DNA of 64,000 bases from Collinsella sp. An2 (GTDB taxonomy: Bacteria; Actinomycetota; Coriobacteriia; Coriobacteriales; Coriobacteriaceae). Where the stretch lies: positions 62,001-126,000 of the forward strand of contig NZ_NFJW01000003.1 of assembly GCF_002160065.1 (NCBI RefSeq), read 5' to 3'. The notes under the pieces were generated by a model. That model made no database searches, had not been told where the DNA came from, and saw only the letters and a program-made list of their open reading frames with translations. This document shows positions 1 to 64,000 of this stretch, piece by piece (the stretch's first letter is position 1; each line of letters opens with the position of its first letter). A program made the position numbers and the translations under genes.

Positions 1-669
1 AGTCGCTATCATGCCTTTGACGTTTACGACCACACCGCCCACGTTCTTGCGGAAGCGGGCTCGGTTGCGCTGCGCGGCGAGGATGCAGCCCCCTGTGCTC
101 CCTCCGCTGCGCTCATGTGGGCGGCGCTGCTCCATGACATTGGAAAGCCGGGCACGTTTACGCTTGATCAGGACGGCAATGGACACTTTTACGGGCATCC
201 CGAGCGTGGGTGCGCGATGGCGAAGCGCATCATGCACCGGCTGGCACTTCCCGCCGACCTCGTACGCGATGCCTGCCTGCTTATTCGCTTCCACGATCGT
301 CCGCTTCGGCCTCGTCGCACAGACTTGCTGCATATGCTCAATCTGCTTTCACGGGGCGGGGCGGATGCTCCGCGACTCGTCGAGCTGCTTTTTGACCTCA
401 AACGCGCCGACACGCTCGGCAAGGCTCCGTCGTGCTTCTACTATGTACAGGATATCGAGGCCATGCGGCTCCAGACGCGCGAGCTCGTCGCGGCCGGTGA
501 GGCGTATGACAACCGGACGCTCGCTTTGGGAGGGCGCGACATCATTGCTTCCGGCGTGGCACCCGGACCTCGCGTGGGCGAGTTGCTCACCTCGGCGCTC
601 GATGCCGTAATGGACGGCAAGGCGACAAACGACACCGCGTCTCTGCTGGCATATCTCGGCCTCGGGTGA
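1..669 (+). CDS. cca: CCA tRNA nucleotidyltransferase, C-terminal HD domain (5' truncated)
   Basis: The reading frame is open from the first base and ends at a TGA at 667-669, so only the last 222 residues are present. The fragment starts with a YHAFDVYDHTAHVL segment and continues with LLHDIGKPGTF and HFYGHPERG. These are the metal-binding HD-domain motifs found in CCA-adding enzymes of the bacterial poly(A) polymerase-like class. The full enzyme adds or repairs the 3' CCA of tRNAs, and the HD domain gives phosphohydrolase activity in some members. The nucleotidyltransferase head lies upstream of the window, so assignment to CCA enzyme rather than another HD phosphohydrolase rests on the HD motif style and the spacing to the GHPE motif. 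No terminator is obvious before the next gene. Confidence 0.8.
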   Translation, partial: SRYHAFDVYDHTAHVLAEAGSVALRGEDAAPCAPSAALMWAALLHDIGKPGTFTLDQDGNGHFYGHPERGCAMAKRIMHRLALPADLVRDACLLIRFHDRPLRPRRTDLLHMLNLLSRGGADAPRLVELLFDLKRADTLGKAPSCFYYVQDIEAMRLQTRELVAAGEAYDNRTLALGGRDIIASGVAPGPRVGELLTSALDAVMDGKATNDTASLLAYLGLG

Positions 670-784
670 TCGTATTTGACGCGCACGTTGGCGGCTGTCG
701 ATTGCCCGGCGCAGCCTGCCGTCGCGCGCTTGTAACATTGCGTGCGAATCGCCGTATATGTGCGCTCCTGTGGTATCCTCTCCC

Positions 785-817
785 TTCGTAACACTTTTTG
801 AGTGATTCGTAACACTT
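785..817 (+). promoter_or_regulatory. 12 bp direct repeat, 21 bp period, upstream of the importer operon
   Basis: TTCGTAACACTT occurs at 785-796 and again, identical, at 806-817. The 21 bp period equals two helical turns and puts both copies on one face of the DNA. The pair lies directly upstream of the ribosome-binding site of the substrate-binding protein gene. It is a candidate operator controlling the importer. The regulator is unknown. Confidence 0.45.
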
Positions 818-830
818 GGGGAGGACGAAC

Positions 831-2471
831 GTGGAACTCACGCGTAGGGCATTCGCTGGAGCGGGACTGAGCATGTTGGGTGCAGCCCTCGCAGGTGGGC
901 TTGCGGGCTGCTCGAACGCATCGACGTCCGCAGGGTCTGGGGCGGGTGCGTCGGCGGAGGGCTCCACGACGCAGGTGGTCGTTGCCATGAATGCGGGGAG
1001 CGAGCCTGCTGCGGGCTTCGACCCACTTATCGCCTGGGGCTGCGGCGAGCACGTCCACGAGCCGCTCATCCAGTCCACGCTTATCACGACCGACGAGCAC
1101 CTGGAGTTTGTCAACGACCTTGCCACAAGCTATTCGTGCAGCGATGACGGCCTTGTCTGGACGTTCAACCTTCGCGATGACGTGCGCTTTTCGGATGGCG
1201 AGCCCCTGACGGCAGAGGACGTCACCTTCACGGTGAATTCGATTATCGCCAACCCTGCGTCCGAGGCCGACCTTTCGATGGTGGACGAGGCCGTGGCGCT
1301 GGATGATACGACCGTTGAGCTTCACCTTAACAAGCCGTTCAACGCGCTGCTCTATACCCTGGCGGTGCTGGGGATCGTGCCGGCGCATGCCTACGGCGCC
1401 AACTACGGCGAGCATCCCATCGGTTCGGGCAGGTATCTGTTGGAGCGGTGGGACCGCGGCCAGCAGGCGATCTTTACCGCCAATCCCGACTACTATGGCG
1501 AGGCTCCCATCATGGAGCGCGTCGTGGTGGTCTTTATGGAAGAGGATGCCGCCCTGGCTGCCGTCGCAGCCGGACAGGTGGATATCGCCTTCACCTACGC
1601 GACCCATGCTGGACAGTCCTATCCCGGCTACGAGTTGGTGAACTACGCGACGGTCGATTCGCGTGGCATCTCGCTGCCGTGCGTGCCTTCGGGCGGTCAG
1701 AAGACGGTCGAGGGGGATACGGTCTACGAGGTGGGCAACGACGTCACCTGCGAAAATGCGGTTCGCCGTGCCATCAACATGGCGATCGATCGAGATAGCA
1801 TGATTGACGGCGTGCTGTCGGGTTTTGGAAAGCCGGCCTATAGCGTGAGTGATGGCATGCCCTGGTCGAGCGATGACATGCGCGTCGATTTCGACCGCGA
1901 TGCCGCCCGGTCGCTGCTCGACGAGGCCGGATGGAGCGAGTCCGACGACGGCATCCGCCAGAAGGATGGCGTGCGCGCCTCGTTTGAGGTGTGGTACGCG
2001 TCGGACGATTCCGTGCGCCAGGCCATGGCAAACGAGCTTTCCAACCAGCTTGCCGACATCGGTATTGAAGCGCAGCCGCGGGGAGGCAGCTGGGACGAGA
2101 TCTATCCCAACCAATACCGTCAGCCCGTGCTGTGGGGATGGGGGTCGAATTCTCCTATCGAGCTCTATGCGCTCAACTACTCAACGGGTTGGGGAAACTA
2201 CGCGGGATATGAGAGCGAGCGGATTGACGGACATCTTGATGACGCGCTCGCCCGCCCGGATGTGGCCTCGTCATATGACGACTGGAAACTCGCCCAGTGG
2301 GATGGCGTCGACGGGTTTGCTCCCCAGGGAGCCGCAAGCTGGGCATGGATTGCCAACGTCGACCATCTGTACTTCAAGCGTGAGGGCTTGGACGTGGCTG
2401 CGCAGAAGCCTCATCCGCACGGCCACGGCTGGTCGCTTGTGAACAACGTCGACCGCTGGAGCTGGTCGTAG
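831..2471 (+). CDS. ABC importer substrate-binding lipoprotein (SBP family 5, nickel/peptide type)
   Basis: This 546-residue extracytoplasmic solute-binding protein belongs to the dipeptide/nickel class (SBP_bac_5). The N terminus has a twin-arginine-like TRRAF motif, a hydrophobic stretch and the lipobox LAGC with Cys27, so it is probably a membrane-anchored lipoprotein, possibly Tat-exported. Typical family features include the early EHVHEPL region, the VWTFNLRDDVRFSDGEPLTAED segment and a C-terminal WGWGSNSPIELY block. GTG at 831 is preferred over an in-frame TTG at 816, because GGGGAGG at 818-824 gives a 6 base spacing and the TTG overlaps the direct-repeat operator. It is the first gene of a five-gene operon whose next ATG follows its stop directly. 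The ligand (nickel, other metal chelate or peptide) cannot be read from sequence alone. Confidence 0.85.
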   Translation: MELTRRAFAGAGLSMLGAALAGGLAGCSNASTSAGSGAGASAEGSTTQVVVAMNAGSEPAAGFDPLIAWGCGEHVHEPLIQSTLITTDEHLEFVNDLATSYSCSDDGLVWTFNLRDDVRFSDGEPLTAEDVTFTVNSIIANPASEADLSMVDEAVALDDTTVELHLNKPFNALLYTLAVLGIVPAHAYGANYGEHPIGSGRYLLERWDRGQQAIFTANPDYYGEAPIMERVVVVFMEEDAALAAVAAGQVDIAFTYATHAGQSYPGYELVNYATVDSRGISLPCVPSGGQKTVEGDTVYEVGNDVTCENAVRRAINMAIDRDSMIDGVLSGFGKPAYSVSDGMPWSSDDMRVDFDRDAARSLLDEAGWSESDDGIRQKDGVRASFEVWYASDDSVRQAMANELSNQLADIGIEAQPRGGSWDEIYPNQYRQPVLWGWGSNSPIELYALNYSTGWGNYAGYESERIDGHLDDALARPDVASSYDDWKLAQWDGVDGFAPQGAASWAWIANVDHLYFKREGLDVAAQKPHPHGHGWSLVNNVDRWSWS

Positions 2472-3542
2472 ATGCGCCCGATGGGAAAGGGTTCATCGAA
2501 CACGTCGGACACGGACGCCGCGAAGACGGGCCGGGCGCTTCGACGTTTGCCGCATTTGAGGGTGCCCTGGGCGGTGCGAACCGTTGTGCGCTTTGCGCTG
2601 CTCATGCTTGCCGTGAGCTTCCTCACGTTCCTGCTTGTGGGACTTTCGCCGATCGACCCGGTGCAGGCCAACGTGGGGCAGGCTGCCTATGCGACCATGA
2701 GCCCCGAGCGGCGTGCGCTTCTGGCTCAATATTGGGGCTCGGACCAGGGAGTTCTGGTTCGGTACATCTCGTGGCTTTCGCATGCGCTCTGCGGGGACCT
2801 GGGCGATAGCCTGCGCTTCAACGCTCCCGTTATCGAGGTCGTGGGTGAGCGCTTGGCCAACTCCGCGGTGCTGCTAGCAACGTCGTGGCTGCTCTCGGGT
2901 GTGATTGGCTGCGCGCTTGGGGTCGTCGCCGGCGTGAAGCGCGACAGCGTGGTCGATCGCGTAATTCGGGGATACTGCTACGTGCTGTCGGCAACGCCGA
3001 CGTTTTGGCTTGCTCTTTTGGCGCTCATGGTGTTTGCCGTCTGGCTTGGATGGTTTCCCCTGGGGTTTTCGGCGCCCATCGGCTCGACTGGAGACGTGAG
3101 CATGGGCACAAGGCTCTACCATGCGGCGCTTCCGGCGTTGGTGCTTTCGCTTACGGGTGTGGCAAACATCGCGCTGCATACGCGTGAGAAGACCGTCGAC
3201 GTCATGGGCAGCGATTACGTTAGATTTGCCCGAACGCGCGGCGAGTCGACGTGGACCTGCGTCCGGCGCCATGGGCTGCGGAACCTCGTGCTGCCGGCGC
3301 TGACGCTTGAGTGCGCTCAAATCGGCGAGATCGTAGGCGGATCGATTCTGGTGGAGCAGGTGTTTTCCTATCCGGGGCTTGGCCAGGCGGCGGTAACGGC
3401 GGGCCTGGGTGGCGACGCTCCGCTGCTGGTGGGCATTGCCCTGGCGACGGCCGCGCTGGTGTTTGTGGGCAATTTGGTGGCGAACCTCCTGTACGGAGCG
3501 ATCGACCCACGCATGAAGGGGGTGGCTGCCCATGTGGAGTGA
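2472..3542 (+). CDS. ABC importer permease 1 (NikB/DppB/OppB family)
   Basis: This 356-residue inner-membrane permease starts with the ATG immediately after the stop codon of the binding protein. After a hydrophilic N terminus of about 30 residues come a first membrane segment (about 37-58) and a cluster of membrane segments in the C-terminal half. The cytoplasmic coupling helix is visible as SDYVRFARTRGESTWTCV near residue 248, the EAA-type loop that contacts the ATPases. The N-terminal region resembles other OppB/DppB/NikB proteins (LTFLLVGLSPIDPV). It pairs with the next gene to form the heterodimeric channel. The reading frames overlap by 11 bases, consistent with coupled translation. Confidence 0.88.
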   Translation: MRPMGKGSSNTSDTDAAKTGRALRRLPHLRVPWAVRTVVRFALLMLAVSFLTFLLVGLSPIDPVQANVGQAAYATMSPERRALLAQYWGSDQGVLVRYISWLSHALCGDLGDSLRFNAPVIEVVGERLANSAVLLATSWLLSGVIGCALGVVAGVKRDSVVDRVIRGYCYVLSATPTFWLALLALMVFAVWLGWFPLGFSAPIGSTGDVSMGTRLYHAALPALVLSLTGVANIALHTREKTVDVMGSDYVRFARTRGESTWTCVRRHGLRNLVLPALTLECAQIGEIVGGSILVEQVFSYPGLGQAAVTAGLGGDAPLLVGIALATAALVFVGNLVANLLYGAIDPRMKGVAAHVE

Positions 3543-4455
3543 GCGCGCGACGGCGGACGGCGGCGCTGCCGTAGAGCGCGTCTCGCCGGCGCCTGCAGCG
3601 GGTAGCGTCACATACCACGAGCCCGAGCATCGTGGCGAATGGGGAGGGCGGCGCATGTTGCTTGCAGTATGTTTAGCAACTGCGGTGCTGCTGGCTGCCG
3701 TGGTCATTGCGGGTCGCGTGCTCGAACCCGCGGCGACCGTCACCGATTTTTCTGCCCGCAATCTATCGCCCACGCTCGCGCATCCGTTTGGCACCGACTG
3801 GATGGGCCGCGACATGTTTGCCCGAACGCTGGCGGGGCTTTCGACGTCGGTGTTGGTGGGCCTGGGGGCAGCGGCGGTCTCGTCGGTGCTCGCCATCGCG
3901 TTGGCGGTGTTGGCGGCGCTTGGCGGGCGCCGCGTAGATGCGGTAATCGGATGGCTTATCGATGTGGTCATGGGGATTCCCCACCTTGTGCTGCTCATTC
4001 TTATCAGCTACGCCCTGGGGCGTGGCGCCCTTGGCGTGTCGGTGGGTATTGCGGTGACGCATTGGCCAAGTCTGGCCCGCGTGCTGCGCGCTGAGCTTTT
4101 GCAGCTGCGCGAAGAGCCATATATCGCTTGCTCGCGAGCGCTCGGCATCTCGCGGGCGCGCATGGTGACCCGCCATCTGGTGCCTCACATTCTGCCTCAG
4201 TACCTTGTGGGACTCGTGCTGCTGTTTCCCCATGCGATTCTCCACGAGGCGTCCATCACGTTTTTGGGGTTCGGGCTTCCGCCGGAGCAGCCGGCGATCG
4301 GCGTGATCCTGTCCGAGGCCATGACGTACCTCACCTCGGGCGCATGGTGGCTTGCGGTGTTTCCGGGTCTGGCGTTGCTGGCTGTCGTATTGTTGTTTGA
4401 TCGCGTCGGGGCGTCCTTGCGGCGCTTGGTGACACCCGAGGAGGTCCAGGCGTGA
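3532..4455 (+). CDS. ABC importer permease 2 (NikC/DppC/OppC family)
   Basis: This 307-residue permease is the partner of the upstream gene. It has a hydrophilic N terminus, a first membrane helix at about residues 40-60, then the DppC/NikC hallmark HPFGTDWMGRDMFAR in the periplasmic loop. Four to five further helices and an EAA-loop motif (EPYIACSRALGISRARMVTRH, about 195-216) follow. The C terminus has the common FLGFGLPPEQPAIG block. The ATG at 3532 overlaps the end of the preceding permease by 11 bases, and the GTG of the next gene overlaps its stop by four bases. It forms the membrane pore of the importer with permease 1. Confidence 0.88.
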   Translation: MWSERATADGGAAVERVSPAPAAGSVTYHEPEHRGEWGGRRMLLAVCLATAVLLAAVVIAGRVLEPAATVTDFSARNLSPTLAHPFGTDWMGRDMFARTLAGLSTSVLVGLGAAAVSSVLAIALAVLAALGGRRVDAVIGWLIDVVMGIPHLVLLILISYALGRGALGVSVGIAVTHWPSLARVLRAELLQLREEPYIACSRALGISRARMVTRHLVPHILPQYLVGLVLLFPHAILHEASITFLGFGLPPEQPAIGVILSEAMTYLTSGAWWLAVFPGLALLAVVLLFDRVGASLRRLVTPEEVQA

Positions 4456-5543
4456 GTGCGCAAGCTATGAAGGAGACGCTGGCCGTGGATGTGCGCGAGG
4501 CGCAGGGCAATGCGGGGTCGACGTGCGGTGCCGCTCCAGCTGCGGCCCCGATCCCCGGACGCCACCATGGCCACGACCACGCTGCGGCATCGCTTCATCC
4601 GGGTGGCCACCACCTCCTGAGGGTGGAAGGACTCAACGTGTCCTTTCGCATGTACGATCCCGGTGAGCCGTTCTTTCGCGCGCGTCGTATCGAGCGCCCC
4701 GTTATTCGCGATCTGTCGGTCTCGGTGCATGCGGGCGAGGTCATGGCGGTCGTCGGGGCAAGCGGCTCGGGAAAGACGCTGCTCGCCGACGCCATCCTGG
4801 GGCTCTATGAGCGCAACGTGCGCGTAAGCGGTCGCATTCTGTTCGAGGGCAAGCTGTGTGGGCCCCGCGAGTTGGCCGACCTGCGTGGCCACGGCATATC
4901 CCTTGTTCCGCAGAGCGTGAACAACCTTGATTCGCTCATGCGGGTGGGGAAGCAGATCGTTGGTTCGTGTGGGAGAGGTCCCTCTGGACGGAGGCGTCGC
5001 GCGGCACGACGTGAGCGCATGCTCAAGCTCTTTGCTCAGTATCGCCTTGCCCCCGAGGTCGCAGATAAGTATCCTCACGAGCTTTCGGGAGGTATGGCGC
5101 GCCGGGTGTTGCTTGCCTGTGCGCTGTTGGATGACCCTCGCCTCATCGTGGCCGACGAGCCCACGCCTGGCCTCGATCTTGAGCTGGCGGTACGAGCCCT
5201 CGATGACCTGCGTTCCTTCGCAGACGCCGGCGGTGGGGTCCTGTTGATTACCCACGATATCGAGCTTGCTCTGAGGGTTGCCGACAGAATTGCCGTCTTC
5301 CGGGACGGAACGGTTGTCGAAGAGGCGCCCGCAGCAGCTTTCGAGGATCCCTCACAGCTGCGCGACCCGTACACGCGGGCACTTTGGCACGCGATGCCTG
5401 GCCATGGTTTTGACGCTGTCGCCTTTGACGATGCAGGACCTTTCGACGCCGTGCCTCAAAGAGAGGGAAGCGACGGTGCCGACGCGAAGCTCTCGCACCG
5501 GCCAGTCAAGGCGGACCACGACACGATAGGGGGCAACGCATGA
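4452..5543 (+). CDS. ABC importer ATPase 1 with His-rich N-terminal extension (NikD/DppD family)
   Basis: This 363-residue cytoplasmic ATPase begins at a GTG overlapping the preceding stop (GTGA). The nucleotide-binding domain has Walker A GASGSGKT (about 102-109), a Q-loop in SLVPQSVNNLDSLM, signature LSGGMARR (about 211) and Walker B LIVADEPT (about 231), followed by a TPGLD D-loop and ITHD switch. Unlike standard NikD/DppD it carries about 55 extra residues in front. These include a histidine-dense stretch, HHGHDHAAASLHPGGHH, near residues 39-55, of the kind used to chelate nickel or zinc in metal-handling proteins. The C terminus is also extended by about 50 residues. It energises the importer together with ATPase 2. 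Confidence 0.87.
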   Translation: MSAQAMKETLAVDVREAQGNAGSTCGAAPAAAPIPGRHHGHDHAAASLHPGGHHLLRVEGLNVSFRMYDPGEPFFRARRIERPVIRDLSVSVHAGEVMAVVGASGSGKTLLADAILGLYERNVRVSGRILFEGKLCGPRELADLRGHGISLVPQSVNNLDSLMRVGKQIVGSCGRGPSGRRRRAARRERMLKLFAQYRLAPEVADKYPHELSGGMARRVLLACALLDDPRLIVADEPTPGLDLELAVRALDDLRSFADAGGGVLLITHDIELALRVADRIAVFRDGTVVEEAPAAAFEDPSQLRDPYTRALWHAMPGHGFDAVAFDDAGPFDAVPQREGSDGADAKLSHRPVKADHDTIGGNA

Positions 5544-6199
5544 GTCTGGAGGCGCATGGCATCAGCTTCTCCTATGTGCCGGGGCAGCCGCTCTTTACCG
5601 AGTTCAACTTGGTCGTGAACGCGGGGGAGCGCGTCGCGCTCGAGGCGCCCTCGGGCGCGGGCAAGACCACGCTCTGCCGTCTGCTCGCGGGGTATCTTGA
5701 ACCCCAGGATGGATCAATCGCTGTGGATGGGGTATCGCTGAACAGCCTTTTCCGCCGCAATCGCCTTGGGAATCGCTCCGCAAGACGGCTCGCGCCGCTT
5801 CCGGTCCAGCTTGTCTGGCAGCATCCGGAGCAGGCGGTCGATCCGCTCATGCGCATGGGGGCGACGCTTGTCGAGGGCCTTCCATCGCAGCAGGGGCTCG
5901 ATGAGGCGCGAGCTTCTGGTCTGTTGGAGCGCTTCGGCATCCGCGAGGAATGGCTTTCGCGGCTGCCGCACGAGCTCTCCGGTGGCGAACTCATGCGCTT
6001 CTGCATCGTCCGTGCGCTCTTATCGCGTCCGCGCTATCTCATATGCGACGAGATGACCGCCATGCTCGATGCGATTACGCAGGCGCGCGTGTGGCAAGAG
6101 GTCATTGGGGTGGCAGAAGAGCAGGGGATGGGACTCGTGGTGGTCTCACATTCTCCCGAGCTTCTCAACCGCGTGGCCACGCGACGCGTCCGGCTGTAG
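5540..6199 (+). CDS. ABC importer ATPase 2 (NikE/DppF family)
   Basis: This 219-residue ATPase is the last gene of the importer operon. Its ATG overlaps the stop of ATPase 1 in an ATGA. Walker A is APSGAGKTTLC (about 36-46), the signature is LSGGELMRF (about 147) and Walker B is YLICDEMTAMLD, followed by VVSHS. It lacks the oligopeptide-binding C-terminal extension usual in DppD/DppF proteins and is therefore short, more like NikE. The conserved Glu of Walker B is present and the signature motif is canonical. It should heterodimerise with ATPase 1. Confidence 0.85.
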   Translation: MSLEAHGISFSYVPGQPLFTEFNLVVNAGERVALEAPSGAGKTTLCRLLAGYLEPQDGSIAVDGVSLNSLFRRNRLGNRSARRLAPLPVQLVWQHPEQAVDPLMRMGATLVEGLPSQQGLDEARASGLLERFGIREEWLSRLPHELSGGELMRFCIVRALLSRPRYLICDEMTAMLDAITQARVWQEVIGVAEEQGMGLVVVSHSPELLNRVATRRVRL

Positions 6200-6365
6200 C
6201 CGCTCGCGCGCGACTTGGCGCTCGGAGCGGTTGAGTCCTGTCGGCTGCTTGTTCGTGTGTCCGTGTGGCATGGCGTTTGATGATGGGCGCTTGGGTCGTC
6301 TTCCGCTGGCATTCCTGCAGAAAAGTTGGGTACCATGCATCTAGACCCAACGCTAAGGAGCATGC

Positions 6366-7802
6366 ATGGCATCTCAGACCTGTACCCATATTCCTTCGTT
6401 TACTGGCGCGTTTCGCGAGAATCTCGATGCGCTTATCGCAACGCTTGAAGGCGGGGACAAGGAGCCTGACGGTAAAAAGATCGGCTTTGAGCTCGAGCGT
6501 ATCCTTGTCGACGGGCAGGGACATCCGGTGCCTTTCGAGGGTGAACGAGGTGTGGGCGCCCTGCTGCATGCGCTCGTCGACCTTCATCCCGACGCTGAGC
6601 CAAGCGTGATCGACGGACATCTGTTGGGGCTCTCCTATACGGTGGAGACCTCTTCGGAGCCCGTCTCTGCCAACATTTCGTTGGAGCCGGCGGCACAGCT
6701 GGAGATTTCTGCGGGCCCGGCTCACTCCGTCCACGCCCTGTATGAAGCCGTCGAGCAGTTCGATCGCGATGTCGCATGCGCGCTTGAGCGCATAGGGCTT
6801 TCCGCCACGTTGGTCGCTGTGGGATACGACCCCTTTGTGGAAAGCCCGCTCGAGCTTCCGCTGATTCCCAAGGAGCGCTACGCCGATATGGACGCCTATC
6901 TGTCCCGTCGGGGGCGCTATGCGCGCGATATGATGCGGTGCACCGCGTCTACGCAGGTATCTCTGGACTACGAGAGCGAAGACGACGCCAAGCGCATCTA
7001 TCGCATGGCTACGCTTCTGGGACCGGTTTTCGCCTTTCTGTTTGACAACGCCCCGGTTTTTCGAGGCAAGCCTGCCCCCGGTATGGTGCGGTCGCGCATT
7101 TGGCACCACGTCGATGTCGATCGGTGCGGCATCGTCCCAGGCGCGCTCGAAGGCCTGTCGTTTGAGGACTACATCCTGTGGGTGTCCTCGGTCAAGCCGA
7201 TTCTCTTTACCGACGAGCATCATGTGACCACGTCGACGGGCAATCGCTACACGCGCGACATCATGTCCGAGCGGCCGCTTACGCGCTCTGAGCTATTCCA
7301 TCTGCTGTCGATGGTCTTTCCCAACGTGCGCCTCAAAGGCTTTGTGGAGCTACGCGAGATGGACTCGCTGCCGCCTCGGCTTGCAGCGGCATGCACAAGC
7401 TTCACGGGGGCGCTGTTCTACGATAAGTGCCTCGAGGCAAAGTTGGCGGGCCGTCTGTCGACCTGGATGCCTCAAGGTTTTGAGGGTGTCGATGAGAACG
7501 ACGCGGTATCGGCGCGGCTTCATCTGGAGGAGCAAGGATGGGGCGCGCGGGTCTACGGCGTGCCGGTGACTGAGATGACGCAGGTGCTGGTGGATATCGC
7601 CCGCGAGAATATTGCCGATGGAGCCGGCTGCACGGGTGTGGGCGCGGGCGATGGTGCTTCAAGCCATGTGCCGGTGCTGCGTGACTCGGATGCCGCGCGC
7701 GACTTCGACCTTGAGGGAGTCGAAATGCTCGAGCATCTGTGGCGGTGGCGTCGCCTTCCGCGCGATGCCTCGGCGGAGATGCTGGCGAAGAGCCTGGAAT
7801 AA
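6366..7802 (+). CDS. gshA: glutamate-cysteine ligase (GCS2 / plant-like type)
   Basis: This 478-residue protein of the glutamate-cysteine ligase family 2 type makes gamma-glutamylcysteine from Glu and Cys with ATP. Recognisable features are GFELERILVD near residue 38, EPAAQLEISAGP (about 118) with the catalytic-site Glu/Gln pattern, the RGRYARDMMRCTASTQVSLDY region (about 182-202) and GLAPVFAFLF-like helices. AAGGAG at 6355-6360 is five bases before the ATG. It stands alone, with no glutathione synthetase gene beside it in this window. The product may therefore be gamma-glutamylcysteine itself, or the second enzyme is elsewhere. An EgtA-like role is possible but no other ergothioneine genes are visible. 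Confidence 0.82.
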   Translation: MASQTCTHIPSFTGAFRENLDALIATLEGGDKEPDGKKIGFELERILVDGQGHPVPFEGERGVGALLHALVDLHPDAEPSVIDGHLLGLSYTVETSSEPVSANISLEPAAQLEISAGPAHSVHALYEAVEQFDRDVACALERIGLSATLVAVGYDPFVESPLELPLIPKERYADMDAYLSRRGRYARDMMRCTASTQVSLDYESEDDAKRIYRMATLLGPVFAFLFDNAPVFRGKPAPGMVRSRIWHHVDVDRCGIVPGALEGLSFEDYILWVSSVKPILFTDEHHVTTSTGNRYTRDIMSERPLTRSELFHLLSMVFPNVRLKGFVELREMDSLPPRLAAACTSFTGALFYDKCLEAKLAGRLSTWMPQGFEGVDENDAVSARLHLEEQGWGARVYGVPVTEMTQVLVDIARENIADGAGCTGVGAGDGASSHVPVLRDSDAARDFDLEGVEMLEHLWRWRRLPRDASAEMLAKSLE

Positions 7803-7864
7803 CGGCCGTGCTATCGGGTGTCTTCATGAGATAGCCACAACTCGAAGATTCTTGAAATTCCCTC

Positions 7865-7894
7865 TTGCGCGGCCGCATGTGCTTCCCGTATTAT
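7865..7894 (+). promoter_or_regulatory. Candidate promoter for the first tRNA-Glu gene
   Basis: TTGCGC at 7865-7870 and TATTAT at 7889-7894 are separated by 18 bases and lie 36 bases upstream of the tRNA. The same TTGCGC hexamer is used by the tRNA-Gln promoter further on. Confidence 0.5.
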
Positions 7895-7930
7895 GCATAG
7901 CTGCAAGGAGGCACCGACCTCAATGCACAT

Positions 7931-8007
7931 GGCCCGTTCGTCTAGCGGTTTAGGACGCCGCCCTCTCAAGGCGGAGATCACCAGTTCGAATCTGGTACGG
8001 GCTACCA
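7931..8007 (+). tRNA. tRNA-Glu (CTC), copy 1
   Basis: The sequence folds as a cloverleaf. The acceptor is GGCCCGT with ACGGGCT, including a G-U pair at the end. The anticodon stem is CGCCC/GGCGG-like with loop CTCTCAA giving anticodon CTC. The T arm has loop TTCGAAT, and a discriminator A is followed by an encoded CCA. It decodes GAG. An identical copy lies at 8381-8457. Confidence 0.95.
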
Positions 8008-8019
8008 TCCGAGACTTTT

Positions 8020-8063
8020 CGAACTCCCGAGGGCTGTCGTCTTCGGGAGTTCGTTTCATTTTG
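8020..8063 (+). terminator. Rho-independent terminator after tRNA-Glu copy 1
   Basis: An 11 bp perfect stem (CGAACTCCCGA with TCGGGAGTTCG, 8020-8053) is followed by TTTCATTTT. Confidence 0.85.
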
Positions 8064-8237
8064 AGCAGGGTGGAACATGCGAGGTTGTCGTCGTCCGAGT
8101 CTATTACCATGCGATCCGCAAAGTTCTCCCTCGGCGTAGGGAAGGCCACAGCCTTGCACGCCTGTGTGAATCACAGGCGAACGTTTTGGGTGAACCGCAC
8201 GCTAACCGTATGGGTCTAATTTTTTTAAAATAGGGAC

Positions 8238-8266
8238 TTGCGCGAGAAACGGCTCTCACGTAATAT
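8238..8266 (+). promoter_or_regulatory. Promoter for tRNA-Gln/tRNA-Glu unit
   Basis: TTGCGC at 8238-8243 and TAATAT at 8261-8266 are 17 bases apart and lie 37 bases before the tRNA-Gln start, in an otherwise AT-rich stretch. Confidence 0.65.
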
Positions 8267-8303
8267 ACTTTCTTGCGCAAAGCGGCAATGCTTTGTGTGC
8301 CAG

Positions 8304-8377
8304 TGGGATGTCGTCTAATGGCAGGACAGCGGATTCTGGTTCCGTCAATGGGGGTTCGACTCCCTCCATCCCAGCCA
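8304..8377 (+). tRNA. tRNA-Gln (CTG)
   Basis: The acceptor stem TGGGATG/CATCCCA is perfect. The anticodon stem GCGGA/TCCGT encloses loop TTCTGGT with anticodon CTG. The T loop is TTCGACT-like, discriminator G precedes an encoded CCA. It reads CAG. It is three bases from the second tRNA-Glu and must be co-transcribed with it. Confidence 0.95.
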
Positions 8378-8380
8378 TGT

Positions 8381-8457
8381 GGCCCGTTCGTCTAGCGGTT
8401 TAGGACGCCGCCCTCTCAAGGCGGAGATCACCAGTTCGAATCTGGTACGGGCTACCA
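8381..8457 (+). tRNA. tRNA-Glu (CTC), copy 2
   Basis: It is base-for-base identical to the copy at 7931-8007, including the encoded CCA. It follows tRNA-Gln after a three-base gap. Its terminator has a different stem sequence from that of copy 1, so the duplication is limited to the tRNA gene itself. Confidence 0.95.
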
Positions 8458-8468
8458 TTGAGTTTATT

Positions 8469-8510
8469 CGAACCCTCGAGGCACGTTACCTCGGGGGTTC
8501 GTTGTCTCTT
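8469..8510 (+). terminator. Rho-independent terminator after the tRNA-Gln/tRNA-Glu unit
   Basis: A 13 bp stem (CGAACCCTCGAGG with CCTCGGGGGTTCG, one G-U pair, 8469-8501) is followed by TTGTCTCTT. Confidence 0.85.
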
Positions 8511-8704
8511 GAACAGGTTGACCCGTTTTTGGCAGATGCCATATCAACGCGGAAAGTGGTCCATACAATAGGCCATGCCAATGTAGCGTGTGGGCCATCT
8601 CATCGATTGCGTCCTGGATAGGCCACGCTCGCCCCCTATACGCTGACGGCCCAAGGGCGGATTTCGGCGTCAGAAACGATGGGTTATTAAAAGATCGTCA
8701 GAAG

Positions 8705-8842
8705 CTCGTTTCGGTTCTATGCAGTTAGTTTGGGAATCCTCGAGTAGACGGCCGATTCCGTCAACAAACCCGCAGGATTCAGAGGCTTGAAAGGGCGGTC
8801 TACTCGGGAATTCCGAAAACAACTGCATAAAAACGAAACGAG
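8705..8842. repeat. 138 bp palindromic element, copy A
   Basis: The outer arms CTCGTTTCGGTT..ATGCAGTT (8705-8726) and AACTGCAT..CGAAACGAG (8821-8842) are inverted repeats. The inverted symmetry continues inward through GGGAATCC and CGAGTAGAC against GTCTACTC and GGGAATTCC, leaving a central loop of about 40 bases. A copy of exactly the same length lies at 30177-30314. No protein is encoded, so it is a miniature palindromic repeat, either transposon-derived or a structured RNA. Confidence 0.85.
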
Positions 8843-9063
8843 TTTCTCCAGACGGCAAAGATCGCGAGAGCAGCGCGAAATCAGGCACCCTCTTGCCCTA
8901 GAACCCACAACCATGGGTATGCCCCGCAGCCCACGTTGGTGTGACTCGCAACGTCGGTGTGGCAACTGCTAACAATCTGCATTCACAAGTCGCTGAAACG
9001 GTCATATCGCATGCCAAGGAGATGGGCAGGGCATACCGACTGAGCATCGACGACCACTTTTTT

Positions 9064-9125
9064 CGCCGAGGCTCAGTTTTGCTCCAGAATCGGGGCAGAT
9101 TCCGGTGAATTACTGAGCGTTGATG
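9064..9125. repeat. 62 bp hairpin element, copy A
   Basis: CGCCGAGGCTCAG (9064-9076) pairs imperfectly with CTGAGCGTTGATG (9113-9125). The interior holds GAATCGG, GATTCC and GAATTACTGAGCG, matching copy B at 30483-30544, which is also 62 bp. It lies 221 bp after the 138 bp element; the same order holds at copy B. Confidence 0.8.
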
Positions 9126-9209
9126 AATCGTCAGCAAGTACTCGTGACGGGGATGACTCGGACACACGTTTTGTCTTACTAATACCGCACGAGTGAATCG
9201 GTCCTTCTC

Positions 9210-9338
9210 TTTTGTAGCAATCCACACGCTTGAGTCGAGTTTTGTAGCAAAACGCACACTCGACCCCCCGAAAAGGTGTCCCATGCGTGTGAATTGCCGC
9301 ACAACGTTTTCAGACCGTGTTATGTGCCGCAATTCCGG
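9210..9338. repeat. Cluster of TTGYGGCAA-type inverted arms, copy 1
   Basis: The arms TTTTGTAGCAATCCACACGC (9210-9229) and GCGTGTGAATTGCCGCACAA (9285-9304) are inverted relatives. A second pair (TTTTGTAGCAAAACGCACAC at 9240 and GTGCCGCAATTCCGG to 9338) is nested around them. The consensus arm matches the elements at 26771-26891 and 45888-45950. Confidence 0.7.
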
Positions 9339-9599
9339 TCCAGCCGAGGGGCGCGGAGACCATGCACCACCGTGCGGCGGGGAGACCCCTCATGCCACAC
9401 ATACGACCGTGATGGGGGGCACCACATGCTCCCTCATGCCAAGTGTGCCGCCCGCAGTCGCCCCGCTATCTACACCTTGGTCTGTAGTTCTTCCGCACGT
9501 CTAATATCGGATGGAGTGGCCGCTCCGATATCCTACAATGTGACCTGACGAAGACCATGACGGGGGTCGGGCGCTGCCCGGCCTACGATGAGGAGCACC

Positions 9600-10880
9600 A
9601 TGTCGGATTCTCCAAAGCATACCGCCGTAAAGACCCAGGTAGATGCCGCTCCTGCCGGCGGCGACGACCATAAGAGCGCGCGGCGCGGCGCCATCTTCAT
9701 TGGCGTGGCGCTTCTGGCGTTCGTTGTCTATCTGGTGGTATCGGGGCAGGTGGCCGAGTTCTGGGCCGCTATGCAGAGCGTCCAGGTGCCGTGGCTTGTT
9801 GTCGCGTGCATCTGCATGCTGCTCTACCTCATCTTTGGTATCGCCGCCTACGCGATTGCCGTGTGGCTCGACCCTGAATCGCCCGTCGGCATCCGCGACC
9901 TCATTTCGGTTGAGGCGAGCGGTATCTTCTTCGGAAACCTGACGCCCATGCAGATGGGCTCCACGCCGGCTCAGATCTACCGCCTTACCAAGGCCGGCCA
10001 GAACGTGGGCGAGGCAGGCGCTACGCAGTTTACCCGCTTTATCGTCTACCAGTTTGGCCTCGTGGTGTGGTGCGCGATTCTGCTCATCGCGCGCATGCCG
10101 TTTTTCACCGAGCAATACGGTGACATTACGCTCATCAGCGTCTTCAGCTTCGGCGGCCACGTCTGTATCCTGCTGCTCATCTTCGCCATCGCGCTCATGC
10201 CGCGCATGGTGATTCGAGTCGCCCACTGGCTCATCTCGCTCCTTGCACGTCTGGGCGTTGCAACGGAGAAGGTCGATGGCTGGCGTGATTTCGTGGACGG
10301 CGAGGTCTATTCATTCTCAGAGAAGTTCAAGCTCTCGGCGGGCCACCTCTCGTCGATGGCGTTAACGGTGGTTATCACCATGATGCAGCTCGGCTTCTTC
10401 TACCTGGTGCCGTACTTCCTCATGCTTGCCTTTGGCCATCACGACGTCGACTTCTTCTCCGTCATGGCGGCGTCGGCGTTTGTGCAGCTGCTCTCCTCGG
10501 CGGTTCCGCTGCCGGGTGGTACCGGTGGCGCCGAAGGCGGATTTGCGCTCTTTCTGGGTCATTTCTATGGGAGCGCTGCCACCGCGGGCTACCTGCTCTG
10601 GCGTCTTATCACATTCATTGCACCGACCATTCTCGCGGCGCCGTTGCTGGGCCTGAAGAGCGCTCGCAACGCGAGCATTCATGCTCGGTGGGACCGCTTC
10701 GTGGGTCGTCTGAAGGGTTCGAAGAACAATCGCGGGGCTTCACGCGCGGATGCATCCCAAGGCGAGGAGTCCTCCGAGCGCCATCGTCGCCGTGGCACCA
10801 CGGTGCGCCAAACCTCGGACGGCATCACCGTGTCCCCGAGCAAGATGGCTCGTCGCCAGAAGCCCAGCTCAAAGGATTAA
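9600..10880 (+). CDS. Flippase-like integral membrane protein (lysylphosphatidylglycerol synthase TM region family)
   Basis: This 426-residue membrane protein starts with a hydrophilic head of about 30 residues followed by seven to eight hydrophobic segments between about residues 30 and 350. It has the family's EASGIFFGNLTPMQMGSTPAQIYRL block (about 103-127) and the glycine-rich PLPGGTGGAEGGF motif near 303. These are typical of the UPF0104/LPG synthase transmembrane family, whose members move or modify lipids. The soluble synthase domain is missing. The C-terminal 65 residues are basic and Ser/Arg rich. ATG 9600 is chosen over ATG 9588 because AGGAG at 9591-9595 is correctly placed only for the former. 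It is convergent with the FUSC gene. Confidence 0.78.
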   Translation: MSDSPKHTAVKTQVDAAPAGGDDHKSARRGAIFIGVALLAFVVYLVVSGQVAEFWAAMQSVQVPWLVVACICMLLYLIFGIAAYAIAVWLDPESPVGIRDLISVEASGIFFGNLTPMQMGSTPAQIYRLTKAGQNVGEAGATQFTRFIVYQFGLVVWCAILLIARMPFFTEQYGDITLISVFSFGGHVCILLLIFAIALMPRMVIRVAHWLISLLARLGVATEKVDGWRDFVDGEVYSFSEKFKLSAGHLSSMALTVVITMMQLGFFYLVPYFLMLAFGHHDVDFFSVMAASAFVQLLSSAVPLPGGTGGAEGGFALFLGHFYGSAATAGYLLWRLITFIAPTILAAPLLGLKSARNASIHARWDRFVGRLKGSKNNRGASRADASQGEESSERHRRRGTTVRQTSDGITVSPSKMARRQKPSSKD

Positions 10881-10965
10881 CGAGGGCGTTGGACGCTGTG
10901 ACTTGAGGGACGTTGGGCGTTGGATGCCTGAGGGGCATGAGGCGCCGGATGCCCGAGCCAAAGTG

Positions 10966-12933
10966 CTAGCGGGCGCATGAGGCACCGGAGGTCTGAACGC
11001 TTCCCTCGATAACGTCGCGTTCGAATGCGCTCGCATGATCGAGATAGTGCAGCAGCGCGAACGAGAGGCTCTCGCTATCCATGGTGCGGGCAAGCTCCTG
11101 GAGCAGTTCATGGGAGCTGGTGGGGTGCGGCCTGGTCTCGAGAATCTCGGCGCAGCGTCGAAGCGCTTCGAGGTCGTGTTCGCTGAGGTCTTCGGCAAGA
11201 ACCAAGTGTTCCACCTGCTCCACCTCGGAAAACATATGCCATAGCGTCGAGAGTCCACGGCGCTGCCGCTGCCGCTCGGCTTCGTCCTCCAGCTCCCTGA
11301 CATAGGATGCGGCAGCGGCGTAGACCAGATGGAAGCGCGCCAGCTGCTCTCCTGCGGCGCGCATGCTCGTGGATCCGCGCGTGCCTCGGGCCACGGTCGC
11401 CCAGTATCCGCGGATAAGCTGTGTGAGCTCGCGCAGATTTCCCTCGAAAATCCGGTCGCGCGGAGAGGGGACCACAAAACGGTTGACCACCAACACGACC
11501 GCTACGGCTAAGGCGACAAACAGGATGCGGAGGGAGGCGGCGGTCGTCGCGTTCATGGTGAGCGAGCTCATGAGAAGCGCAAACATGGTTGCAAGCATCG
11601 CCTGAACCCAGCTTCCCGGCGTGCAGCAGTACAGGATGGAGATCAGCACCAGCGACACGGTAAAGACGCTCGCCGTTCCCGGAAGCAGCTGCGAGATAAA
11701 AGGCGCAAGCGCACCGCCTACGATCGTTCCCACCGGGCGGGTGCGCATGCGGTGTGCGCTCTCCTCGTAGCTGGGCATAAGAAGCAGGATGGCGTTGAGC
11801 GGAAGCCAATAGACGTGTTCGTAGCCCCAGACGGCGCTGATGGCGCAGGTGAGAGCGGTGACGATGGAGAGCCTGCAGGCGAAGCGGAACTCGAACTCGT
11901 CGAAGTTCATGCGCAAGAACGCGTCGTCGAGCACCTCGCGCCACGGAATGCGACGCGCCGTCGGCCTGCGAGGGGGCTCCGCCTGGATTTGCAGGATCAG
12001 CACGAGCGCATGAAGGAAGCTGTTGAAAAAGACGCGCACGCGGCTCTCGGGTACATCGACCACGTCAAGCGCCATCTGGGCCATACGGGCGATGGAACGC
12101 AGCTCTTCGGGCGTTTGCGCGGCATTGGCCTGCCTCACCAGGAGCGCAAGCTCGTGCATGACGTCGGGGTCGACGCGCCGTGCCAGATCGTCTTGCCACT
12201 CATCGTCTGCCAAGAGGTAGACGGCCCGCTGGAAGAGCTCCGCGTACATCTGGAAGACGAACTCCCGGCGGTCCCAGGTGCGCAGGAAGTGATGGCTGGT
12301 GACGCTCAGATTGTCGAAGGTGCGCTCGAGCTTGAGGAATGCTTCTTGGAGCTCGGGCCCGCGTTCTCCTGCGGCCATGCGGTCAAGGAGCGCCGCCAAG
12401 GTGTCGAGACTCCGCGTGAAGACCTCTTCGTCGCTTTCGCGGTGCAGCCTCCAGGCGCTATGGGCGGCAAGCGCGACGCCCAGAACCACGGCAGCAAAGG
12501 TCACGGCGGCCATCTGCGTCATGAAGGTCGAGAAGTCGAGCGGCTTGAGCTCAAGGAACACATAGGTCATGACATAGCCGAAATACCCCTTTGGCACGAA
12601 CTGGTTGCTTTGGGCGAGCACAAGTACGAAGGGCACGACCAGGTTCAGCACGATGCCGAGGACAAGATGGCACGAGGCGATCCAGGCGAGGGCAGACAGC
12701 GCCAGCATGACGATGCCGATAATAAGACAGGTAGCAGGGGAGTTGCGCCGGTTTCGGCGCCCCAGAAAGATGCAGACGGCACCGGATACGACCATGGTGT
12801 AGGCGCTGCCGAACAACGCGGTGATGCCAAGAAAGAGGACGATGTATACGACGATGGCGGGCAGCGCGTCAAAGACGCGTCGTCCTGCGGCACGTACGGC
12901 CGCCCGTTTCGATGTCGTCGAAGAATCCTCCAT
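10966..12933 (-). CDS. FUSC-family inner membrane protein (YccS/aromatic acid exporter-like)
   Basis: This 655-residue protein has two hydrophobic blocks separated by soluble regions. A first set of helices (about 20-140) is followed by a helical cytoplasmic region. A second set begins at RLSIVTALTCAISAVWGYEHVYWLPLNAILLLMP and RTRPVGTIVGGALAPF, which is the FUSC_2 signature. The C-terminal part is again soluble and helical. Family members are thought to export aromatic acids or other small molecules, but no substrate can be inferred. The ATG at 12933 is preferred; an in-frame GTG lies ten codons upstream, and neither has a clear ribosome-binding site. It is divergent from the hydrolase gene that follows. 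Confidence 0.78.
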   Translation of the reverse strand: MEDSSTTSKRAAVRAAGRRVFDALPAIVVYIVLFLGITALFGSAYTMVVSGAVCIFLGRRNRRNSPATCLIIGIVMLALSALAWIASCHLVLGIVLNLVVPFVLVLAQSNQFVPKGYFGYVMTYVFLELKPLDFSTFMTQMAAVTFAAVVLGVALAAHSAWRLHRESDEEVFTRSLDTLAALLDRMAAGERGPELQEAFLKLERTFDNLSVTSHHFLRTWDRREFVFQMYAELFQRAVYLLADDEWQDDLARRVDPDVMHELALLVRQANAAQTPEELRSIARMAQMALDVVDVPESRVRVFFNSFLHALVLILQIQAEPPRRPTARRIPWREVLDDAFLRMNFDEFEFRFACRLSIVTALTCAISAVWGYEHVYWLPLNAILLLMPSYEESAHRMRTRPVGTIVGGALAPFISQLLPGTASVFTVSLVLISILYCCTPGSWVQAMLATMFALLMSSLTMNATTAASLRILFVALAVAVVLVVNRFVVPSPRDRIFEGNLRELTQLIRGYWATVARGTRGSTSMRAAGEQLARFHLVYAAAASYVRELEDEAERQRQRRGLSTLWHMFSEVEQVEHLVLAEDLSEHDLEALRRCAEILETRPHPTSSHELLQELARTMDSESLSFALLHYLDHASAFERDVIEGSVQTSGASCAR

Positions 12934-13125
12934 ACCAACAGCGTACCGCGGCCTGGACAACACGGGCGTTTCATATGTCGTTGTTCATGTATTCACCGTT
13001 TCATAACGTGGGTGCCCTATCGTGGAGCATGGGTATAGTTATCCCATCGTGCGGCAAGATGCATTGCCGCAGCCGTCGTCTGCGTCTCGACGTGGCGGGA
13101 CGGATATATGAGAAACGGGGGTTTC

Positions 13126-14163
13126 ATGGCTGGTCAGGATGACAGGAACCGAAAAGGGGACGGCCTGGCGGGCGCCTTCACAAGCGCTCTGTCACTTCTG
13201 GGTGCCGGCGTGCGCGTTCTCAGCGGCTCGGCACTCTTCGACTTTGCGCTCAACCCGTCGTCTTCACAGTCGATCATGGCCCGTCTGGGCGCCGGGGCAG
13301 CGGGAGGCATCGACTCCTTTGCCCCTACGGGAGACCCCTTCCGAGACGAGGCGCGCTCATGGTTCGAAGCTTCCAAGCAAAGCGTCGAGCTGCCTGCCCG
13401 CGACGGCGGTGTACTCTTTGGCTGGCTGCTGCCGGCAGACCCTGTGTGGGCGTCTCCCGATCGCCACGCGCTGTGGAGCGATTTTGGACGCGGGCGCCGG
13501 TACGGCATCTTTTGCCATGGATACACGGGCAAGCCGTCAGACCTCTGTGTAGAGGCCTACCTTGCACATAAAGCGGGCATCAACGTGCTGTTGCCCGCCG
13601 CGCGCGGACACGAGCGCAACGCGGACCGCTACGTTGGTATGGGCTGGCTTGATTCCTGGGACCTTTTGGGATGGACGGGCCTGATCGTCACCTGCGACCC
13701 CGATGCGAAGATCGCTCTCTACGGCGTTTCGATGGGTGGCGCAGAAGTCATGATGGCGTCTGGCTTGGACCTGCCGGGCAACGTGCGCTGCATCATCGAG
13801 GACTGCGGTTACACGAGCGTCTGGGACGAGTTTTCCGTGCAGATCGGTATGCAGCTGCATCTTCCGCCGATCCCGTTCCTCTCCGCCGCAAGCGCCGTGT
13901 GTAAACGCCGAGCGGGGTATGGCTTCAAGGAGGCTTCTTCGGTGAACAGGCTTCGGTCAGCTCGGGTGCCCATGCTCTTTATTCACGGGACGGCTGACAC
14001 CTTTGTGCCCTACGAGATGCTCGATAAGGTCTTCGACGCCTGCGCGAGCCCAGAGAAAGAGCGTCTATCGGTGGAGGGGGCCGGCCACGGCATGGCGTCG
14101 GCTACCAACCCCGATGCCTACTGGGGACGCGTGAGCGCGTTTTTGGGCCGGCACCTCGCGTAG
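13126..14163 (+). CDS. Alpha/beta hydrolase (YqkD-like)
   Basis: This 345-residue serine hydrolase shows FCHGYTGKPSD (oxyanion region), the nucleophile elbow YGVSMGG with Ser near residue 204, an acidic residue in GTADTFVPYEML (about 290) and a C-terminal His in GAGHGMA (about 322). The DCGYTSVWDEF segment after the elbow is typical of YqkD-like esterases of unknown substrate. No signal peptide is evident, although the N terminus has a moderately hydrophobic stretch that could act as an anchor. ATG 13126 with GGGGG five bases upstream is preferred to ATG 13108. A GC-rich hairpin overlaps its stop codon. Confidence 0.82.
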   Translation: MAGQDDRNRKGDGLAGAFTSALSLLGAGVRVLSGSALFDFALNPSSSQSIMARLGAGAAGGIDSFAPTGDPFRDEARSWFEASKQSVELPARDGGVLFGWLLPADPVWASPDRHALWSDFGRGRRYGIFCHGYTGKPSDLCVEAYLAHKAGINVLLPAARGHERNADRYVGMGWLDSWDLLGWTGLIVTCDPDAKIALYGVSMGGAEVMMASGLDLPGNVRCIIEDCGYTSVWDEFSVQIGMQLHLPPIPFLSAASAVCKRRAGYGFKEASSVNRLRSARVPMLFIHGTADTFVPYEMLDKVFDACASPEKERLSVEGAGHGMASATNPDAYWGRVSAFLGRHLA

Positions 14164-14176
14164 AGACGCCGGCCCC
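14145..14176 (+). terminator. GC-rich hairpin at the end of the hydrolase gene
   Basis: GGGCCGGC and GCCGGCCCC pair across the stop codon. The T-tract is weak, so termination may be inefficient. A second nested hairpin (TTTCGTG..CCGG with CCGG..CACGAAA) follows at about 14204-14240, before the convergent yczE-like gene. Confidence 0.5.
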
Positions 14177-14258
14177 GTGTTCGCTAGGGAAACACTGAAT
14201 AAAGGCTTTCGTGTCCGGCACGGCAGGACCGGGCACGAAATGCTCCGATTGGTGTTCC

Positions 14259-15056
14259 CTAGAGTGCTTCCTGCGGGGCTCCGCTCTCCGAGCGGGTCAG
14301 TCGGGCGATGCGGGCGATAAGCGGCACGTGCAGGTTATAAAAGTTGCAAAGGCGTCCGACGAGCAGGGCGGAGACGATGGTACCCAGGCCAAGCCCGTTC
14401 AGGCGTCCGAAGAAGAAGAACGAGAGCACGCACGCGATGGCGACGAGCGTCACATCGAAGGCGACCTTGCAGGTACCAAAGGGCTTTTCGGTTACCGCCG
14501 AGAAGGTGCGCACGATTCCCTCGCCGGGGACCGTGATGACGTTCGGGGCAACCTCGATGGCGATGCCAAGGCCCAAGATCGCGCATCCGACAAGAAGCGA
14601 CACGAGCTGCAGCGGCAGCGTCTGGGGGTCGAGCCACACAAGGAAAGACATGCTCACGTCGATGAGCGCGCTAAAGATCACGTTCACCACGATCTGCAGG
14701 AACTGCACCGGTTTGAAGTCGCGGCGCAAAATGGCCACCTGCAACAAGATGTAGAGCATGTTGAGCACGAAGGTGAACTCGCCAAACGTGGGCTCGAATG
14801 CAAGGTCGAGCACATAGGGGATGCTCGAGATGGGGGAGGTGCCGAGCGCCGCCTTGGTGATGAATGCGACGCCGAACGAGTTGATGGCCACGCCGAGAAC
14901 AAACCACACGTAGCGCGCGACGAGCCGCTGGCGTGCGGTGTCGCTACCGTTCGCCGCAGCGGGCGCGTGACCGTGGGCCTCCGCCGTCTGGTGGTCGGCG
15001 GAGGCTTGCATCGCCCCGCTGTCGACCTCCTCATATACCGCAGCATCCCTCATCAT
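14259..15056 (-). CDS. YczE/YitT-type membrane protein
   Basis: This 265-residue integral membrane protein has a hydrophilic N terminus of about 45 residues, then five or six helices. FVLGVAINSFGVAFITKAALGTSPISSIPYVL near residues 52-83 and the central IAIEVAPNVITVPGEGIVR segment are hallmarks of the YczE/YyaS family of uncharacterised transporters. Its ATG overlaps the stop of the MarR-type gene, so the two form an operon. The arrangement suggests a drug- or metabolite-responsive regulator paired with its membrane target, but no substrate is known. Confidence 0.78.
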   Translation of the reverse strand: MMRDAAVYEEVDSGAMQASADHQTAEAHGHAPAAANGSDTARQRLVARYVWFVLGVAINSFGVAFITKAALGTSPISSIPYVLDLAFEPTFGEFTFVLNMLYILLQVAILRRDFKPVQFLQIVVNVIFSALIDVSMSFLVWLDPQTLPLQLVSLLVGCAILGLGIAIEVAPNVITVPGEGIVRTFSAVTEKPFGTCKVAFDVTLVAIACVLSFFFFGRLNGLGLGTIVSALLVGRLCNFYNLHVPLIARIARLTRSESGAPQEAL

Positions 15057-15493
15057 GCACGTCCCTCGCTTTCGTCGCTCGACAGGTTCTCGATGACACG
15101 GCTCAGCAGGCGTACAAGCTCCGCTCGCTCTTCCTCCGTAAGGCCATGCGCGGCGGTCGCGTCCACCTTGGCTCCAATCGCCATGACCTCGTCCGCTGCA
15201 GAGCGGCCGGCGTCGGTGAGGTAGAGCGACGACACGCGGCGGTCATCCTTGCGCGAGCGGCGTTCCACCAGGCCTGCATCGACCATGCGGGAAACGACGC
15301 TTGTCACCGTCGACTTGTCCATGGCGCAGGCGCGTGCAATGTCCTGTTGCGTGCATCCTTCGTGATCATGCAGCTGTTCGAGCACTTTAGGCTGGCCCGG
15401 CAGGAGGCCGAGCGCGCGGGTGCGCGTGAGCATGGCGCGGTTCGACCGCGAAAACGCTACAAGCAGCAGGTGGTGTACGGAGTCTGCGATCAT
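15053..15493 (-). CDS. MarR-family transcriptional regulator
   Basis: This 146-residue winged-helix regulator contains LPGQPKVLEQLHDHEGCTQQDIARACAMDKSTVTSVVSRMVDAGLVERR, the recognition-helix region of MarR proteins, followed by the wing RKDDRRVSSLYLTDAGR. The ATG at 15493 is the likely start. The upstream in-frame TTG at 15556 would place the promoter and the two palindromic operators inside the coding region. It overlaps the membrane-protein gene by four bases. The operators in front suggest autoregulation of the pair. Confidence 0.88.
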   Translation of the reverse strand: MIADSVHHLLLVAFSRSNRAMLTRTRALGLLPGQPKVLEQLHDHEGCTQQDIARACAMDKSTVTSVVSRMVDAGLVERRSRKDDRRVSSLYLTDAGRSAADEVMAIGAKVDATAAHGLTEEERAELVRLLSRVIENLSSDESEGRA

Positions 15494-15524
15494 GTGACAC
15501 GCCCTTTTAGTTGCCGTATCAATT

Positions 15525-15554
15525 GTTTGAATACAAACGGTTAGTATACAAACC
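15525..15554 (-). promoter_or_regulatory. Tandem palindromic operators for the MarR-type regulator
   Basis: GTTTGAATACAAAC (15525-15538) and GGTTAGTATACAAACC (15539-15554) are adjacent inverted repeats sharing ATACAAAC. They are AT-rich compared with their surroundings and lie 32-61 bases upstream of the regulator start. They look like a MarR dimer-binding double site overlapping the promoter. Confidence 0.65.
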
Positions 15555-15643
15555 AACTTGGCGCTGTCAAGCGCATGCCGGGCAGACTCCGATTGGAAAC
15601 GAAAGATGGGAAAGAAGGCGCTGTCAGAGCGTTCGAGACGGCG

Positions 15644-16873
15644 CTATTGGTACCGCAGACACTCGACCGGGTCCATGCGGGCGGCGCGCCGTGCGGGGTA
15701 GAACCCGAATACCAGGCCGATAAGGACGCTCAAGCCGGCTGCGGCCACAATTGCCTCGATGGATACCGCGGGCGTGATGGTCCCTTCGGTTCCCGTGAGA
15801 GATCCGGCGAGGCCGAACGTGGTCGCCGCGAAGGAGAGCGCCCACGAGGCGGCGTACCCGAGCACGGTCCCTATGATGCCGCCCACGATGCACAGCGCTG
15901 CTGACTCCATGAGAAACTGCAGGGTGATGTCGCTTCGCGTCGCGCCGAGTGCCCGTCGCACGCCGATCTCGCGGATGCGTTCGGTGACATTGGTGAGCAT
16001 CATGTTCATGATGCCGATGCCGCCCACCAGAAGCGAGATGCCGGCGACGGCGCCCATGATGAGCGAGAACGAGTTCATAAAGCCGTTCATAGAATCGATC
16101 TGGGACTTCATGGAGTATACGTAGACGCCGTCTTCTATCTGGTCGTCGGGGATGTTGAGCACCTTGGCGACCTGCGTCTTCGTCGTCTCCATAAGCGCGT
16201 CGATATCTGCGCCTTCGCGTGCGAAGCCAATGACCTGAGACAGGTACTCATAGCCTCCGCTGAAGTCCTTGAGGCAGGTCTCAAGCGGCATGTAGACGGT
16301 GATGTAGGTGCTGCCGCCGCCGGTTTGCGGCATGGATTCGTCGACGCCCACGATGCGATAGTCGTGGGTGCCCAGGCGCACGGTCTTTCCCACGACCGAC
16401 ATGTCGGCATCGCCGAAGAGCGCCTTCACGCCGCTGCGGTCGAGGATGGCCACGCGATCGGCCGATGCCTCTTCCTGCGCGTTGAACATGCGGCCCTCGG
16501 CCAGGTGGATCTGGCCGGTCAGCGAGAGGAAGTCGGCATCGGCGCCGGTGATTCCGACGTCGATGGTTCCGTCGGCACCGCTGACCTGCGTGTAGCCGTA
16601 GCTCGAGGCCACGATGGATTCATATTCGGGCATGATGCGCTTCAGGTCGTCGAGGTCCTCGACCGTCATTTGGTACATGGGGGAGATGTAGACGGCGCGG
16701 GCGGCGTTGAGGCCCAGCGAGCCGACGAGCATGTTGCGAACGCCTCCGATAAGGGAGGTCATGGCGATGACGGCGGCGATGCCGATGACGATGCCCAGGA
16801 TGGTAAGGAGGCTTCGGCCGCGATTGGATTCAAGGCCGCGCACGGCTTCGCGGATCAGGTCTGCTGCGTTCAT
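15644..16873 (-). CDS. MacB-type ABC exporter permease
   Basis: This 409-residue permease has an N-terminal helix (about 20-45, LLTILGIVIGIAAVIAM), a large extracytoplasmic MacB periplasmic-core domain (about 50-265), and three C-terminal FtsX helices beginning at GAVAGISLLVGGIGIMNMML. The REIGVRRALGATRSDI coupling motif is near residue 310. It lacks a fused ATPase, which is encoded by the overlapping upstream gene. With the adaptor it forms a tripartite-like exporter. In a Gram-positive envelope the adaptor would act outside the single membrane. The substrate is not predictable. Confidence 0.87.
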   Translation of the reverse strand: MNAADLIREAVRGLESNRGRSLLTILGIVIGIAAVIAMTSLIGGVRNMLVGSLGLNAARAVYISPMYQMTVEDLDDLKRIMPEYESIVASSYGYTQVSGADGTIDVGITGADADFLSLTGQIHLAEGRMFNAQEEASADRVAILDRSGVKALFGDADMSVVGKTVRLGTHDYRIVGVDESMPQTGGGSTYITVYMPLETCLKDFSGGYEYLSQVIGFAREGADIDALMETTKTQVAKVLNIPDDQIEDGVYVYSMKSQIDSMNGFMNSFSLIMGAVAGISLLVGGIGIMNMMLTNVTERIREIGVRRALGATRSDITLQFLMESAALCIVGGIIGTVLGYAASWALSFAATTFGLAGSLTGTEGTITPAVSIEAIVAAAGLSVLIGLVFGFYPARRAARMDPVECLRYQ

Positions 16874-17655
16874 GCGACACCTCCTGGCGTGTCCAGGTTG
16901 CCTGGCGTCGGCTCGACCAGTGGAATGCGCGCTGGGTCGACCTGAGCGGAAGCATGGCGTGGGCCCTGCCTGTCGGTGCCAGGGACTGCTATTCTGCCGT
17001 CGACGATGTGGACGATGCGGTCGGCGGTTGCGGCCACGCCCGGGTCGTGGGTGATGAGCACGACGGTTTTGCCGGCAGCCTTGAGCTGGTGGAACGTTTG
17101 GAGCACCAGTGCGCCCGTATGGGTGTCGAGGTTGCCGGTGGGCTCATCGGCAAGGATGATGTCTGGATCGTTCACCAGCGCGCGGGCGATGGCCACGCGC
17201 TGCATCTGGCCGCCCGAGAGCACGCCGACCTTGTGGTCGTAGTGGTCGACGGGAAGCCCTGCAGCCTGAAGCGCCTTCACGGCGATCTGCTCGCGCCCCG
17301 AGAGCGGGTGCGCAGTATAGGCAAGCGGGAGCATGACGTTTTCGAGGACGGTCAGGCGGGGCAGCAGGTTGAAGCTCTGGAAGACGAAGCCGATGTGGGT
17401 CGCACGCACCTCCGCGAGCTCGCTGTCGGTGAGCTCGGCCACATTGAGCCCAGCCAGCCGATAGGTACCCGCCGTCGGCGTGTCCAGGCATCCGATGATG
17501 TTCATGAGGGTGGACTTACCCGACCCGGATGGTCCGGTAATCGCCACGAACTCTCCCGCATTCACCGAAAGCGAGATGTCGTGCAGGATGTGCGCGAAGC
17601 CGCCTTCGGATTCAAAGATGCGGTGGATACCCCTCATGTCGATGACGGGTCTCAT
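16870..17655 (-). CDS. MacB/LolD-type ABC exporter ATPase
   Basis: This 261-residue ATPase has Walker A GPSGSGKS (about 38-45), the Q-loop in FVFQSFNLLPRLTVLENV, signature LSGGQMQR, Walker [14 protein letters not shown] and switch ITHDP. The C-terminal 35 residues after GRIAVPG are a Pro/Gly-rich extension without recognisable domain. Start and stop overlap both neighbours by four bases, so it is translated together with the adaptor and permease. Confidence 0.9.
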   Translation of the reverse strand: MRPVIDMRGIHRIFESEGGFAHILHDISLSVNAGEFVAITGPSGSGKSTLMNIIGCLDTPTAGTYRLAGLNVAELTDSELAEVRATHIGFVFQSFNLLPRLTVLENVMLPLAYTAHPLSGREQIAVKALQAAGLPVDHYDHKVGVLSGGQMQRVAIARALVNDPDIILADEPTGNLDTHTGALVLQTFHQLKAAGKTVVLITHDPGVAATADRIVHIVDGRIAVPGTDRQGPRHASAQVDPARIPLVEPTPGNLDTPGGVA

Positions 17656-19007
17656 AGCGCATCCATTCCGTCCGTGCCCATGTCCATGCCGCCCGAGATG
17701 ACGATCGTGTCGCCGTCGGAAAGCGGGGAGAGGGGAATCTCGGTTCCGTCGGGCGTGGTGGCGGGCTCCGAGCCTTCGACGCGTCCGATGACGGCGAAGT
17801 CGGCGTTTTGAGCCACGACCTCGACGTCTCGGCGCTCGGCGGCATGCGTTTCGGGGTCGGTTTCCACCATGACGTAGTAGTTTGTCCCGTCGTCGGTCAT
17901 GAGGGACATCGGCGAGACCATCACCACGTTGTCGAGCTGTTCGGTGACGATCTGGACCTGGGCGGTCATGCCTGGCTTCAGGCGCGGGTCGGGCGCAGAG
18001 ATGAGCACGTCCACCGCAAAGGTGACCGAGCTGCCGGCGTCCATGTACATCATGTCGGACGAGGATGACGCGATCGAGGCGATATTCTGCACCGTGCCCT
18101 CCAGGGTGAGGCCATCGAAGGCGGGGAAGGTGACGTTTGCGCTCTGGCCGACGGCGATGCGGGCGATGTCCTCTTCGCTCACCTGGATGGTGACTTTCAT
18201 TTGCGAGAGGTCGGCGATCTGCATGAGCGGGCCCGATGCGGAGGACGTGTCGGCGGGATTGGCGCCCACCTGTGCGTTCATGGCGACGATGCTGCCCGAG
18301 GTCGGGGCGGTGACGGTGCGCTCGGCTGCCTTGGCGACGGCCTGGTCGTAGGTTGCCTGCGCACCTTCGACGGCACGCTGCGCCGTCGCCACGGCATCTT
18401 TGGCGGCCTGGGCGTCGACGGCGCTCTCTGTTCCGCCATCCGCTGAGGTGGCCTGAGTCGTGCCAGCACTTGCGAGGGTGCGCTTGGCGCCGGCGAGGTC
18501 GGCCTTTGCGGCGTCGAGGGACCGCTTGGCGTCGTTGACGGCAAGGTCGAGGTCGGGGTTGTCGATGACCATGAGCACGTCGCCGGCGTTGACCTGCTGG
18601 CCGGCCGCCACCCGCACCTCGGAGATGGTGCCATCGACGGTAGGTGACACCACGGTCGAGGAGAGCGGTTCCAGGGAGCCACGCGCGTCAACGGCATCGA
18701 CATAGGAGCCGCTCATAGCCATATCGGTTATGGGCTCCATGGTTTGCTCGGGCGTCTGGGTCATGACGTTCACGCCGACGGCCACGGCCACGACGATGGC
18801 GGCGACAACGCCCAGCGCGATACCGCGGCGGATGAGCTTCTTGCGACGCCGCTCGGCGCGTCTCGCCTTCAGCTGGGCGTAGGCCTCGGCATCTGCCGCA
18901 TCGAGCGTATCGGGGTCGGGGAGGGCGGGTCCGCCCGACGCGTGCTTGAGCACGCCGATGAGGGGCAGGCGCGTCGTGTTCTGGTCATCGGTCTGATCGT
19001 GCGTCAT
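17652..19007 (-). CDS. HlyD/MacA-like membrane fusion (adaptor) protein
   Basis: This 451-residue adaptor has a cytoplasmic N terminus of about 60 residues ending in a basic cluster (RRAERRRKKLIRR), one membrane helix (about 63-84), then the biotinyl-lipoyl-like hairpin halves SPTVDGTISEVRVAAGQQVNAGDVL and VTAPTSGSIVAMNAQVGA. These flank an alpha-helical hairpin rich in Ala, Lys and Asp. Beta-barrel segments follow. The Met/Gly/Asp-rich C terminus (ISGGMDMGTDGMDAL) is unusual. It is the first gene of the adaptor-ATPase-permease operon. Confidence 0.87.
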   Translation of the reverse strand: MTHDQTDDQNTTRLPLIGVLKHASGGPALPDPDTLDAADAEAYAQLKARRAERRRKKLIRRGIALGVVAAIVVAVAVGVNVMTQTPEQTMEPITDMAMSGSYVDAVDARGSLEPLSSTVVSPTVDGTISEVRVAAGQQVNAGDVLMVIDNPDLDLAVNDAKRSLDAAKADLAGAKRTLASAGTTQATSADGGTESAVDAQAAKDAVATAQRAVEGAQATYDQAVAKAAERTVTAPTSGSIVAMNAQVGANPADTSSASGPLMQIADLSQMKVTIQVSEEDIARIAVGQSANVTFPAFDGLTLEGTVQNIASIASSSSDMMYMDAGSSVTFAVDVLISAPDPRLKPGMTAQVQIVTEQLDNVVMVSPMSLMTDDGTNYYVMVETDPETHAAERRDVEVVAQNADFAVIGRVEGSEPATTPDGTEIPLSPLSDGDTIVISGGMDMGTDGMDAL

Positions 19008-19293
19008 GGGTGGCTCCCATCAAGATCGCGGCTTCGGTGGCACCAGCATCCCTGGTTGAAAGCAGGCGGTCAACTTAGTGCCATCTTAAAATCTGTGAAC
19101 GGCTACGGGACGGACGCGCGGGGCTTCAGCGCCGCGGGTTTGTTGGGTTGGCGGCTTTGGAATGCTGCGGCGTCGTGGGTTTGTGGGGGCCGGCAGGCTC
19201 GCGGTACGGCGGAGCCCTTCGAGGCCGGTGGCTCTGCGGGGTGACCGGGGCCTGCGAGCGGTTATGGCCCGCGCGCCCCGGCCTATGGGTCTG

Positions 19294-22197
19294 CTAGATC
19301 GCGTCCTCGCGCAGGGCTTCGACTACGCTTGCGGCTCGCGAACGCCGCAGGGCATAGGCGACGCTCACCACGATGACCGCAAGCACGATGGCAGCGGAGA
19401 GCGCGACGTGCGTCCAGGGGAGGCCGAGCTGGTAGGTAGTAAAGCTCAGCTGCATGGACTGATAGAGGAACGCCGCCACGACTGCCGCCAGCGCGAGGCC
19501 GATCGCGAACCCACGCAACGCGTAGCTCGTGCACTCGTAGGCGATCATGCGATGGAACGCGCGGTTTCCCATCCCAATGCTCTTCAGCACGGCGAACTCG
19601 CGGCGCCTGAGCATCACGGAGTTCGAGAGCGTGTTGAAGACGTTCGCTACAGCGATCATGCCCGTGATGACGGTGAAGCAGTAGATGAAGGTCTGGATGG
19701 TCTGGGACATCATGCGCGACTGCTGCTTGCTTTGGGCGAAGTTGTTGTAGGTGCAGTCGAGTCCGGGGAAGTCGGTAGCGATTTGCTCAAAGGCATCCTG
19801 GACCTTGGAGGCGGTCTCTGCGGATCCTCCGGTGTCGTAGCGCATCTCGGCCGATCCGAAGCCCATGCCGTCACAGGCCGCGATGGCAGACGCTGGCAGC
19901 ATGAGGATGGGCGTGTTGGTGTGTCCGGTGATGCCTGCGGGCGCCGTGTTGGCAAGCGCGCCCACGGCAAGGTCGGTGGAGGTCGCGATGCCCTCGGAGA
20001 GCGGAACGCATTGCTCGTCACCGTCGGGCGAGTTGTACCACACGGTCGGTTCTCCCTGATTGTTCGAGAACACCCCGGCGGCATAGTAGCCATTGATGTC
20101 CGCGAAGGTGACTGTCTGGACGGTGCCTGGCCCCGCAAACGGTTGGTAAGAACTGTAAGTAGAGCTGTTGCTCACGTCGTACGTATCGAGGGCGACGGCG
20201 AGAGGGTGCGCCGGGTCGCAGTAGTCATCTTCCGGAAGACCGAGCGAGTCGATGTAGGCCTGCCACGTGGCATCGTCGATGAACTCAACGTAGATGGGGC
20301 CCGACCAGCTGCCGTCCGTCAGGAGGATATCGAAGAAGTCCTTCCCACCGTCAGAGATCATCGATGCAGGGATGATGGCGTCGGCGATATAGGAGGTGGA
20401 GTAGCCGAGCGCCGTGGCGCCGTCGAGGTCCTGCGTACGCTGGTAGAGGGCATTCAGGCTGTCTTGGAATGCCTGATGGTTCACCTCGCCGTCCTTGCGC
20501 AGCAGGGGCCCGTCCCCGTTTTCGGAGGTCGTGGCGTCTATGTAGACACCAAGGTCGACGTTTTCGATGGTGTTGAGTGCCGTGCCGCTGGCATAACCCA
20601 GCGCGTCACCGATGCTTCCGGCGATGATGAGAAGCGCCACGGAGACCGCAAGCGCCGCCACGGTGACACGGCCCTTTGACGTGCTGCGCGAGAGGTTGCG
20701 GTGCGCTACAAAGCCGGGTACGCCGAAGAGGCGAGCCGCAAGTCCGTGCATGCGGACGTCGGAGTTACCGTCTTTGTTGGCTCGACGCGATGTCCGTGCG
20801 AGCGCACGACGGGCGCGACGACTGAGGTGTACGTCTTGGGATTGGCGGATGGCGTCTACCGCCGAGACGCGACTTGCGCGAAGGGCTGGTATCCAGGCGC
20901 TGATGAGCAGGGTTGCAAGGGCAAGTGCCGCAGAGACGGCAAGCGTCATCGGGTCCACGACGACCCGCACCGCAAGCCCGTAGGTCTCGATGTCGAACAT
21001 CGAGGCCAACCCCTCGCCGGTCATGCGGAAGACGACGGCGCAGCCGGCAAGGCCGAGGACAAGCCCTAAGGGAATGCCGATGACTCCAAGCAACAGCGCC
21101 TCCACGAGCACGGTGCGGCGAAGCTGCCGCTTGCTTGCCCCCAGCGACGAGAGCAGGCCGAACTGGCGGGTGCGCTCGGAGACCGAGATGGCAAACGAGT
21201 TATAGACGAGCGAGACGCCTGCGATGATAATCACCACGGCAAGGATGCCGGCGATGCCGTACAGGGTGTTCCAAATGTCTGCATTGCCGGTGACGCCCTG
21301 CCAGCGCAGCAGCGAATTGTGCGTGGCAACACCACCGGTGCAGTACGAGTCGTCGTCGGTAATCTCGGAGGTCATGGTGGGGATGTCCCGTGGGTCGCGT
21401 GCGGAGAAGATCGAGAATGCCGTTGTCGCGTCGGAGCTGTCAGAAAGCGCCGAGGCCACGGCCGAGCCATCGTCGTACACATAGGCGCTGTTGCCCTGCA
21501 AGGCCATCGTGCTCGAGAACCCGTAGGAGCGGTAGAACCCCACCACGGTTCCACTGATGCTTCCCAGATCCTGGGCGAACTCCTCGGAGGTCGTTCCATC
21601 CTCGGCGAAGTAGGAGCCATAGTTCGAGGTGCCCACGAAGCGATCGGTGGAGCCGTCCGACGGATCGACCATCGTGACGGTGCGCGTACCCAAATCCAAG
21701 GTCACGGCGCTGCCCAACCCCAACACGCCGGCGGTCTCAAGGCCGCAGGGGGCAAGTGACACGTCCTCAAGATAGTGAGGCAGTACGATCTCGCCCGGCG
21801 CTTCGGGGGCACGCCCCGAGATGATCTCGGGTGCGCTCACGAGATTGGTGCCATGGGGCTGAGCGGGCCAGGTCTTGGTGAAGAGCCAGTGTCCGTAGTC
21901 GCTTGAGTTCTCGTCGCCCAGGTCGATGGCGCCAAGCTCGGCCACCTCGATGTGGTCGGCCACGCGCCCGTCCGAGGTGAGCTCGTCGAGGCCTTTCTGT
22001 GAGATCGAGGCGACCTCGGCCTGCCAGGTGCCTTCGTCTGCCGCCGTCCGTTCATAGAGCATGTTGGTCATGCTCACCACGCTGGTAAGCACGGCGCACA
22101 GCAGCGCACAGGAGAGCGCCACGCCGATGATGGAAACCACGGTGCGCACGCGGTTGCGGGCGAGCGAGCGCAGGGTGAAGCACGTGAAGATGCCCAT
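19294..22197 (-). CDS. Large FtsX-family ABC transporter permease
   Basis: This 967-residue permease begins with MGIFTCFTLRSLARNRVRTVVSIIGVALSCALL. It has two FtsX blocks, one near residues 290-440 (SLVYNSFAISVSERTRQFGLLSSLGASKRQLRRTVL) and one at the C terminus (MLRRREFAVLKSIGMGNRAFHRMI). Between them are large extracytoplasmic domains and a second helix pair around residue 525. This layout matches permeases of antimicrobial-peptide-sensing or export systems. The ATG at 22197 is used, with AGGAGG seven bases upstream; the open frame extends further only through the ATPase gene in another frame. It ends the operon headed by the ATPase. Confidence 0.88.
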   Translation of the reverse strand: MGIFTCFTLRSLARNRVRTVVSIIGVALSCALLCAVLTSVVSMTNMLYERTAADEGTWQAEVASISQKGLDELTSDGRVADHIEVAELGAIDLGDENSSDYGHWLFTKTWPAQPHGTNLVSAPEIISGRAPEAPGEIVLPHYLEDVSLAPCGLETAGVLGLGSAVTLDLGTRTVTMVDPSDGSTDRFVGTSNYGSYFAEDGTTSEEFAQDLGSISGTVVGFYRSYGFSSTMALQGNSAYVYDDGSAVASALSDSSDATTAFSIFSARDPRDIPTMTSEITDDDSYCTGGVATHNSLLRWQGVTGNADIWNTLYGIAGILAVVIIIAGVSLVYNSFAISVSERTRQFGLLSSLGASKRQLRRTVLVEALLLGVIGIPLGLVLGLAGCAVVFRMTGEGLASMFDIETYGLAVRVVVDPMTLAVSAALALATLLISAWIPALRASRVSAVDAIRQSQDVHLSRRARRALARTSRRANKDGNSDVRMHGLAARLFGVPGFVAHRNLSRSTSKGRVTVAALAVSVALLIIAGSIGDALGYASGTALNTIENVDLGVYIDATTSENGDGPLLRKDGEVNHQAFQDSLNALYQRTQDLDGATALGYSTSYIADAIIPASMISDGGKDFFDILLTDGSWSGPIYVEFIDDATWQAYIDSLGLPEDDYCDPAHPLAVALDTYDVSNSSTYSSYQPFAGPGTVQTVTFADINGYYAAGVFSNNQGEPTVWYNSPDGDEQCVPLSEGIATSTDLAVGALANTAPAGITGHTNTPILMLPASAIAACDGMGFGSAEMRYDTGGSAETASKVQDAFEQIATDFPGLDCTYNNFAQSKQQSRMMSQTIQTFIYCFTVITGMIAVANVFNTLSNSVMLRRREFAVLKSIGMGNRAFHRMIAYECTSYALRGFAIGLALAAVVAAFLYQSMQLSFTTYQLGLPWTHVALSAAIVLAVIVVSVAYALRRSRAASVVEALREDAI

Positions 22198-22198
22198 C

Positions 22199-22879
22199 CT
22201 AGCGCCTCCTCTCGTCACGCGCGAGACGCCCGTCCTCGATCGCGATGACGCGATCGGCCATGAGTGCGATGTCCTCGTCGTGGGTGATGACGATGAGGGT
22301 TTGCTTGAGCTGGCGGTTGGAGTCACGCAGGAGCTGCATGATCTCGGCGGAGTTTTTGGAGTCGAGATTGCCGGTCGGCTCATCGGCGAGCACCACGGCC
22401 GGTGCATTCATGAGCGCGCGGCCGATGGCGACGCGCTGCTGCTGGCCGCCGGAGAGCTGGTTGGGCAGGTAGTGCTCGCGGCCCGTGAGGCCGAGCGCAC
22501 GCAGGAGCATGCCCAGGCGTTTCTGGTTGATTGAGCGACCGTCCATCTGTACGGGCAGCGTCATGTTCTCGACCACGTCGAGCACGGGGATGAGGTTGTA
22601 GAACTGGTAGACGAGGCCCACCTCGCGGCGGCGAAACACGGCGAGTTGCTCGTCGCTTCGCTCAAAGATGTCCTGCCCCTGCAGCTTGACTGTGCCCGAG
22701 GTCGGTCGGTCGACGCCGCCCATGAGGTGCAGAAGCGTCGATTTGCCCGAGCCCGAGCTGCCGATGATCGCGATGAACTCACCCGCGTCGACGGTAAACG
22801 AGACGTCATCGAGTGCGCGTACGGCGGTGTCGCCCGTGCCGTAGACCTTGGTGAGGTGCTCCACGGAAAGGATGTTCAT
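22199..22879 (-). CDS. ABC transporter ATPase partner of the large FtsX permease
   Basis: This 226-residue ATPase of the LolD/MacB type has Walker [10 protein letters not shown] (about 41-49), Q-loop [18 protein letters not shown], signature LSGGQQQR, Walker [14 protein letters not shown] and ITHDE. Its stop is one base before the permease ATG. The upstream region carries a promoter with direct repeats likely bound by the response regulator encoded just upstream, so the transporter is probably the regulon of that two-component system. Confidence 0.92.
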
Positions 22880-22912
22880 GAGAGGTCCTCTCTCGCCTGG
22901 GATACGTCACCA

Positions 22913-22957
22913 ACCATACTGGATGACGCCCCTTGCGTGAACATGACCCCTGCGTGA
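22913..22957 (-). promoter_or_regulatory. Promoter with response-regulator-type direct repeats before the ABC operon
   Basis: On the minus strand TTCACG (22936-22941) and TATGGT (22913-22918) are 17 bases apart. Two direct repeats of the form TGACNCCCCTTGCGTGA lie at 22923-22940 and 22943-22957, offset by 20 bp, and overlap the -35 hexamer. This is the layout of an OmpR-family activator site. The -10 lies about 35 bases before the ATPase start codon. Confidence 0.55.
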
Positions 22958-23014
22958 CAGTTTCGTCACCTGGCATATGCGTTTGGGGCGAGGGTGGGGG
23001 TTGCGGCGGCGCGT

Positions 23015-24073
23015 CTATACGTTCGTTTTGAAGAAGGTGATCGTAAAGCGCGCTCCGGTGGTGCGACCTTCGGCATCTTGAACGTTCTCTGCCGTCAGGG
23101 TTCCTCCCTGGGCGGTGATGAGCCCCCGCGCGAGGGAGAGTCCGATCCCGACTCCTGCCGGATCGACATCGCTCGATACCCGTCCGGCGCCTTCCGCCGC
23201 CTCGCCGCGATAGAAGCGCTCGAAGATGTGCGCCAGATCGTGAGGCGCGATGCCGCCGCCCGTGTCCTCGATGACCATGCGACAGGCGATCGTGTCCTCC
23301 GTTGCTCGCACCTGCACCGTTCCGCCAGCCGGCGTGTGCTCCATGCAGTTCTTGAGGATGTTCGACAGGGCCTCGGCCGTCCAACCGGCATCGCCGATAA
23401 ACGTGGTGCCCGGGGTGACGCGAGCGCTAAACGTGACATCGGCGATATCGAAGGCGATGGCGAGGGGTTCGAAGGCGTCTTGGACCAGATGCTCCACGTC
23501 GACCGGCGCCGTTCTTAGGTGTACGACGCCCGCGTCGATGCGGGCCAGCTTGAGCAATGTGGAGACGAGCCGCTCGACCCGCTGCTGCAGGCGCTGCATC
23601 TTGCGGAGCCGCTCAACCTCCGATGCGTGGCCACCCTCATCGACGAGGCTTCGACGCACGAGCTCGGTGGAGAGGGAGAGCGAAGTAAGCGGCGTCTTGA
23701 GCTGATGCGAGATGTCGGCAAGTGCATCGGCGAGTGTCTGACGCTCGCGTTCGAGCTCGTCTGCCGTAAGGTTGAGGCGCGTGACCATCTTGTCGAGTTC
23801 GCTGGTGAGCACCGCGAGCTCGCCCTCTTCCATGTGCTCCAAGTCCACGCTGCGCTCGCCGTGCAGTACGGCGTCGACGCGTTCGGAAAGGCGGGCGATG
23901 GCCCGGTAGCGCGATACGGTGAGCGCCAGAAAGGGCAGCGCCGTGGCAAGGGCTGCCGCTGCGATCCAAGCGCATGCTTCAGCGTGTCCGGTACATGTGG
24001 CAAGCACCATCAGGCTGCATGCCAGTACCATCCATGCCACGACGGCGCGGAAGAATCCGCGGTTGCGCAGCAT
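23015..24073 (-). CDS. Sensor histidine kinase
   Basis: This 352-residue kinase has two N-terminal membrane helices (about 9-28 and 34-55) with almost no extracellular loop, a HAMP-like linker, the H-box ADISHQLKTPLTSL (His near residue 143), N-box SNILKNCMEHTPAG, D/F-box IEDTGGGIAPHDLAHIFERFYRG and G-box GVGIGLSLARG. The lack of an extracellular sensor is typical of intramembrane-sensing kinases of the Bce/Vex type that work through an ABC transporter. Its start is three bases after the response regulator stop. Partner ABC genes follow directly. Confidence 0.92.
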   Translation of the reverse strand: MLRNRGFFRAVVAWMVLACSLMVLATCTGHAEACAWIAAAALATALPFLALTVSRYRAIARLSERVDAVLHGERSVDLEHMEEGELAVLTSELDKMVTRLNLTADELERERQTLADALADISHQLKTPLTSLSLSTELVRRSLVDEGGHASEVERLRKMQRLQQRVERLVSTLLKLARIDAGVVHLRTAPVDVEHLVQDAFEPLAIAFDIADVTFSARVTPGTTFIGDAGWTAEALSNILKNCMEHTPAGGTVQVRATEDTIACRMVIEDTGGGIAPHDLAHIFERFYRGEAAEGAGRVSSDVDPAGVGIGLSLARGLITAQGGTLTAENVQDAEGRTTGARFTITFFKTNV

Positions 24074-24076
24074 CGG

Positions 24077-24826
24077 TTAGCCCCGCGCCTGGTAGCCAAG
24101 GCCGCGGACCGTGGCGATGAGCGTCGGATGTGCCGGGTCGTCTTCGATCTTGTCGCGCAGGCGCTTGATATAGACGGACAGCGTGTTTTCTTCGATATAG
24201 GTTCCGGCGTCGTCCCACAGGGTGTCGCGAATGCGGTCGCGCGTGATGAGCTTGCCCTGGTTTGTAGCAAACAGGAGCAACAGACGGTATTCAAGTGCCG
24301 AAAGGGTGAGGTCCTGGCCGGCACGTTCGACCCGAGCACGATCGGTGTCGATGTGCAGCGGGCCGAACTCGATGATGCGGCGCTGGGGTTGGGAGCGCCG
24401 GATTGCCGCGGCAATGCGTGCGAGGAGCTCCCGCGGTCGGAACGGCTTTGCAACGTAGTCGTCGGCGCCCATCTGGATGCCGGTCACGGTGCTGAATTCG
24501 TCGTCAGACGCAGTGAGAAAGATCACGGGTACCGACGGCGTGGCCTGCTTGATGGCAGAGCATACGGCAAAGCCGTTGCCTTTCGCCAGGGTGAGGTCCA
24601 GCAGCACGAGTTGGTACGGGGCGCCGGTGACGCTTCCGGTGCCCAAGTGGCCGAGACCCGGCCCGGCGGGGGAGACAGCGTTTGGCGAGCATCCGGCGAG
24701 GGCCCGCTCGATCGCATCGTCTTGTGTTGCGGCGTGGTCCACGGCGTAGCCTTCTGACATGAGCAGCTCGGTCAGAGCCTCGATGATGGCAAGGTCGTCT
24801 TCGACCAGAAGGATCCTCGATGCCAT
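24077..24826 (-). CDS. OmpR-family response regulator with an enlarged receiver domain
   Basis: This 249-residue protein has a receiver domain (about 1-140) with the acidic pair in LLVEDD, phospho-acceptor Asp in VLLDLTLAKG and Lys in VAKPFRP, and a C-terminal winged-helix domain (LTLSALEYRLLLLFATNQGKLITRDRI). About 20 Gly/Pro/Ser-rich residues (SPNAVSPAGPGLGHLGTGSV) are inserted between helix 2 and strand 3, ahead of the phospho-Asp. The ATG at 24826 has AAGGAG five bases upstream; the in-frame extension to 24925 is not convincing. It precedes and is coupled to the kinase. Confidence 0.9.
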   Translation of the reverse strand: MASRILLVEDDLAIIEALTELLMSEGYAVDHAATQDDAIERALAGCSPNAVSPAGPGLGHLGTGSVTGAPYQLVLLDLTLAKGNGFAVCSAIKQATPSVPVIFLTASDDEFSTVTGIQMGADDYVAKPFRPRELLARIAAAIRRSQPQRRIIEFGPLHIDTDRARVERAGQDLTLSALEYRLLLLFATNQGKLITRDRIRDTLWDDAGTYIEENTLSVYIKRLRDKIEDDPAHPTLIATVRGLGYQARG

Positions 24827-24874
24827 GGCCACTCCTTTCTGTTGCTGGCAGACGCTGGGGTGCGCCTTTGCATG

Positions 24875-24905
24875 GTGGCCCTGGCGCGATGGGGGCCAGG
24901 GCCAC
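24875..24905 (-). terminator. Perfect 11 bp hairpin between the transpeptidase and two-component genes
   Basis: GTGGCCCTGGC (24875-24885) pairs exactly with GCCAGGGCCAC (24895-24905). It is positioned to end the transpeptidase transcript but has no T-tract. Confidence 0.5.
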
Positions 24906-24930
24906 GGGAGGCTCGAACGAGCCATGAATG

Positions 24931-26586
24931 TTAATTGTGCACGATGACGCAGGTGCCTACCTGCAGCAGGTCATAGAGTTCTGCGACCTTGTCGTAGGGG
25001 GTGTTGATGCACCCATGGCTGCCGCGGCTGCGATACGCCGTGGGGTCGCTGTACACCCAGCTGGGCTGCCAGCTGGCATCGTGGAATCCCCACGAGCTGC
25101 CCTTGAAGGCGATCCAGTAGTCCACGGGGCTCTCGTACTCAGGCTCACCCGTTTTCGGGTCTTTGTTTTGGCTCACGAGCGTGATGTTGCGCGCCTTGTT
25201 GTTGACCTTGTAGACGCCGGTGGGCGTGTCGTTTTCGCCGTCGGGCTTGCCGGTGACAACCCCGGTTTCCCATACCAGGTTGCCGTTTGCGTCGTAATAC
25301 CGCGCATGCTGCTCGGAGATGTCAACGTCGACGTAGGCGCCCCAGTCGGGCTGTCCGGCGCCGGCGTACTTGTCGCCCTGCGAGCTCGTGGGCACCTCGA
25401 TGTCGCCGGTCTGGCGATTTTGGACGGCGTTCTGGACGGCCTGCACCACGGCGTCGGTGTCGACCTGCCAGCCAAAGGTGCCGCCCCCGATGGTGATCTG
25501 CTTGCCGTCGGGACGGGTGTAGGTGCGCTCCGTGCCCACCGTGTTGAAGCTCTGGGCAAGGTTTTGGGCCCAGGCGGTAAGCGCGTTTTGGTCGAGCGTG
25601 GGCGTGAGGTTCTCGTCAAAGACGATCCATTGCGCCACGGTCGACCCATCGATGGTGCCGGCGTCGGAGTCGCCGAGCTTGAACGTCACGTTGACACCAA
25701 GCAGGTCGTTGGCAGCGTCGCAGGCGGCCTGCAGCTGGTCGTCGGTGATGCCGCCGGAAAGCGGCTCGAAGGCATCGTTGCCGATCTCTTCGAGGTTCGC
25801 CGTCTCGTCCAGGCGCGAGAGCGCGATGAGCGCGAACTTCGATACGTTGTCCCGGTTCAGCTTCTCGTTTTCGCGCGCACGCTCGGCACTAAAGGTTCCG
25901 CTTTCGGTGTCGTAGGCGCCGGCGGCATCGAAGGTTCCGGAGCGGCCCTCGTTGAAGGCGTCGACAGCTGTGCCGACCTGGTCGAGAAATGCCTGCTCGT
26001 CGAAAGCTGTCGAAAAGAGGCTGCGGTCGACCTCGGCGCTTAGGTCAGTCTCGTCCGACTGGCTTGCGGTTTGCTGGGGACTCGTAAGGGACGAAACGAG
26101 TCGGGCGGGCCAGAGCATGGCGTCGTTTGATGCGAGCACACGGTCCGCGACCTCCTGCGAATCGAACACGGGGGCATCGGCGCTGGGGGTGAACTGCCAG
26201 GAGAACCCATCGCCTTCGACGGTGAGGTTATAACTGGCGGTCTGGGCGTCAAGCTCGTCTGCGGCCGCCTGCGCGGATTTGAGCGAGACGTCGACGCCGG
26301 CGATGGTGGTGCCGGGGTAGTAGAAGTTGGAGAAGGCGGCGACGCCTGCTGCGTACGCGACAACGAGGATGCCCACAATGATGCCGGCCGCGATGGCGGC
26401 ACGCTTGCGAGCGCGTCCCGGCTTGTGCGAAGGTGTCTCGCCTTTCTTGCTCTCAGATGTTGGCCGCGTTGACGGGGCGGATGCACGGGGTGCCATATGA
26501 GACGGCGCAGCATGTTTGCCTGCGCCGCGTATCGGGTTCGGCGGGGTAACGCCGTCGTGCGAGTTCATGTGCTGATGGTTGCTCAT
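24931..26586 (-). CDS. L,D-transpeptidase (YkuD domain) with PG-binding repeats
   Basis: This 551-residue membrane-anchored peptidoglycan enzyme has a Pro/Ser/Lys-rich cytoplasmic head, one membrane helix (about 64-86), then a region related to PG_binding_4 modules (GTTIAGVDVSLKSAQAAADEL and a later repeat). The C-terminal YkuD catalytic domain contains WGFHDASW and SRGSHGCINTP, with the catalytic Cys near residue 526. It forms 3-3 cross-links or attaches proteins to the wall. Its protein ends two strands after the catalytic motif, as expected. It stands as a single transcription unit. Confidence 0.92.
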   Translation of the reverse strand: MSNHQHMNSHDGVTPPNPIRGAGKHAAPSHMAPRASAPSTRPTSESKKGETPSHKPGRARKRAAIAAGIIVGILVVAYAAGVAAFSNFYYPGTTIAGVDVSLKSAQAAADELDAQTASYNLTVEGDGFSWQFTPSADAPVFDSQEVADRVLASNDAMLWPARLVSSLTSPQQTASQSDETDLSAEVDRSLFSTAFDEQAFLDQVGTAVDAFNEGRSGTFDAAGAYDTESGTFSAERARENEKLNRDNVSKFALIALSRLDETANLEEIGNDAFEPLSGGITDDQLQAACDAANDLLGVNVTFKLGDSDAGTIDGSTVAQWIVFDENLTPTLDQNALTAWAQNLAQSFNTVGTERTYTRPDGKQITIGGGTFGWQVDTDAVVQAVQNAVQNRQTGDIEVPTSSQGDKYAGAGQPDWGAYVDVDISEQHARYYDANGNLVWETGVVTGKPDGENDTPTGVYKVNNKARNITLVSQNKDPKTGEPEYESPVDYWIAFKGSSWGFHDASWQPSWVYSDPTAYRSRGSHGCINTPYDKVAELYDLLQVGTCVIVHN

Positions 26587-27037
26587 GGGCGTGTCAAGTC
26601 CTCTGGCTATGTTGGTTCGGCGTCCCGAGGAGGGTGTTCGGGGCGTTCCGCTTTATGTGTACGATGACGTTTGCGATTATAGTCGCTCGAGCGGATACAG
26701 GTTTTCCGGTCGGTAAACTCACACCGCACTACGAAAAACCTTTGAAGTTCCTGGCGCCATAGTTGCGGTATTGTGGCAATCCACACGGTCTCCCTCTATA
26801 TTGCGGCAAGCCACACGAATGGCCACCCCAAAACGGCCCTTGAGCGTGTGAATTGCCACAATAGAGAGGCCCCGCGTGTGGATTGCTACAAAACCCGGCG
26901 CTGCGGACGCGCAGGACCACCCTCGAGTGGAGCGGTCACACTGGACCGCCCTCTGATGGTGCGGACGCGCTGAACCGTCCTCACACCACGCGCCGTCGGG
27001 CGCTCCGCCAAGGCTGAAGGGATGAAGTGACGAGCCG
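26587..27037. other. 450 bp intergenic region with a nested palindrome
   Basis: No gene is supported. The part before the transpeptidase start (26640-26700) is AT-rich and should hold its promoter. The centre contains the palindromic element 26771-26891, and the remainder up to the serine dehydratase stop shows only weak CGCGTCC-type repeats. Confidence 0.65.
26771..26891. repeat. Nested TTGYGGCAA-type palindrome, copy 2
   Basis: TTGTGGCAATCCACACG (26771-26787) pairs with CGTGTGGATTGCTACAA (26875-26891). Inside, TATTGCGGCAAGCCACACG pairs with GCGTGTGAATTGCCACAATA. TCTCCCTCTATA opposes ATAGAGAGGCC between the two pairs. The whole 121 bp can form one long hairpin with a centre near GGCCACCCC..AAACGGCC. 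It shares its arms with 9210-9338 and 45888-45950. Confidence 0.8.
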
Positions 27038-28621
27038 CTAGCCTCTGCAACTGCCGCAGGCGGCACAAGCCGAGGGGGCCTGTGCGATGCCGCCGCGCGC
27101 CGTCTCGCGCAGGCTTACCGGCAGGGCGTGACCTACCTCGAGCATCACGTGTGCCATCTCGTCGAATGGCACGAGGCTGTTCACGCCGGCAAGCGAGAGC
27201 TGTGCTGCCGAGAAGGCGTTGGCGACACCGATGGCGTTGCGGTTCTGGCAGGGCACCTCGACAAGGCCTCCCACCGGATCGCATACCAGGCCAAGCAGGT
27301 TGCCCAGCGCGAGCGACGAGGCGTTGAGCGCCTGCTCGGGCGTGCCACCGAGCAGCTGCACTAAGGCTGCCGCCGCCATGGCCGAGGCGCTTCCTACCTC
27401 GGCCTGGCATCCGCCCTCGGCGCCAGACACGCTGGCCGAGGTCGTGAGATTGAGGCCTATGGCTGCCGCGCAGAAGAGGGCGTCCATCATGGTCTCGTCA
27501 TCGGCTCCGATGGCGTGTCCCACGGCGAGCACGCATCCCGGCACCACGCCCGCAGAGCCGGCGGTGGGTGCCGCAACGATCACGCCCATGGAGGCGCTGC
27601 GTTCCAGCACCGCCATGGCGCGCGCGACGGCGTCGGTCTGGACGGTTCCCATAAGGGTCGGCGCAATTCGATTGCCCTGTGCGACTAGGCGCGCCTCGCC
27701 TCCGATGAGGCCGCCGAGGGAGCGTTGGGGGGAGGCGATGGGTGCGGTGGTCTCGTCCTGCATGACAGCGAGCACGCGCCGCATGGACGCCACAGCGCGC
27801 TCCTCGCCGATAAGGGTCGCTTCCCGCACCGCCATGACGGCTCCGATGTTCATGCGCAGGTCGCGGCATACCCGCAGGAGCTCCTCGCCGTCGTCGAATA
27901 GCTCTTCGCAGGTGATGCCGGGGGCGGAAGAGGCGCCGCCTGGGATTTCGATGAGGGTGGCCGTCTCGACGAGCTCGAGATTGCGGATGGCATCGAGCGT
28001 TCCGGCGCCCGGCGGTTCGTCCATCTCGAACACCGTGTAGGCAGCTCCTCCCGGCTCGGTGCGGTAGGTGCGGCAAAACGCGATGTTTACCTGCTCGGCC
28101 GAGAGCGTCGCCGTGAGGGCGGCGAGCGCGCCGGGGGCGTCGCGGTGGGCTACGAACAGCGTGTCGTAGGTGCCCGTCACGCTCACGGCGACACCATTGA
28201 TCCTGCTGATGCGCACCTTGCCGCCGCCCAGGCTTTCGCCACGCACCGAGGTGATGCGGCCGCGGCTGTCCTCAAGCTCGATGTCGACGGTGTTGGGGTG
28301 CAGCGAAACGTCGTCGCCGGCTATGGTGAAGTGGACGTCAAGCCCTCGGTCGCGCGCGAGGTCGAAGGCGTCCTTGATGCGCTCGTCGTCGGTTGCGAGG
28401 CCCATGACGCCGGCTACGAGCGCGCGGTCCGTTCCATGGCCGCTGTGCGTGTGCGCAAAGGAGTTCCACAGGGTGAAGGTCACACGCCGGATTGTGCCTT
28501 CAACAAGCGATGCCGCTACCTGGGCACAGCGCAGGGCTCCGGCTGTGTGCGAGCTCGAAGGTCCCACCATGATGGGGCCTAGAATCTCAAAGGCAGACGT
28601 GGTGGCAAACGACTGGGGCAT
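27038..28621 (-). CDS. sdaA: L-serine ammonia-lyase, iron-sulfur-dependent, single chain
   Basis: This 527-residue protein deaminates L-serine to pyruvate. The beta domain comes first (FEILGPIMVGPSSSHTAGA, about 10-28), then an ACT-like region (VTGTYDTLFVAHRDAPGALAAL, about 148-170), then the alpha domain (ITCEELF, GLIGGEA, APTAGSAGVVPG). Cluster-ligand cysteines are expected in VVPGCVLAVG and GGCQAEVG. The last residues, SACAACGSCRG, resemble the C-terminal cysteine tail that closes the active site in Fe-S serine dehydratases. The ATG at 28621 has AGGAG six bases upstream; the frame upstream to 28933 lacks homology-like features. Fused single-chain order differs from the split sdaAA/sdaAB genes of many Firmicutes. 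Confidence 0.92.
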   Translation of the reverse strand: MPQSFATTSAFEILGPIMVGPSSSHTAGALRCAQVAASLVEGTIRRVTFTLWNSFAHTHSGHGTDRALVAGVMGLATDDERIKDAFDLARDRGLDVHFTIAGDDVSLHPNTVDIELEDSRGRITSVRGESLGGGKVRISRINGVAVSVTGTYDTLFVAHRDAPGALAALTATLSAEQVNIAFCRTYRTEPGGAAYTVFEMDEPPGAGTLDAIRNLELVETATLIEIPGGASSAPGITCEELFDDGEELLRVCRDLRMNIGAVMAVREATLIGEERAVASMRRVLAVMQDETTAPIASPQRSLGGLIGGEARLVAQGNRIAPTLMGTVQTDAVARAMAVLERSASMGVIVAAPTAGSAGVVPGCVLAVGHAIGADDETMMDALFCAAAIGLNLTTSASVSGAEGGCQAEVGSASAMAAAALVQLLGGTPEQALNASSLALGNLLGLVCDPVGGLVEVPCQNRNAIGVANAFSAAQLSLAGVNSLVPFDEMAHVMLEVGHALPVSLRETARGGIAQAPSACAACGSCRG

Positions 28622-28968
28622 GGCGTCTCCTCTACATGGGCGCCGCCCGTAGCGGTGGTTGGGCAGGCGCGGCGGCGTGGTTGTTCGCGGTGGGCGGCAC
28701 CGACGAGTCTTTGGCCATACTCTACCGCATGCAGGATGCTCCGTAGGTATACTGACTGTTAAGGATTCGTCTGCGCACCTGAGAGCCCCGTTTGTTTGCA
28801 ACCGATGCGGTTCGGAAAGCCTGCTTGCCTTGACCCGCGTGCCTGGTTCTAGGCGTGGCACTGGGTATTGAGACTCCGCGCCGCATGTGGTGTGCCTGGG
28901 TCGCGGACGTGAGCCCCGCGCGTTTGGCGACACGGCCCTTGCGTGCGATGCCCATAGGAGGGATTGTC
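28622..28968. other. Divergent intergenic region between sdaA and the unknown pair
   Basis: This 347 bp region separates divergent genes and should contain both promoters. A TATACT hexamer at 28748-28753 in GTAGGTATACTGACTGTTAAG is a possible -10 for either direction, but no convincing -35 is visible. No riboswitch or RNA gene was recognised. Confidence 0.4.
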
Positions 28969-29400
28969 ATGGCGTACGACTTGTCCGAAACTCTTCAAAC
29001 CATCGACAGCGTTTTGGACCATCTTCGAGCCGCCGAGAACCTTCTGCGAAGCGCTAAGGCCTGGAGCTGGGCAGATATGCTTGGCGGCGCACTCTTTACT
29101 ACGCTGTGGAAGCGCGAAAAGATGGCCGATGCCCAAAGAGAGCTTCGGCTTGCAGAAGATGGCTTGAGGCGGCTCTCCGATGATTTGCGCGATGCGAGCC
29201 AGCTCGAGGGACGTCTGGATACCGGGGAGTTTCTTACCTTCGCCGACTATGTGCTGGACAACTCGTTTGTCGACCTGTTCGTACATCAGCGCATCAAAGA
29301 GACGCTTCGGGCTGTTGACGACGCGATTGAGGGGTGCGAGAAGCTCAAGGCGAGCCTGGAGGGCGTTTGCGACTCACCTGACGCTCGAACGGGGATCTAG
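28969..29400 (+). CDS. Unknown 143-residue helical protein
   Basis: No family was recognised. The protein is predicted mostly alpha-helical, with heptad-like segments such as DLSETLQTIDSVLDHLRAAE near the N terminus and AQRELRLAEDGLRRLSDDLR in the middle. One short less polar stretch (ADMLGGALFTTLW) could touch the membrane. The ATG at 28969 has AGGAGGG seven bases upstream and is preferred to 28855. The next gene begins three bases after its stop, so the two are almost certainly translated together. It may be a cytoplasmic coiled-coil partner of the membrane-anchored neighbour. Confidence 0.65.
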   Translation: MAYDLSETLQTIDSVLDHLRAAENLLRSAKAWSWADMLGGALFTTLWKREKMADAQRELRLAEDGLRRLSDDLRDASQLEGRLDTGEFLTFADYVLDNSFVDLFVHQRIKETLRAVDDAIEGCEKLKASLEGVCDSPDARTGI

Positions 29401-29403
29401 ATC

Positions 29404-30024
29404 ATGTGCGCAGCAGCAAGTAGTTCGAGACGATGGCGCTTCGCTGCGCTGATGGTACTTTTGTGCTTGGTGGCTGCTGCGCTGTACATGGCGGTTCCGG
29501 CGCTGTATCGCTCCTTTGGTCTGCCATGGATGTGGGGCAAAACGATAGATGCGACGCACCTTATCGAAGGGGCTGAACCTCAGGATGTTCAGTCAGGTGT
29601 TAAAACCGCCTGGGACGACGTCGAAGCTATTAAGGTGTCATGCTACTCGGGCGTTCAGGCTCGGGGTTCGATCTATACGCGCGACCAGACGATTGTGGCC
29701 GCGGCGTGCAACTTGCTCAAAGATTCCGACTTTACCTACTGGAAAGATTACGGAGCCTTCGTGGAGTCCGAGCGCGACCTTGTTGGCGGCTATCAGGCAT
29801 CCCTTTCGTTGCTCGATGCACGTGGCAGAGAGCTTCTGACGATTCAGTTCAATGGGCTAGCTGGTAAGTATTATGTTCTGATCGACAGCGTTGCCTACAG
29901 CATGAATGGGGATACAGGGCCGTTGAGCGATGCCCTTGATATGTGGACGACCGAGGCAGCCACTGAGCTAAATCCAGAAGAAGGCAGCTCCGCGTCGGCA
30001 TCGGCCTCTGGAATAGATGGCTAA
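29404..30024 (+). CDS. Unknown membrane-anchored extracytoplasmic protein
   Basis: This 206-residue protein has a basic start (SSSRRWRF), one N-terminal membrane helix (about 12-33) and a soluble domain of about 150 residues predicted outside the cell. The C terminus is acidic and Ser/Ala-rich (EEGSSASASASG). No known family or catalytic motif was recognised. The beta-strand pattern in ASLSLLDARGRELLTIQFNG and KYYVLIDSVAYSM suggests a small beta-rich domain. It is the second gene of a two-gene operon with the helical protein. Confidence 0.65.
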   Translation: MCAAASSSRRWRFAALMVLLCLVAAALYMAVPALYRSFGLPWMWGKTIDATHLIEGAEPQDVQSGVKTAWDDVEAIKVSCYSGVQARGSIYTRDQTIVAAACNLLKDSDFTYWKDYGAFVESERDLVGGYQASLSLLDARGRELLTIQFNGLAGKYYVLIDSVAYSMNGDTGPLSDALDMWTTEAATELNPEEGSSASASASGIDG

Positions 30025-30176
30025 CGTATGAGGAGTTCCTGTATACGGGCGGATCGTGAGGAGCTAGGGTAGCAGCCGCAGCTCGTGATGGGTTGCGGGC
30101 GGGCTTGGACGCACCTCGGCAAACTCTTGGGGGCAAATAGTGGTGCGGCGCCCTTGCTTGCGCCACGCCGCAAAAA

Positions 30177-30314
30177 CTCGTTTCGGTTTTATGCAGTTAC
30201 TTTTCAATTTGCCGAGTAGACGCCTGATTTCTGCAACAAAGCGTCTGGATTCGAGAGGCCGAAAGAGGGGTCTACTCGGAAAGTCGCGAACTAACTGCAT
30301 AAAACCGAAACGAG
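30177..30314. repeat. 138 bp palindromic element, copy B
   Basis: The arms CTCGTTTCGGTT..ATGCAGTT (30177-30198) and AACTGCAT..CCGAAACGAG (30293-30314) pair almost perfectly. The symmetry continues inward with CCGAGTAGACGC against GTCTACTCGG. Length and arms match copy A at 8705-8842, while the central loop differs. Confidence 0.85.
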
Positions 30315-30373
30315 TTTATTGGGCGGCTTGTACGGACGCGTTTTCGTGTGTCCGATAGCCCAAGCTGAGGCAT

Positions 30374-30484
30374 GCGGGTCGGTCGCGGTGTCTGCGACGC
30401 TCTGGGGTCTGCGAGTCGGTCGCGGTGCCTGCGACGCGCCGGAGCCCGCGGGTCGGTTGCGGTGCCTACCACGCTAGAAAAACG
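30374..30484. repeat. Three 37 bp tandem repeats
   Basis: Units begin at 30374, 30411 and 30448 with GCGGGTCGGTCGCGGTG or close variants. The first two contain the inverted repeat GTCGC..GCGAC, while the third is degenerate. There are no spacers, so this is not a CRISPR array. The last unit abuts the 62 bp hairpin. Confidence 0.75.
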
Positions 30485-30544
30485 CCGACGCTCAGCTTTT
30501 CTTCGGAATCGGCTGGAATTCCAAAGAATTACTGAGCGTCGGCG
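30483..30544. repeat. 62 bp hairpin element, copy B
   Basis: CGCCGACGCTCAG (30483-30495) pairs perfectly over 13 bp with CTGAGCGTCGGCG (30532-30544). The inner GGAAT..ATTCC can form a second stem. Its sequence aligns with copy A at 9064-9125, with the same length and orientation. Confidence 0.85.
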
Positions 30545-30633
30545 AACGAGTCACTTTGCAATCGGCCCTGGCCCAGCGGAGGAGTCCGGCGGCAGGACCG
30601 GCGACAGGGTCGGCAGCGGGGGCGGACGGCGAG

Positions 30634-32115
30634 CTACAGCGCCATCGTACGAGCGCGGTCGATGCGCGCCAGGCAGTCCTCACGGCCGATGAGCTGCATG
30701 GTCTCGCCGAGCGGAGGGCTCACCATGTTGCCACACTCGGCCACGCGCACGGCTTGGAACACGAGGCGCTTTTTCAAATCGAGCGCCTCGGGCAGCGGCT
30801 CGAGCGCGGCGTCGATCGCCTCGGCGGTCCAACTGGCCTCGTCGAGTGCGGCCAGCGCCTTGCGTGCGGCGTCGAGTACGGCACCCATGCCCTCCTTGGC
30901 AAGGCCCTTGTTGACGGACTTCTCGTCATAGGCGAGCGTCTCGGCCGTCGCGAACACCGGGGCGGCGACACCTGCGGCGTCGGCGGGCATCTTGGTGCGC
31001 GGACGCACAATCTCGGCGAGCAGGTCCCACCAGGCGGCGTCGTGCTCGGCGCCCTTGACATCCACGCCGGCCGCCTCAAGCTGCGGGCGCAGAATCTGGG
31101 ACACAAAGGTCTCGTCGTCCATGCGGTTGATGTACTCGGCGTTCATCCAGTCGAGCTTCTTGGGGTCGAAGGTCGCCGGGTTCTTGGAGATGCGCTCGAG
31201 CGAGAACTCGCGGGCGAGCACGTCGCGCGGGATCACGGTCGTCTCGCCGTCGAGCGACCAGCCCAGCAGCGCCAGGTAGTTCACGAAGGCGTCGGAGAGG
31301 TAGCCGGCGTCGCGGTACTCCTCGACGGAGGTAGCGCCGTGGCGCTTGGAGAGCTTCTTGCCGTCGGCGCCCAAGATCATGGAGATGTGCGCGAAGGTGG
31401 GCACGGGGCTCCCAAGCGCCTCGTAGACCATGACCTGGCGCGGGGTGTTGGACAGGTGGTCATCGCCGCGGATGACGTGGGTGATGCCCATAGCGGCGTC
31501 ATCGACCACGGTCGCGAAGTTGTAGGTGGGGGTGCCGTCGGAGCGGAAGATCACGAAGTCGTCGAGCTCCTTGGCGTCGAAGACCACCTTGCCGTGCACG
31601 GCGTCGTCGATTACCACGTCGCCGCGGTCCTCGGGAACCTTGATGCGCAGCGTGTAGGGCTCGCCGGCCTCCATGCGGGCGCGCGCCTCGTCGGCCGGGA
31701 TGTTGCGGCAGCGGCGGTTGTAGCCCTGGAAGGGGTCTTTGCGGGCCTGGGCCTCGGCACGGTCCTGGGCGAGCTGCTCGGGCGTGCAGAAGCACGGGTA
31801 GGCCTTGCCCTCGGCGAGCAGGCGCTCGGCGGCCTCGCGGTAGAGGTCCATGCGCTCGGTCTGCGCGTAGGGGCCGAAGTCTCCGCCGACCTCGGGGCCC
31901 TCGTCCCAGTCAAGCCCGAGCCAGCGCATGGCGCGCAGGATCACCTGGGTGTTCTCTTCGGTCGAGCGCGTGGGATCGGTGTCGTCGATGCGCAGGATGA
32001 AGGTGCCGCCGTTGGCGCGGGCAAACGCCCAGTTATAGATGGCCGTGCGGGCGCCGCCGATATGCAGCTTGCCGGTGGGCGAGGGGGCGAAGCGTACGCG
32101 AACGTTTGAGCTCAT
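30634..32115 (-). CDS. gltX: Glutamyl-tRNA synthetase
   Basis: This 493-residue class I synthetase charges tRNA-Glu. It has the HIGH-type motif PSPTGKLHIGGAR (about 11-23), the KMSKS-type motif KLSKRHG (about 254) and the anticodon-binding C-terminal domain. The central CRNIPADEARARMEAGEPYTLRIKVP insert is typical of bacterial GluRS. The ATG at 32115 has AAGGAG six bases upstream. It is divergent from the ABC-like gene and convergent with the unknown pair. Whether it is a discriminating or non-discriminating enzyme cannot be decided here. Confidence 0.96.
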   Translation of the reverse strand: MSSNVRVRFAPSPTGKLHIGGARTAIYNWAFARANGGTFILRIDDTDPTRSTEENTQVILRAMRWLGLDWDEGPEVGGDFGPYAQTERMDLYREAAERLLAEGKAYPCFCTPEQLAQDRAEAQARKDPFQGYNRRCRNIPADEARARMEAGEPYTLRIKVPEDRGDVVIDDAVHGKVVFDAKELDDFVIFRSDGTPTYNFATVVDDAAMGITHVIRGDDHLSNTPRQVMVYEALGSPVPTFAHISMILGADGKKLSKRHGATSVEEYRDAGYLSDAFVNYLALLGWSLDGETTVIPRDVLAREFSLERISKNPATFDPKKLDWMNAEYINRMDDETFVSQILRPQLEAAGVDVKGAEHDAAWWDLLAEIVRPRTKMPADAAGVAAPVFATAETLAYDEKSVNKGLAKEGMGAVLDAARKALAALDEASWTAEAIDAALEPLPEALDLKKRLVFQAVRVAECGNMVSPPLGETMQLIGREDCLARIDRARTMAL

Positions 32116-32278
32116 GGATGCTCCTTGGAATGGGAACTACGAATCTGACGTGCTGCATTATATGGCATTGAACAAAACCGTCGGGCTCAGGTGGATGTTT
32201 TGGGGGTATGAATGGGAAAATACATCAATTGCGTATCGAGCGGCCCGCCTATCGAATCGGGCCTATAGAGGAGGTCTT

Positions 32279-33220
32279 GTGCTTCCAGCAAAGATAGTTC
32301 AAGACGGCACGTCGAAAGACCGCGCCGCAGCGCCGGAGCTCGGTGCATCCGTGTCGGATGGTCCTACGTCCGCCAGCCCTGAGTCCAAGCAGCTGGGCAG
32401 CGTTGTTGTGGCGCGCGACGCTTCCTACGTGGTTCACGCCTATCGGTCGTTTGAGTTCGCAACGTTCGAGGCGGTGGCGGGTCAGGCCGTGGCGCTCGTC
32501 TCGGCGACCTTGGAGCCCGCGCGCGATGCGGCGCTTGCGGTCGCGGGACTCGTACATCCCACCGCGGGCTCTCTGACTGTGCTGGGTGTAGAGCTTGCGG
32601 CATCGGACGCGCGCCGTCTGTGGCGTCGTGCGGCCGAGCCGCTGCCACGTGGGGCTGTGGGCGTCGGAGCGTTCAAGGGACTGCTCGACGTCGATGAGAT
32701 GCAGACCGTCGAGGAGGCGGTCGCTTCCGAGACCGTGCTGCGCGGCACGTCGGCCGATGAGGCGGGAATCCTGGATTATCTGGCAGAGCTTGGGCTGGCT
32801 ACCAATGTCGATCAGCAAGTCTGCCAGCTTGACCCCGCCGCCCGAGCCCGTCTCTCCCTTGCGCTTGCCTGCGCCGGCGGCGTTTCGGTCGCGGTCTGCG
32901 ACCTGGACGACCCCTTCGTAGGTGGCCTTTCTGCCGCTGATGCCTGCGTCGTCGCCAAGGCTGCCCAGGCGTTTGCAACGCGGCATGGGGCCTGCGTTGT
33001 GCTGGCGTCGCGTGAACCGGCTGTGGCGGATGTCGTGCCGGCTTTCGCTCTCGACCTTGTCAGCGCGGATGCCCTTGCGGCGCGCGCTGCGTCCGAAGCG
33101 TCCGCCGGGCGGAGCGCGCAGAGCGACGCAAACGCGCGCGAGGACGCCGGGGCAAGCGGCACAAGGGTCATCGGCGACCCGGCCATGCGCTCTGGCCATG
33201 AAGGGGGAGATGCTCGATGA
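32279..33220 (+). CDS. Degenerate ABC ATPase-like protein lacking Walker A
   Basis: This 313-residue protein follows the ABC ATPase layout but without catalytic motifs. Where Walker A should be it reads LVSATLEPARDAALAVAGLVHPTAGSL instead of a GxxGxGKST loop. The later HPTAG..VLGVEL, the LDPAARARLSLALACAG region (signature position) and VAVCDLDDPFVGGLSAAD (Walker B position) keep the family order. It is unlikely to hydrolyse ATP in a normal way. The GTG at 32279 has GAGGAGG upstream. Its stop overlaps the ATG of the YhgE/Pip gene, so the two proteins are probably made together and interact. The C-terminal 50 residues are low complexity. Confidence 0.72.
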   Translation: MLPAKIVQDGTSKDRAAAPELGASVSDGPTSASPESKQLGSVVVARDASYVVHAYRSFEFATFEAVAGQAVALVSATLEPARDAALAVAGLVHPTAGSLTVLGVELAASDARRLWRRAAEPLPRGAVGVGAFKGLLDVDEMQTVEEAVASETVLRGTSADEAGILDYLAELGLATNVDQQVCQLDPAARARLSLALACAGGVSVAVCDLDDPFVGGLSAADACVVAKAAQAFATRHGACVVLASREPAVADVVPAFALDLVSADALAARAASEASAGRSAQSDANAREDAGASGTRVIGDPAMRSGHEGGDAR

Positions 33221-35784
33221 GGTGGGTGGAAAGCCTTTCGGCGCGTCTGCGCGGCAAGCGCAAGGCGCTGCTGCTCGCCGTGGCGCTGCTGGTTCCGGCT
33301 GCGCTTGCGCTCGTCGTGTGCGGCGCCGTCGCCCCGGCCTTTGACGGGGCCGAGGAGGTTCCCGTTGCGCTCGTGAACCTCGACCAAGGGGCAACCGATA
33401 CCGACGGCCACGACGTGGAAGCAGGCGACGACCTGGTCGACGACCTGCTTTCGACCCCGACCCTCGCGTGTAACGAGGTTGACGAGGACGCCGCTCGTGC
33501 GGGCCTTGATGACGGGACCTACGCGCTGGCCCTCGTGATTCCCGAAGACTATTCCCAGAAGGTTGTGAGCCTGAGGTCCGACGACCCCCAAAAGGCCACG
33601 ATTGAGCTGGTCTCGGCGCAAAGCGAGAACGTGCTTGCCACGCGCGTGGGGGCCTCTACGCTTCGCCAGGTCCAGTCCCGCCTGCGAGCCGATCTGGGCG
33701 AGGACTATCTGCTTTCCGTGCTCAATGACGTGCGTGGGCAGGCGAGCAGGCTCACGTTGACCGCGGACGGCTCGGTCATGCTCGATGCGGGCTACGATGC
33801 GCTCTCCCAGGGAGCCGATGCGCTGGCAGATGGCTTGGGACAGATCGCATCTGCCTCCGGCCAGCTCGACGACGGCCTGGATCAAATCGCCACCGGCGTC
33901 GATGCCGCGGGCACCGGTGCCGCCGCGCTCGGCCAGAGCATGGGTGAGGTGCAGCAGCAGTTGGCAGAGCCGCTCGCGCAGGGTGCCGAGGCCGCCGCAG
34001 CGGGTCTCGACACGGTCGCCTCGACGACGTCCTCGCTCGGTGCCGGGGTGCAACAGGTTGCCTCTGCGCTGCAGGGCGTGTCCGATACGCTGGACGAGAC
34101 CCTCGGGTCGGCCATGCGCATGGGGTCTGCGGCCACCGCCCTCGGGCAGCAGTCCGCGACGCTCTCCTCCGCCCTCGACGATACCCAGGGCGCCCTCGAT
34201 GACGCGAAGGCGGCGCTCGCCGATGCGTCGGGCGTTCGCGATGCCGCCGATGCCGTCTCTGGCGTGCGCGACGGCGCCGCGGGGCTTGCCGGGGTCCTGT
34301 CGTCCGACGCCGTCGAGTCTCCGGGCATCGCCCAGCGCCTCAAGGCCTTGGACGAGCAGGAGGATGGCCTCGTGGCAGAGCTGCGTGCCGTTGCGGCCGA
34401 TGACACCCTGACCTCGGAAGAGCGGTCGGCGCGTCTCGAGGACATTGACGCGCGCATGCTCGCGCTCTCCGACGAGCGCTCCCACCTTGCGGACGATCTC
34501 AACGCGGCCTCCGCTCAGGCGAGCTCGCTTGCCGATGCTGCCACGGGCGCGGCCGAGGCGATTACCGCCGCCGGCGGGTCTTCAGACCAGCTGGATGCCG
34601 CCTCAGAGCGCCTGGAAGCGTCCTCGGCCTCGGCGCTCAATGCGCTGGGAAACGTTGCAAATACCGCAGGTACCCTTACCGACGATGCTGCGAGCGTCGC
34701 ACGCGGCGTTCTGACGGCTCGCTCGACGCTTTCGGGCGTGACCGCTTCTTCGGGAGAGCAGGTACCCGGTCTTGTCTCGTCGCTCGAGTCGATGGGCCAG
34801 GGCGTGGGTGCTCTGGGGACCCAGCTTTCCTCCGACGGCGCGCTCGGCTCCGGTCTTTCGGGCATAGCCACGGGAACGAGGGCGCTCGGCTCGACGCTTT
34901 CGGCGTTTGCCACGGCAACCGATCAGCTTGCGACTGGCAACACGACGCTTGCTGCAGCGCTGCGCGGCGTTGCCGGGGGAACGTCGGGCATGGCGAGCGG
35001 TCTTGACGCCATGGCGAGCGCCGCGGGCCAGCTGGGAGATGGCGTGGGTCAGCTAAAAGACGCCTCCAAGCAGGTCAACGACAGCATGTCGGCTGCAGCC
35101 GATGCGCTGTCGGACGTCTCGGGGGATCCGTCCGACACGGCCGATGCGGTTGCCCGGCCCGTTTCGATCTCTGCGAGCACGACGGCTTCGGCGACGGCAT
35201 CCCTGTCGCTTGCGCCTACGGCCATGGTCGCGGCACTGTGGCTGGGCGCACTTCTTGGCTCGCTTCTGCTGCCCGCGTTTGACATGCGTGCCGTGGCGGC
35301 GGGCTGCGGGCTTCTTGGCCTTGCGTCGTGCGCCGTCCCGTACCTGCTGCTCGGCGTGGTCGAAGGCGCCGTGGGCACCGTCGCGCTGGCGCTTTTGGGG
35401 GCGGATGCGACCCGGCTGCTTCCCGCATGCGGCCTCATGGTTGCCGGCGGCGTGGTGTTCGCCCTGATTTCGCAGGCGCTTCGTCTTGCCTTCGAGCGCG
35501 CGTCGGTTGGCGTGTCGGCAGCATTGCTGGCGGTCCAGACGGTCTGCGCGGGCGGTGTTTTGCCGGCGGCGATGGTGACGGGCGTCTTCCAGGCCCTCGG
35601 TGCCGTCCTGCCCGTGCCGCTGCTGTCGCAAGCGGTTCGCAGTGTGCTTGCCGGATCCGACCGCGGTGTGGCTGCGGCGTTCATATCGCTGGCTGTATGG
35701 GTGCTCGTAGCCGCGGCGTGCTCGTGCGTCATGGTGACGGCCCGGCGCATCGTCCGTCCGGAGCGGGCGTTCCGTCGCGCCTAG
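33217..35784 (+). CDS. YhgE/Pip-domain membrane protein
   Basis: This 855-residue protein has one N-terminal helix (about 18-40), the YhgE/Pip N-terminal domain (EVPVALVNLDQGATDTDGHDV, then ALVIPEDYSQKVV), and a very long Ala/Gly/Ser/Asp-rich helical region (about 190-620) with coiled-coil or tape-measure character. A C-terminal block of five or six membrane helices starts near residue 665. Relatives include the phage infection protein and EsaA-like secretion components. Its ATG overlaps the stop of the degenerate ABC-like gene. The pair may be a complete transporter in which the ATPase-like subunit has become regulatory. Confidence 0.85.
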   Translation: MRWVESLSARLRGKRKALLLAVALLVPAALALVVCGAVAPAFDGAEEVPVALVNLDQGATDTDGHDVEAGDDLVDDLLSTPTLACNEVDEDAARAGLDDGTYALALVIPEDYSQKVVSLRSDDPQKATIELVSAQSENVLATRVGASTLRQVQSRLRADLGEDYLLSVLNDVRGQASRLTLTADGSVMLDAGYDALSQGADALADGLGQIASASGQLDDGLDQIATGVDAAGTGAAALGQSMGEVQQQLAEPLAQGAEAAAAGLDTVASTTSSLGAGVQQVASALQGVSDTLDETLGSAMRMGSAATALGQQSATLSSALDDTQGALDDAKAALADASGVRDAADAVSGVRDGAAGLAGVLSSDAVESPGIAQRLKALDEQEDGLVAELRAVAADDTLTSEERSARLEDIDARMLALSDERSHLADDLNAASAQASSLADAATGAAEAITAAGGSSDQLDAASERLEASSASALNALGNVANTAGTLTDDAASVARGVLTARSTLSGVTASSGEQVPGLVSSLESMGQGVGALGTQLSSDGALGSGLSGIATGTRALGSTLSAFATATDQLATGNTTLAAALRGVAGGTSGMASGLDAMASAAGQLGDGVGQLKDASKQVNDSMSAAADALSDVSGDPSDTADAVARPVSISASTTASATASLSLAPTAMVAALWLGALLGSLLLPAFDMRAVAAGCGLLGLASCAVPYLLLGVVEGAVGTVALALLGADATRLLPACGLMVAGGVVFALISQALRLAFERASVGVSAALLAVQTVCAGGVLPAAMVTGVFQALGAVLPVPLLSQAVRSVLAGSDRGVAAAFISLAVWVLVAAACSCVMVTARRIVRPERAFRRA

Positions 35785-35874
35785 CCCGGCTGCCCTCGCG
35801 ATGTGCATCTTGGGCAGAGTCGTCAATCGGCTATGAGCCTTCATGTGCGGAGGTACAATAGCCAGATACGTTCA

Positions 35875-35903
35875 GCCCGGCGGAATGGTAACGGCCGCCG
35901 GGC
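35875..35903 (+). promoter_or_regulatory. GC-rich hairpin in the metK leader
   Basis: GCCCGGCGG (35875-35883) pairs with CCGCCGGGC (35895-35903), 25 bases before the metK ATG. TACAAT at 35854-35859 is a possible -10, placing the hairpin in the 5' leader. No SAM riboswitch fold was recognised. Confidence 0.4.
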
Positions 35904-35928
35904 GTCTTGATGATGGGAGTTATTGTTT

Positions 35929-37215
35929 ATGACAGACCAAGTTCGTTCCACCGTATCGGAGGGGGCCGGCCGCTCCTTCCTGTTCACCTCGGAGTCTGTG
36001 ACCGAGGGACATCCCGACAAGATCGCCGATCAGATCTCGGACGCTGTGCTTGATGCGATCATCGCCAAAGAGGCGCAGCTTGAGGCGATGGGCTATGTGG
36101 ACGCCGACGGCGTTCCCGCCAAGCTTGAAAACGTGCGCTGTGCCTGCGAGACCATGCTCACCACCGGCATGGTGGTCATCTCGGGCGAGATTCGCACCCA
36201 GGCCTACGTCGATATCCAGGAAATCGCCCGCGGCGTCATCACGCGCATCGGCTACGACCGCGCCAAGTACGGGTTCGATGGAACCACCTGCGGCGTCATC
36301 AATATGATTCACGGCCAGAGCCCCGACATTGCCCAGGGCGTCGACGAGAGCTTCGACGTCCAGGCGGGCACCACGGCAGACCCGCTTGATCTTATCGGTG
36401 CGGGTGACCAGGGCATGATGTTCGGCTATGCGACGGACGAGACGTCCGCTTTCATGCCTATGCCGCACTACCTGGCAAGCCGTCTTGCCGAGCGCCTGGC
36501 GCAGGTGCGCCACGACGGCACCGTCCCGTATCTGCGTCCGGACGGCAAGACGCAGGTCACGGTGCGCTACGAGGGGGATCGTCCAGTCGGCGTGGAGACG
36601 ATCGTGATCTCCACCCAGCATGCCCCCGAGATCGAGGACATGGGCATCATCAAGGCCGACATGCTGGAGCACGTGATCGCCCCCGTCATGGCGGCGGAGG
36701 GCATCTCCTGGCAGGATGCCCAGGTTTACGTGAATCCCACGGGGCGCTTCGTCGTGGGCGGCCCCATGGGCGACACGGGTCTTACCGGCCGTAAGATCAT
36801 CGTCGACACCTACGGCGGCATGGGCCGTCATGGCGGCGGCGCCTTCAGCGGCAAGGACTGCACGAAGGTCGACCGCTCGGCCGCCTATGCAGCGCGCTGG
36901 GTTGCCAAGAACGTCGTGGCCGCCGGCCTGGCGCACCGCTGCGAGGTGCAGCTTGCCTATGCCATCGGCGTCGCGCATCCGCTTTCCATCATGGTCGATA
37001 CCTTTGGCACTGAGACCGTGCCGAGAGAACGGATTGAGCAGGCTGTTCGCACCGTCTTCGACCTGCGCCCGGGTGCCATCATCCGCGATTTGGACCTGCG
37101 CCGTCCGATTTACGAGAAGACGGCGGCCTACGGCCACTTTGGTCGCAACGACCCGGACTTCACCTGGGAGCGTCTCGACCGCGTGGACGAGCTTCTGGCG
37201 GCTTGCAAGCAGTAG
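35929..37215 (+). CDS. metK: S-adenosylmethionine synthetase
   Basis: This 428-residue enzyme makes S-adenosylmethionine from Met and ATP. Motifs are [21 protein letters not shown] (about 18-38), [16 protein letters not shown] (the ATP-binding hexapeptide region), and [27 protein letters not shown] at 35916-35919 gives nine-base spacing to ATG 35929; the TTG at 35923 is too close to it. Length is slightly above the usual 380-400, due to small insertions. It starts the housekeeping block metK-priA-def-fmt-rsmB. Confidence 0.96.
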
Positions 37216-37250
37216 CTGCAAGCGTGTTGTAGGGTATAGAGCGATACGAC

Positions 37251-37278
37251 GGGGCGCCTGCGGGCGCCCCTTGCTGCG
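37251..37278 (+). terminator. Hairpin between metK and priA
   Basis: GGGGCGCC and GGCGCCCC pair around a TGCG loop (37251-37270), followed by TTGCTGCG. The T-tract is poor, so read-through into priA is likely. Confidence 0.6.
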
Positions 37279-37290
37279 AGAGGGGGGCAT

Positions 37291-39693
37291 ATGGCGGAAG
37301 GGTCGACACAGGCCGCTGCCGGCTTCGCGTCGGTGGTGTTGGACATACCGGCCCGAGCTCTCAATGAGCCGTTCGCCTATGCAGTGCCGGCAGAGCTTTC
37401 CAGCAGCGTGCGTGTGGGCGCCACCGTGCTCGTCTCCTTCTCGCATCGCATGGCTGCCGGCTATGTGATCGCTGTGGCGCCCGAGCTTGCGCGCCTCGAG
37501 GGCGCCGAGGGCGTCGACCCCGCTCGCGTGAAGCCGCTGCTCGATGTCCTTGCGGCTCCGGCATTCTCAGAGCGCTCGGTCGAGGTCGCTCGCTGGCTTT
37601 CGCAGACCTATGTGGCTCCGCTTTCCGAGTGCCTGCGCCTGTTTCTTCCCCCGGGACATACGCCGCGCGTGCGCAAGCAGCCGGACGGAAGCTATGCCAT
37701 CGACCGGGCGCCGGTGCAGGAGGTTCATCAGCGAGTCGTCTCGCTGACGGAGGAGGGGCGTTCCTTTGAGCCCGCCGAGCGCGCCGTCCGCCAGCGCCAG
37801 CTGCTACAGGCGCTCGCCTGCGGCCCGGTGACGACTAGTGAGCTCAATGCCCTGTACGGCAGCATGTCGTCGACGATCAAGACGCTCGAGCGGCGCGGGG
37901 TGGTCGCGGTCGAAGAGCGGCGTGCCTGGCGCGGATGCGACGCGTCGACGACCCTTTCATCGGCCGATGCGTCGGCGCCCAAGCGTCTTACCGACGGTCA
38001 GCGTTCGGCGCTTGAGGCAATCGAGCGTGCACGCGTGGCCGCGCGCGGTGACGTCGTGGTCGTAGACGGGGTGACGGGTTCTGGAAAGACCGAGGTCTAT
38101 CTCGCTGCAATCGAACACGTACTTGCCGAGGGGCGTTCGGCCTGTGTGCTCGTGCCAGAGATCTCGCTGACCGCCCAGACCGTCGGGCGGTTTCGCTCCC
38201 GCTTTGGCGATGCGGTTGCGATCTTTCATTCGCGGCTGTCGGCGGGGGAGCGCCTTGACCAGTGGGACATGGTGCGCGCGGGAGTTGCGCGCGTGGTGGT
38301 GGGTGCGCGTTCGGCCCTGTTCTGCCCGTTCCAGGACCTGGGCCTCATCGTAATCGACGAGGAGCATGAGCACACCTACAAGCAGGGGCAGAGCCCGCGC
38401 TACCACGCCCGCGAGCTTGCGGCCCACATGGCGCGGACCTATGGCTGCCCGCTGGTTCTGGGCTCGGCGACTCCGAGCTTCGAGTCCCTGGCGCGCTGCA
38501 AGGCGGGTTCGTTTGACGGTGTGTCGTGGACGCGCGTCGAGATGCCCGAGCGTCCGGCGGGCGCACAGCTTCCACGGATCGTGGTGGCCGACCTCAGGCG
38601 CGAGTTCGCCGGGGGGAGTCGCTCGATATTCTCAAAGCCGCTCTACGACGGGCTGATGCGTGTGGTCGAGCGCCGTGAAAAGGCGGTGTTGCTTCACAAC
38701 CGCCGTGGGTTCGCCCCCTTTCTCATGTGCCGCGAGTGCGGATGCGTTCCCACCTGCGAGCACTGCTCGACGGCGCTTACGTACCACGAGCGGACGCATA
38801 CCCTTGAGTGCCATACCTGCGGCGCGGTGCATCACGTTCGCCCGTATCCAGCGCCTGGCTCGGCCTGTCCTCGCTGCGGAAGCCGCTACCTCGCCAAGAT
38901 GGGCATGGGAACCCAGCAGGTCGAGGACGCGGTGCGCTCGCTGGTGCCCGACGACGTCGCCGTGATTCGCATGGATGCCGATTCGACCAAGACGAAGGGC
39001 GCGCACCAGAAGCTGCTCGAGGAGTTCGACGCGGCCGATTGCGCCGTGCTTCTGGGCACGCAGATGATCGCGAAGGGCCTCGACTTTCCCGAGGTCACGC
39101 TCGTGGGCGTCGTCATGGCGGACTACTCGCTCAAGATGCCCGACTTCCGCGCTTCGGAGCGTGCGTATGACCTGCTCGAACAGGTGGCGGGCCGCGCCGG
39201 CCGAGGCGACCGGCCGGGCGAGGTCGTCATCCAGACCTACCTACCCGACGATCCGGTGATTCGCGCCGTCGCGGCACACGATCGCTCGCTGTTTGTGGGA
39301 CAGGACCTGTCCCAGCGCGAGGCCTTGGGGTATCCGCCCTTTGTGCGGCTGGTAAACGTGGTCTGCCGGGGAAGGGACCGCGCCGTCACGAGTCGCTACA
39401 CCGAGGCGTTCGCAGCCGAGGTTCGCCGGCTTGCGAGCGTCTCGGCGGCTCAGGGGAGAGGCTGTGTGACGGCGGCTGGCAGCATCGCCGGCGACCCGAC
39501 GACGGCCCCTGTCGTCTTGGGACCCACGACGTGCGTTATCGAGCGCGCCAAGGACCGGTATCGCTTCCATTTCATGGTCAAGTGCCCGGTGTCCTTCCGC
39601 ATCTCAGAGGTCATCTCCGAGGCGCTCGAGCGCGTCGGCACGAGGCATGACGTTGCCGTGAGCGTCGATGTGGATGCCTACGACTTGATGTAG
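37291..39693 (+). CDS. priA: Primosomal protein N' (replication restart helicase)
   Basis: This 800-residue superfamily 2 helicase restarts stalled forks. It has an N-terminal DNA-binding domain (ASVVLDIPARALNEPFAYAVP), Walker A VTGSGKTEVYL (near 264), the DEEH box in IVIDEEHEHTYKQGQSPRYHARE and the zinc-binding cysteines CRECG, CEHC, CHTCG and CPRCG (about 480-530). The C-terminal helicase motifs include LLGTQMIAKGLDFP and EQVAGRAGRGDRPG. ATG 37291 has a strong AGAGGGGGG upstream. It is usually followed by def/fmt in this block, but here an alpha-galactosidase gene intervenes. Confidence 0.95.
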   Translation: MAEGSTQAAAGFASVVLDIPARALNEPFAYAVPAELSSSVRVGATVLVSFSHRMAAGYVIAVAPELARLEGAEGVDPARVKPLLDVLAAPAFSERSVEVARWLSQTYVAPLSECLRLFLPPGHTPRVRKQPDGSYAIDRAPVQEVHQRVVSLTEEGRSFEPAERAVRQRQLLQALACGPVTTSELNALYGSMSSTIKTLERRGVVAVEERRAWRGCDASTTLSSADASAPKRLTDGQRSALEAIERARVAARGDVVVVDGVTGSGKTEVYLAAIEHVLAEGRSACVLVPEISLTAQTVGRFRSRFGDAVAIFHSRLSAGERLDQWDMVRAGVARVVVGARSALFCPFQDLGLIVIDEEHEHTYKQGQSPRYHARELAAHMARTYGCPLVLGSATPSFESLARCKAGSFDGVSWTRVEMPERPAGAQLPRIVVADLRREFAGGSRSIFSKPLYDGLMRVVERREKAVLLHNRRGFAPFLMCRECGCVPTCEHCSTALTYHERTHTLECHTCGAVHHVRPYPAPGSACPRCGSRYLAKMGMGTQQVEDAVRSLVPDDVAVIRMDADSTKTKGAHQKLLEEFDAADCAVLLGTQMIAKGLDFPEVTLVGVVMADYSLKMPDFRASERAYDLLEQVAGRAGRGDRPGEVVIQTYLPDDPVIRAVAAHDRSLFVGQDLSQREALGYPPFVRLVNVVCRGRDRAVTSRYTEAFAAEVRRLASVSAAQGRGCVTAAGSIAGDPTTAPVVLGPTTCVIERAKDRYRFHFMVKCPVSFRISEVISEALERVGTRHDVAVSVDVDAYDLM

Positions 39694-39750
39694 TGGCACG
39701 TTTGCCGGCACCTTTGACGGGCGCCCTCAGGCATCGCCGTGCCCGTCATC

Positions 39751-39785
39751 GGAGCGGTTGCGGTAAGCTATCCGCTCCCGTTTTT
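39751..39785 (+). terminator. Rho-independent terminator after priA
   Basis: GGAGCGG (39751-39757) pairs with CCGCTCC (39772-39778), with additional pairing inside the loop, followed by CGTTTTT. Confidence 0.8.
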
Positions 39786-40033
39786 GCGACGCTCTGCTTG
39801 GAATCGGTGCTCACGGTTGCTGTTCGGCACCCGAAAACGACCGTTCGTCGAATTGCGCCGCCGATGCGGAGGCTCGTGGACGAGACGTTTCTCCTTATGT
39901 GCCAGCAGAAATAGAATCTGCATATACAACATACCGCTAAGAGAAGAAATCATCATAAAACTGACATGCTACCATCGCATCAGATATACAAGGCGAAGGG
40001 CTTTCGCCTGCCGTCTCAGCGAGGAGGATCAGC
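39786..40033 (+). promoter_or_regulatory. Leader and promoter region of the alpha-galactosidase gene
   Basis: This stretch changes from GC-rich to AT-rich at about 39890-39980, where ATAGAATCTGCATATACAACAT gives several possible -10 elements (TATACA). No gene is supported. GAGGAGGA at about 40020-40027 is the ribosome-binding site. No clear sugar-repressor palindrome was identified. Confidence 0.4.
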
Positions 40034-42316
40034 ATGGTAGAACATGAGTGCAAGCGCGACGGTGCCGTTCCGTTGGACGATGCCTCGACAACTGAAGTAA
40101 CGCTGCAGGATTGCAGGTTCACACCCATTGTGGTCAACCAGCAGGACGCGACGTTTACCCTTCATACCCTCCATACCGCCTATCAGATGTGCGTCGATCG
40201 CTACGGGTATCTGATTCATCTCTACTATGGCCCTCGCACCGAGGGCACCATGAACTACGTGCTCAACTTTTGTGACCGAGGACAGGCGTCTCAGCCCGAG
40301 CGTGTCAATGACCGCACTTACTCGCTCGATTCGCTGCCGCAGGAGTTTTCCTTCCAGGGCATGGGCGATCTGCGAAATCCCATGTTTGTGGTTCGTGAGG
40401 CAACGACGGGCGCCTATGGGTGCGACCTGCAGTATCGCGGCTACGAGGTGATAGACGGCAAGTATGGACTGCCCGGGCTGCCCGCTGTTTACAGCGACGA
40501 TGCCAAAGATATGGCGCAGACGCTCAAGGTCATCCTCCACGACGAGCGGCTCGATATGGATGTCGAGCTGCTCTACGGCGTCATGCCCACCTACGATGTG
40601 ATCACGCGTGCGGTCCGCGTGGTGAATAAGGGGGGCGCCACGATCGAGGTCAAGCGTCTTCATACGGCAAGCATCGACTTCATGCATGGCGACTTCGACG
40701 TTATGACCTTCTTTGGACGTCACGGCATGGAGCGTATGCCGACGCGGGCGCGCATAGAACACGGTTCGTTTTCCATCATGAGCCGCCGTGGAGAGTCCTC
40801 TCATCAATACAACCCCTTTATGATCGTGTGCGACTACGACGCCACCGAGAGCGCGGGGCAGGCATGGTCTATGAGCTTCGTCTACAGCGGAAACTTCTAT
40901 GCCGCCGTTGAAAAGGATCAGTTCGATCAGGTGCGTATGCAGATGGGTCTGAACGACGAGCTGTTCAGTTACCCCGTCGCGCCCGGAGAGGCGTTTGTGG
41001 GGCCTGAGGTCATCATGACGTACTCGAACGAGGGGCTGGGGCTCTTGTCTCAGAACCTGCACCGCGTGATTCGCCAGCGCGTATGCCGCGGGTACTGGCG
41101 CGATCGGGTGCGCCCCGTGCTCATCAATAGCTGGGAGGCATCCTATTTCGACTTTACGGGGGACTCCTTGGTGGAGCTCGCCAAGAAGGCTAAGGAATGC
41201 GGCATCGAGCTGCTTGTGATGGACGACGGTTGGTTTGGTCATCGAGATGATGACATGAGCTCTCTGGGTGACTGGTATCCCAATAAGAAGAAGCTCGGGG
41301 GCACGGTGGCCGAGCTTGCGAAGCGCGTGAACGATGTCGGGCTGGAGTTTGGCATTTGGTATGAGCCCGAGATGATCAGCGAAGACTCCGACCTGTATCG
41401 GGCGCACCCCGACTGGGCCCTTACCGTGCCCGGCAAGCCCAAGGTGCTTGGGCGGCACCAGCTCGTTTTGGACATGAGCCGCAAAGAGGTTCGGGACAAC
41501 ATCTTCCAGCAGATGTGCGGTGTGCTCGATGATGCCAATGTGGCCTATCTCAAGTGGGATTGCAACCGCAGCCTCATCGACATTTATTCCCGGGACACGA
41601 GCGACCAGGGGCGGGTGCTCTACGACTACGTTCTGGGGCTGTATGACCTCCTGGAGCGCGTGCACGAGCGCTATCCCGAGATGCTCATCGAGGGATGCGC
41701 GGGCGGCGGCGGCCGCTTTGATGCAGGTATGCTCTATTACACACCACAGATTTGGACGAGTGACACCACGGACGCCATCAACCGTCTGACCATCCAGGCG
41801 GGCACGTCGTTTGGCTATCCAACGTCCACTATGGGCTGCCATGTGTCCGAGGTCCCGAATGCTATCACGCGGCGAAGCACGCCCCTCTTCACGCGTGGCA
41901 CGGTTGCCATGATGGGCGGCGGATTTGGGTACGAGCTCGATATCACGAAGCTGCCCGACGAGGAGATAGATCTTATCAAGCAGCAGGTTGGCGCCTATCA
42001 CGAGACGGCCGAGCTTGTGATGAACGGCCGCTTCTACCGGCTTGTCCCACCCGAGACCAATCGGTTGAGTGCGTGGGAGTTTGTGGCCGACGATGGTTCA
42101 GAGGCCCTGGTGTCAGCCGTCATCATCGACGTCCATGGCTATGGTGTGGCGAGCTACGTCGTGCCGCGTGGGCTCACTCCCGACTCCTCGTACGTGTGCA
42201 AGGAGACCGGTGTCATCTATCCGTCCAACGCGCTTATGAGCGTGGGCTTCCCCTTGGCGCCGATCGTTGTGCCCTATGAAAGCTATCAGTTCCATTTTAA
42301 GCGGGTCGAGGCATAG
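40034..42316 (+). CDS. Alpha-galactosidase, GH36
   Basis: This 760-residue glycoside hydrolase of the clan GH-D removes terminal alpha-galactose from raffinose-type sugars. The catalytic region has WEASYFDF, MDDGWFG, the nucleophile in YLKWDCNRS (Asp near residue 510) and the acid/base in QIWTSDTTDA (Asp near 577), with GCAGGGGRFD between. It has no signal peptide, so it acts in the cytoplasm. The start ATG at 40034 has GAGGAGGATCAGC in front. There is no neighbouring sugar transporter, and it splits the priA-def housekeeping block, which suggests insertion. Confidence 0.93.
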   Translation: MVEHECKRDGAVPLDDASTTEVTLQDCRFTPIVVNQQDATFTLHTLHTAYQMCVDRYGYLIHLYYGPRTEGTMNYVLNFCDRGQASQPERVNDRTYSLDSLPQEFSFQGMGDLRNPMFVVREATTGAYGCDLQYRGYEVIDGKYGLPGLPAVYSDDAKDMAQTLKVILHDERLDMDVELLYGVMPTYDVITRAVRVVNKGGATIEVKRLHTASIDFMHGDFDVMTFFGRHGMERMPTRARIEHGSFSIMSRRGESSHQYNPFMIVCDYDATESAGQAWSMSFVYSGNFYAAVEKDQFDQVRMQMGLNDELFSYPVAPGEAFVGPEVIMTYSNEGLGLLSQNLHRVIRQRVCRGYWRDRVRPVLINSWEASYFDFTGDSLVELAKKAKECGIELLVMDDGWFGHRDDDMSSLGDWYPNKKKLGGTVAELAKRVNDVGLEFGIWYEPEMISEDSDLYRAHPDWALTVPGKPKVLGRHQLVLDMSRKEVRDNIFQQMCGVLDDANVAYLKWDCNRSLIDIYSRDTSDQGRVLYDYVLGLYDLLERVHERYPEMLIEGCAGGGGRFDAGMLYYTPQIWTSDTTDAINRLTIQAGTSFGYPTSTMGCHVSEVPNAITRRSTPLFTRGTVAMMGGGFGYELDITKLPDEEIDLIKQQVGAYHETAELVMNGRFYRLVPPETNRLSAWEFVADDGSEALVSAVIIDVHGYGVASYVVPRGLTPDSSYVCKETGVIYPSNALMSVGFPLAPIVVPYESYQFHFKRVEA

Positions 42317-42406
42317 CGCTTGAGTCCTGGGGGATTTGCTGTTAGCCGGTTTCAGCCGGCAGCCGTCTATCTCGTGGGGTACCATATTCTTCAGACTTCT
42401 ATGGGG

Positions 42407-42440
42407 GTCGGGGCGGTAAGCTGCCGCCCCGACTTCCTTC
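42407..42440 (+). terminator. Terminator-like hairpin after the alpha-galactosidase gene
   Basis: GTCGGGGCGG (42407-42416) pairs perfectly with CCGCCCCGAC (42424-42433) around a TAAGCTG loop and is followed by TTCCTTC. Confidence 0.65.
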
Positions 42441-42481
42441 ACATGACCAATAGGTCGCTTGTGACCTAGAGAGGATATGCC

Positions 42482-43018
42482 ATGGAGATGAACGGCATCG
42501 TGCTGTCGCCCGACCCTCGGCTGCGACAGGAATGCGAGCCCATCAAGGAGATCACCCCGCAGATCGAGGAGCTCGTCGACCGCATGAAGGACGAGATGTT
42601 CGAAAACGGCGGCTGCGGCCTTGCGGCCCCGCAGGTGGGTGAGCTCATCCAGCTCGTGATCATCGACGTGGACTATACGTCGCACGACGACTACGATCCC
42701 TACGTTCTCATCAACCCCACGATTGTCGATCAGTCGGACACCACCCGTCCCTTCAGCGAGGGATGCCTGTCAATTCCTGGCATCAACTGCGAGATCAGCC
42801 GTCCCGACCACGTGGTGGTCGAGGCGTACGACCTCGATGCCAACCTCATGCGTTACGAGGCCTCGGGTGACCTCATGTGCGTGTGCCTGCAGCACGAGAT
42901 TGACCATCTGCACGGCATCACGATGTTCGAGCGCCTGGAGCCCCAGCAGCGTGTGCACGCCATGCGCGAGTACCAGGAGGCGCTCGCCCGTGGGGCCAAG
43001 CCGGGCGATACCGACTAG
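42482..43018 (+). CDS. def: Peptide deformylase
   Basis: This 178-residue iron/zinc enzyme removes the formyl group from nascent proteins. All three motifs are intact: GCGLAAPQVG (about 39), EGCLSIPG (about 97) and QHEIDHLHG (about 138) with the metal ligands Cys and two His. Length is normal. It lies directly before fmt, whose product puts the formyl group on. The 25 bases covering its last codons recur, mutated, in the intergenic region behind it. Confidence 0.95.
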   Translation: MEMNGIVLSPDPRLRQECEPIKEITPQIEELVDRMKDEMFENGGCGLAAPQVGELIQLVIIDVDYTSHDDYDPYVLINPTIVDQSDTTRPFSEGCLSIPGINCEISRPDHVVVEAYDLDANLMRYEASGDLMCVCLQHEIDHLHGITMFERLEPQQRVHAMREYQEALARGAKPGDTD

Positions 43019-43090
43019 GGTTTGAGCCTGAGCCAGGCAATTCGGCCAGAATCCTGCCAGCGAGAGCCTAAGCCTGGCGATACCGATCAG
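42994..43090 (+). repeat. Partial duplication of the def 3' end
   Basis: The end of def (42994-43018, GGCCAAGCCGGGCGATACCG..) recurs in altered form at 43066-43090 (GCCTAAGCCTGGCGATACCG..). A third, shorter relative, GCCTAAGCCGGGTGCC, follows at 43094. CAGCGAG precedes the second and third copies. Confidence 0.6.
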
Positions 43091-43100
43091 CGAGCCTAAG

Positions 43101-43124
43101 CCGGGTGCCTTGCGCCCGGTTTGC
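43101..43124 (+). terminator. Short hairpin between def and fmt
   Basis: CCGGG and CCCGG with inner GC pairs (43101-43119) are followed by TTTGCCGTTTG. It is probably a weak terminator or attenuator. Confidence 0.45.
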
Positions 43125-43156
43125 CGTTTGTCACACCACGTAGAAAGGGGATGCGT

Positions 43157-44083
43157 ATGCGCGTCGTATTCATGGGAACCCCGTCCTTCTCGGTTCCGTC
43201 GCTGCGGCACCTGGCCGAGGAGCACGAGGTCGTGCTTGTCCTTACGCGTCCCGACGCGGTGAGGGCGCGCGGCAAGCGGCTGGAGCCCTCGCCGGTGAAG
43301 GTTGCTGCCCAGGAGCTCGACATCCCCGTGATCGAGGCGAAGCGCATGACGCCCGAGGTTTTGGACGCGCTACGCGCCGCCCAGGCCGACGTGTTCTGTG
43401 TGGCGGCCTATGGCTGCATCTTGCCCGACGAAGTGCTCACCATGGCGCCCCTTGGCTGTGTGAACGTGCATGCTTCGTTGCTGCCGCGCTGGCGCGGCGC
43501 GGCTCCTATCCAGCGCTGCATTCTTGCCGGCGACGACGTCACGGGCGTCTCGATCATGCGTATTGGCCATGGAGTCGACACGGGCGCTTACTGCGCACAG
43601 GCCTCGTGCACGGTTTCCGGCAAGACGGCCGACGAGCTTACGGCGGAGCTGGCGGAGCTGGGTGGCAGCCTGCTTGCCCAGGTGCTGCCGACGCTTGCCG
43701 ACGGCTCTGTCGCATGGACCGAACAGGACGAGTCGCTCGTCACGCACGCCGCCAAGATCGAGAAGGCCGAGCTTCGGCTCGATCCCGATGCAAGTACGCA
43801 GGATAACGTTCGCCGCGTGCTTGCATCCTCCGATGCTGCGCCGGCGCGCTGCCAGTTGCTGGGCAAGCCTGTTCGAGTGATGTATGCGTGCGAGGCTTCG
43901 CAGGACGCTCCCAGCTGTGGCGCGGGCGAAGCGTGTATTGAGAGCAAACGCGTCTACCTGGGTTGTGCCGACGGCACCATCGAGATCATGTCGCTCAAGC
44001 CGGACGGCAAGCGCGAGATGGACGCCTCTGCGTGGGCGGCTGGTCAGCACGAGGCTGCCGGGAGCTGGGAGAGGCTTTCGTGA
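43157..44083 (+). CDS. fmt: Methionyl-tRNA formyltransferase
   Basis: This 308-residue enzyme formylates initiator Met-tRNA. It shows VVFMGTPSFSVPSL at the N terminus, the folate-site motif NVHASLLPRWRGAAPIQRCI (about 107-126) with the catalytic Asn-His, and GVSIMRIGHGVDTG with Asp. The C-terminal OB-like domain is present. ATG 43157 has GAAAGGGG seven bases upstream; the ATG at 43151 is too close. Its TGA overlaps the GTG start of rsmB. Confidence 0.94.
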   Translation: MRVVFMGTPSFSVPSLRHLAEEHEVVLVLTRPDAVRARGKRLEPSPVKVAAQELDIPVIEAKRMTPEVLDALRAAQADVFCVAAYGCILPDEVLTMAPLGCVNVHASLLPRWRGAAPIQRCILAGDDVTGVSIMRIGHGVDTGAYCAQASCTVSGKTADELTAELAELGGSLLAQVLPTLADGSVAWTEQDESLVTHAAKIEKAELRLDPDASTQDNVRRVLASSDAAPARCQLLGKPVRVMYACEASQDAPSCGAGEACIESKRVYLGCADGTIEIMSLKPDGKREMDASAWAAGQHEAAGSWERLS

Positions 44084-45693
44084 GCAAGCTTTCTCCTGCG
44101 CGTGTTGCCGCGCTTGCTGCATTGGTCGACGCCGAGCGATCGGGTCGCTTTGTGCGCGACGTGCTTGGCGATACGGCCGGCGTCGCTTCCGGTATTTCCG
44201 CTTCTCTTGATAGTCGTGACCAGGCGTTTGCTCTTCGCTTGGCGTTGGGCGCCACCGCGACGCGAGGATGTTTGGATGAGCTTCTCGACCGGTTTCTCTC
44301 GCGCCCGCAGAAGGTTGCGCCGCGCGTGCGTTGGGCGCTGCGCCTGGCTGCTTTCGAGCTGCTGTACCTACAGACTGCCCCCCATGTGGCCGTGAGCCAG
44401 GGAGTCGAACTCGTGAGGTCGGTCGCCCGCGGCGCCGCTGGTATGGCCAACGCGGTGCTACGCCGTGTGGCCAATGCCCGCGAGGCATATCTTTCAGCAT
44501 CGGACCTAGAGCCTGCGGGCTCTGCCGCGTCTTGCGTTGGGGGCCTCGGGCAGAGGGTTTCGACGGGGCCTTGCGCCGATGGTCACATGAAAGCGGCTTC
44601 GGGGGAGCCGCGTGCCAATGGCCGTGGCCAGGCGGCTTCGGCAGAGCCCCGTGCCAACGACTACGATGACCAGGCGGCACAGGTTGCTGCTGCGCGCTCC
44701 TGCGGCCTACCGACGTGGCTTGGATCGGCTATTCAAGAGTCCTGTGGTGCATCTGCTGCCGACCTCTTTGCATCGGAGCTTGAACCGGCTCCGGTGGCGC
44801 TCCACGTGAACCCCCTGCATGGGGCAGCTGGAAGCGACATTCAGCTGGATAATGAGAAGCAACGGGCAGCAGGTGAGCAGCCCGGGGGTTCCTGCGTGCC
44901 CGCTTCTGTGCTGCCTGGGTGCCGCATCGCATCCCATGTTGCCGCCGCGGTGCGCTCGGGCGCGCTTGCCGATGGCGATGCCGTCGTGTCAGATATGAAT
45001 GCGCAGCTGGTGGCTACGGCAGCCGTGCGTCCAGGAAGTTGTCTTGAGATTGGCTCTGGCCGTGGAACGAAGACGTTTGTCATGGCCTGCCAGCGTCGGC
45101 GCCTAGGTTTGGACGCAGACCATGTTGCCGCCGACCTATCTGCAAAAAAGGGGGAACTCAACCGCGAACGTTTGGAGGCCGCAGGTCTTTCGCAGGGGGT
45201 GGCATGGGTTTCCGGCGATTGTCAACATCTCGACGATGTGTTGGTCCCGGTAGATGCGGCAGCGGGCAAGCATCGGCAGTTTGACACCGTATTTCTGGAT
45301 GCTCCATGTTCCGGTACGGGCACCATGCGTCGCCACCCCGAGATTCCCTGGCGACTTGCGGCGAAGGACGTGGAAGCCGATCTTCCGACACTTCAGCTTG
45401 CGCTTCTGAAAGAAGCCTCGACACGTGTGGCCGATGGGGGAGAGCTCATCTACGCGACGTGCTCCGTTTTACATGAGGAGAATGCCGCCGTGGTGCAGGC
45501 GTTTCTAGCCTCTCCCGAGGGGCGGGGGTTCCTGCTGGTTCCCGTATCGGAGGCCTATGCGTTTGGTCAGGTGGGATACGAAGATGCTGCCGCCTACATA
45601 CAGGCTCATGAAGAGGACGGTTGCTTCCAGACTTATCCCGCGCCTCAGCACTTTGATGGCCATTTCTGCGCGCGGTTTATTCGTCGTAAATAG
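44080..45693 (+). CDS. rsmB: 16S rRNA m5C967 methyltransferase with a repeat insertion
   Basis: This 537-residue enzyme methylates C967 of 16S rRNA. The N-terminal NusB-like RNA-binding domain (SPARVAALAALVDAE to AGMANAVLRRV) occupies about residues 1-130. The catalytic domain has CLEIGSGRGTKT (SAM binding), DAPCSGTG with the release Cys, and ATCSVLHEEN with the catalytic Cys. Between them is a low-complexity insertion of about 55 residues (near 147-203) containing AASGEPRAN and AASAEPRAN repeats encoded by 39-42 bp DNA units. The GTG at 44080 overlaps the fmt stop and has GGGAGAGG upstream. The protein is longer than typical RsmB (about 430-450). Confidence 0.9.
   Translation: MSKLSPARVAALAALVDAERSGRFVRDVLGDTAGVASGISASLDSRDQAFALRLALGATATRGCLDELLDRFLSRPQKVAPRVRWALRLAAFELLYLQTAPHVAVSQGVELVRSVARGAAGMANAVLRRVANAREAYLSASDLEPAGSAASCVGGLGQRVSTGPCADGHMKAASGEPRANGRGQAASAEPRANDYDDQAAQVAAARSCGLPTWLGSAIQESCGASAADLFASELEPAPVALHVNPLHGAAGSDIQLDNEKQRAAGEQPGGSCVPASVLPGCRIASHVAAAVRSGALADGDAVVSDMNAQLVATAAVRPGSCLEIGSGRGTKTFVMACQRRRLGLDADHVAADLSAKKGELNRERLEAAGLSQGVAWVSGDCQHLDDVLVPVDAAAGKHRQFDTVFLDAPCSGTGTMRRHPEIPWRLAAKDVEADLPTLQLALLKEASTRVADGGELIYATCSVLHEENAAVVQAFLASPEGRGFLLVPVSEAYAFGQVGYEDAAAYIQAHEEDGCFQTYPAPQHFDGHFCARFIRRK
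44550..44672 (+). repeat. In-frame 39-42 bp repeats inside rsmB
   Basis: The clearest units begin with GCGGCTTCGG at about 44590 and 44629. A more diverged unit beginning TTTCGACGGGG precedes them. They encode AASxEPRAN and lie in the linker between the NusB-like and methyltransferase domains. Confidence 0.65.
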
Positions 45694-45725
45694 CAGTTGC
45701 GTCCGGTATTTATTCCTCGCGTGCG

Positions 45726-45785
45726 ATTGAAGTCCCGGATTTGGACGTTTTGAGGCTCAAAAACGTCCAAATCCGGGACTTCAAT
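45726..45785. repeat. 60 bp palindrome, copy 1
   Basis: A 26 bp left arm (ATTGAAGTCCCGGATTTGG..CGTTTT) is complementary to the right arm (AAAACG..CCAAATCCGGGACTTCAAT), with a GAGGCTCA loop. It lies 32 bases after rsmB and could act as its terminator. A second copy with compensatory changes lies at 46083-46142. Confidence 0.9.
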
Positions 45786-45887
45786 TAGAAGTTTCCATCT
45801 CGTCGCATAAGGACAATTCTCGTTTGTCATCATGTTGTAGCCGGGCCTACTTCATGAGTCCACGACAATGCGCATGCTCACGACAAC

Positions 45888-45950
45888 AATGGTGGTAACC
45901 CATACGAAAAAGGCCCCTTGCTGGGCTCCGAGCGTATGGGTTGCCACAAT
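45888..45950. repeat. TTGYGGCAA-type palindrome, copy 3
   Basis: AATGGTGGTAACCCATACG (45888-45906) pairs with CGTATGGGTTGCCACAAT (45933-45950). The loop contains GGCCCC and GGGCTC. The arms correspond to those at 9210-9338 and 26771-26891 with ATGGG replacing the GTGTG/GTGGA portion. Confidence 0.7.
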
Positions 45951-46082
45951 TTGTTTAGCTGGAAAGTTTGCCAACGCTCTACAGTCCGCCTTGTGTAAGC
46001 AGGTCTTAAAGCTTTGGCCTCTAGAGGAGCTGCTTAATGTAGAGTAGCTACGTTCACAAAGCGTTTGACACGAATTGGCGAG

Positions 46083-46142
46083 ATCGAAGTCCCGGATTTG
46101 GACGTTTTGAGGCTCTAAAACGTCCAAATCCGGGACTTCGAT
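46083..46142. repeat. 60 bp palindrome, copy 2
   Basis: It has the same 26 bp stem as the element at 45726-45785, with outer pairs ATCGAAG/CTTCGAT instead of ATTGAAG/CTTCAAT, so one T-A pair is replaced by C-G on both arms. The loop GAGGCTCT differs in one base. Confidence 0.9.
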
Positions 46143-46149
46143 GGAAGCT

Positions 46150-46355
46150 TCCGTCGCGATGGGCCTAGTTTCCGTCGTGATAGGCCTAGCTGATAATTAA
46201 GGCCGATGATCTTGGGCGGATGAATCTGGGCTGCTAGTGCTGAGCTGATGATCTCGGGCGGATGAGTCAGGCTCGATCGCGCCGAGCCGATGATTTCGGG
46301 TCGATGCGCCCCGGCTGACAGTTTTGGCCGACAGCTCTGGCCGACAGTCTCGAGC
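46150..46355. repeat. Nested tandem repeats of 21, 42 and about 13-15 bp
   Basis: Two 21 bp units (TCCGTCGYGATRGGCCTAG) start at 46150 and 46171. Three 42 bp units starting GCYGATGAT start at 46202, 46244 and 46286. Three or four short GGCCGACAGTYT-like units follow to 46355, running into the end of the zinc-ribbon gene. The 42 bp unit is twice 21. Confidence 0.75.
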
Positions 46356-46362
46356 TGACAGC

Positions 46363-46638
46363 CTACTCCGCCTTATGCGGGCAGTTTTCGCAGCTGTGGC
46401 CTTCGGAGGAGCCGCTCGAATTCTCGCTGGGTCCAGAGGTGGCTGCAGTACTGGAGCTGCCGCCGCGCTGGTCGGTATTGTAGAAGCCGCTGCCCTCGAA
46501 CTTAATGCCGCTCGCGCTGAAGACCTTCGTAGCCGGCTGGCCGCACTCAGGACAGGTGATCTCCGGGTGCTCGGTCATGCCGTGCTCAACTTCAAAGACG
46601 TTCCCGCAGGCGGTGCAGCGGTAGTCATAACGTGCCAT
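46363..46638 (-). CDS. FmdB-family zinc ribbon protein
   Basis: This 91-residue protein starts MARYDYRCTACGNVFEVEHGM and continues TCPECGQPATKVFSASGIKFEGSGFYNTD, the standard FmdB/CxxC zinc ribbon, with four cysteines at about 9, 12, 30 and 33. The C-terminal tail is Ser/Gly/Thr rich and adds a CENCPH motif that could bind another metal. Family members are thought to be small regulatory proteins, but no target is known. It is a single gene, convergent with rsmB. Confidence 0.88.
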   Translation of the reverse strand: MARYDYRCTACGNVFEVEHGMTEHPEITCPECGQPATKVFSASGIKFEGSGFYNTDQRGGSSSTAATSGPSENSSGSSEGHSCENCPHKAE

Positions 46639-46911
46639 GGTTGTATGTTCCTTTCTTCGTCACAAACACTGGTACTCTACCCTAATTCGATGCATGGCTC
46701 AAAAGTCGTTGCTGCCCGTTCATAAATGAGCGAAAAACAATGTGTGAGGACGCGTATGGAGCGTGATTAGGGGTCGCTCCGAAGAGACGCGTGCGGGCTC
46801 GCGCATGGACGCACACGGACGCACATGTGAGCATGCATATAAGTGTGAGCGGATGCACGCATGCGTGCGCAAGCACAAATATGGGCGCCTGCGGATAGAC
46901 AAAGTCCCAGC
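46639..46911. other. Intergenic region with alternating purine-pyrimidine tracts
   Basis: The region holds the promoter of the zinc-ribbon gene near its start. Around 46785-46880 it has many GCACGCATGCGTGCGC-like and ACGCACACG stretches with alternating purines and pyrimidines. No gene is supported. Confidence 0.5.
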
Positions 46912-46963
46912 AAAACGAGGAGGCGCCTGCAGCAAGCGGTAAGTCCACGTGCTGCAGGCGCCT
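46912..46963 (-). terminator. Rho-independent terminator of the glycogen cluster
   Basis: On the minus strand AGGCGCCTGCAGC (46951-46963) pairs with GCTGCAGGCGCCT (46921-46933) over 13 bp and is followed by CCTCGTTTTG. It ends the transcript of the GH13-GH77 gene. Confidence 0.85.
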
Positions 46964-46974
46964 TCCCAGGTTTG

Positions 46975-49900
46975 TTACTGAGCGACGCGACCGGTGTCCT
47001 CAAGCAGCACGCGCATAGGTTCCACGGCAGCCGCGAGAGCATCCTCGTCGGCCTGCCAGGTCCAGTTGCCGTCGGCTGTGCCCGGCACGTTCATGCGGGC
47101 CGTGTCGTCGAGCCCCAGGATGTCCTGAAGAGGCGACATGACCAGCTCGGCATCCGATGCCATCGCGCTGCGCATGAGCTTGGAGCCCAGGGTGCGCGCG
47201 TATTCGGCATTGCTGGTAAATGACCGTGCGCAGAAACCCACGAGCGTCGAGGTGTCATGCGTGGACGTGTAGAAGATCTTTTCCGCATGCGGGTGCAGCC
47301 CGTCCAGCACGTTGTAGTCCGAGAACTCCAGCACGTCCATGCCGGGGAAGCCGCAGGTCGCCACGAGCGAGCGGACGCCCGGGGTAAGAACGCCCAGGTC
47401 CTCGGCGATAAACGGGAGCGGGCCGAACTTCTTGTAGGCGCAGTCAAAGAGCTCCTTGCCCGGACCGGGAAGCCAACGGCCCTCAGAACCCGGAGCGCCG
47501 GCGGGAATGCGGAAGTAGTTATGGAAGCCCAGGAAGTGGTCGAGGCGCACGCGGTCGTAGAGGTCGCAGGCGCGTCCCAGGCGTGCGAGCCACCAGCGAT
47601 AGCCGTCCTTGCGCATGACGTCCCACCGGAAGGTCGGGTTGCCCCAGATCTGGCCTTCGGGAGCAAATCCGTCGGGCGGAGCGCCGGCGATGCCGGAGGG
47701 ACGGCCATCCTTGTCGAGCTCGAACTGTTCGGGGTTCGTCCAGACGTCAGCCGAGTCGTCGGAGACGTACATGGGGATGTCGCCGATGATCTGAATGCCG
47801 CGTTTGTGGGCATGCTCGACCATCTTGCGCCAGTCGACGTCAAAACGGTACTGGAAATACGCCTGGGCCTCGGCCTCAGGGCGGTACTTGGGGCTGGCCA
47901 GGATGCGCTCGTCATAGCGCGCGAGCGCCGCCGGCCACAGATGGCGCGGCTCGCCCTTGCGGGCGGCCTTGACCGACATGAAGGCACAGTAGGGCTTGAG
48001 CCAGAAGGACTCCCGCTCGACGAAGGCGCGGTAGGCGGGGTCGGCCTTCTTGCCGCCCTTGGCTTTCCAGGAGTGATACTCGGCGCGAAGCTCCTTTTCG
48101 CTCTCGGGCAGCAGGTCGATGTTGCCCGCAAACGCGGAAGGGCCGGCATAGGGCGAGTTATGCAGGTCGGTGGGGTTTACCGGAAGCACCTGCCAATAGC
48201 GCATGCCCATGACGGCGAGATGGTCGATGAAGCGGCGCGCAGGGACTCCCAGTGTGCCTTTGCGGCCCTTGTCGGACGGCAGCGAGGTGATGTGGCACAC
48301 CACACCCGCACCCGGCTCTAGCGGCTTTTGAAGGCGCAGCTCGTCATGAAAGTACACCACTGCGGAGCCGAAGGGCCACAGCGTCACGCCCACGGTGTCG
48401 TCTTCGGCGACGGGCAGCTCAAGGCCCGAGACGATGTCGGTCGCAAGCTCGCCGTGGGCGGGGATGCGAACGGTGTGGGTCTCGGTGGCGCTACGGTTAA
48501 TGAGAACCGTAGCGCAGGTGCCGTCGGAGGCGGTGCGCGTGTAGCTCAGGACGTCGTCGTTCAGCGCTCTGGCCGAGATGTCTCCGTCCACCATGAAGGG
48601 GAGTGCGCGGCGAACCGCCGTGGCGTTCTTCACGATGGTGAGCATGTCGTGGTCTTTGATGTCCTCTTCGAGCGGCAGCGTGCGGCGATTGCCGGGGTCG
48701 GACAGGCCCTCGAGGCCGTACTCGTCGCCGTAGTAGATGGACGGTACGCCCGGGAAGGTCATCTGCATGAGCGAGGCGAGCCAGAAGCGCGCCTTGGCAA
48801 GCCCCATGGCCTCGGGGGAGAGGCGCCAACGTCCGCGCTCCTCCTCGGGAAGCTGGCTTTCGTCGGGGCCGCCGCCCAGCACGGATGCAATACGCGGACG
48901 GTCGTGGCTGCCCAGCAGGTTCAGGCAGCAGGCGAGCGCCTCGGGCGGATAGTTCTCATGCAGCGTCTCGATGACCTCGGCCGCATCTGTAGCGGTCATG
49001 GAGCCAAGTAAAAAGCCGATGACCATGTCGCGGAACGGATAGTTCATGGCCGAGTCGAGCTCGTCGCCCAGCAGATAGTGACGAAGGTGTCCGTAGCTCT
49101 CCTTGTTGGAGGCGTCTTCCCATACCTCGCCGAGCAGAAGCCCGTCAGGGCGCTCCTCGAGAAGCGTCGTCTTGATGTCGGCGATCATCTGCTCTGAGAG
49201 CTCGTCTGCCACGTCGAGGCGCCAGCCGGCGGCTCCGGCGCGCGTCCAGTGACGAATGACGCCGTCTTCGCCCAACAGGAGGTCATGGACGAGCGGAGAG
49301 TTCTGGTTGAGGTCGGGCATGTTGCCAATGCCCCACCAGCAGCCGTAGGTTCCGTCCTCGTTGAAGCAATAGGCCTCGCGCCACGGGGAGTCCTCGCCCG
49401 CCCAGGCGCCCTTACCGGGATAGTTCTCGTAGCGGTTGAAGTAGATGGAGTCGTCACCCGTATGGTTGAAGACACCGTCTAGGATAATCGAGATGCCGTG
49501 CTTCTTGGCCTCGGCGCACAGCTCGCGGAAGTCGTCTTCCGTGCCGAGCATGGGGTCGATCTTCATGTAGTCGGCGGTGTCGTAGCGGTGGTTGCTCGCT
49601 GCCTCAAAGATGGGGTTGAGGTAGATCGCCGTGACGCCAAGCTCCTCAAGGCGTTTCAGGTCGGCGGTGATGCCTTTGAGCGAGCCGCCATAGAAGTCCC
49701 AGGTGGTGATGGAGCTGTCGGCGTTGCGCTCATAGACGGGCGGCTCGTTCCAATCGTCGACGATGCGGCGGTGGTAGCAGTTATGGGGTTTCTCAGCGAT
49801 CGGTTCGCAGCGCTCGCGCCACTCGGGGTCGCGGCGGTAGCGGTCGGGGAAGATCTGATAGACGATGCCACCCTCATACCAGCTGGGACGCGTGGTGCGC

Positions 49901-50277
49901 GGCTTATAGACGGTGAGCTGGAACGAGGGGACGTTCTCGTAGTCGTAGGTGACGCCTGCACCGCCGGTGTGGCCCTCGGGTGCGCCACAGCGGACCTCGT
50001 GCTCTTCGCCGTCGCGCTCGACGCGGGCGATAAAGCTGTACCACACGATGGCGGCGCGGTCACAGTCGATGGTGTACGAGTAGGTGTCGCCCTCAAGGCG
50101 CTGCATGCGATGCCTGCGCTCGCCTTCTCCGTCGACCCACGTGCGCAGAAACACGCTGATCTCGCCCTCGTAGGGAGATGCCTCCACATGGACGTTCAGC
50201 GTAACGCCGGTACCTACCTTGACGGCTCCGAAGGGGGAGCGGAACTCGGGCAGCCGGCTGTTGTGAATCAAAATCAT
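46975..50277 (-). CDS. GH13 alpha-amylase/neopullulanase-like - GH77 4-alpha-glucanotransferase fusion
   Basis: This 1100-residue two-enzyme protein acts on alpha-glucans. The N-terminal beta-sandwich (about 1-120) precedes a GH13 barrel: nucleophile in GWRLDVADEL (about 355), acid/base in LLLGEVWED (about 384), third acid in LLGSHDRPR (about 458), with EGGIVYQIFPDRY at its start. From about 650 a MalQ-like GH77 domain follows: CHITSLPS, PVNPTDLHNSPYAGPSAFAGN, VRLDHFLGF, IAEDLGVLTPG and the C-terminal MNVPGT..GNWTW. Both halves appear complete. It has no signal peptide and is the last gene of the glycogen cluster, so it probably debranches or hydrolyses and then rearranges glycogen-derived maltodextrins in the cytoplasm. 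Confidence 0.92.
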   Translation of the reverse strand: MILIHNSRLPEFRSPFGAVKVGTGVTLNVHVEASPYEGEISVFLRTWVDGEGERRHRMQRLEGDTYSYTIDCDRAAIVWYSFIARVERDGEEHEVRCGAPEGHTGGAGVTYDYENVPSFQLTVYKPRTTRPSWYEGGIVYQIFPDRYRRDPEWRERCEPIAEKPHNCYHRRIVDDWNEPPVYERNADSSITTWDFYGGSLKGITADLKRLEELGVTAIYLNPIFEAASNHRYDTADYMKIDPMLGTEDDFRELCAEAKKHGISIILDGVFNHTGDDSIYFNRYENYPGKGAWAGEDSPWREAYCFNEDGTYGCWWGIGNMPDLNQNSPLVHDLLLGEDGVIRHWTRAGAAGWRLDVADELSEQMIADIKTTLLEERPDGLLLGEVWEDASNKESYGHLRHYLLGDELDSAMNYPFRDMVIGFLLGSMTATDAAEVIETLHENYPPEALACCLNLLGSHDRPRIASVLGGGPDESQLPEEERGRWRLSPEAMGLAKARFWLASLMQMTFPGVPSIYYGDEYGLEGLSDPGNRRTLPLEEDIKDHDMLTIVKNATAVRRALPFMVDGDISARALNDDVLSYTRTASDGTCATVLINRSATETHTVRIPAHGELATDIVSGLELPVAEDDTVGVTLWPFGSAVVYFHDELRLQKPLEPGAGVVCHITSLPSDKGRKGTLGVPARRFIDHLAVMGMRYWQVLPVNPTDLHNSPYAGPSAFAGNIDLLPESEKELRAEYHSWKAKGGKKADPAYRAFVERESFWLKPYCAFMSVKAARKGEPRHLWPAALARYDERILASPKYRPEAEAQAYFQYRFDVDWRKMVEHAHKRGIQIIGDIPMYVSDDSADVWTNPEQFELDKDGRPSGIAGAPPDGFAPEGQIWGNPTFRWDVMRKDGYRWWLARLGRACDLYDRVRLDHFLGFHNYFRIPAGAPGSEGRWLPGPGKELFDCAYKKFGPLPFIAEDLGVLTPGVRSLVATCGFPGMDVLEFSDYNVLDGLHPHAEKIFYTSTHDTSTLVGFCARSFTSNAEYARTLGSKLMRSAMASDAELVMSPLQDILGLDDTARMNVPGTADGNWTWQADEDALAAAVEPMRVLLEDTGRVAQ

Positions 50278-50565
50278 ACGGCAGTTCCTCTACTACTAGC
50301 GCGGCGCACGTCGAAGGCGCCCGTCGCGCGAAGCAAAACTTCTCTAGTATATGGAAACTGTGGGCAACCTGCTAGCAATGTCTTGAAAATATGCCGTAAT
50401 GATGCTTCCTTGAAATACGCATCTCGCATAATGGATGATGAGAAATGCATAAACGGCCAGGATTTGGCCTAAACGGGATTGATATATACCGATGTACGAC
50501 ATGGCAACGAGGTATCGAATTCTTACGCTATCGACACATGTCAGACGCGTCGGGGCTACAAAAGC
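50278..50565 (-). promoter_or_regulatory. Leader of the GH13-GH77 gene
   Basis: The stretch after the glgA terminator contains TATACT (minus strand, about 50354) in CCATATACTAGAG, a good -10 with no clear -35. It suggests that the fusion gene has its own promoter in addition to any read-through. No gene is supported here. Confidence 0.4.
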
Positions 50566-50602
50566 AAAAAGGCGAGAGCCGGAACATCCGACCCTCGCCT
50601 TC
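50566..50602 (-). terminator. Rho-independent terminator after glgA
   Basis: On the minus strand AAGGCGAG and CTCGCCTT form the stem (50571-50602), followed by TTTTTGC. Confidence 0.8.
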
Positions 50603-50643
50603 TGTACGTGCGTGCGATAAGCGATGCCGTAGGAGGAAGATCC

Positions 50644-53067
50644 CTACGAGCGACGACGCGTCGTGGTCTTGCGAGCGGCAGAGACCTTCGTGGCCTTCGG
50701 TGCCGTCGTCTTTGCGGCGGGCTTCTCCTCGTCCGCGGTCTTGGCTGCAGGAGCCTTTGTGGCGGTGGAGGAGGAGGTCTTCGCGGCGGTCGCCTTGGCT
50801 GCAGGTTTCGCTGCAGGCTCGGGCGCAGGCTCGGGCGCAGGCTCGGGCGCAGGCTCGGAAGCGGCGGGAGCCGCCTTTGCCGCGGTCGCCTTCGATGCGG
50901 CCTTCTTGGGCGCAGGGGCGTCCTCAGCCGGAGCGGCCTTCGCGGCAGCAGCCTTGGTTGTGGCCGTCGCCTTGGTAGCCGTCGTCTTCGGGGCGGTCGT
51001 CTTAGCCGTCGACGCGGCCTTCGTGGAGGCGGTTGCCGCCTTGGTGGCCGTGGTCTTCTTAGTCGCGGCCTTCGTCTCGGTCGCCGTTGTGCTCTTGGCG
51101 GTCTCCGCGGGCTTCGCAGCGGTCTTCGGCGTCGTGGCCTTGGTGGTCTTGGTTGCCGCAGCCTTGGTCGTCTTCGTCGCCGTGGTCTTCGTGGTCGAAG
51201 CCTTGGTAGCCGTCTTAGCGGCGGTCTTGGTTGCAGCGGGCTTCGCGGCGGCCTTGGTGGTTGTCTTGGATGCGGTGGCCTTGGTGGTGCGCTTCGTGGT
51301 CTTAGCCGCAGGCTTCACCTCTTCGGCCTGGGGCTCCTCTGCCGGCTTCTCAGCAGCGGGCTCAGCGGGCTTTGCGGGCTCCTCCTTGGCAGGCTCGGGC
51401 TCGGGTGCCGGAGCGGCCTCGGGCTCGGGCTCAGGCGTAGTCTCAGCCTTGTGAGCAGGCGTCTCCTCGACAGGCTCAGCTGCAGGTTCGGGAGCCACCT
51501 CGGGCTCAGGTTCGGGCGCAGCCACAGGCTCTGCCTCGGCCACGGGTGCCGGCTCCGGCGCGGTCTCAGGCTCCGGAGCCGGGGTCGGTTCAGGCTCCGG
51601 CTCGGGCATCACCTCGACATCAGGATGCAGGCTGCGATACAGATCGATGTAGGCGTCCGCCGAGCGCTTCCAGGTGAAGTCCTGGTTCATGGCCTGCTCG
51701 ACGAGCTTGTTCCAAGCGTCGCGGTCGTCCCAGAACAGGCGCGCGGCGCGGAAGACCGCATCGCCCATCTCGTCGCCGTTGAAGTGGGCAAACGAGAAGC
51801 CCGTGCCCTCGCCGGTGTACTGGTTGTACGGAATGACGGTGTCCTTGAGGCCGCCGGTCTCGCGCACGATGGGCAGGGTGCCGTAGCGCATGGCGATGAT
51901 CTGAGAAAGGCCGCAGGGCTCGAAGAGGGACGGCATGAGGAACATGTCAGCGCCGGAGTACATGCGGCGGGAGAGCGCAGGGTCGAAGGTGAGGCGCGCT
52001 GCCATGGAGCCGGGGTACTTGTTGGCGAAGTAGTTCATGGAGTCCTCGTAGTCGCCGGTGCCGAGGATGGCAACCTGGACGCCGCCGGAGAGGATGCGGT
52101 CGAGGGCGTAGGTGACAAGGTCCATGCCCTTCTGGCGCGTGAGGCGCGTGACCATGACCATGAGCGGTCGGTCGGAGCGGACCTCGAGGCCCAGCTCCTG
52201 CTGAAGGGCGGCCTTGCATGCGGCCTTGCCCTCCATGTTGCCCACGGAGTAGTTCTCGGTGAGCTGGTAGTCGGTCGCGGGGTCCCAATCGACGTAGTCG
52301 ATGCCGTTCAGGATGCCCGAGAGCACGTTGTTGCGGCGACGAAGCACGCCGTCAAGATGCTCGCCGTACTCGGGCGTCTGGATCTCGCCGGCATAGGTGG
52401 GGCTCACCGTGGTGATGGCGTCGCTGTAGTTGAGAGCGCCCAGCATGTAGTTGATGGAGCTGGAGTCGCAGCGCAGCTGGCGAGCGGCGTTGGGGATGTG
52501 CGCCAGGCCCAGCACGTCGTTCAGAATGGTGTCGGAGAACTGGCCCTGGAAGGCGATGTTGTGGATCGAGAAGACGGTCTTCACGCGCTCATAGAGCGGC
52601 AGGCCCTGATAGAACTCGCGCAAAAAGACGGGGGAGAGGGCGGTGTGCCAGTCGTTGCAGTGCAGGATGTCGCACTGGAAGCCGTCGGGCAGGTGCTGAA
52701 GGCTCTCGGTGACGGCCTTGGAGAAGAACGCGAAGCGCTCGCCGTCGTCGAAGAAGCCATACGGATAGCTGCGGGCAAAGTAGTGCTCGTTGTCCAGGAA
52801 CAGATAGGTGATTCCATCCATGTCCAGGCGCTCGAGGCCGCAGTACTCGTTGCGCCAGCCAAGGCTTACATAGAACTCGCCGACATGCTGCATGCGCTCG
52901 ACAAAGTACTCGGGAATGGTGGAGTACTTCGGCACCATGACGATGACGTCGGCGCCCGCCTTCTTAAGTGCCTTCGGAAGCGATCCTGCGACATCGCCAA
53001 GACCGCCGGTCTTCACAAAGGGTGCCGCTTCCGCAGAGGCGAACACCACCTGCATCTTCTTAGCCAT
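50644..53067 (-). CDS. glgA: Glycogen synthase with long acidic-then-basic low-complexity tail
   Basis: This 807-residue protein transfers glucose from ADP-glucose to glycogen. Residues 1-486 form a standard GT5 synthase with the KTGGLGDVAGSLPKAL motif at residues 19-34 and the C-terminal FLMPSLFEPCGLSQ active-site block. Typical GlgA ends here at about 480 residues. The remaining 320 residues are an acidic Pro/Glu/Ala stretch (about 487-583, EPEPEPTPAPEPE) and a strongly basic Lys/Thr/Ala stretch (about 584-807, KTTKRTTKATASKTTTK) ending in RKTTTRRRS, as in histone H1 or AlgP tails. ATG 53067 has GGAGG six bases upstream. GlgB, in the same cluster, has a similar basic tail. Confidence 0.93.
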   Translation of the reverse strand: MAKKMQVVFASAEAAPFVKTGGLGDVAGSLPKALKKAGADVIVMVPKYSTIPEYFVERMQHVGEFYVSLGWRNEYCGLERLDMDGITYLFLDNEHYFARSYPYGFFDDGERFAFFSKAVTESLQHLPDGFQCDILHCNDWHTALSPVFLREFYQGLPLYERVKTVFSIHNIAFQGQFSDTILNDVLGLAHIPNAARQLRCDSSSINYMLGALNYSDAITTVSPTYAGEIQTPEYGEHLDGVLRRRNNVLSGILNGIDYVDWDPATDYQLTENYSVGNMEGKAACKAALQQELGLEVRSDRPLMVMVTRLTRQKGMDLVTYALDRILSGGVQVAILGTGDYEDSMNYFANKYPGSMAARLTFDPALSRRMYSGADMFLMPSLFEPCGLSQIIAMRYGTLPIVRETGGLKDTVIPYNQYTGEGTGFSFAHFNGDEMGDAVFRAARLFWDDRDAWNKLVEQAMNQDFTWKRSADAYIDLYRSLHPDVEVMPEPEPEPTPAPEPETAPEPAPVAEAEPVAAPEPEPEVAPEPAAEPVEETPAHKAETTPEPEPEAAPAPEPEPAKEEPAKPAEPAAEKPAEEPQAEEVKPAAKTTKRTTKATASKTTTKAAAKPAATKTAAKTATKASTTKTTATKTTKAAATKTTKATTPKTAAKPAETAKSTTATETKAATKKTTATKAATASTKAASTAKTTAPKTTATKATATTKAAAAKAAPAEDAPAPKKAASKATAAKAAPAASEPAPEPAPEPAPEPAAKPAAKATAAKTSSSTATKAPAAKTADEEKPAAKTTAPKATKVSAARKTTTRRRS
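50813..50858 (-). repeat. 12 bp tandem repeats in the glgA tail
   Basis: Nearly four copies of GCAGGCTCGGGC in direct tandem encode a Pro-Ala-Pro-Glu block inside the basic tail. They could change copy number by slippage. Confidence 0.85.
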
Positions 53068-53096
53068 TGAGGCCTCCAAAATACAATCCGTTGTAC

Positions 53097-53131
53097 GAAT
53101 CGCCGCCCAGCACAAGGCCGAGCGGCGATTC
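53097..53131 (-). terminator. Hairpin between glgD and glgA
   Basis: GAATCGCCGC (53097-53106) pairs perfectly with GCGGCGATTC (53122-53131). No T-tract follows on the minus strand, so it may attenuate or protect the message rather than fully terminate. Confidence 0.55.
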
Positions 53132-53192
53132 TAATAATAGCTCCTATCGAACATCATGGTTGCGTCGATGCCCCGAGGTGTCAGATGGAAAC

Positions 53193-54299
53193 CTACTTGA
53201 GGGCAGCCTTGCCTACGACCAGGATGTCGTCGGGAGTGCCGCTCAGCTCGGTGTTCGCGGCCACGACGTTGCTCTTGTCAAGAATGGCGTTCTCAACGTG
53301 GGCGCCGGTCTTGATGACGCAGGACTGCATGATGATGCTGTTCACCACGTTGGCGCCGGCCTCGACGGTCACGCCGCGCGCGATGATGGAGTTGCGCACG
53401 GTACCCTTGATCTCGCAGCCAGCCGACACGCGGGAGTTGCACACCACGGCGCCGGAGAAATACTTCGCGGGCGGCGCGTCGTGGGCCTTGGTGAGAATCG
53501 GGCGCTCACGCATGAACAGCTTGTTGGCAGTCGTCGGGTCCAGCAGCTCCATGCTGCGACGGAAGTAGGTCTCCTCGTTGAAGAAGCCCATCGCGAGGCC
53601 CTTGTACTCGTAGCTGCACACGTCGATGCGCTCGAAGTCGGGACGGATGGCCTCGAAAAGGTCCAGGTAGTCGGCGCTGGAGTACTGGTCGATGATCTGC
53701 AGGAGCAGGTCGCGGTTGATGACGACGCAGTCCAGGAACTTGTTGTCGCCATAGTGGCAGCCCTGGTGGAAGCCCTTCACGCGGCCGGCGTCGCCGATCT
53801 CGAGCGACATGGCGTCTTCCTGGTTGCGCTCAGCATGCACGTACACCATCGTGATGCCGACGCCGCTTTTCTCGTGCGCGTCGATGACGGCGTTGAGGTC
53901 CAGGTTGAAGATGATGTTGGTGCCCATGAGCACGACATAGGGCTTGTCGGAGCGCTCAAAGAGCGACTTGCTGGAGATGATGTCGCGCAGCAGGAAGCGC
54001 ATGCCCTGCTTGGTGGCGCCGTAGGGGTTGCCCGGCAGCGGGAACAGGCCACCCTTCTTGCGGTCGAGGCCCCAGTCCTTGCCGTGGCCAACGTGGTCCA
54101 TGATGGAGCGCCAGTTGCCCGGCATGACCAGACCCACGGTCTTGATGCCGGCGTTCGCCAGGTTGGAGAGCGGGAAGTCGATCAGACGATAGCGGCCCAT
54201 GAACGGAATGGACGCGAGCGGACGGCTGTCGAGCAGGACGCTGTGCTCCCGGCTCGTGTAGTTAGCGGTGATATATCCGATGGCCTTGCGGTTGATCAT
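53193..54299 (-). CDS. glgD: Glucose-1-phosphate adenylyltransferase subunit GlgD
   Basis: This 368-residue second subunit of ADP-glucose pyrophosphorylase follows glgC after four bases. It has the adenylyltransferase fold (PLASIPFMGRYRLIDFPLSNLANAGI) but lacks the N-terminal LAGGxGxRL nucleotide-binding loop that GlgC has, as in the GlgD of Firmicutes. The C-terminal half forms left-handed beta-helix repeats (CEIKGTVRNSIIARGVTVEAGANVVNS). It is taken to activate or regulate GlgC in a GlgC-GlgD heteromer. Confidence 0.93.
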   Translation of the reverse strand: MINRKAIGYITANYTSREHSVLLDSRPLASIPFMGRYRLIDFPLSNLANAGIKTVGLVMPGNWRSIMDHVGHGKDWGLDRKKGGLFPLPGNPYGATKQGMRFLLRDIISSKSLFERSDKPYVVLMGTNIIFNLDLNAVIDAHEKSGVGITMVYVHAERNQEDAMSLEIGDAGRVKGFHQGCHYGDNKFLDCVVINRDLLLQIIDQYSSADYLDLFEAIRPDFERIDVCSYEYKGLAMGFFNEETYFRRSMELLDPTTANKLFMRERPILTKAHDAPPAKYFSGAVVCNSRVSAGCEIKGTVRNSIIARGVTVEAGANVVNSIIMQSCVIKTGAHVENAILDKSNVVAANTELSGTPDDILVVGKAALK

Positions 54300-54303
54300 C
54301 GGT

Positions 54304-55449
54304 TCATTCCCCCTTCCCGATGACGACGTCGTTTCCGACGACGGCGGTGTCCTTCGTGGTGTCGACGCTTCCGAGCTTCACGCCCTCCTCGACAACGGCG
54401 TTCTCGCCGATGATGGCGCGGCAGATGTGCGCTCCGGCCTTGATGACGGCGCCCGGCAGTAGGACGGAGTCCTCGACGATGGCGCGCTCACCGATGACGC
54501 AGTCGGTGGAGAGGACGGAGTGGCGAGCGGTGCCCAGAATCTCGCAGCCGTTGGAGACCAGGCAGTCATCGACCTTGCCGTCCGGCCCGATGTAGTGCGG
54601 CGGACGGGTGGTGTCGTTGCTCATGATGGGCGTCTTGTAGTCGTACAGATCGAAATAGGGGTTCGGCCCCAGCAGGTCCATGCTCGTCTCATGGTAGCTG
54701 GCGATGGTGCCTACGTCCTTCCAGAAGCCTTCGAACTTATGGACGAACAGGCGCTTGCCGTCGGCGAGGGCCTTCGGGATGATGTCGCCGCCGAAGTCGT
54801 GGCTGGAGCGCTGATCGAGGGCGTCCTCTTCGAGGGTCTTGATCAGGAAGTCGGCGGTGAAGATGTAGATGCCCATGGACGCGAGGTTCGAATCGGGCTT
54901 CTCGGGCTTCTCGGTGAACTTGGTGATGCGGCCCTCGTCATCGGCGGTCAGGATGCCGAAGCGGCTCGCATCCTCCCACGGCACCGGCATGACGGCGACG
55001 GTGAGGTCGGCGTCGTTGGAGATGTGGGTGTGCAGCATCTCGCGGTAGTCCATGCGATAGAGGGCGTCTCCGGACAGGATGAGCACGTACTTGGGGTCAT
55101 GCGTCTTGATGTAGTCGAGGTTCTGCGTGACGGCGTCAGCGGTGCCGGCATACCATGCGCCGCCGTCCTGCGTGGCATACGGGGGAAGGATCGACACGCC
55201 GCCGCCGCGCTCGTCGAGGTCCCACGCCGAGCCGGAGCCCAGGTAGGCATGCAGGCGATAGGGGCGATACTGGGTGAGCACGCCCACCGTGTCGATGCCC
55301 GAGTTCGCGCAGTTCGACAGCGTGAAGTCGATGATCCTGTACTTGCCTCCGAATGAAACGGCTGGTTTCGCAATCTTGGATGTGAGCGCCCCCAACCTAC
55401 TACCCTGTCCTCCTGCGAGGAGCATGGCGATGCATTCTTTTTTGCTCAT
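54304..55449 (-). CDS. glgC: Glucose-1-phosphate adenylyltransferase, catalytic subunit
   Basis: This 381-residue enzyme makes ADP-glucose from glucose-1-phosphate and ATP, the committed step of glycogen synthesis. It keeps the [33 protein letters not shown] motif (about 10-42) including the catalytic-site Arg/Lys and Asp, [10 protein letters not shown], the EKP motif ([11 protein letters not shown]) and C-terminal beta-helix repeats. It lies between glgP and glgD on the same strand. Confidence 0.95.
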
Positions 55450-55497
55450 CGATGTTCTCCTTCAAAACCCGTTCCGATAGTTTGACCTTGCTATCGA

Positions 55498-55529
55498 AGG
55501 TGTGCCGCAAAGCGCCTTGCGGCACACCT
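55498..55529 (-). terminator. Strong hairpin between glgP and glgC
   Basis: AGGTGTGCCGCAA (55498-55510) pairs with TTGCGGCACACCT (55517-55529) over 13 bp with a six-base loop. The following minus-strand sequence has only two Ts, so partial termination seems likely. Confidence 0.65.
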
Positions 55530-55563
55530 GGATGCCAGAATGGCGGGGGTTACGCGAGAGCGG

Positions 55564-57987
55564 CTATGCGTGCCAAATCTCGTCGCGATATTCCCTGATG
55601 GTACGGTCGCTCGAGAAATGACCCGAGTTGGCCGTGTTGTGGAGCGCCATGCGCTGCCAGGCGATGGTGTCGGCATGCACTGCGGTGAGCTCCTCCCACG
55701 CGTCGACGTAGGACCTGAAGTCCTTGAGCACGAGGTCATGGTCGTTGTTGTCCATGAGCTCGCGACGGATGGAATCGAACGTGCCGGACAGGCGCGAGAA
55801 CGTGCTGTCGGTGAGCTCGTCTACGCAGCGGCCCAGACGGTCGCGATCGGCGTTGTACTCGTCCCACGAGAAATAGTGGCTGTGCTGCAGCTCCACGACC
55901 TCGGGCTCGGTGAGGCCGAAGATCTTCACGTTCTCGCGGCCTGCGAGGTCGGCGATCTCGATGTTCGCGCCGTCGAGCGTGCCGAGGGTGATGGCGCCGT
56001 TCATCATGAGCTTCATGTTCGAGGTGCCCGAGGCTTCCTGGCCGGCCGTGGAGATCTGCTCGGAGATGTCGGCAGCGGAGTAGATGAGTTGGGCGTTCGA
56101 GACGCGGAAGTTGGGAATGAAGACGACCTTGATGCGGTCGTTGACGCGCTCGTCGTTGTTCACCACGTCGGCCACCGAGTTGATGAGGCGGATGACCTCC
56201 TTGGCGAAGTAATAGCTCTGCGCGGCCTTGCCCGAGAAGATGAAGGTGGTCGCCGGGACGGTGAAGTCGGGGTCGGCGATCATGCGGTTGTAGATGTCCA
56301 TCACCTTGAAGATGTTCAGGAGCTGGCGCTTGTAGGCGTGGAAGCGCTTGACCTGGACGTCGAAGATGGAGTTCGGGTCGACAACGATGCCGGTGACTTC
56401 CTTGATGTAGGCGGCCAGACGCTTCTTATTCTCAAGCTTGGAAGCGGCCATGGCGCGCAGGAAGTCTTTGTCGTCGTAGTAGGCCTCGAGCTTCTTGAGC
56501 TCGTCGGCGTTGTCGAGCCAGCCCGAGCCGATCTTCGAGGTGATGAGCTTGGCGTAGGAGGGGTTGGCTTCGGCGAGGAAGCGACGGTGGCTCACGCCGT
56601 TGGTCTTGTTGTTGAACTTTTCGGGGGTGAGCTCGTAGAACTCCTTGAAGACCTGCTCCTTCAGGATCTTGGTATGGAGCTCGGCCACGCCGTTCACCGA
56701 GTGGCTGCACACGATCGAGAGGTTGGCCATGCGGACCTCGCCGTCCCACAGGATGGCGGTCTTCTGGAACATCTCACGCCACTCGGGGTCATCCGTCGGG
56801 AAGTTCTCGCGGAAGCGGCGGGCGATCTCGTCGATGATCTGATACAGGCGGGGGAGAAGCGGCTTGAACGTGGTGATGGGCCACTTTTCGAGCGCCTCGG
56901 GCAGCACCGTGTGGTTGGTGAACGAGACGGTCTTGGTGACGATGTCCCAAGCCTCGTCCCACTCCAGGCCCTCCTCGTCCATGAGGACGCGCATGAGCTC
57001 GGGGCCGCACATGGCGGGGTGCGTGTCGTTGGTGTGGATGGCGACGTACTGGGGCAAAAGCTTCCAGTTGGAGCCGTGCTCGTTGCGGAACGTGCGCAGG
57101 ATGGAGTTGATGCCAGCGGCGACGAACAGGTACTCCTGCTTGAGGCGCAGGATCTTGCCGTGCTCACCGGCGTCGGCGGGGTAGAGGATCGTGGAGATGG
57201 CCTCGGCCTCGGAACGACCGGCGTTTGCCTGCGCGTAATCGCCGCGGTTGAAGGCGTCCAGGTCGAAGAGGTCCTCGTTGGGCTCGGCCTTCCAGACGCG
57301 CAGCTTGTTCACGAGCTCGCCGCCGTAAGCTACGACGGGGATGTCATAGGGCACCGCGAGGATCTTCTGACCGCCCTCGGTGCGGTACATGGTGCGGCCG
57401 TCCTTCTCGTAGGCCACGCTCGTGCCGCCGAAGACGACCTCGACCGAGCTCTCGGGACGACGGGACTCCCAGGGATAGTCATGCTTGAGCCAGTTGTCGG
57501 CAAGCTCGACCTGGCGGCCGTCGACGATCTCCTGCTTGAAGAGGCCGTATTCGTAGCGCATGCCGTTGCCGTAAAAGGCGATGCCCTCGTGCGCGGCGGA
57601 CGCCAGGAAGCACGCGGCCAGACGGCCCAGGCCGCCGTTGCCAAGAGCCGCGTCGGGCTCGCGGACCTCGAGGGCCTCGAGCGAGGTGCCCATGTCCTCG
57701 AGCGCCTCGGCAACCATGTCGCGAATGCCGAAGTTGAGGAGGTAGTTATCAAGCAGCCTGCCGATGAGGAACTCGAGCGAGAAGTAGTAGACGCGCTTCT
57801 TGCCGGATTTCTCGATCTCACGCTCGTTCTCGCTCGCGATGCGGCGCGCGCGGACGGCGATGAGCTCGGCAAGGGAGTAGAAGCGGTCGTGCGACCCGCA
57901 CTGCTCGAAATCCTTGCCGGTGTTGGCGCGGATCATCGCGCGATATTGCGTGATGAAGTCCTCTTTGTCTTTGAAAATCTGTTTCAT
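55564..57987 (-). CDS. glgP: Glycogen/maltodextrin phosphorylase
   Basis: This 807-residue PLP enzyme releases glucose-1-phosphate from glycogen ends. It starts with helices typical of the family, has YYFSLEFLIGRLLDNYLLN, GNGGLGRLAACFLAS (about 115), HTNDTHPAM and the PLP-binding segment EASGTSNMKLMMNGAITLGTLDGAN with the Lys near residue 659. Length and domain order are normal. It follows glgB at 68 bases distance in the cluster. Confidence 0.96.
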   Translation of the reverse strand: MKQIFKDKEDFITQYRAMIRANTGKDFEQCGSHDRFYSLAELIAVRARRIASENEREIEKSGKKRVYYFSLEFLIGRLLDNYLLNFGIRDMVAEALEDMGTSLEALEVREPDAALGNGGLGRLAACFLASAAHEGIAFYGNGMRYEYGLFKQEIVDGRQVELADNWLKHDYPWESRRPESSVEVVFGGTSVAYEKDGRTMYRTEGGQKILAVPYDIPVVAYGGELVNKLRVWKAEPNEDLFDLDAFNRGDYAQANAGRSEAEAISTILYPADAGEHGKILRLKQEYLFVAAGINSILRTFRNEHGSNWKLLPQYVAIHTNDTHPAMCGPELMRVLMDEEGLEWDEAWDIVTKTVSFTNHTVLPEALEKWPITTFKPLLPRLYQIIDEIARRFRENFPTDDPEWREMFQKTAILWDGEVRMANLSIVCSHSVNGVAELHTKILKEQVFKEFYELTPEKFNNKTNGVSHRRFLAEANPSYAKLITSKIGSGWLDNADELKKLEAYYDDKDFLRAMAASKLENKKRLAAYIKEVTGIVVDPNSIFDVQVKRFHAYKRQLLNIFKVMDIYNRMIADPDFTVPATTFIFSGKAAQSYYFAKEVIRLINSVADVVNNDERVNDRIKVVFIPNFRVSNAQLIYSAADISEQISTAGQEASGTSNMKLMMNGAITLGTLDGANIEIADLAGRENVKIFGLTEPEVVELQHSHYFSWDEYNADRDRLGRCVDELTDSTFSRLSGTFDSIRRELMDNNDHDLVLKDFRSYVDAWEELTAVHADTIAWQRMALHNTANSGHFSSDRTIREYRDEIWHA

Positions 57988-58055
57988 GGCTTCCTTTCCA
58001 CCCGGCAGTCCCGGGACGTCTGCAGATTCAGCCGCTCTCTATTATATGGCTGCTG

Positions 58056-60413
<2,358 letters not shown>

Positions 60414-60761
60414 ATGACTCATCCAATCGATCAAGCGGGCAAGCCGCCGTCCGATAGATACCTTGTCTGGGACGGCGCACGATGGCGCCGGGTCGGTGTA
60501 CGCCGGCCAGCGCGTGCGGTGCCTAGACGTTCATGCACGAGAATACCATTCTCGAACTTTTGTCCATCCGTGAAGCCGAGAGACGGTAGCTATCGTTTCG
60601 TAGACGTTGCATCCGGCGGCATCACATGGCGGGAGCCTGTTGAAACCCTTACGGTTCGAACATGTTGTTCTGTTAGGATGAAAGGCTATGTCGCGCCGGT
60701 CCGCGCGCGATGACACGCGTTCGATATCGGCTGCAGCAGCCACCATGAGAAAGGGTTCTTT
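60414..60761. other. Divergent control region between glgB and the HAD gene
   Basis: This 348 bp region holds the glgB promoter with its palindrome (60538-60554) and the promoter for the plus-strand genes near 60640-60690 (TAGGAT in CTGTTAGGATGAAAGG). No gene is supported. Confidence 0.5.
60538..60568 (-). promoter_or_regulatory. Palindromic operator overlapping the glgB promoter
   Basis: CGAGAATGGTATTCTCG (minus strand, 60538-60554) is a perfect 7+3+7 palindrome. It contains TGGTATTCT, an extended -10 element, with TGGACA upstream as a -35 candidate at 15 bases. A repressor binding here would block the start of the whole glycogen cluster. Confidence 0.55.
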
Positions 60762-61466
60762 ATGTCCCAGTCTTCCGACCGTCTGCCACGTGCATTCATC
60801 TTCGATTGCGACGGCACCCTGCTTGATTCAATGGGCACCTGGCTGGGCATCCAGCCGCGCCTGCTTGAGGGGTACGGCGTCACCACGACGCCCGACGACT
60901 TCGCCGAGTTCGAGCACCTCTCTGTCGAGGACGAGTGCGCGGCCTACCACGAGAAGTGGCATCTGCCCGATACCGGCGAGCAGATCTACGAGAAGCTGAT
61001 GGGCATGCTGCGTGCGGCCTACGCCCAGGAGATTCCTGCGCGAACGGGCGTCAAGGCGTTCCTGGAATCTGTTGCCCAGGCGGGCATTCCCATGGCGATC
61101 GCGACTTCGACGCCCGATTTTCTTGTTCAGTCGGGCTTGGAGCACAACGGGCTGGCGGGGTATTTCGACAGCATCACCACCACGGCCGAGGCTGGTCGCT
61201 CCAAGCAGCATCCCGATGTCTACAACCTTGCGCTCAAGCGCTTGTCCGACCACTGCGGCCTGGGCGAGGTGGACCACGGGGACGTGTGGGTCTTCGAGGA
61301 TGCGGCCTTTGGGCTCACGAGCGCTCGTGCGGCGGGGTATCACCGTGTGGGCATTTTCGATCCGGCGGGACGCACGACGCGCGAGCAGGTTCGCGAGCTT
61401 TCGGACATCTCGATCGACGAGTATACCGAGCTTTCGCTCGCAGACATCCTTTCGTTTGAAGGCTAG
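60762..61466 (+). CDS. HAD-superfamily hydrolase, beta-phosphoglucomutase-like
   Basis: This 234-residue phosphatase or mutase has motif I FIFDCDGTLLDSM (Asp15 and Asp17), motif II ATSTPDF, motif III Lys in GRSKQHPDVY and motif IV WVFEDAAFGLTSARAAG. The small helical cap follows motif I. The subfamily includes phosphoglycolate phosphatase and beta-phosphoglucomutase; the substrate is not decided. It is divergent from the glycogen cluster, which would fit a role in glucose-phosphate metabolism, but this is inference. AAGGG lies before the ATG. Confidence 0.83.
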   Translation: MSQSSDRLPRAFIFDCDGTLLDSMGTWLGIQPRLLEGYGVTTTPDDFAEFEHLSVEDECAAYHEKWHLPDTGEQIYEKLMGMLRAAYAQEIPARTGVKAFLESVAQAGIPMAIATSTPDFLVQSGLEHNGLAGYFDSITTTAEAGRSKQHPDVYNLALKRLSDHCGLGEVDHGDVWVFEDAAFGLTSARAAGYHRVGIFDPAGRTTREQVRELSDISIDEYTELSLADILSFEG

Positions 61467-61471
61467 GACAC

Positions 61472-62167
61472 GTGGTGGACGCAGCGACGCGCATACTTGT
61501 GGTAGGAGGCTCGCCCGAGCCGTCGAGCGCGGAGACCATCCGGTGCGCCGCAGCTGGCTGTAAGGCTGTTGTGGCGGTCGACCGCGGTCTCGACGCGCTG
61601 CTCGCGGCCGGCGTGAGCTGTGATCTGTTCTGCGGAGATGCCGATTCGGTCAGCGAGCACGGCGCCGAGCTGGTACGTCTCTGTGAGCGCGATGTCTCCG
61701 GCAACGCCGCTGGCGCAGCGGATGCGCCGCGCTTCGAGGTCGTTCGGTATAACCCGCATAAGGACGACACCGACCTAGGCCTTGCGCTCGGCGAGATCGC
61801 CTGCAGGTGGCCTGGGGCGTCTCTGGTGGGGACGTGCCTTTCGGGAGGGCATCCCGACCACGCGCTTGCTGTGCTGGGCAGGCTCTCCACGTGGGACGGA
61901 GGCGTCGAGGTCATCGAGGATGGGTTTGTTCAGCGCATCCTCAAGCGGGGCGATGCCTGGGAACTCCATGGACATACAGGTGCCCGCTTCACCTTTGTGC
62001 CGCTCTCCCTTTCCGCCACGGTTTCGGAGCGTAAGATGCGCTGGAACCTAGATCATAAACGCGTATCGCTTCTTTCAGACTTAGGTGTATCGAATGTGGT
62101 CGAGGCCGAATCCGCCTCGATCACCTGTCACGAAGGCATCATATCTGCGTGGGTGTTTGAGCGATAG
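61472..62167 (+). CDS. thiN: Thiamine diphosphokinase
   Basis: This 231-residue enzyme makes thiamine diphosphate from thiamine and ATP. Motifs are VAVDRGLDALLAAGV, CGDADSVSE (the GDxDS phosphate/metal site), HKDDTDLGLAL and CLSGGHPDHALAVLG (the GGRxDH-like site, here GGHPDH). The C-terminal beta-sandwich has the thiamine-binding region. The GTG at 61472 is followed directly by another GTG at 61475, and either could start. It begins six bases after the HAD gene and is co-transcribed with it. Confidence 0.88.
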   Translation: MVDAATRILVVGGSPEPSSAETIRCAAAGCKAVVAVDRGLDALLAAGVSCDLFCGDADSVSEHGAELVRLCERDVSGNAAGAADAPRFEVVRYNPHKDDTDLGLALGEIACRWPGASLVGTCLSGGHPDHALAVLGRLSTWDGGVEVIEDGFVQRILKRGDAWELHGHTGARFTFVPLSLSATVSERKMRWNLDHKRVSLLSDLGVSNVVEAESASITCHEGIISAWVFER

Positions 62168-62795
62168 CCTGCTTTGTCGTCCTTGATTGGCGCACGCTTG
62201 CCGGGCTGTAGTCATTGATAAGCAGTCAGCAACCGGTGATACTGCCAAAGTTGCCTCGATTAAGCTAACGACTCATGCGTTTACGCGCCTGTGTCAGGGT
62301 GCTTGGGAGCGAAGTGTTCGAGGTGTGCAAAATTCAATCTTTTCGGCTCTCGCAGAACGTATGTATAAAGAATAGGGGTCATTTTGTTCTCTTTATTGAG
62401 AGCAATTCCTAATAGGTTGGGTGAATCTTCCCATCAGGCGCTTTACGGCGCATTGAAGAGCCGAAAAAATGGAAATTCGCACACCTCAGGAGGCGCTGAC
62501 CCTCATGGGTCTCTTTGGATGCAGGATTCTATGCAATTTCATCGACAGACTATTCATTCGGTGTAAGACACCCTAATACTTGTAGTTGCTCTGGTTGGCG
62601 AGCTTGCAGCTCTTCGCAGCGTCAATCTGATTCAGGCGGGCAATCGAGCCTCTCTTCTCAAGTTGCCGGGAATGCTGCCGTTGGGGTTTCCAGCTACGTC
62701 AGCATAACTGAAAAGACCCGCTGCTGGTAGGGCAGCGGGTCTTGAGCGCATATACGCTTAGCATGGCTGGGCTATATGCCCCAGCACTTCACGAC
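62168..62795. other. 630 bp lower-GC stretch without a recognisable gene
   Basis: The short open frames here have no matching protein features or clear ribosome-binding sites. Base composition is visibly lower in GC than that of the flanking genes. The stretch may be the remains of a decayed gene. A terminator for the following minus-strand gene occupies 62711-62743. Confidence 0.5.
62711..62743 (-). terminator. Rho-independent terminator of the phosphotransferase gene
   Basis: AAGACCCGCTGC (62713-62724) and GCAGCGGGTCTT (62732-62743) form a 12 bp stem around TGGTAGG. On the minus strand the stem ends in TTTT and continues CAG. Confidence 0.85.
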
Positions 62796-63563
62796 TTACT
62801 GATAGTCGAAGACGTCGATCCAGCTCATGAGGAAGCTCTCCTCGAGGTCACGCTTGCGCGCGAGCTCGGAGGCGGCCACGATTGGCATCCACTGACGCAC
62901 GACCTGCTTGGGCATGTCGGCGCGCTCGCAGTAGAGGTCGAGATAGGCCTCGGCCTGCTCCTTGGAGTTCAGCGCGAACAGCAGGTAGGTCATGGCGACG
63001 TCGGCGGCAGGGGAGCCCTGCGTGGCGTGAGCCCAGTCGCATACGGCGAGCTCGCCGTCATCGGCGACAATGACGTTGGTGGGGTTGAAGTCGCCGTGGC
63101 AAACCTGGAATTCCTTCTTCATGCCGTCGAGGCGCTCCATGAGGTTGTAGCGCTGGGTGGCGTTGATGGACTCAAGGCCACCGATCATGCGGGCATACTT
63201 GTCGCGCTGGCGGTTGAGCAGCGGCGAGGTGTGGTGATGAATCTCGATCTGCAGGTCAACGAACTGCTCGAGATACTCGCCGAAGCGCTGGGGCTCGGCT
63301 TCCATCTTCTCGGCAAGGGTGGTGCCGGGAATCTTGGAGGTGATGAGCGCCCAACCGGACTCGTCGCCCTCGACCTCGGTGACCTCAAGGGCCTTCGGGG
63401 AGCGGATGCCGCACTCGTTGATGCGGGCGAGGTTCAGTGCCTCGTTGAAGACGTCTGAAACGGGCTTGGTCTCGTTGAAGACCTTGGCGATCTTGTCACC
63501 CAGGTCATAGACGACCTTGTTGCCGCGGCGGACGAGCTCGGTCTTGGAATCGGGAAGGATCAT
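62796..63563 (-). CDS. Aminoglycoside phosphotransferase/choline kinase-like protein
   Basis: This 255-residue small-molecule kinase has an N-lobe from about residue 1 to 90 with VVYDLGDKIAKVFNE, the catalytic loop CHGDFNPTNVIV (Asp near 157) and the metal-binding CDWAHATQGSPAADVAMTYLL. These are APH-family hallmarks. Family members phosphorylate aminoglycosides, choline, homoserine or methylthioribose; nothing here decides the substrate. Some relatives are called TIGR02172 fructosamine/homoserine kinase-like. It is a single gene between adhE and the non-coding stretch. Confidence 0.82.
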   Translation of the reverse strand: MILPDSKTELVRRGNKVVYDLGDKIAKVFNETKPVSDVFNEALNLARINECGIRSPKALEVTEVEGDESGWALITSKIPGTTLAEKMEAEPQRFGEYLEQFVDLQIEIHHHTSPLLNRQRDKYARMIGGLESINATQRYNLMERLDGMKKEFQVCHGDFNPTNVIVADDGELAVCDWAHATQGSPAADVAMTYLLFALNSKEQAEAYLDLYCERADMPKQVVRQWMPIVAASELARKRDLEESFLMSWIDVFDYQ

Positions 63564-63600
63564 AGCTCTTCATCCTTTCTAGGAGCCTAGTCTGACGAGG

Positions 63601-63627
63601 CGCCGGGGACGGTGTGCGCCCCCGGCG
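63601..63627 (-). terminator. Hairpin after adhE
   Basis: CGCCGGGG (63601-63608) pairs with CCCCGGCG (63620-63627) downstream of the adhE stop. The T-tract is poor. Confidence 0.5.
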
Positions 63628-63651
63628 GAACGCAGCGAATCGGGTGTGGCC

Positions 63652-64000
63652 TTACGCCTCGTAGGACTGCGGCTCACGGCCGTAGTACGCATCGAGGTAG
63701 AGCTCCTTGATCTCGCTCATGAGCGGGTAGCGCGGGTTGGCGCCGGTGCACTGGTCGTTGAAGGCGTTCTCGGTCATCTCGTCGAGAGTGTCGAGGAAGT
63801 ACTTCTCGTCGACACCGTACTCGGCGATGGTCTTCTTGATGCCGATGGTCTCCATGAGGTCCTCGAGCTTCTTGATGAAGTTCTCGAACACCTCGTGGTC
63901 GTCCGCGCCGGTGCAGCCGCAGTAGCGACCGAGGTCGGCGTAGTCGTGCAGCGCGTGCGGATACTGATACTGCGAGAAGGTGCCCATCTTGACCGGCTTC
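63652..64000 (-). CDS. adhE: Bifunctional aldehyde-alcohol dehydrogenase AdhE, C-terminal part (5' truncated by window end)
   Basis: The frame is open to the window edge and ends at the stop at 63652, giving about 116 C-terminal residues. The part visible, KPVKMGTFSQYQYPHALHDYADL followed by AEYGVDEKYFLDTLDEMTENAFNDQCTGANPRYPLMSEIKELYLDAYYG, is the C-terminal end of the iron-containing alcohol dehydrogenase half of AdhE. The full enzyme reduces acetyl-CoA to ethanol in fermentation. The N-terminal acetaldehyde dehydrogenase half lies outside the window, so a stand-alone iron alcohol dehydrogenase is not excluded. Confidence 0.88.
   Translation of the reverse strand, partial: KPVKMGTFSQYQYPHALHDYADLGRYCGCTGADDHEVFENFIKKLEDLMETIGIKKTIAEYGVDEKYFLDTLDEMTENAFNDQCTGANPRYPLMSEIKELYLDAYYGREPQSYEA

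Follow-up and report, generated by a model that had tools for sequence, protein, structure and literature searches.

The ERIC elements of enterobacteria are imperfect palindromes of about 130 bp that lie between genes, and we know of no mobilizer for them. MITEs are small, non-coding elements bounded by terminal inverted repeats, and GTAG REPs are palindromes with a GTAG tag at the foot. In REPINs, or REP doublets, as set out by Bertels and Rainey in 2011 (PMC3116915), short and invariant inverted ends flank a less conserved spacer of fixed length and the whole can form a hairpin; the elements are intergenic, occur in many copies and lack coding capacity, and the inter-REP spacings used there are 71 or 110 bp.

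Here we describe a 144-bp palindromic repeat of Collinsella sp. An2, element A, that has likenesses to each of these systems. It resembles ERIC elements in size, palindromy and intergenic place, but families of A-like elements have a core in common and differ in their arms, which is not known for ERIC. With REPINs it shares inverted ends, a hairpin-forming sequence, intergenic position, high copy number and the lack of coding capacity, although A is longer and belongs to a superfamily whose core is conserved across families with different arms. The palindromic, intergenic GTAG/CGTC-tagged REPs (PMC3733652) are also similar, and the inner box of A, CGAGTAGAC, contains GTAG. However, GTAG lies inside A, in that box, and is replaced in members from the largest genus of the family (CGAGCACAC, CGACCAGAC), and several palindromes that flank genes for RAYTs (REP-associated tyrosine transposases, HUH/Y1 family) in these genomes contain CGTC and are not A.

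Two pairs of palindromes in the window

The initial annotation of the window, by which we mean the whole 64,000-nucleotide stretch of DNA analysed, reported a long palindrome (A) followed by a shorter one (B) at two places. Folding with RNA parameters confirmed both long imperfect palindromes (8702-8845 and 30174-30317), and the two shorter ones are also present (9064-9127 and 30483-30546). With these parameters A copy 1 folds at -69.0 kcal/mol (z -9.8) and A copy 2 at -73.2 kcal/mol (z -10.2), none of 200 shuffles being as good in either case. The fold of B copy 1 is weaker (z -2.0, with 6 of 200 shuffles equal or better), and that of B copy 2 has z -6.3 with no equal among 200 shuffles. The features of the two places are as follows.

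8607-8894, + strand: mosaic repeat of about 290 bp enclosing A copy 1, parts of which are common to about nine other copies
8702-8845, + strand: A copy 1, 144-bp palindromic repeat with arms, inner box and asymmetric centre (covariance model R1, 151.7 bits)
8702-8726, + strand: left outer arm of A copy 1 (AAGCTCGTTTCGGTTCTATGCAGTT), from the alignment of A copies
8741-8749, + strand: left inner box of A copy 1 (CGAGTAGAC), conserved across the order
8798-8806, + strand: right inner box of A copy 1 (GTCTACTCG), conserved across the order
8821-8845, + strand: right outer arm of A copy 1, inverted, from the alignment of A copies
about 9039-9178, + strand: extent of the homology common to most B copies, around B copy 1
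9064-9127, + strand: B copy 1, 64-bp palindrome of a separate family
30174-30317, + strand: A copy 2, with sharp 144-bp borders and little shared flank
30365-30475, + strand: 37-bp repeat in three tandem units, in the A-B interval of copy 2
30483-30546, + strand: B copy 2, terminator-like on the minus strand
30634-32115, - strand: gltX (glutamate-tRNA ligase), the neighbour used for comparison with relatives

The two places had been described as carrying exactly the same two elements. Their lengths, order and strand do match, but the sequences have diverged, with 75-78% identity between the A copies and 75% between the B copies. By the coordinates of the initial annotation itself, A and B are 221 bp apart in copy 1 and 168 bp apart in copy 2. 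The DNA separating them is unrelated between the two places, with matches of only 7-8 bp, and we saw no tandem 37-bp repeats in the A-B interval of copy 1.

Copy 1 was also placed in a tRNA-adjacent island. It does follow a tRNA-Gln/tRNA-Glu pair by about 245 bp, but we saw no island: 36 distinct window ORFs searched against NCBIfam or Pfam had ordinary chromosomal functions or no match, and no transposase was found among them. Of the 39 window genes predicted by our script, which make up 83% of the window, four were left out of the family search and three plus-strand predictions were swapped for overlapping minus-strand ORFs. Two copies of the tRNA-Glu(CTC) gene (7930-8008 and 8380-8458), which do not differ over their 79 bp, flank tRNA-Gln(CTG).

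The window holds other repeats. Two near-identical, almost perfect 61-bp palindromes of another family (GAAGTCCCGGATTTGGACGTTTT...) lie 357 bp apart at 45725-45785 and 46082-46142. A further intergenic repeat type, with motifs TGTGGATTGCTACAAAA / GTGTGAATTGCC.CA, occurs at about 9200-9320 and at 26767-26895, where it forms an inverted pair. Pfam matches place a glycogen/starch metabolism cluster at 46975-60434, with a glucanotransferase, a starch synthase, nucleotidyl transferases, a phosphorylase and a CBM48/alpha-amylase protein.

A and B are separate repeat families

We counted both elements across the 2.54-Mb host draft genome, merging opposite-strand matches of one palindrome, and found both to be dispersed families. 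BLAST and profile searches of genome segments gave 31 A and 17 B copies, the latter figure leaving out a weak fragment (C3:62005, 18.7 bits). Covariance models run on the whole genome gave 31 A copies and, in addition, 25 loci that are about 145 bp long but have other arms. They also gave 26 B copies, including a divergent one (C23:128692) that we chose to leave out of the B alignment.

The repeated pairing of A with B had suggested a composite unit. Within the host genome this pairing is loose. Six of the 26 B copies lie within 400 bp of an A copy, and, read from the coordinates, A is on the same side relative to the B strand in five of these six pairs, which would suit a single mobile unit made of both elements. 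However, 25 of 31 A copies and 20 of 26 B copies are solitary, the spacing of linked copies ranges from 92 to 221 bp, and no B lies within 400 bp of any of the 25 other-arm loci. Uniform placement would give 0.3 linked B copies; if 12% of the genome is available, a fraction that we assume, 2.7 would be expected (P about 0.05 for the six seen). The linkage is at most mildly above chance. Moreover, B was found in G000 and G001, with weak matches in three others of the 65 family genomes; it is a separate, nearly genus-restricted palindromic family, whereas the A superfamily spans the order. Because most copies are solitary, spacings vary, taxonomic spread is unequal and linkage is so mild, a composite unit is not supported, and as the A-B intervals of the two window places are unrelated in sequence we regard it as extremely improbable.

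Element A has conserved ends and a variable interior

Alignment of the 31 A copies resolves two outer arms of 20-25 bp, with a mean pairwise identity of 94.6% over positions 5-25 and 120-140. Inside them lie variable 14-nt spacers (53.9%) and a 9-bp inverted inner box (88.9%). The centre, at 54.0%, holds an asymmetric motif around CAACAAAACCSCWGG that reaches 66.6%, and it gives A a direction. Both ends are present in all 31 copies, although they have diverged in some. Ends that are constrained around a free interior are what PMC3116915 describes for REPINs, and this pattern speaks for a REPIN-like reading of A.

Ten of 14 examined copies have extra shared flank, while others, such as the one at 30174, show the 144-bp unit with sharp borders. 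Measured against this flank, the centre has one direction in five copies and the opposite direction in four or five (one copy, L015, shares flank on a single side), as though the segment enclosed by the arms had flipped. A second arm family in the same genome (GGAAAAGGGCGTCC, L075-L090) forms a palindromic unit of about 230 bp in about a dozen copies. The best whole-unit pair that we compared is only 93.6% identical over 218 bp, and there is therefore no sign of very recent copying. Because A lies inside a larger repeat in about ten copies and the second arm family has its own longer unit, the actual mobile unit may exceed 144 bp.

Related elements across the Coriobacteriales

Members of the superfamily to which A belongs have a length of about 145 bp and an inner core, CGAGTAGACC ... 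CAAAACCSCWGGT ... GGTCTACTCGG, in common. The members that we inspected keep the length, the inner box and a CAAAAC..C.GG motif, but their arms are very different (for example, GGAAAAGGGCGTCC, CGGAAGTATGCGGC and GTTTTGTACGACT): the inverted arms of about 20 bp are 95% identical inside one family and unrelated between families. Covariance model R1 matches 59 of 65 Coriobacteriaceae genomes. R3 has matches in 86 of 217 Coriobacteriales genomes, by our count 56 from the family and 30 from other families, and we checked the core by eye in three genomes of other families. In a phylum-wide sample six of 149 genomes match, all inside the order, and there is no match in about 138 sampled genomes that lie outside the Coriobacteriales by their listed kinship.

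Phage and plasmid records gave no match. Among viral contigs one arm pattern matched once (L336), in apparent coding sequence and with no element, and two further patterns gave no hits. Two elements that differ in arm type lie end to end at one locus (L327, G009:C7:53629-53909), with an overlap of a few bases at the junction. We found no description of these repeats in Collinsella or Coriobacteriia among open-licence PMC papers, and a term search of PMC3733652 and PMC6006769 for Coriobacteriia names gave no hits. The A superfamily is a widespread and apparently undescribed group in the order.

Placement of A and fate at orthologous sites

None of 56 A-superfamily copies overlaps a predicted gene, genes here being those called by our own hexamer script rather than a standard gene finder. 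Eleven of the 56 have no called neighbour on one or both sides; in the remaining 45 gaps the neighbours are co-directional in 25 cases, convergent in 17 and divergent in three, so that copies are biased to the 3' ends of genes. Of the 25 elements in co-directional gaps, 14 have the orientation of the genes and 11 the opposite one. Target-site duplication was not found at the 31 A copies, of which three have a flanking repeat of at least 5 nt, against a null of 10.2%.

The largest genus of the family, presumably Collinsella, is represented by 43 genomes, and we compared orthologous sites within it. At three sites the arm type differs between species, with the centre unchanged at one of them. 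At this site, L060, 11 species have the whole element, seven with GGAAGTATGCGGC arms, three with GGAAGTGCGGTG arms and one recombinant, and GGAAGTGCGGTG-arm species have nearly the same central 40 nt as GGAAGTATGCGGC-arm species. At the second site ten species carry the first arm type and two the other, and at the third six carry the first and three the second. One element (L193, G030) was considered as a chimera, but ordinary chromosomal recombination fits better because its two flanks are also from different haplotypes.

Six more genomes retain at L060 only the start of the left arm, about 8-13 nt, and one genome (L358, G027) has the remnant TTCGGAAG alone at the third site. These vacant alleles, which keep about 8-13 nt of left arm, could be deletions; we saw no clean empty site, transposition event or excision product. 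Orthologous copies diverge about as fast as the flanking DNA (0.045 against 0.143 and 0.061 for the two flanks in one comparison, and 0.019 against 0.027 and 0.019 in another).

The gltX of the window is 88-90% identical to its best matches among Collinsella records, a set from which the genome's own record may be missing, and this places the genome in or near that genus. At gltX, neither A nor B is near the gene in the gltX loci of 36 relatives; one of these loci has an A-like element well away from it (L222). This shows lineage-specific presence of A and B. It does not amount to a clean empty site because gene order there varies among relatives. Read on the minus strand, B copy 2 is followed by TTTTT and lies about 87 bp after the gltX stop, and it looks like the gltX terminator; most other B copies have no T run on that side.

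Arms as DNA ends or as RNA stems

The stable folds of A and its conserved core would also suit a cis-regulatory or small RNA dispersed in the genome, a possibility raised in the initial annotation. Arm complementarity is strong between families. In an alignment of 42 members picked for diversity, pairing reaches 92.5% in the outer helix, where 23 of the 24 pairs show two-sided changes; the whole structure is 91.3% paired compared with 31-44% when slid, and covariation over the whole structure is 0.532 compared with 0.173 when shuffled; these values lean toward the chosen structure because the paired columns were themselves selected for pairing (at least 70% standard pairs, with one isolated pair dropped).

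Within the 31-copy A family, however, arm complementarity is nearly the same inside copies (0.955) as between copies (0.945), with 43 of 2,000 permutations as high, and compensatory change is not supported; for the spacers, inner box and centre, complementarity within copies does not clearly exceed that between copies. G-U cells are scarce in the outer helix of the 42 members, with 20 over 24 pairs against 23 over eight pairs of the inner helix. From the small within-copy excess and the rarity of outer-helix G-U pairs, we consider it more likely that the arms are alike because of a common recognition sequence than because a stem is kept at each site. The strand of A relative to genes is inconsistent, and orthologous copies change about as fast as their surroundings. 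An Rfam search of the window at gathering thresholds returned three tRNAs and nothing else, and an E-value search of ten loci returned one tRNA and sub-threshold microRNA hits. The idea of a structured RNA is weakened by these observations, and we hold it to be very unlikely.

The search for a mobilizer

The ends of REPINs are REP sequences that occur beside a RAYT gene. Since A has the anatomy described for REPINs, it might be a true REPIN that is mobilized by the genome's own RAYT. Y1/RAYT-like genes are present in 53 of the 65 family genomes, with two in the host. However, none of 49 Y1 (PF01797) loci has an A-superfamily element within about 1.5 kb. Nine of 19 Y1 loci that we scanned do have a palindrome scoring at least 16, and six of these palindromes have GGGGACG/CGTCCCC-type or GGGACGGGG-type arms; none of the 19 loci has one of the A type. 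A RAYT as mobilizer is thereby rejected as far as the flank test reaches.

Six RAYT-like genes (L139, L142, L146, L147, L150 and L158) are accompanied by palindromes of the GGGGACG/CGTCCCC type. These are probably the cognate REPs of the genes and apparently constitute a REPIN system separate from A.

A Y1 match is lacking in 12 family genomes, yet six of these (G004, G006, G021, G023, G029 and G049) are rich in the element, with 12-34 R1 matches each when both strands are counted. This is not decisive against a RAYT because REPINs, according to PMC8049555, are able to persist in genomes that lack one. Overall, a true RAYT-driven REPIN seems unlikely. A is REPIN-like, but we do not file it as a REPIN because the RAYT-linkage test failed.

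We also looked for an autonomous transposon whose two ends lie far apart around a gene. For the two arm families tested, the host genome holds no such copy, and a transposon carrying A arms was set aside as the source. The same result bears on the possibility that A elements descend, as MITEs do, from a classical DDE transposon bearing the same terminal inverted repeats. Like MITEs, A is small and shows conserved terminal inverted repeats and no visible coding capacity, but neither a parent transposon nor a target-site duplication was found for it, and such an origin is highly unlikely.

A proposed non-autonomous palindrome with exchangeable arms

Of the possibilities raised by the initial annotation, a non-autonomous mobile or REP-like element acted on in trans fits best: A is dispersed and intergenic, it has conserved inverted ends, and we saw no autonomous copy. 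We infer that A is mobile, and it is probably a REPIN-like non-autonomous palindrome, with B as an independent repeat. A would be built of two inverted outer arms, the inner inverted box and an asymmetric centre, and the outer arms would be DNA ends recognized by an enzyme acting in trans. Copies would spread slowly to intergenic places, be inherited there and then decay. In each family the enzyme variant that recognizes the arms would fix their sequence, whereas the inner box and some of the centre would persist throughout the order. B would be another palindromic repeat, nearly confined to the genus, that comes to lie in the same gaps between genes, and the pairing of A with B would form no functional unit.

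A is best classed with the small palindromic repeats that are non-autonomous, as a new variant whose core is common to the order and whose arms are specific to each family. We tentatively propose a fuller reading, in which the Coriobacteriales have an undescribed superfamily of mobile palindromes of about 145 bp, with exchangeable arms and a conserved core, that may be moved by a trans-acting enzyme that is neither a RAYT nor a transposase with matching ends, and whose arms may be exchanged in place.

Exchange of arms in place, if true, would mean that a genomic site keeps its element while the ends change. The fixed core and changing arms would be a handle for finding the enzyme, through a DNA-binding domain that co-varies with arm type, and a model for specificity switching in repeat populations; the 145-bp repeats would also serve readily as typing markers. 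If this reading is correct, a major group of gut bacteria, Collinsella and its relatives, would have small mobile palindromes that parallel REPINs, seemingly with another enzyme.
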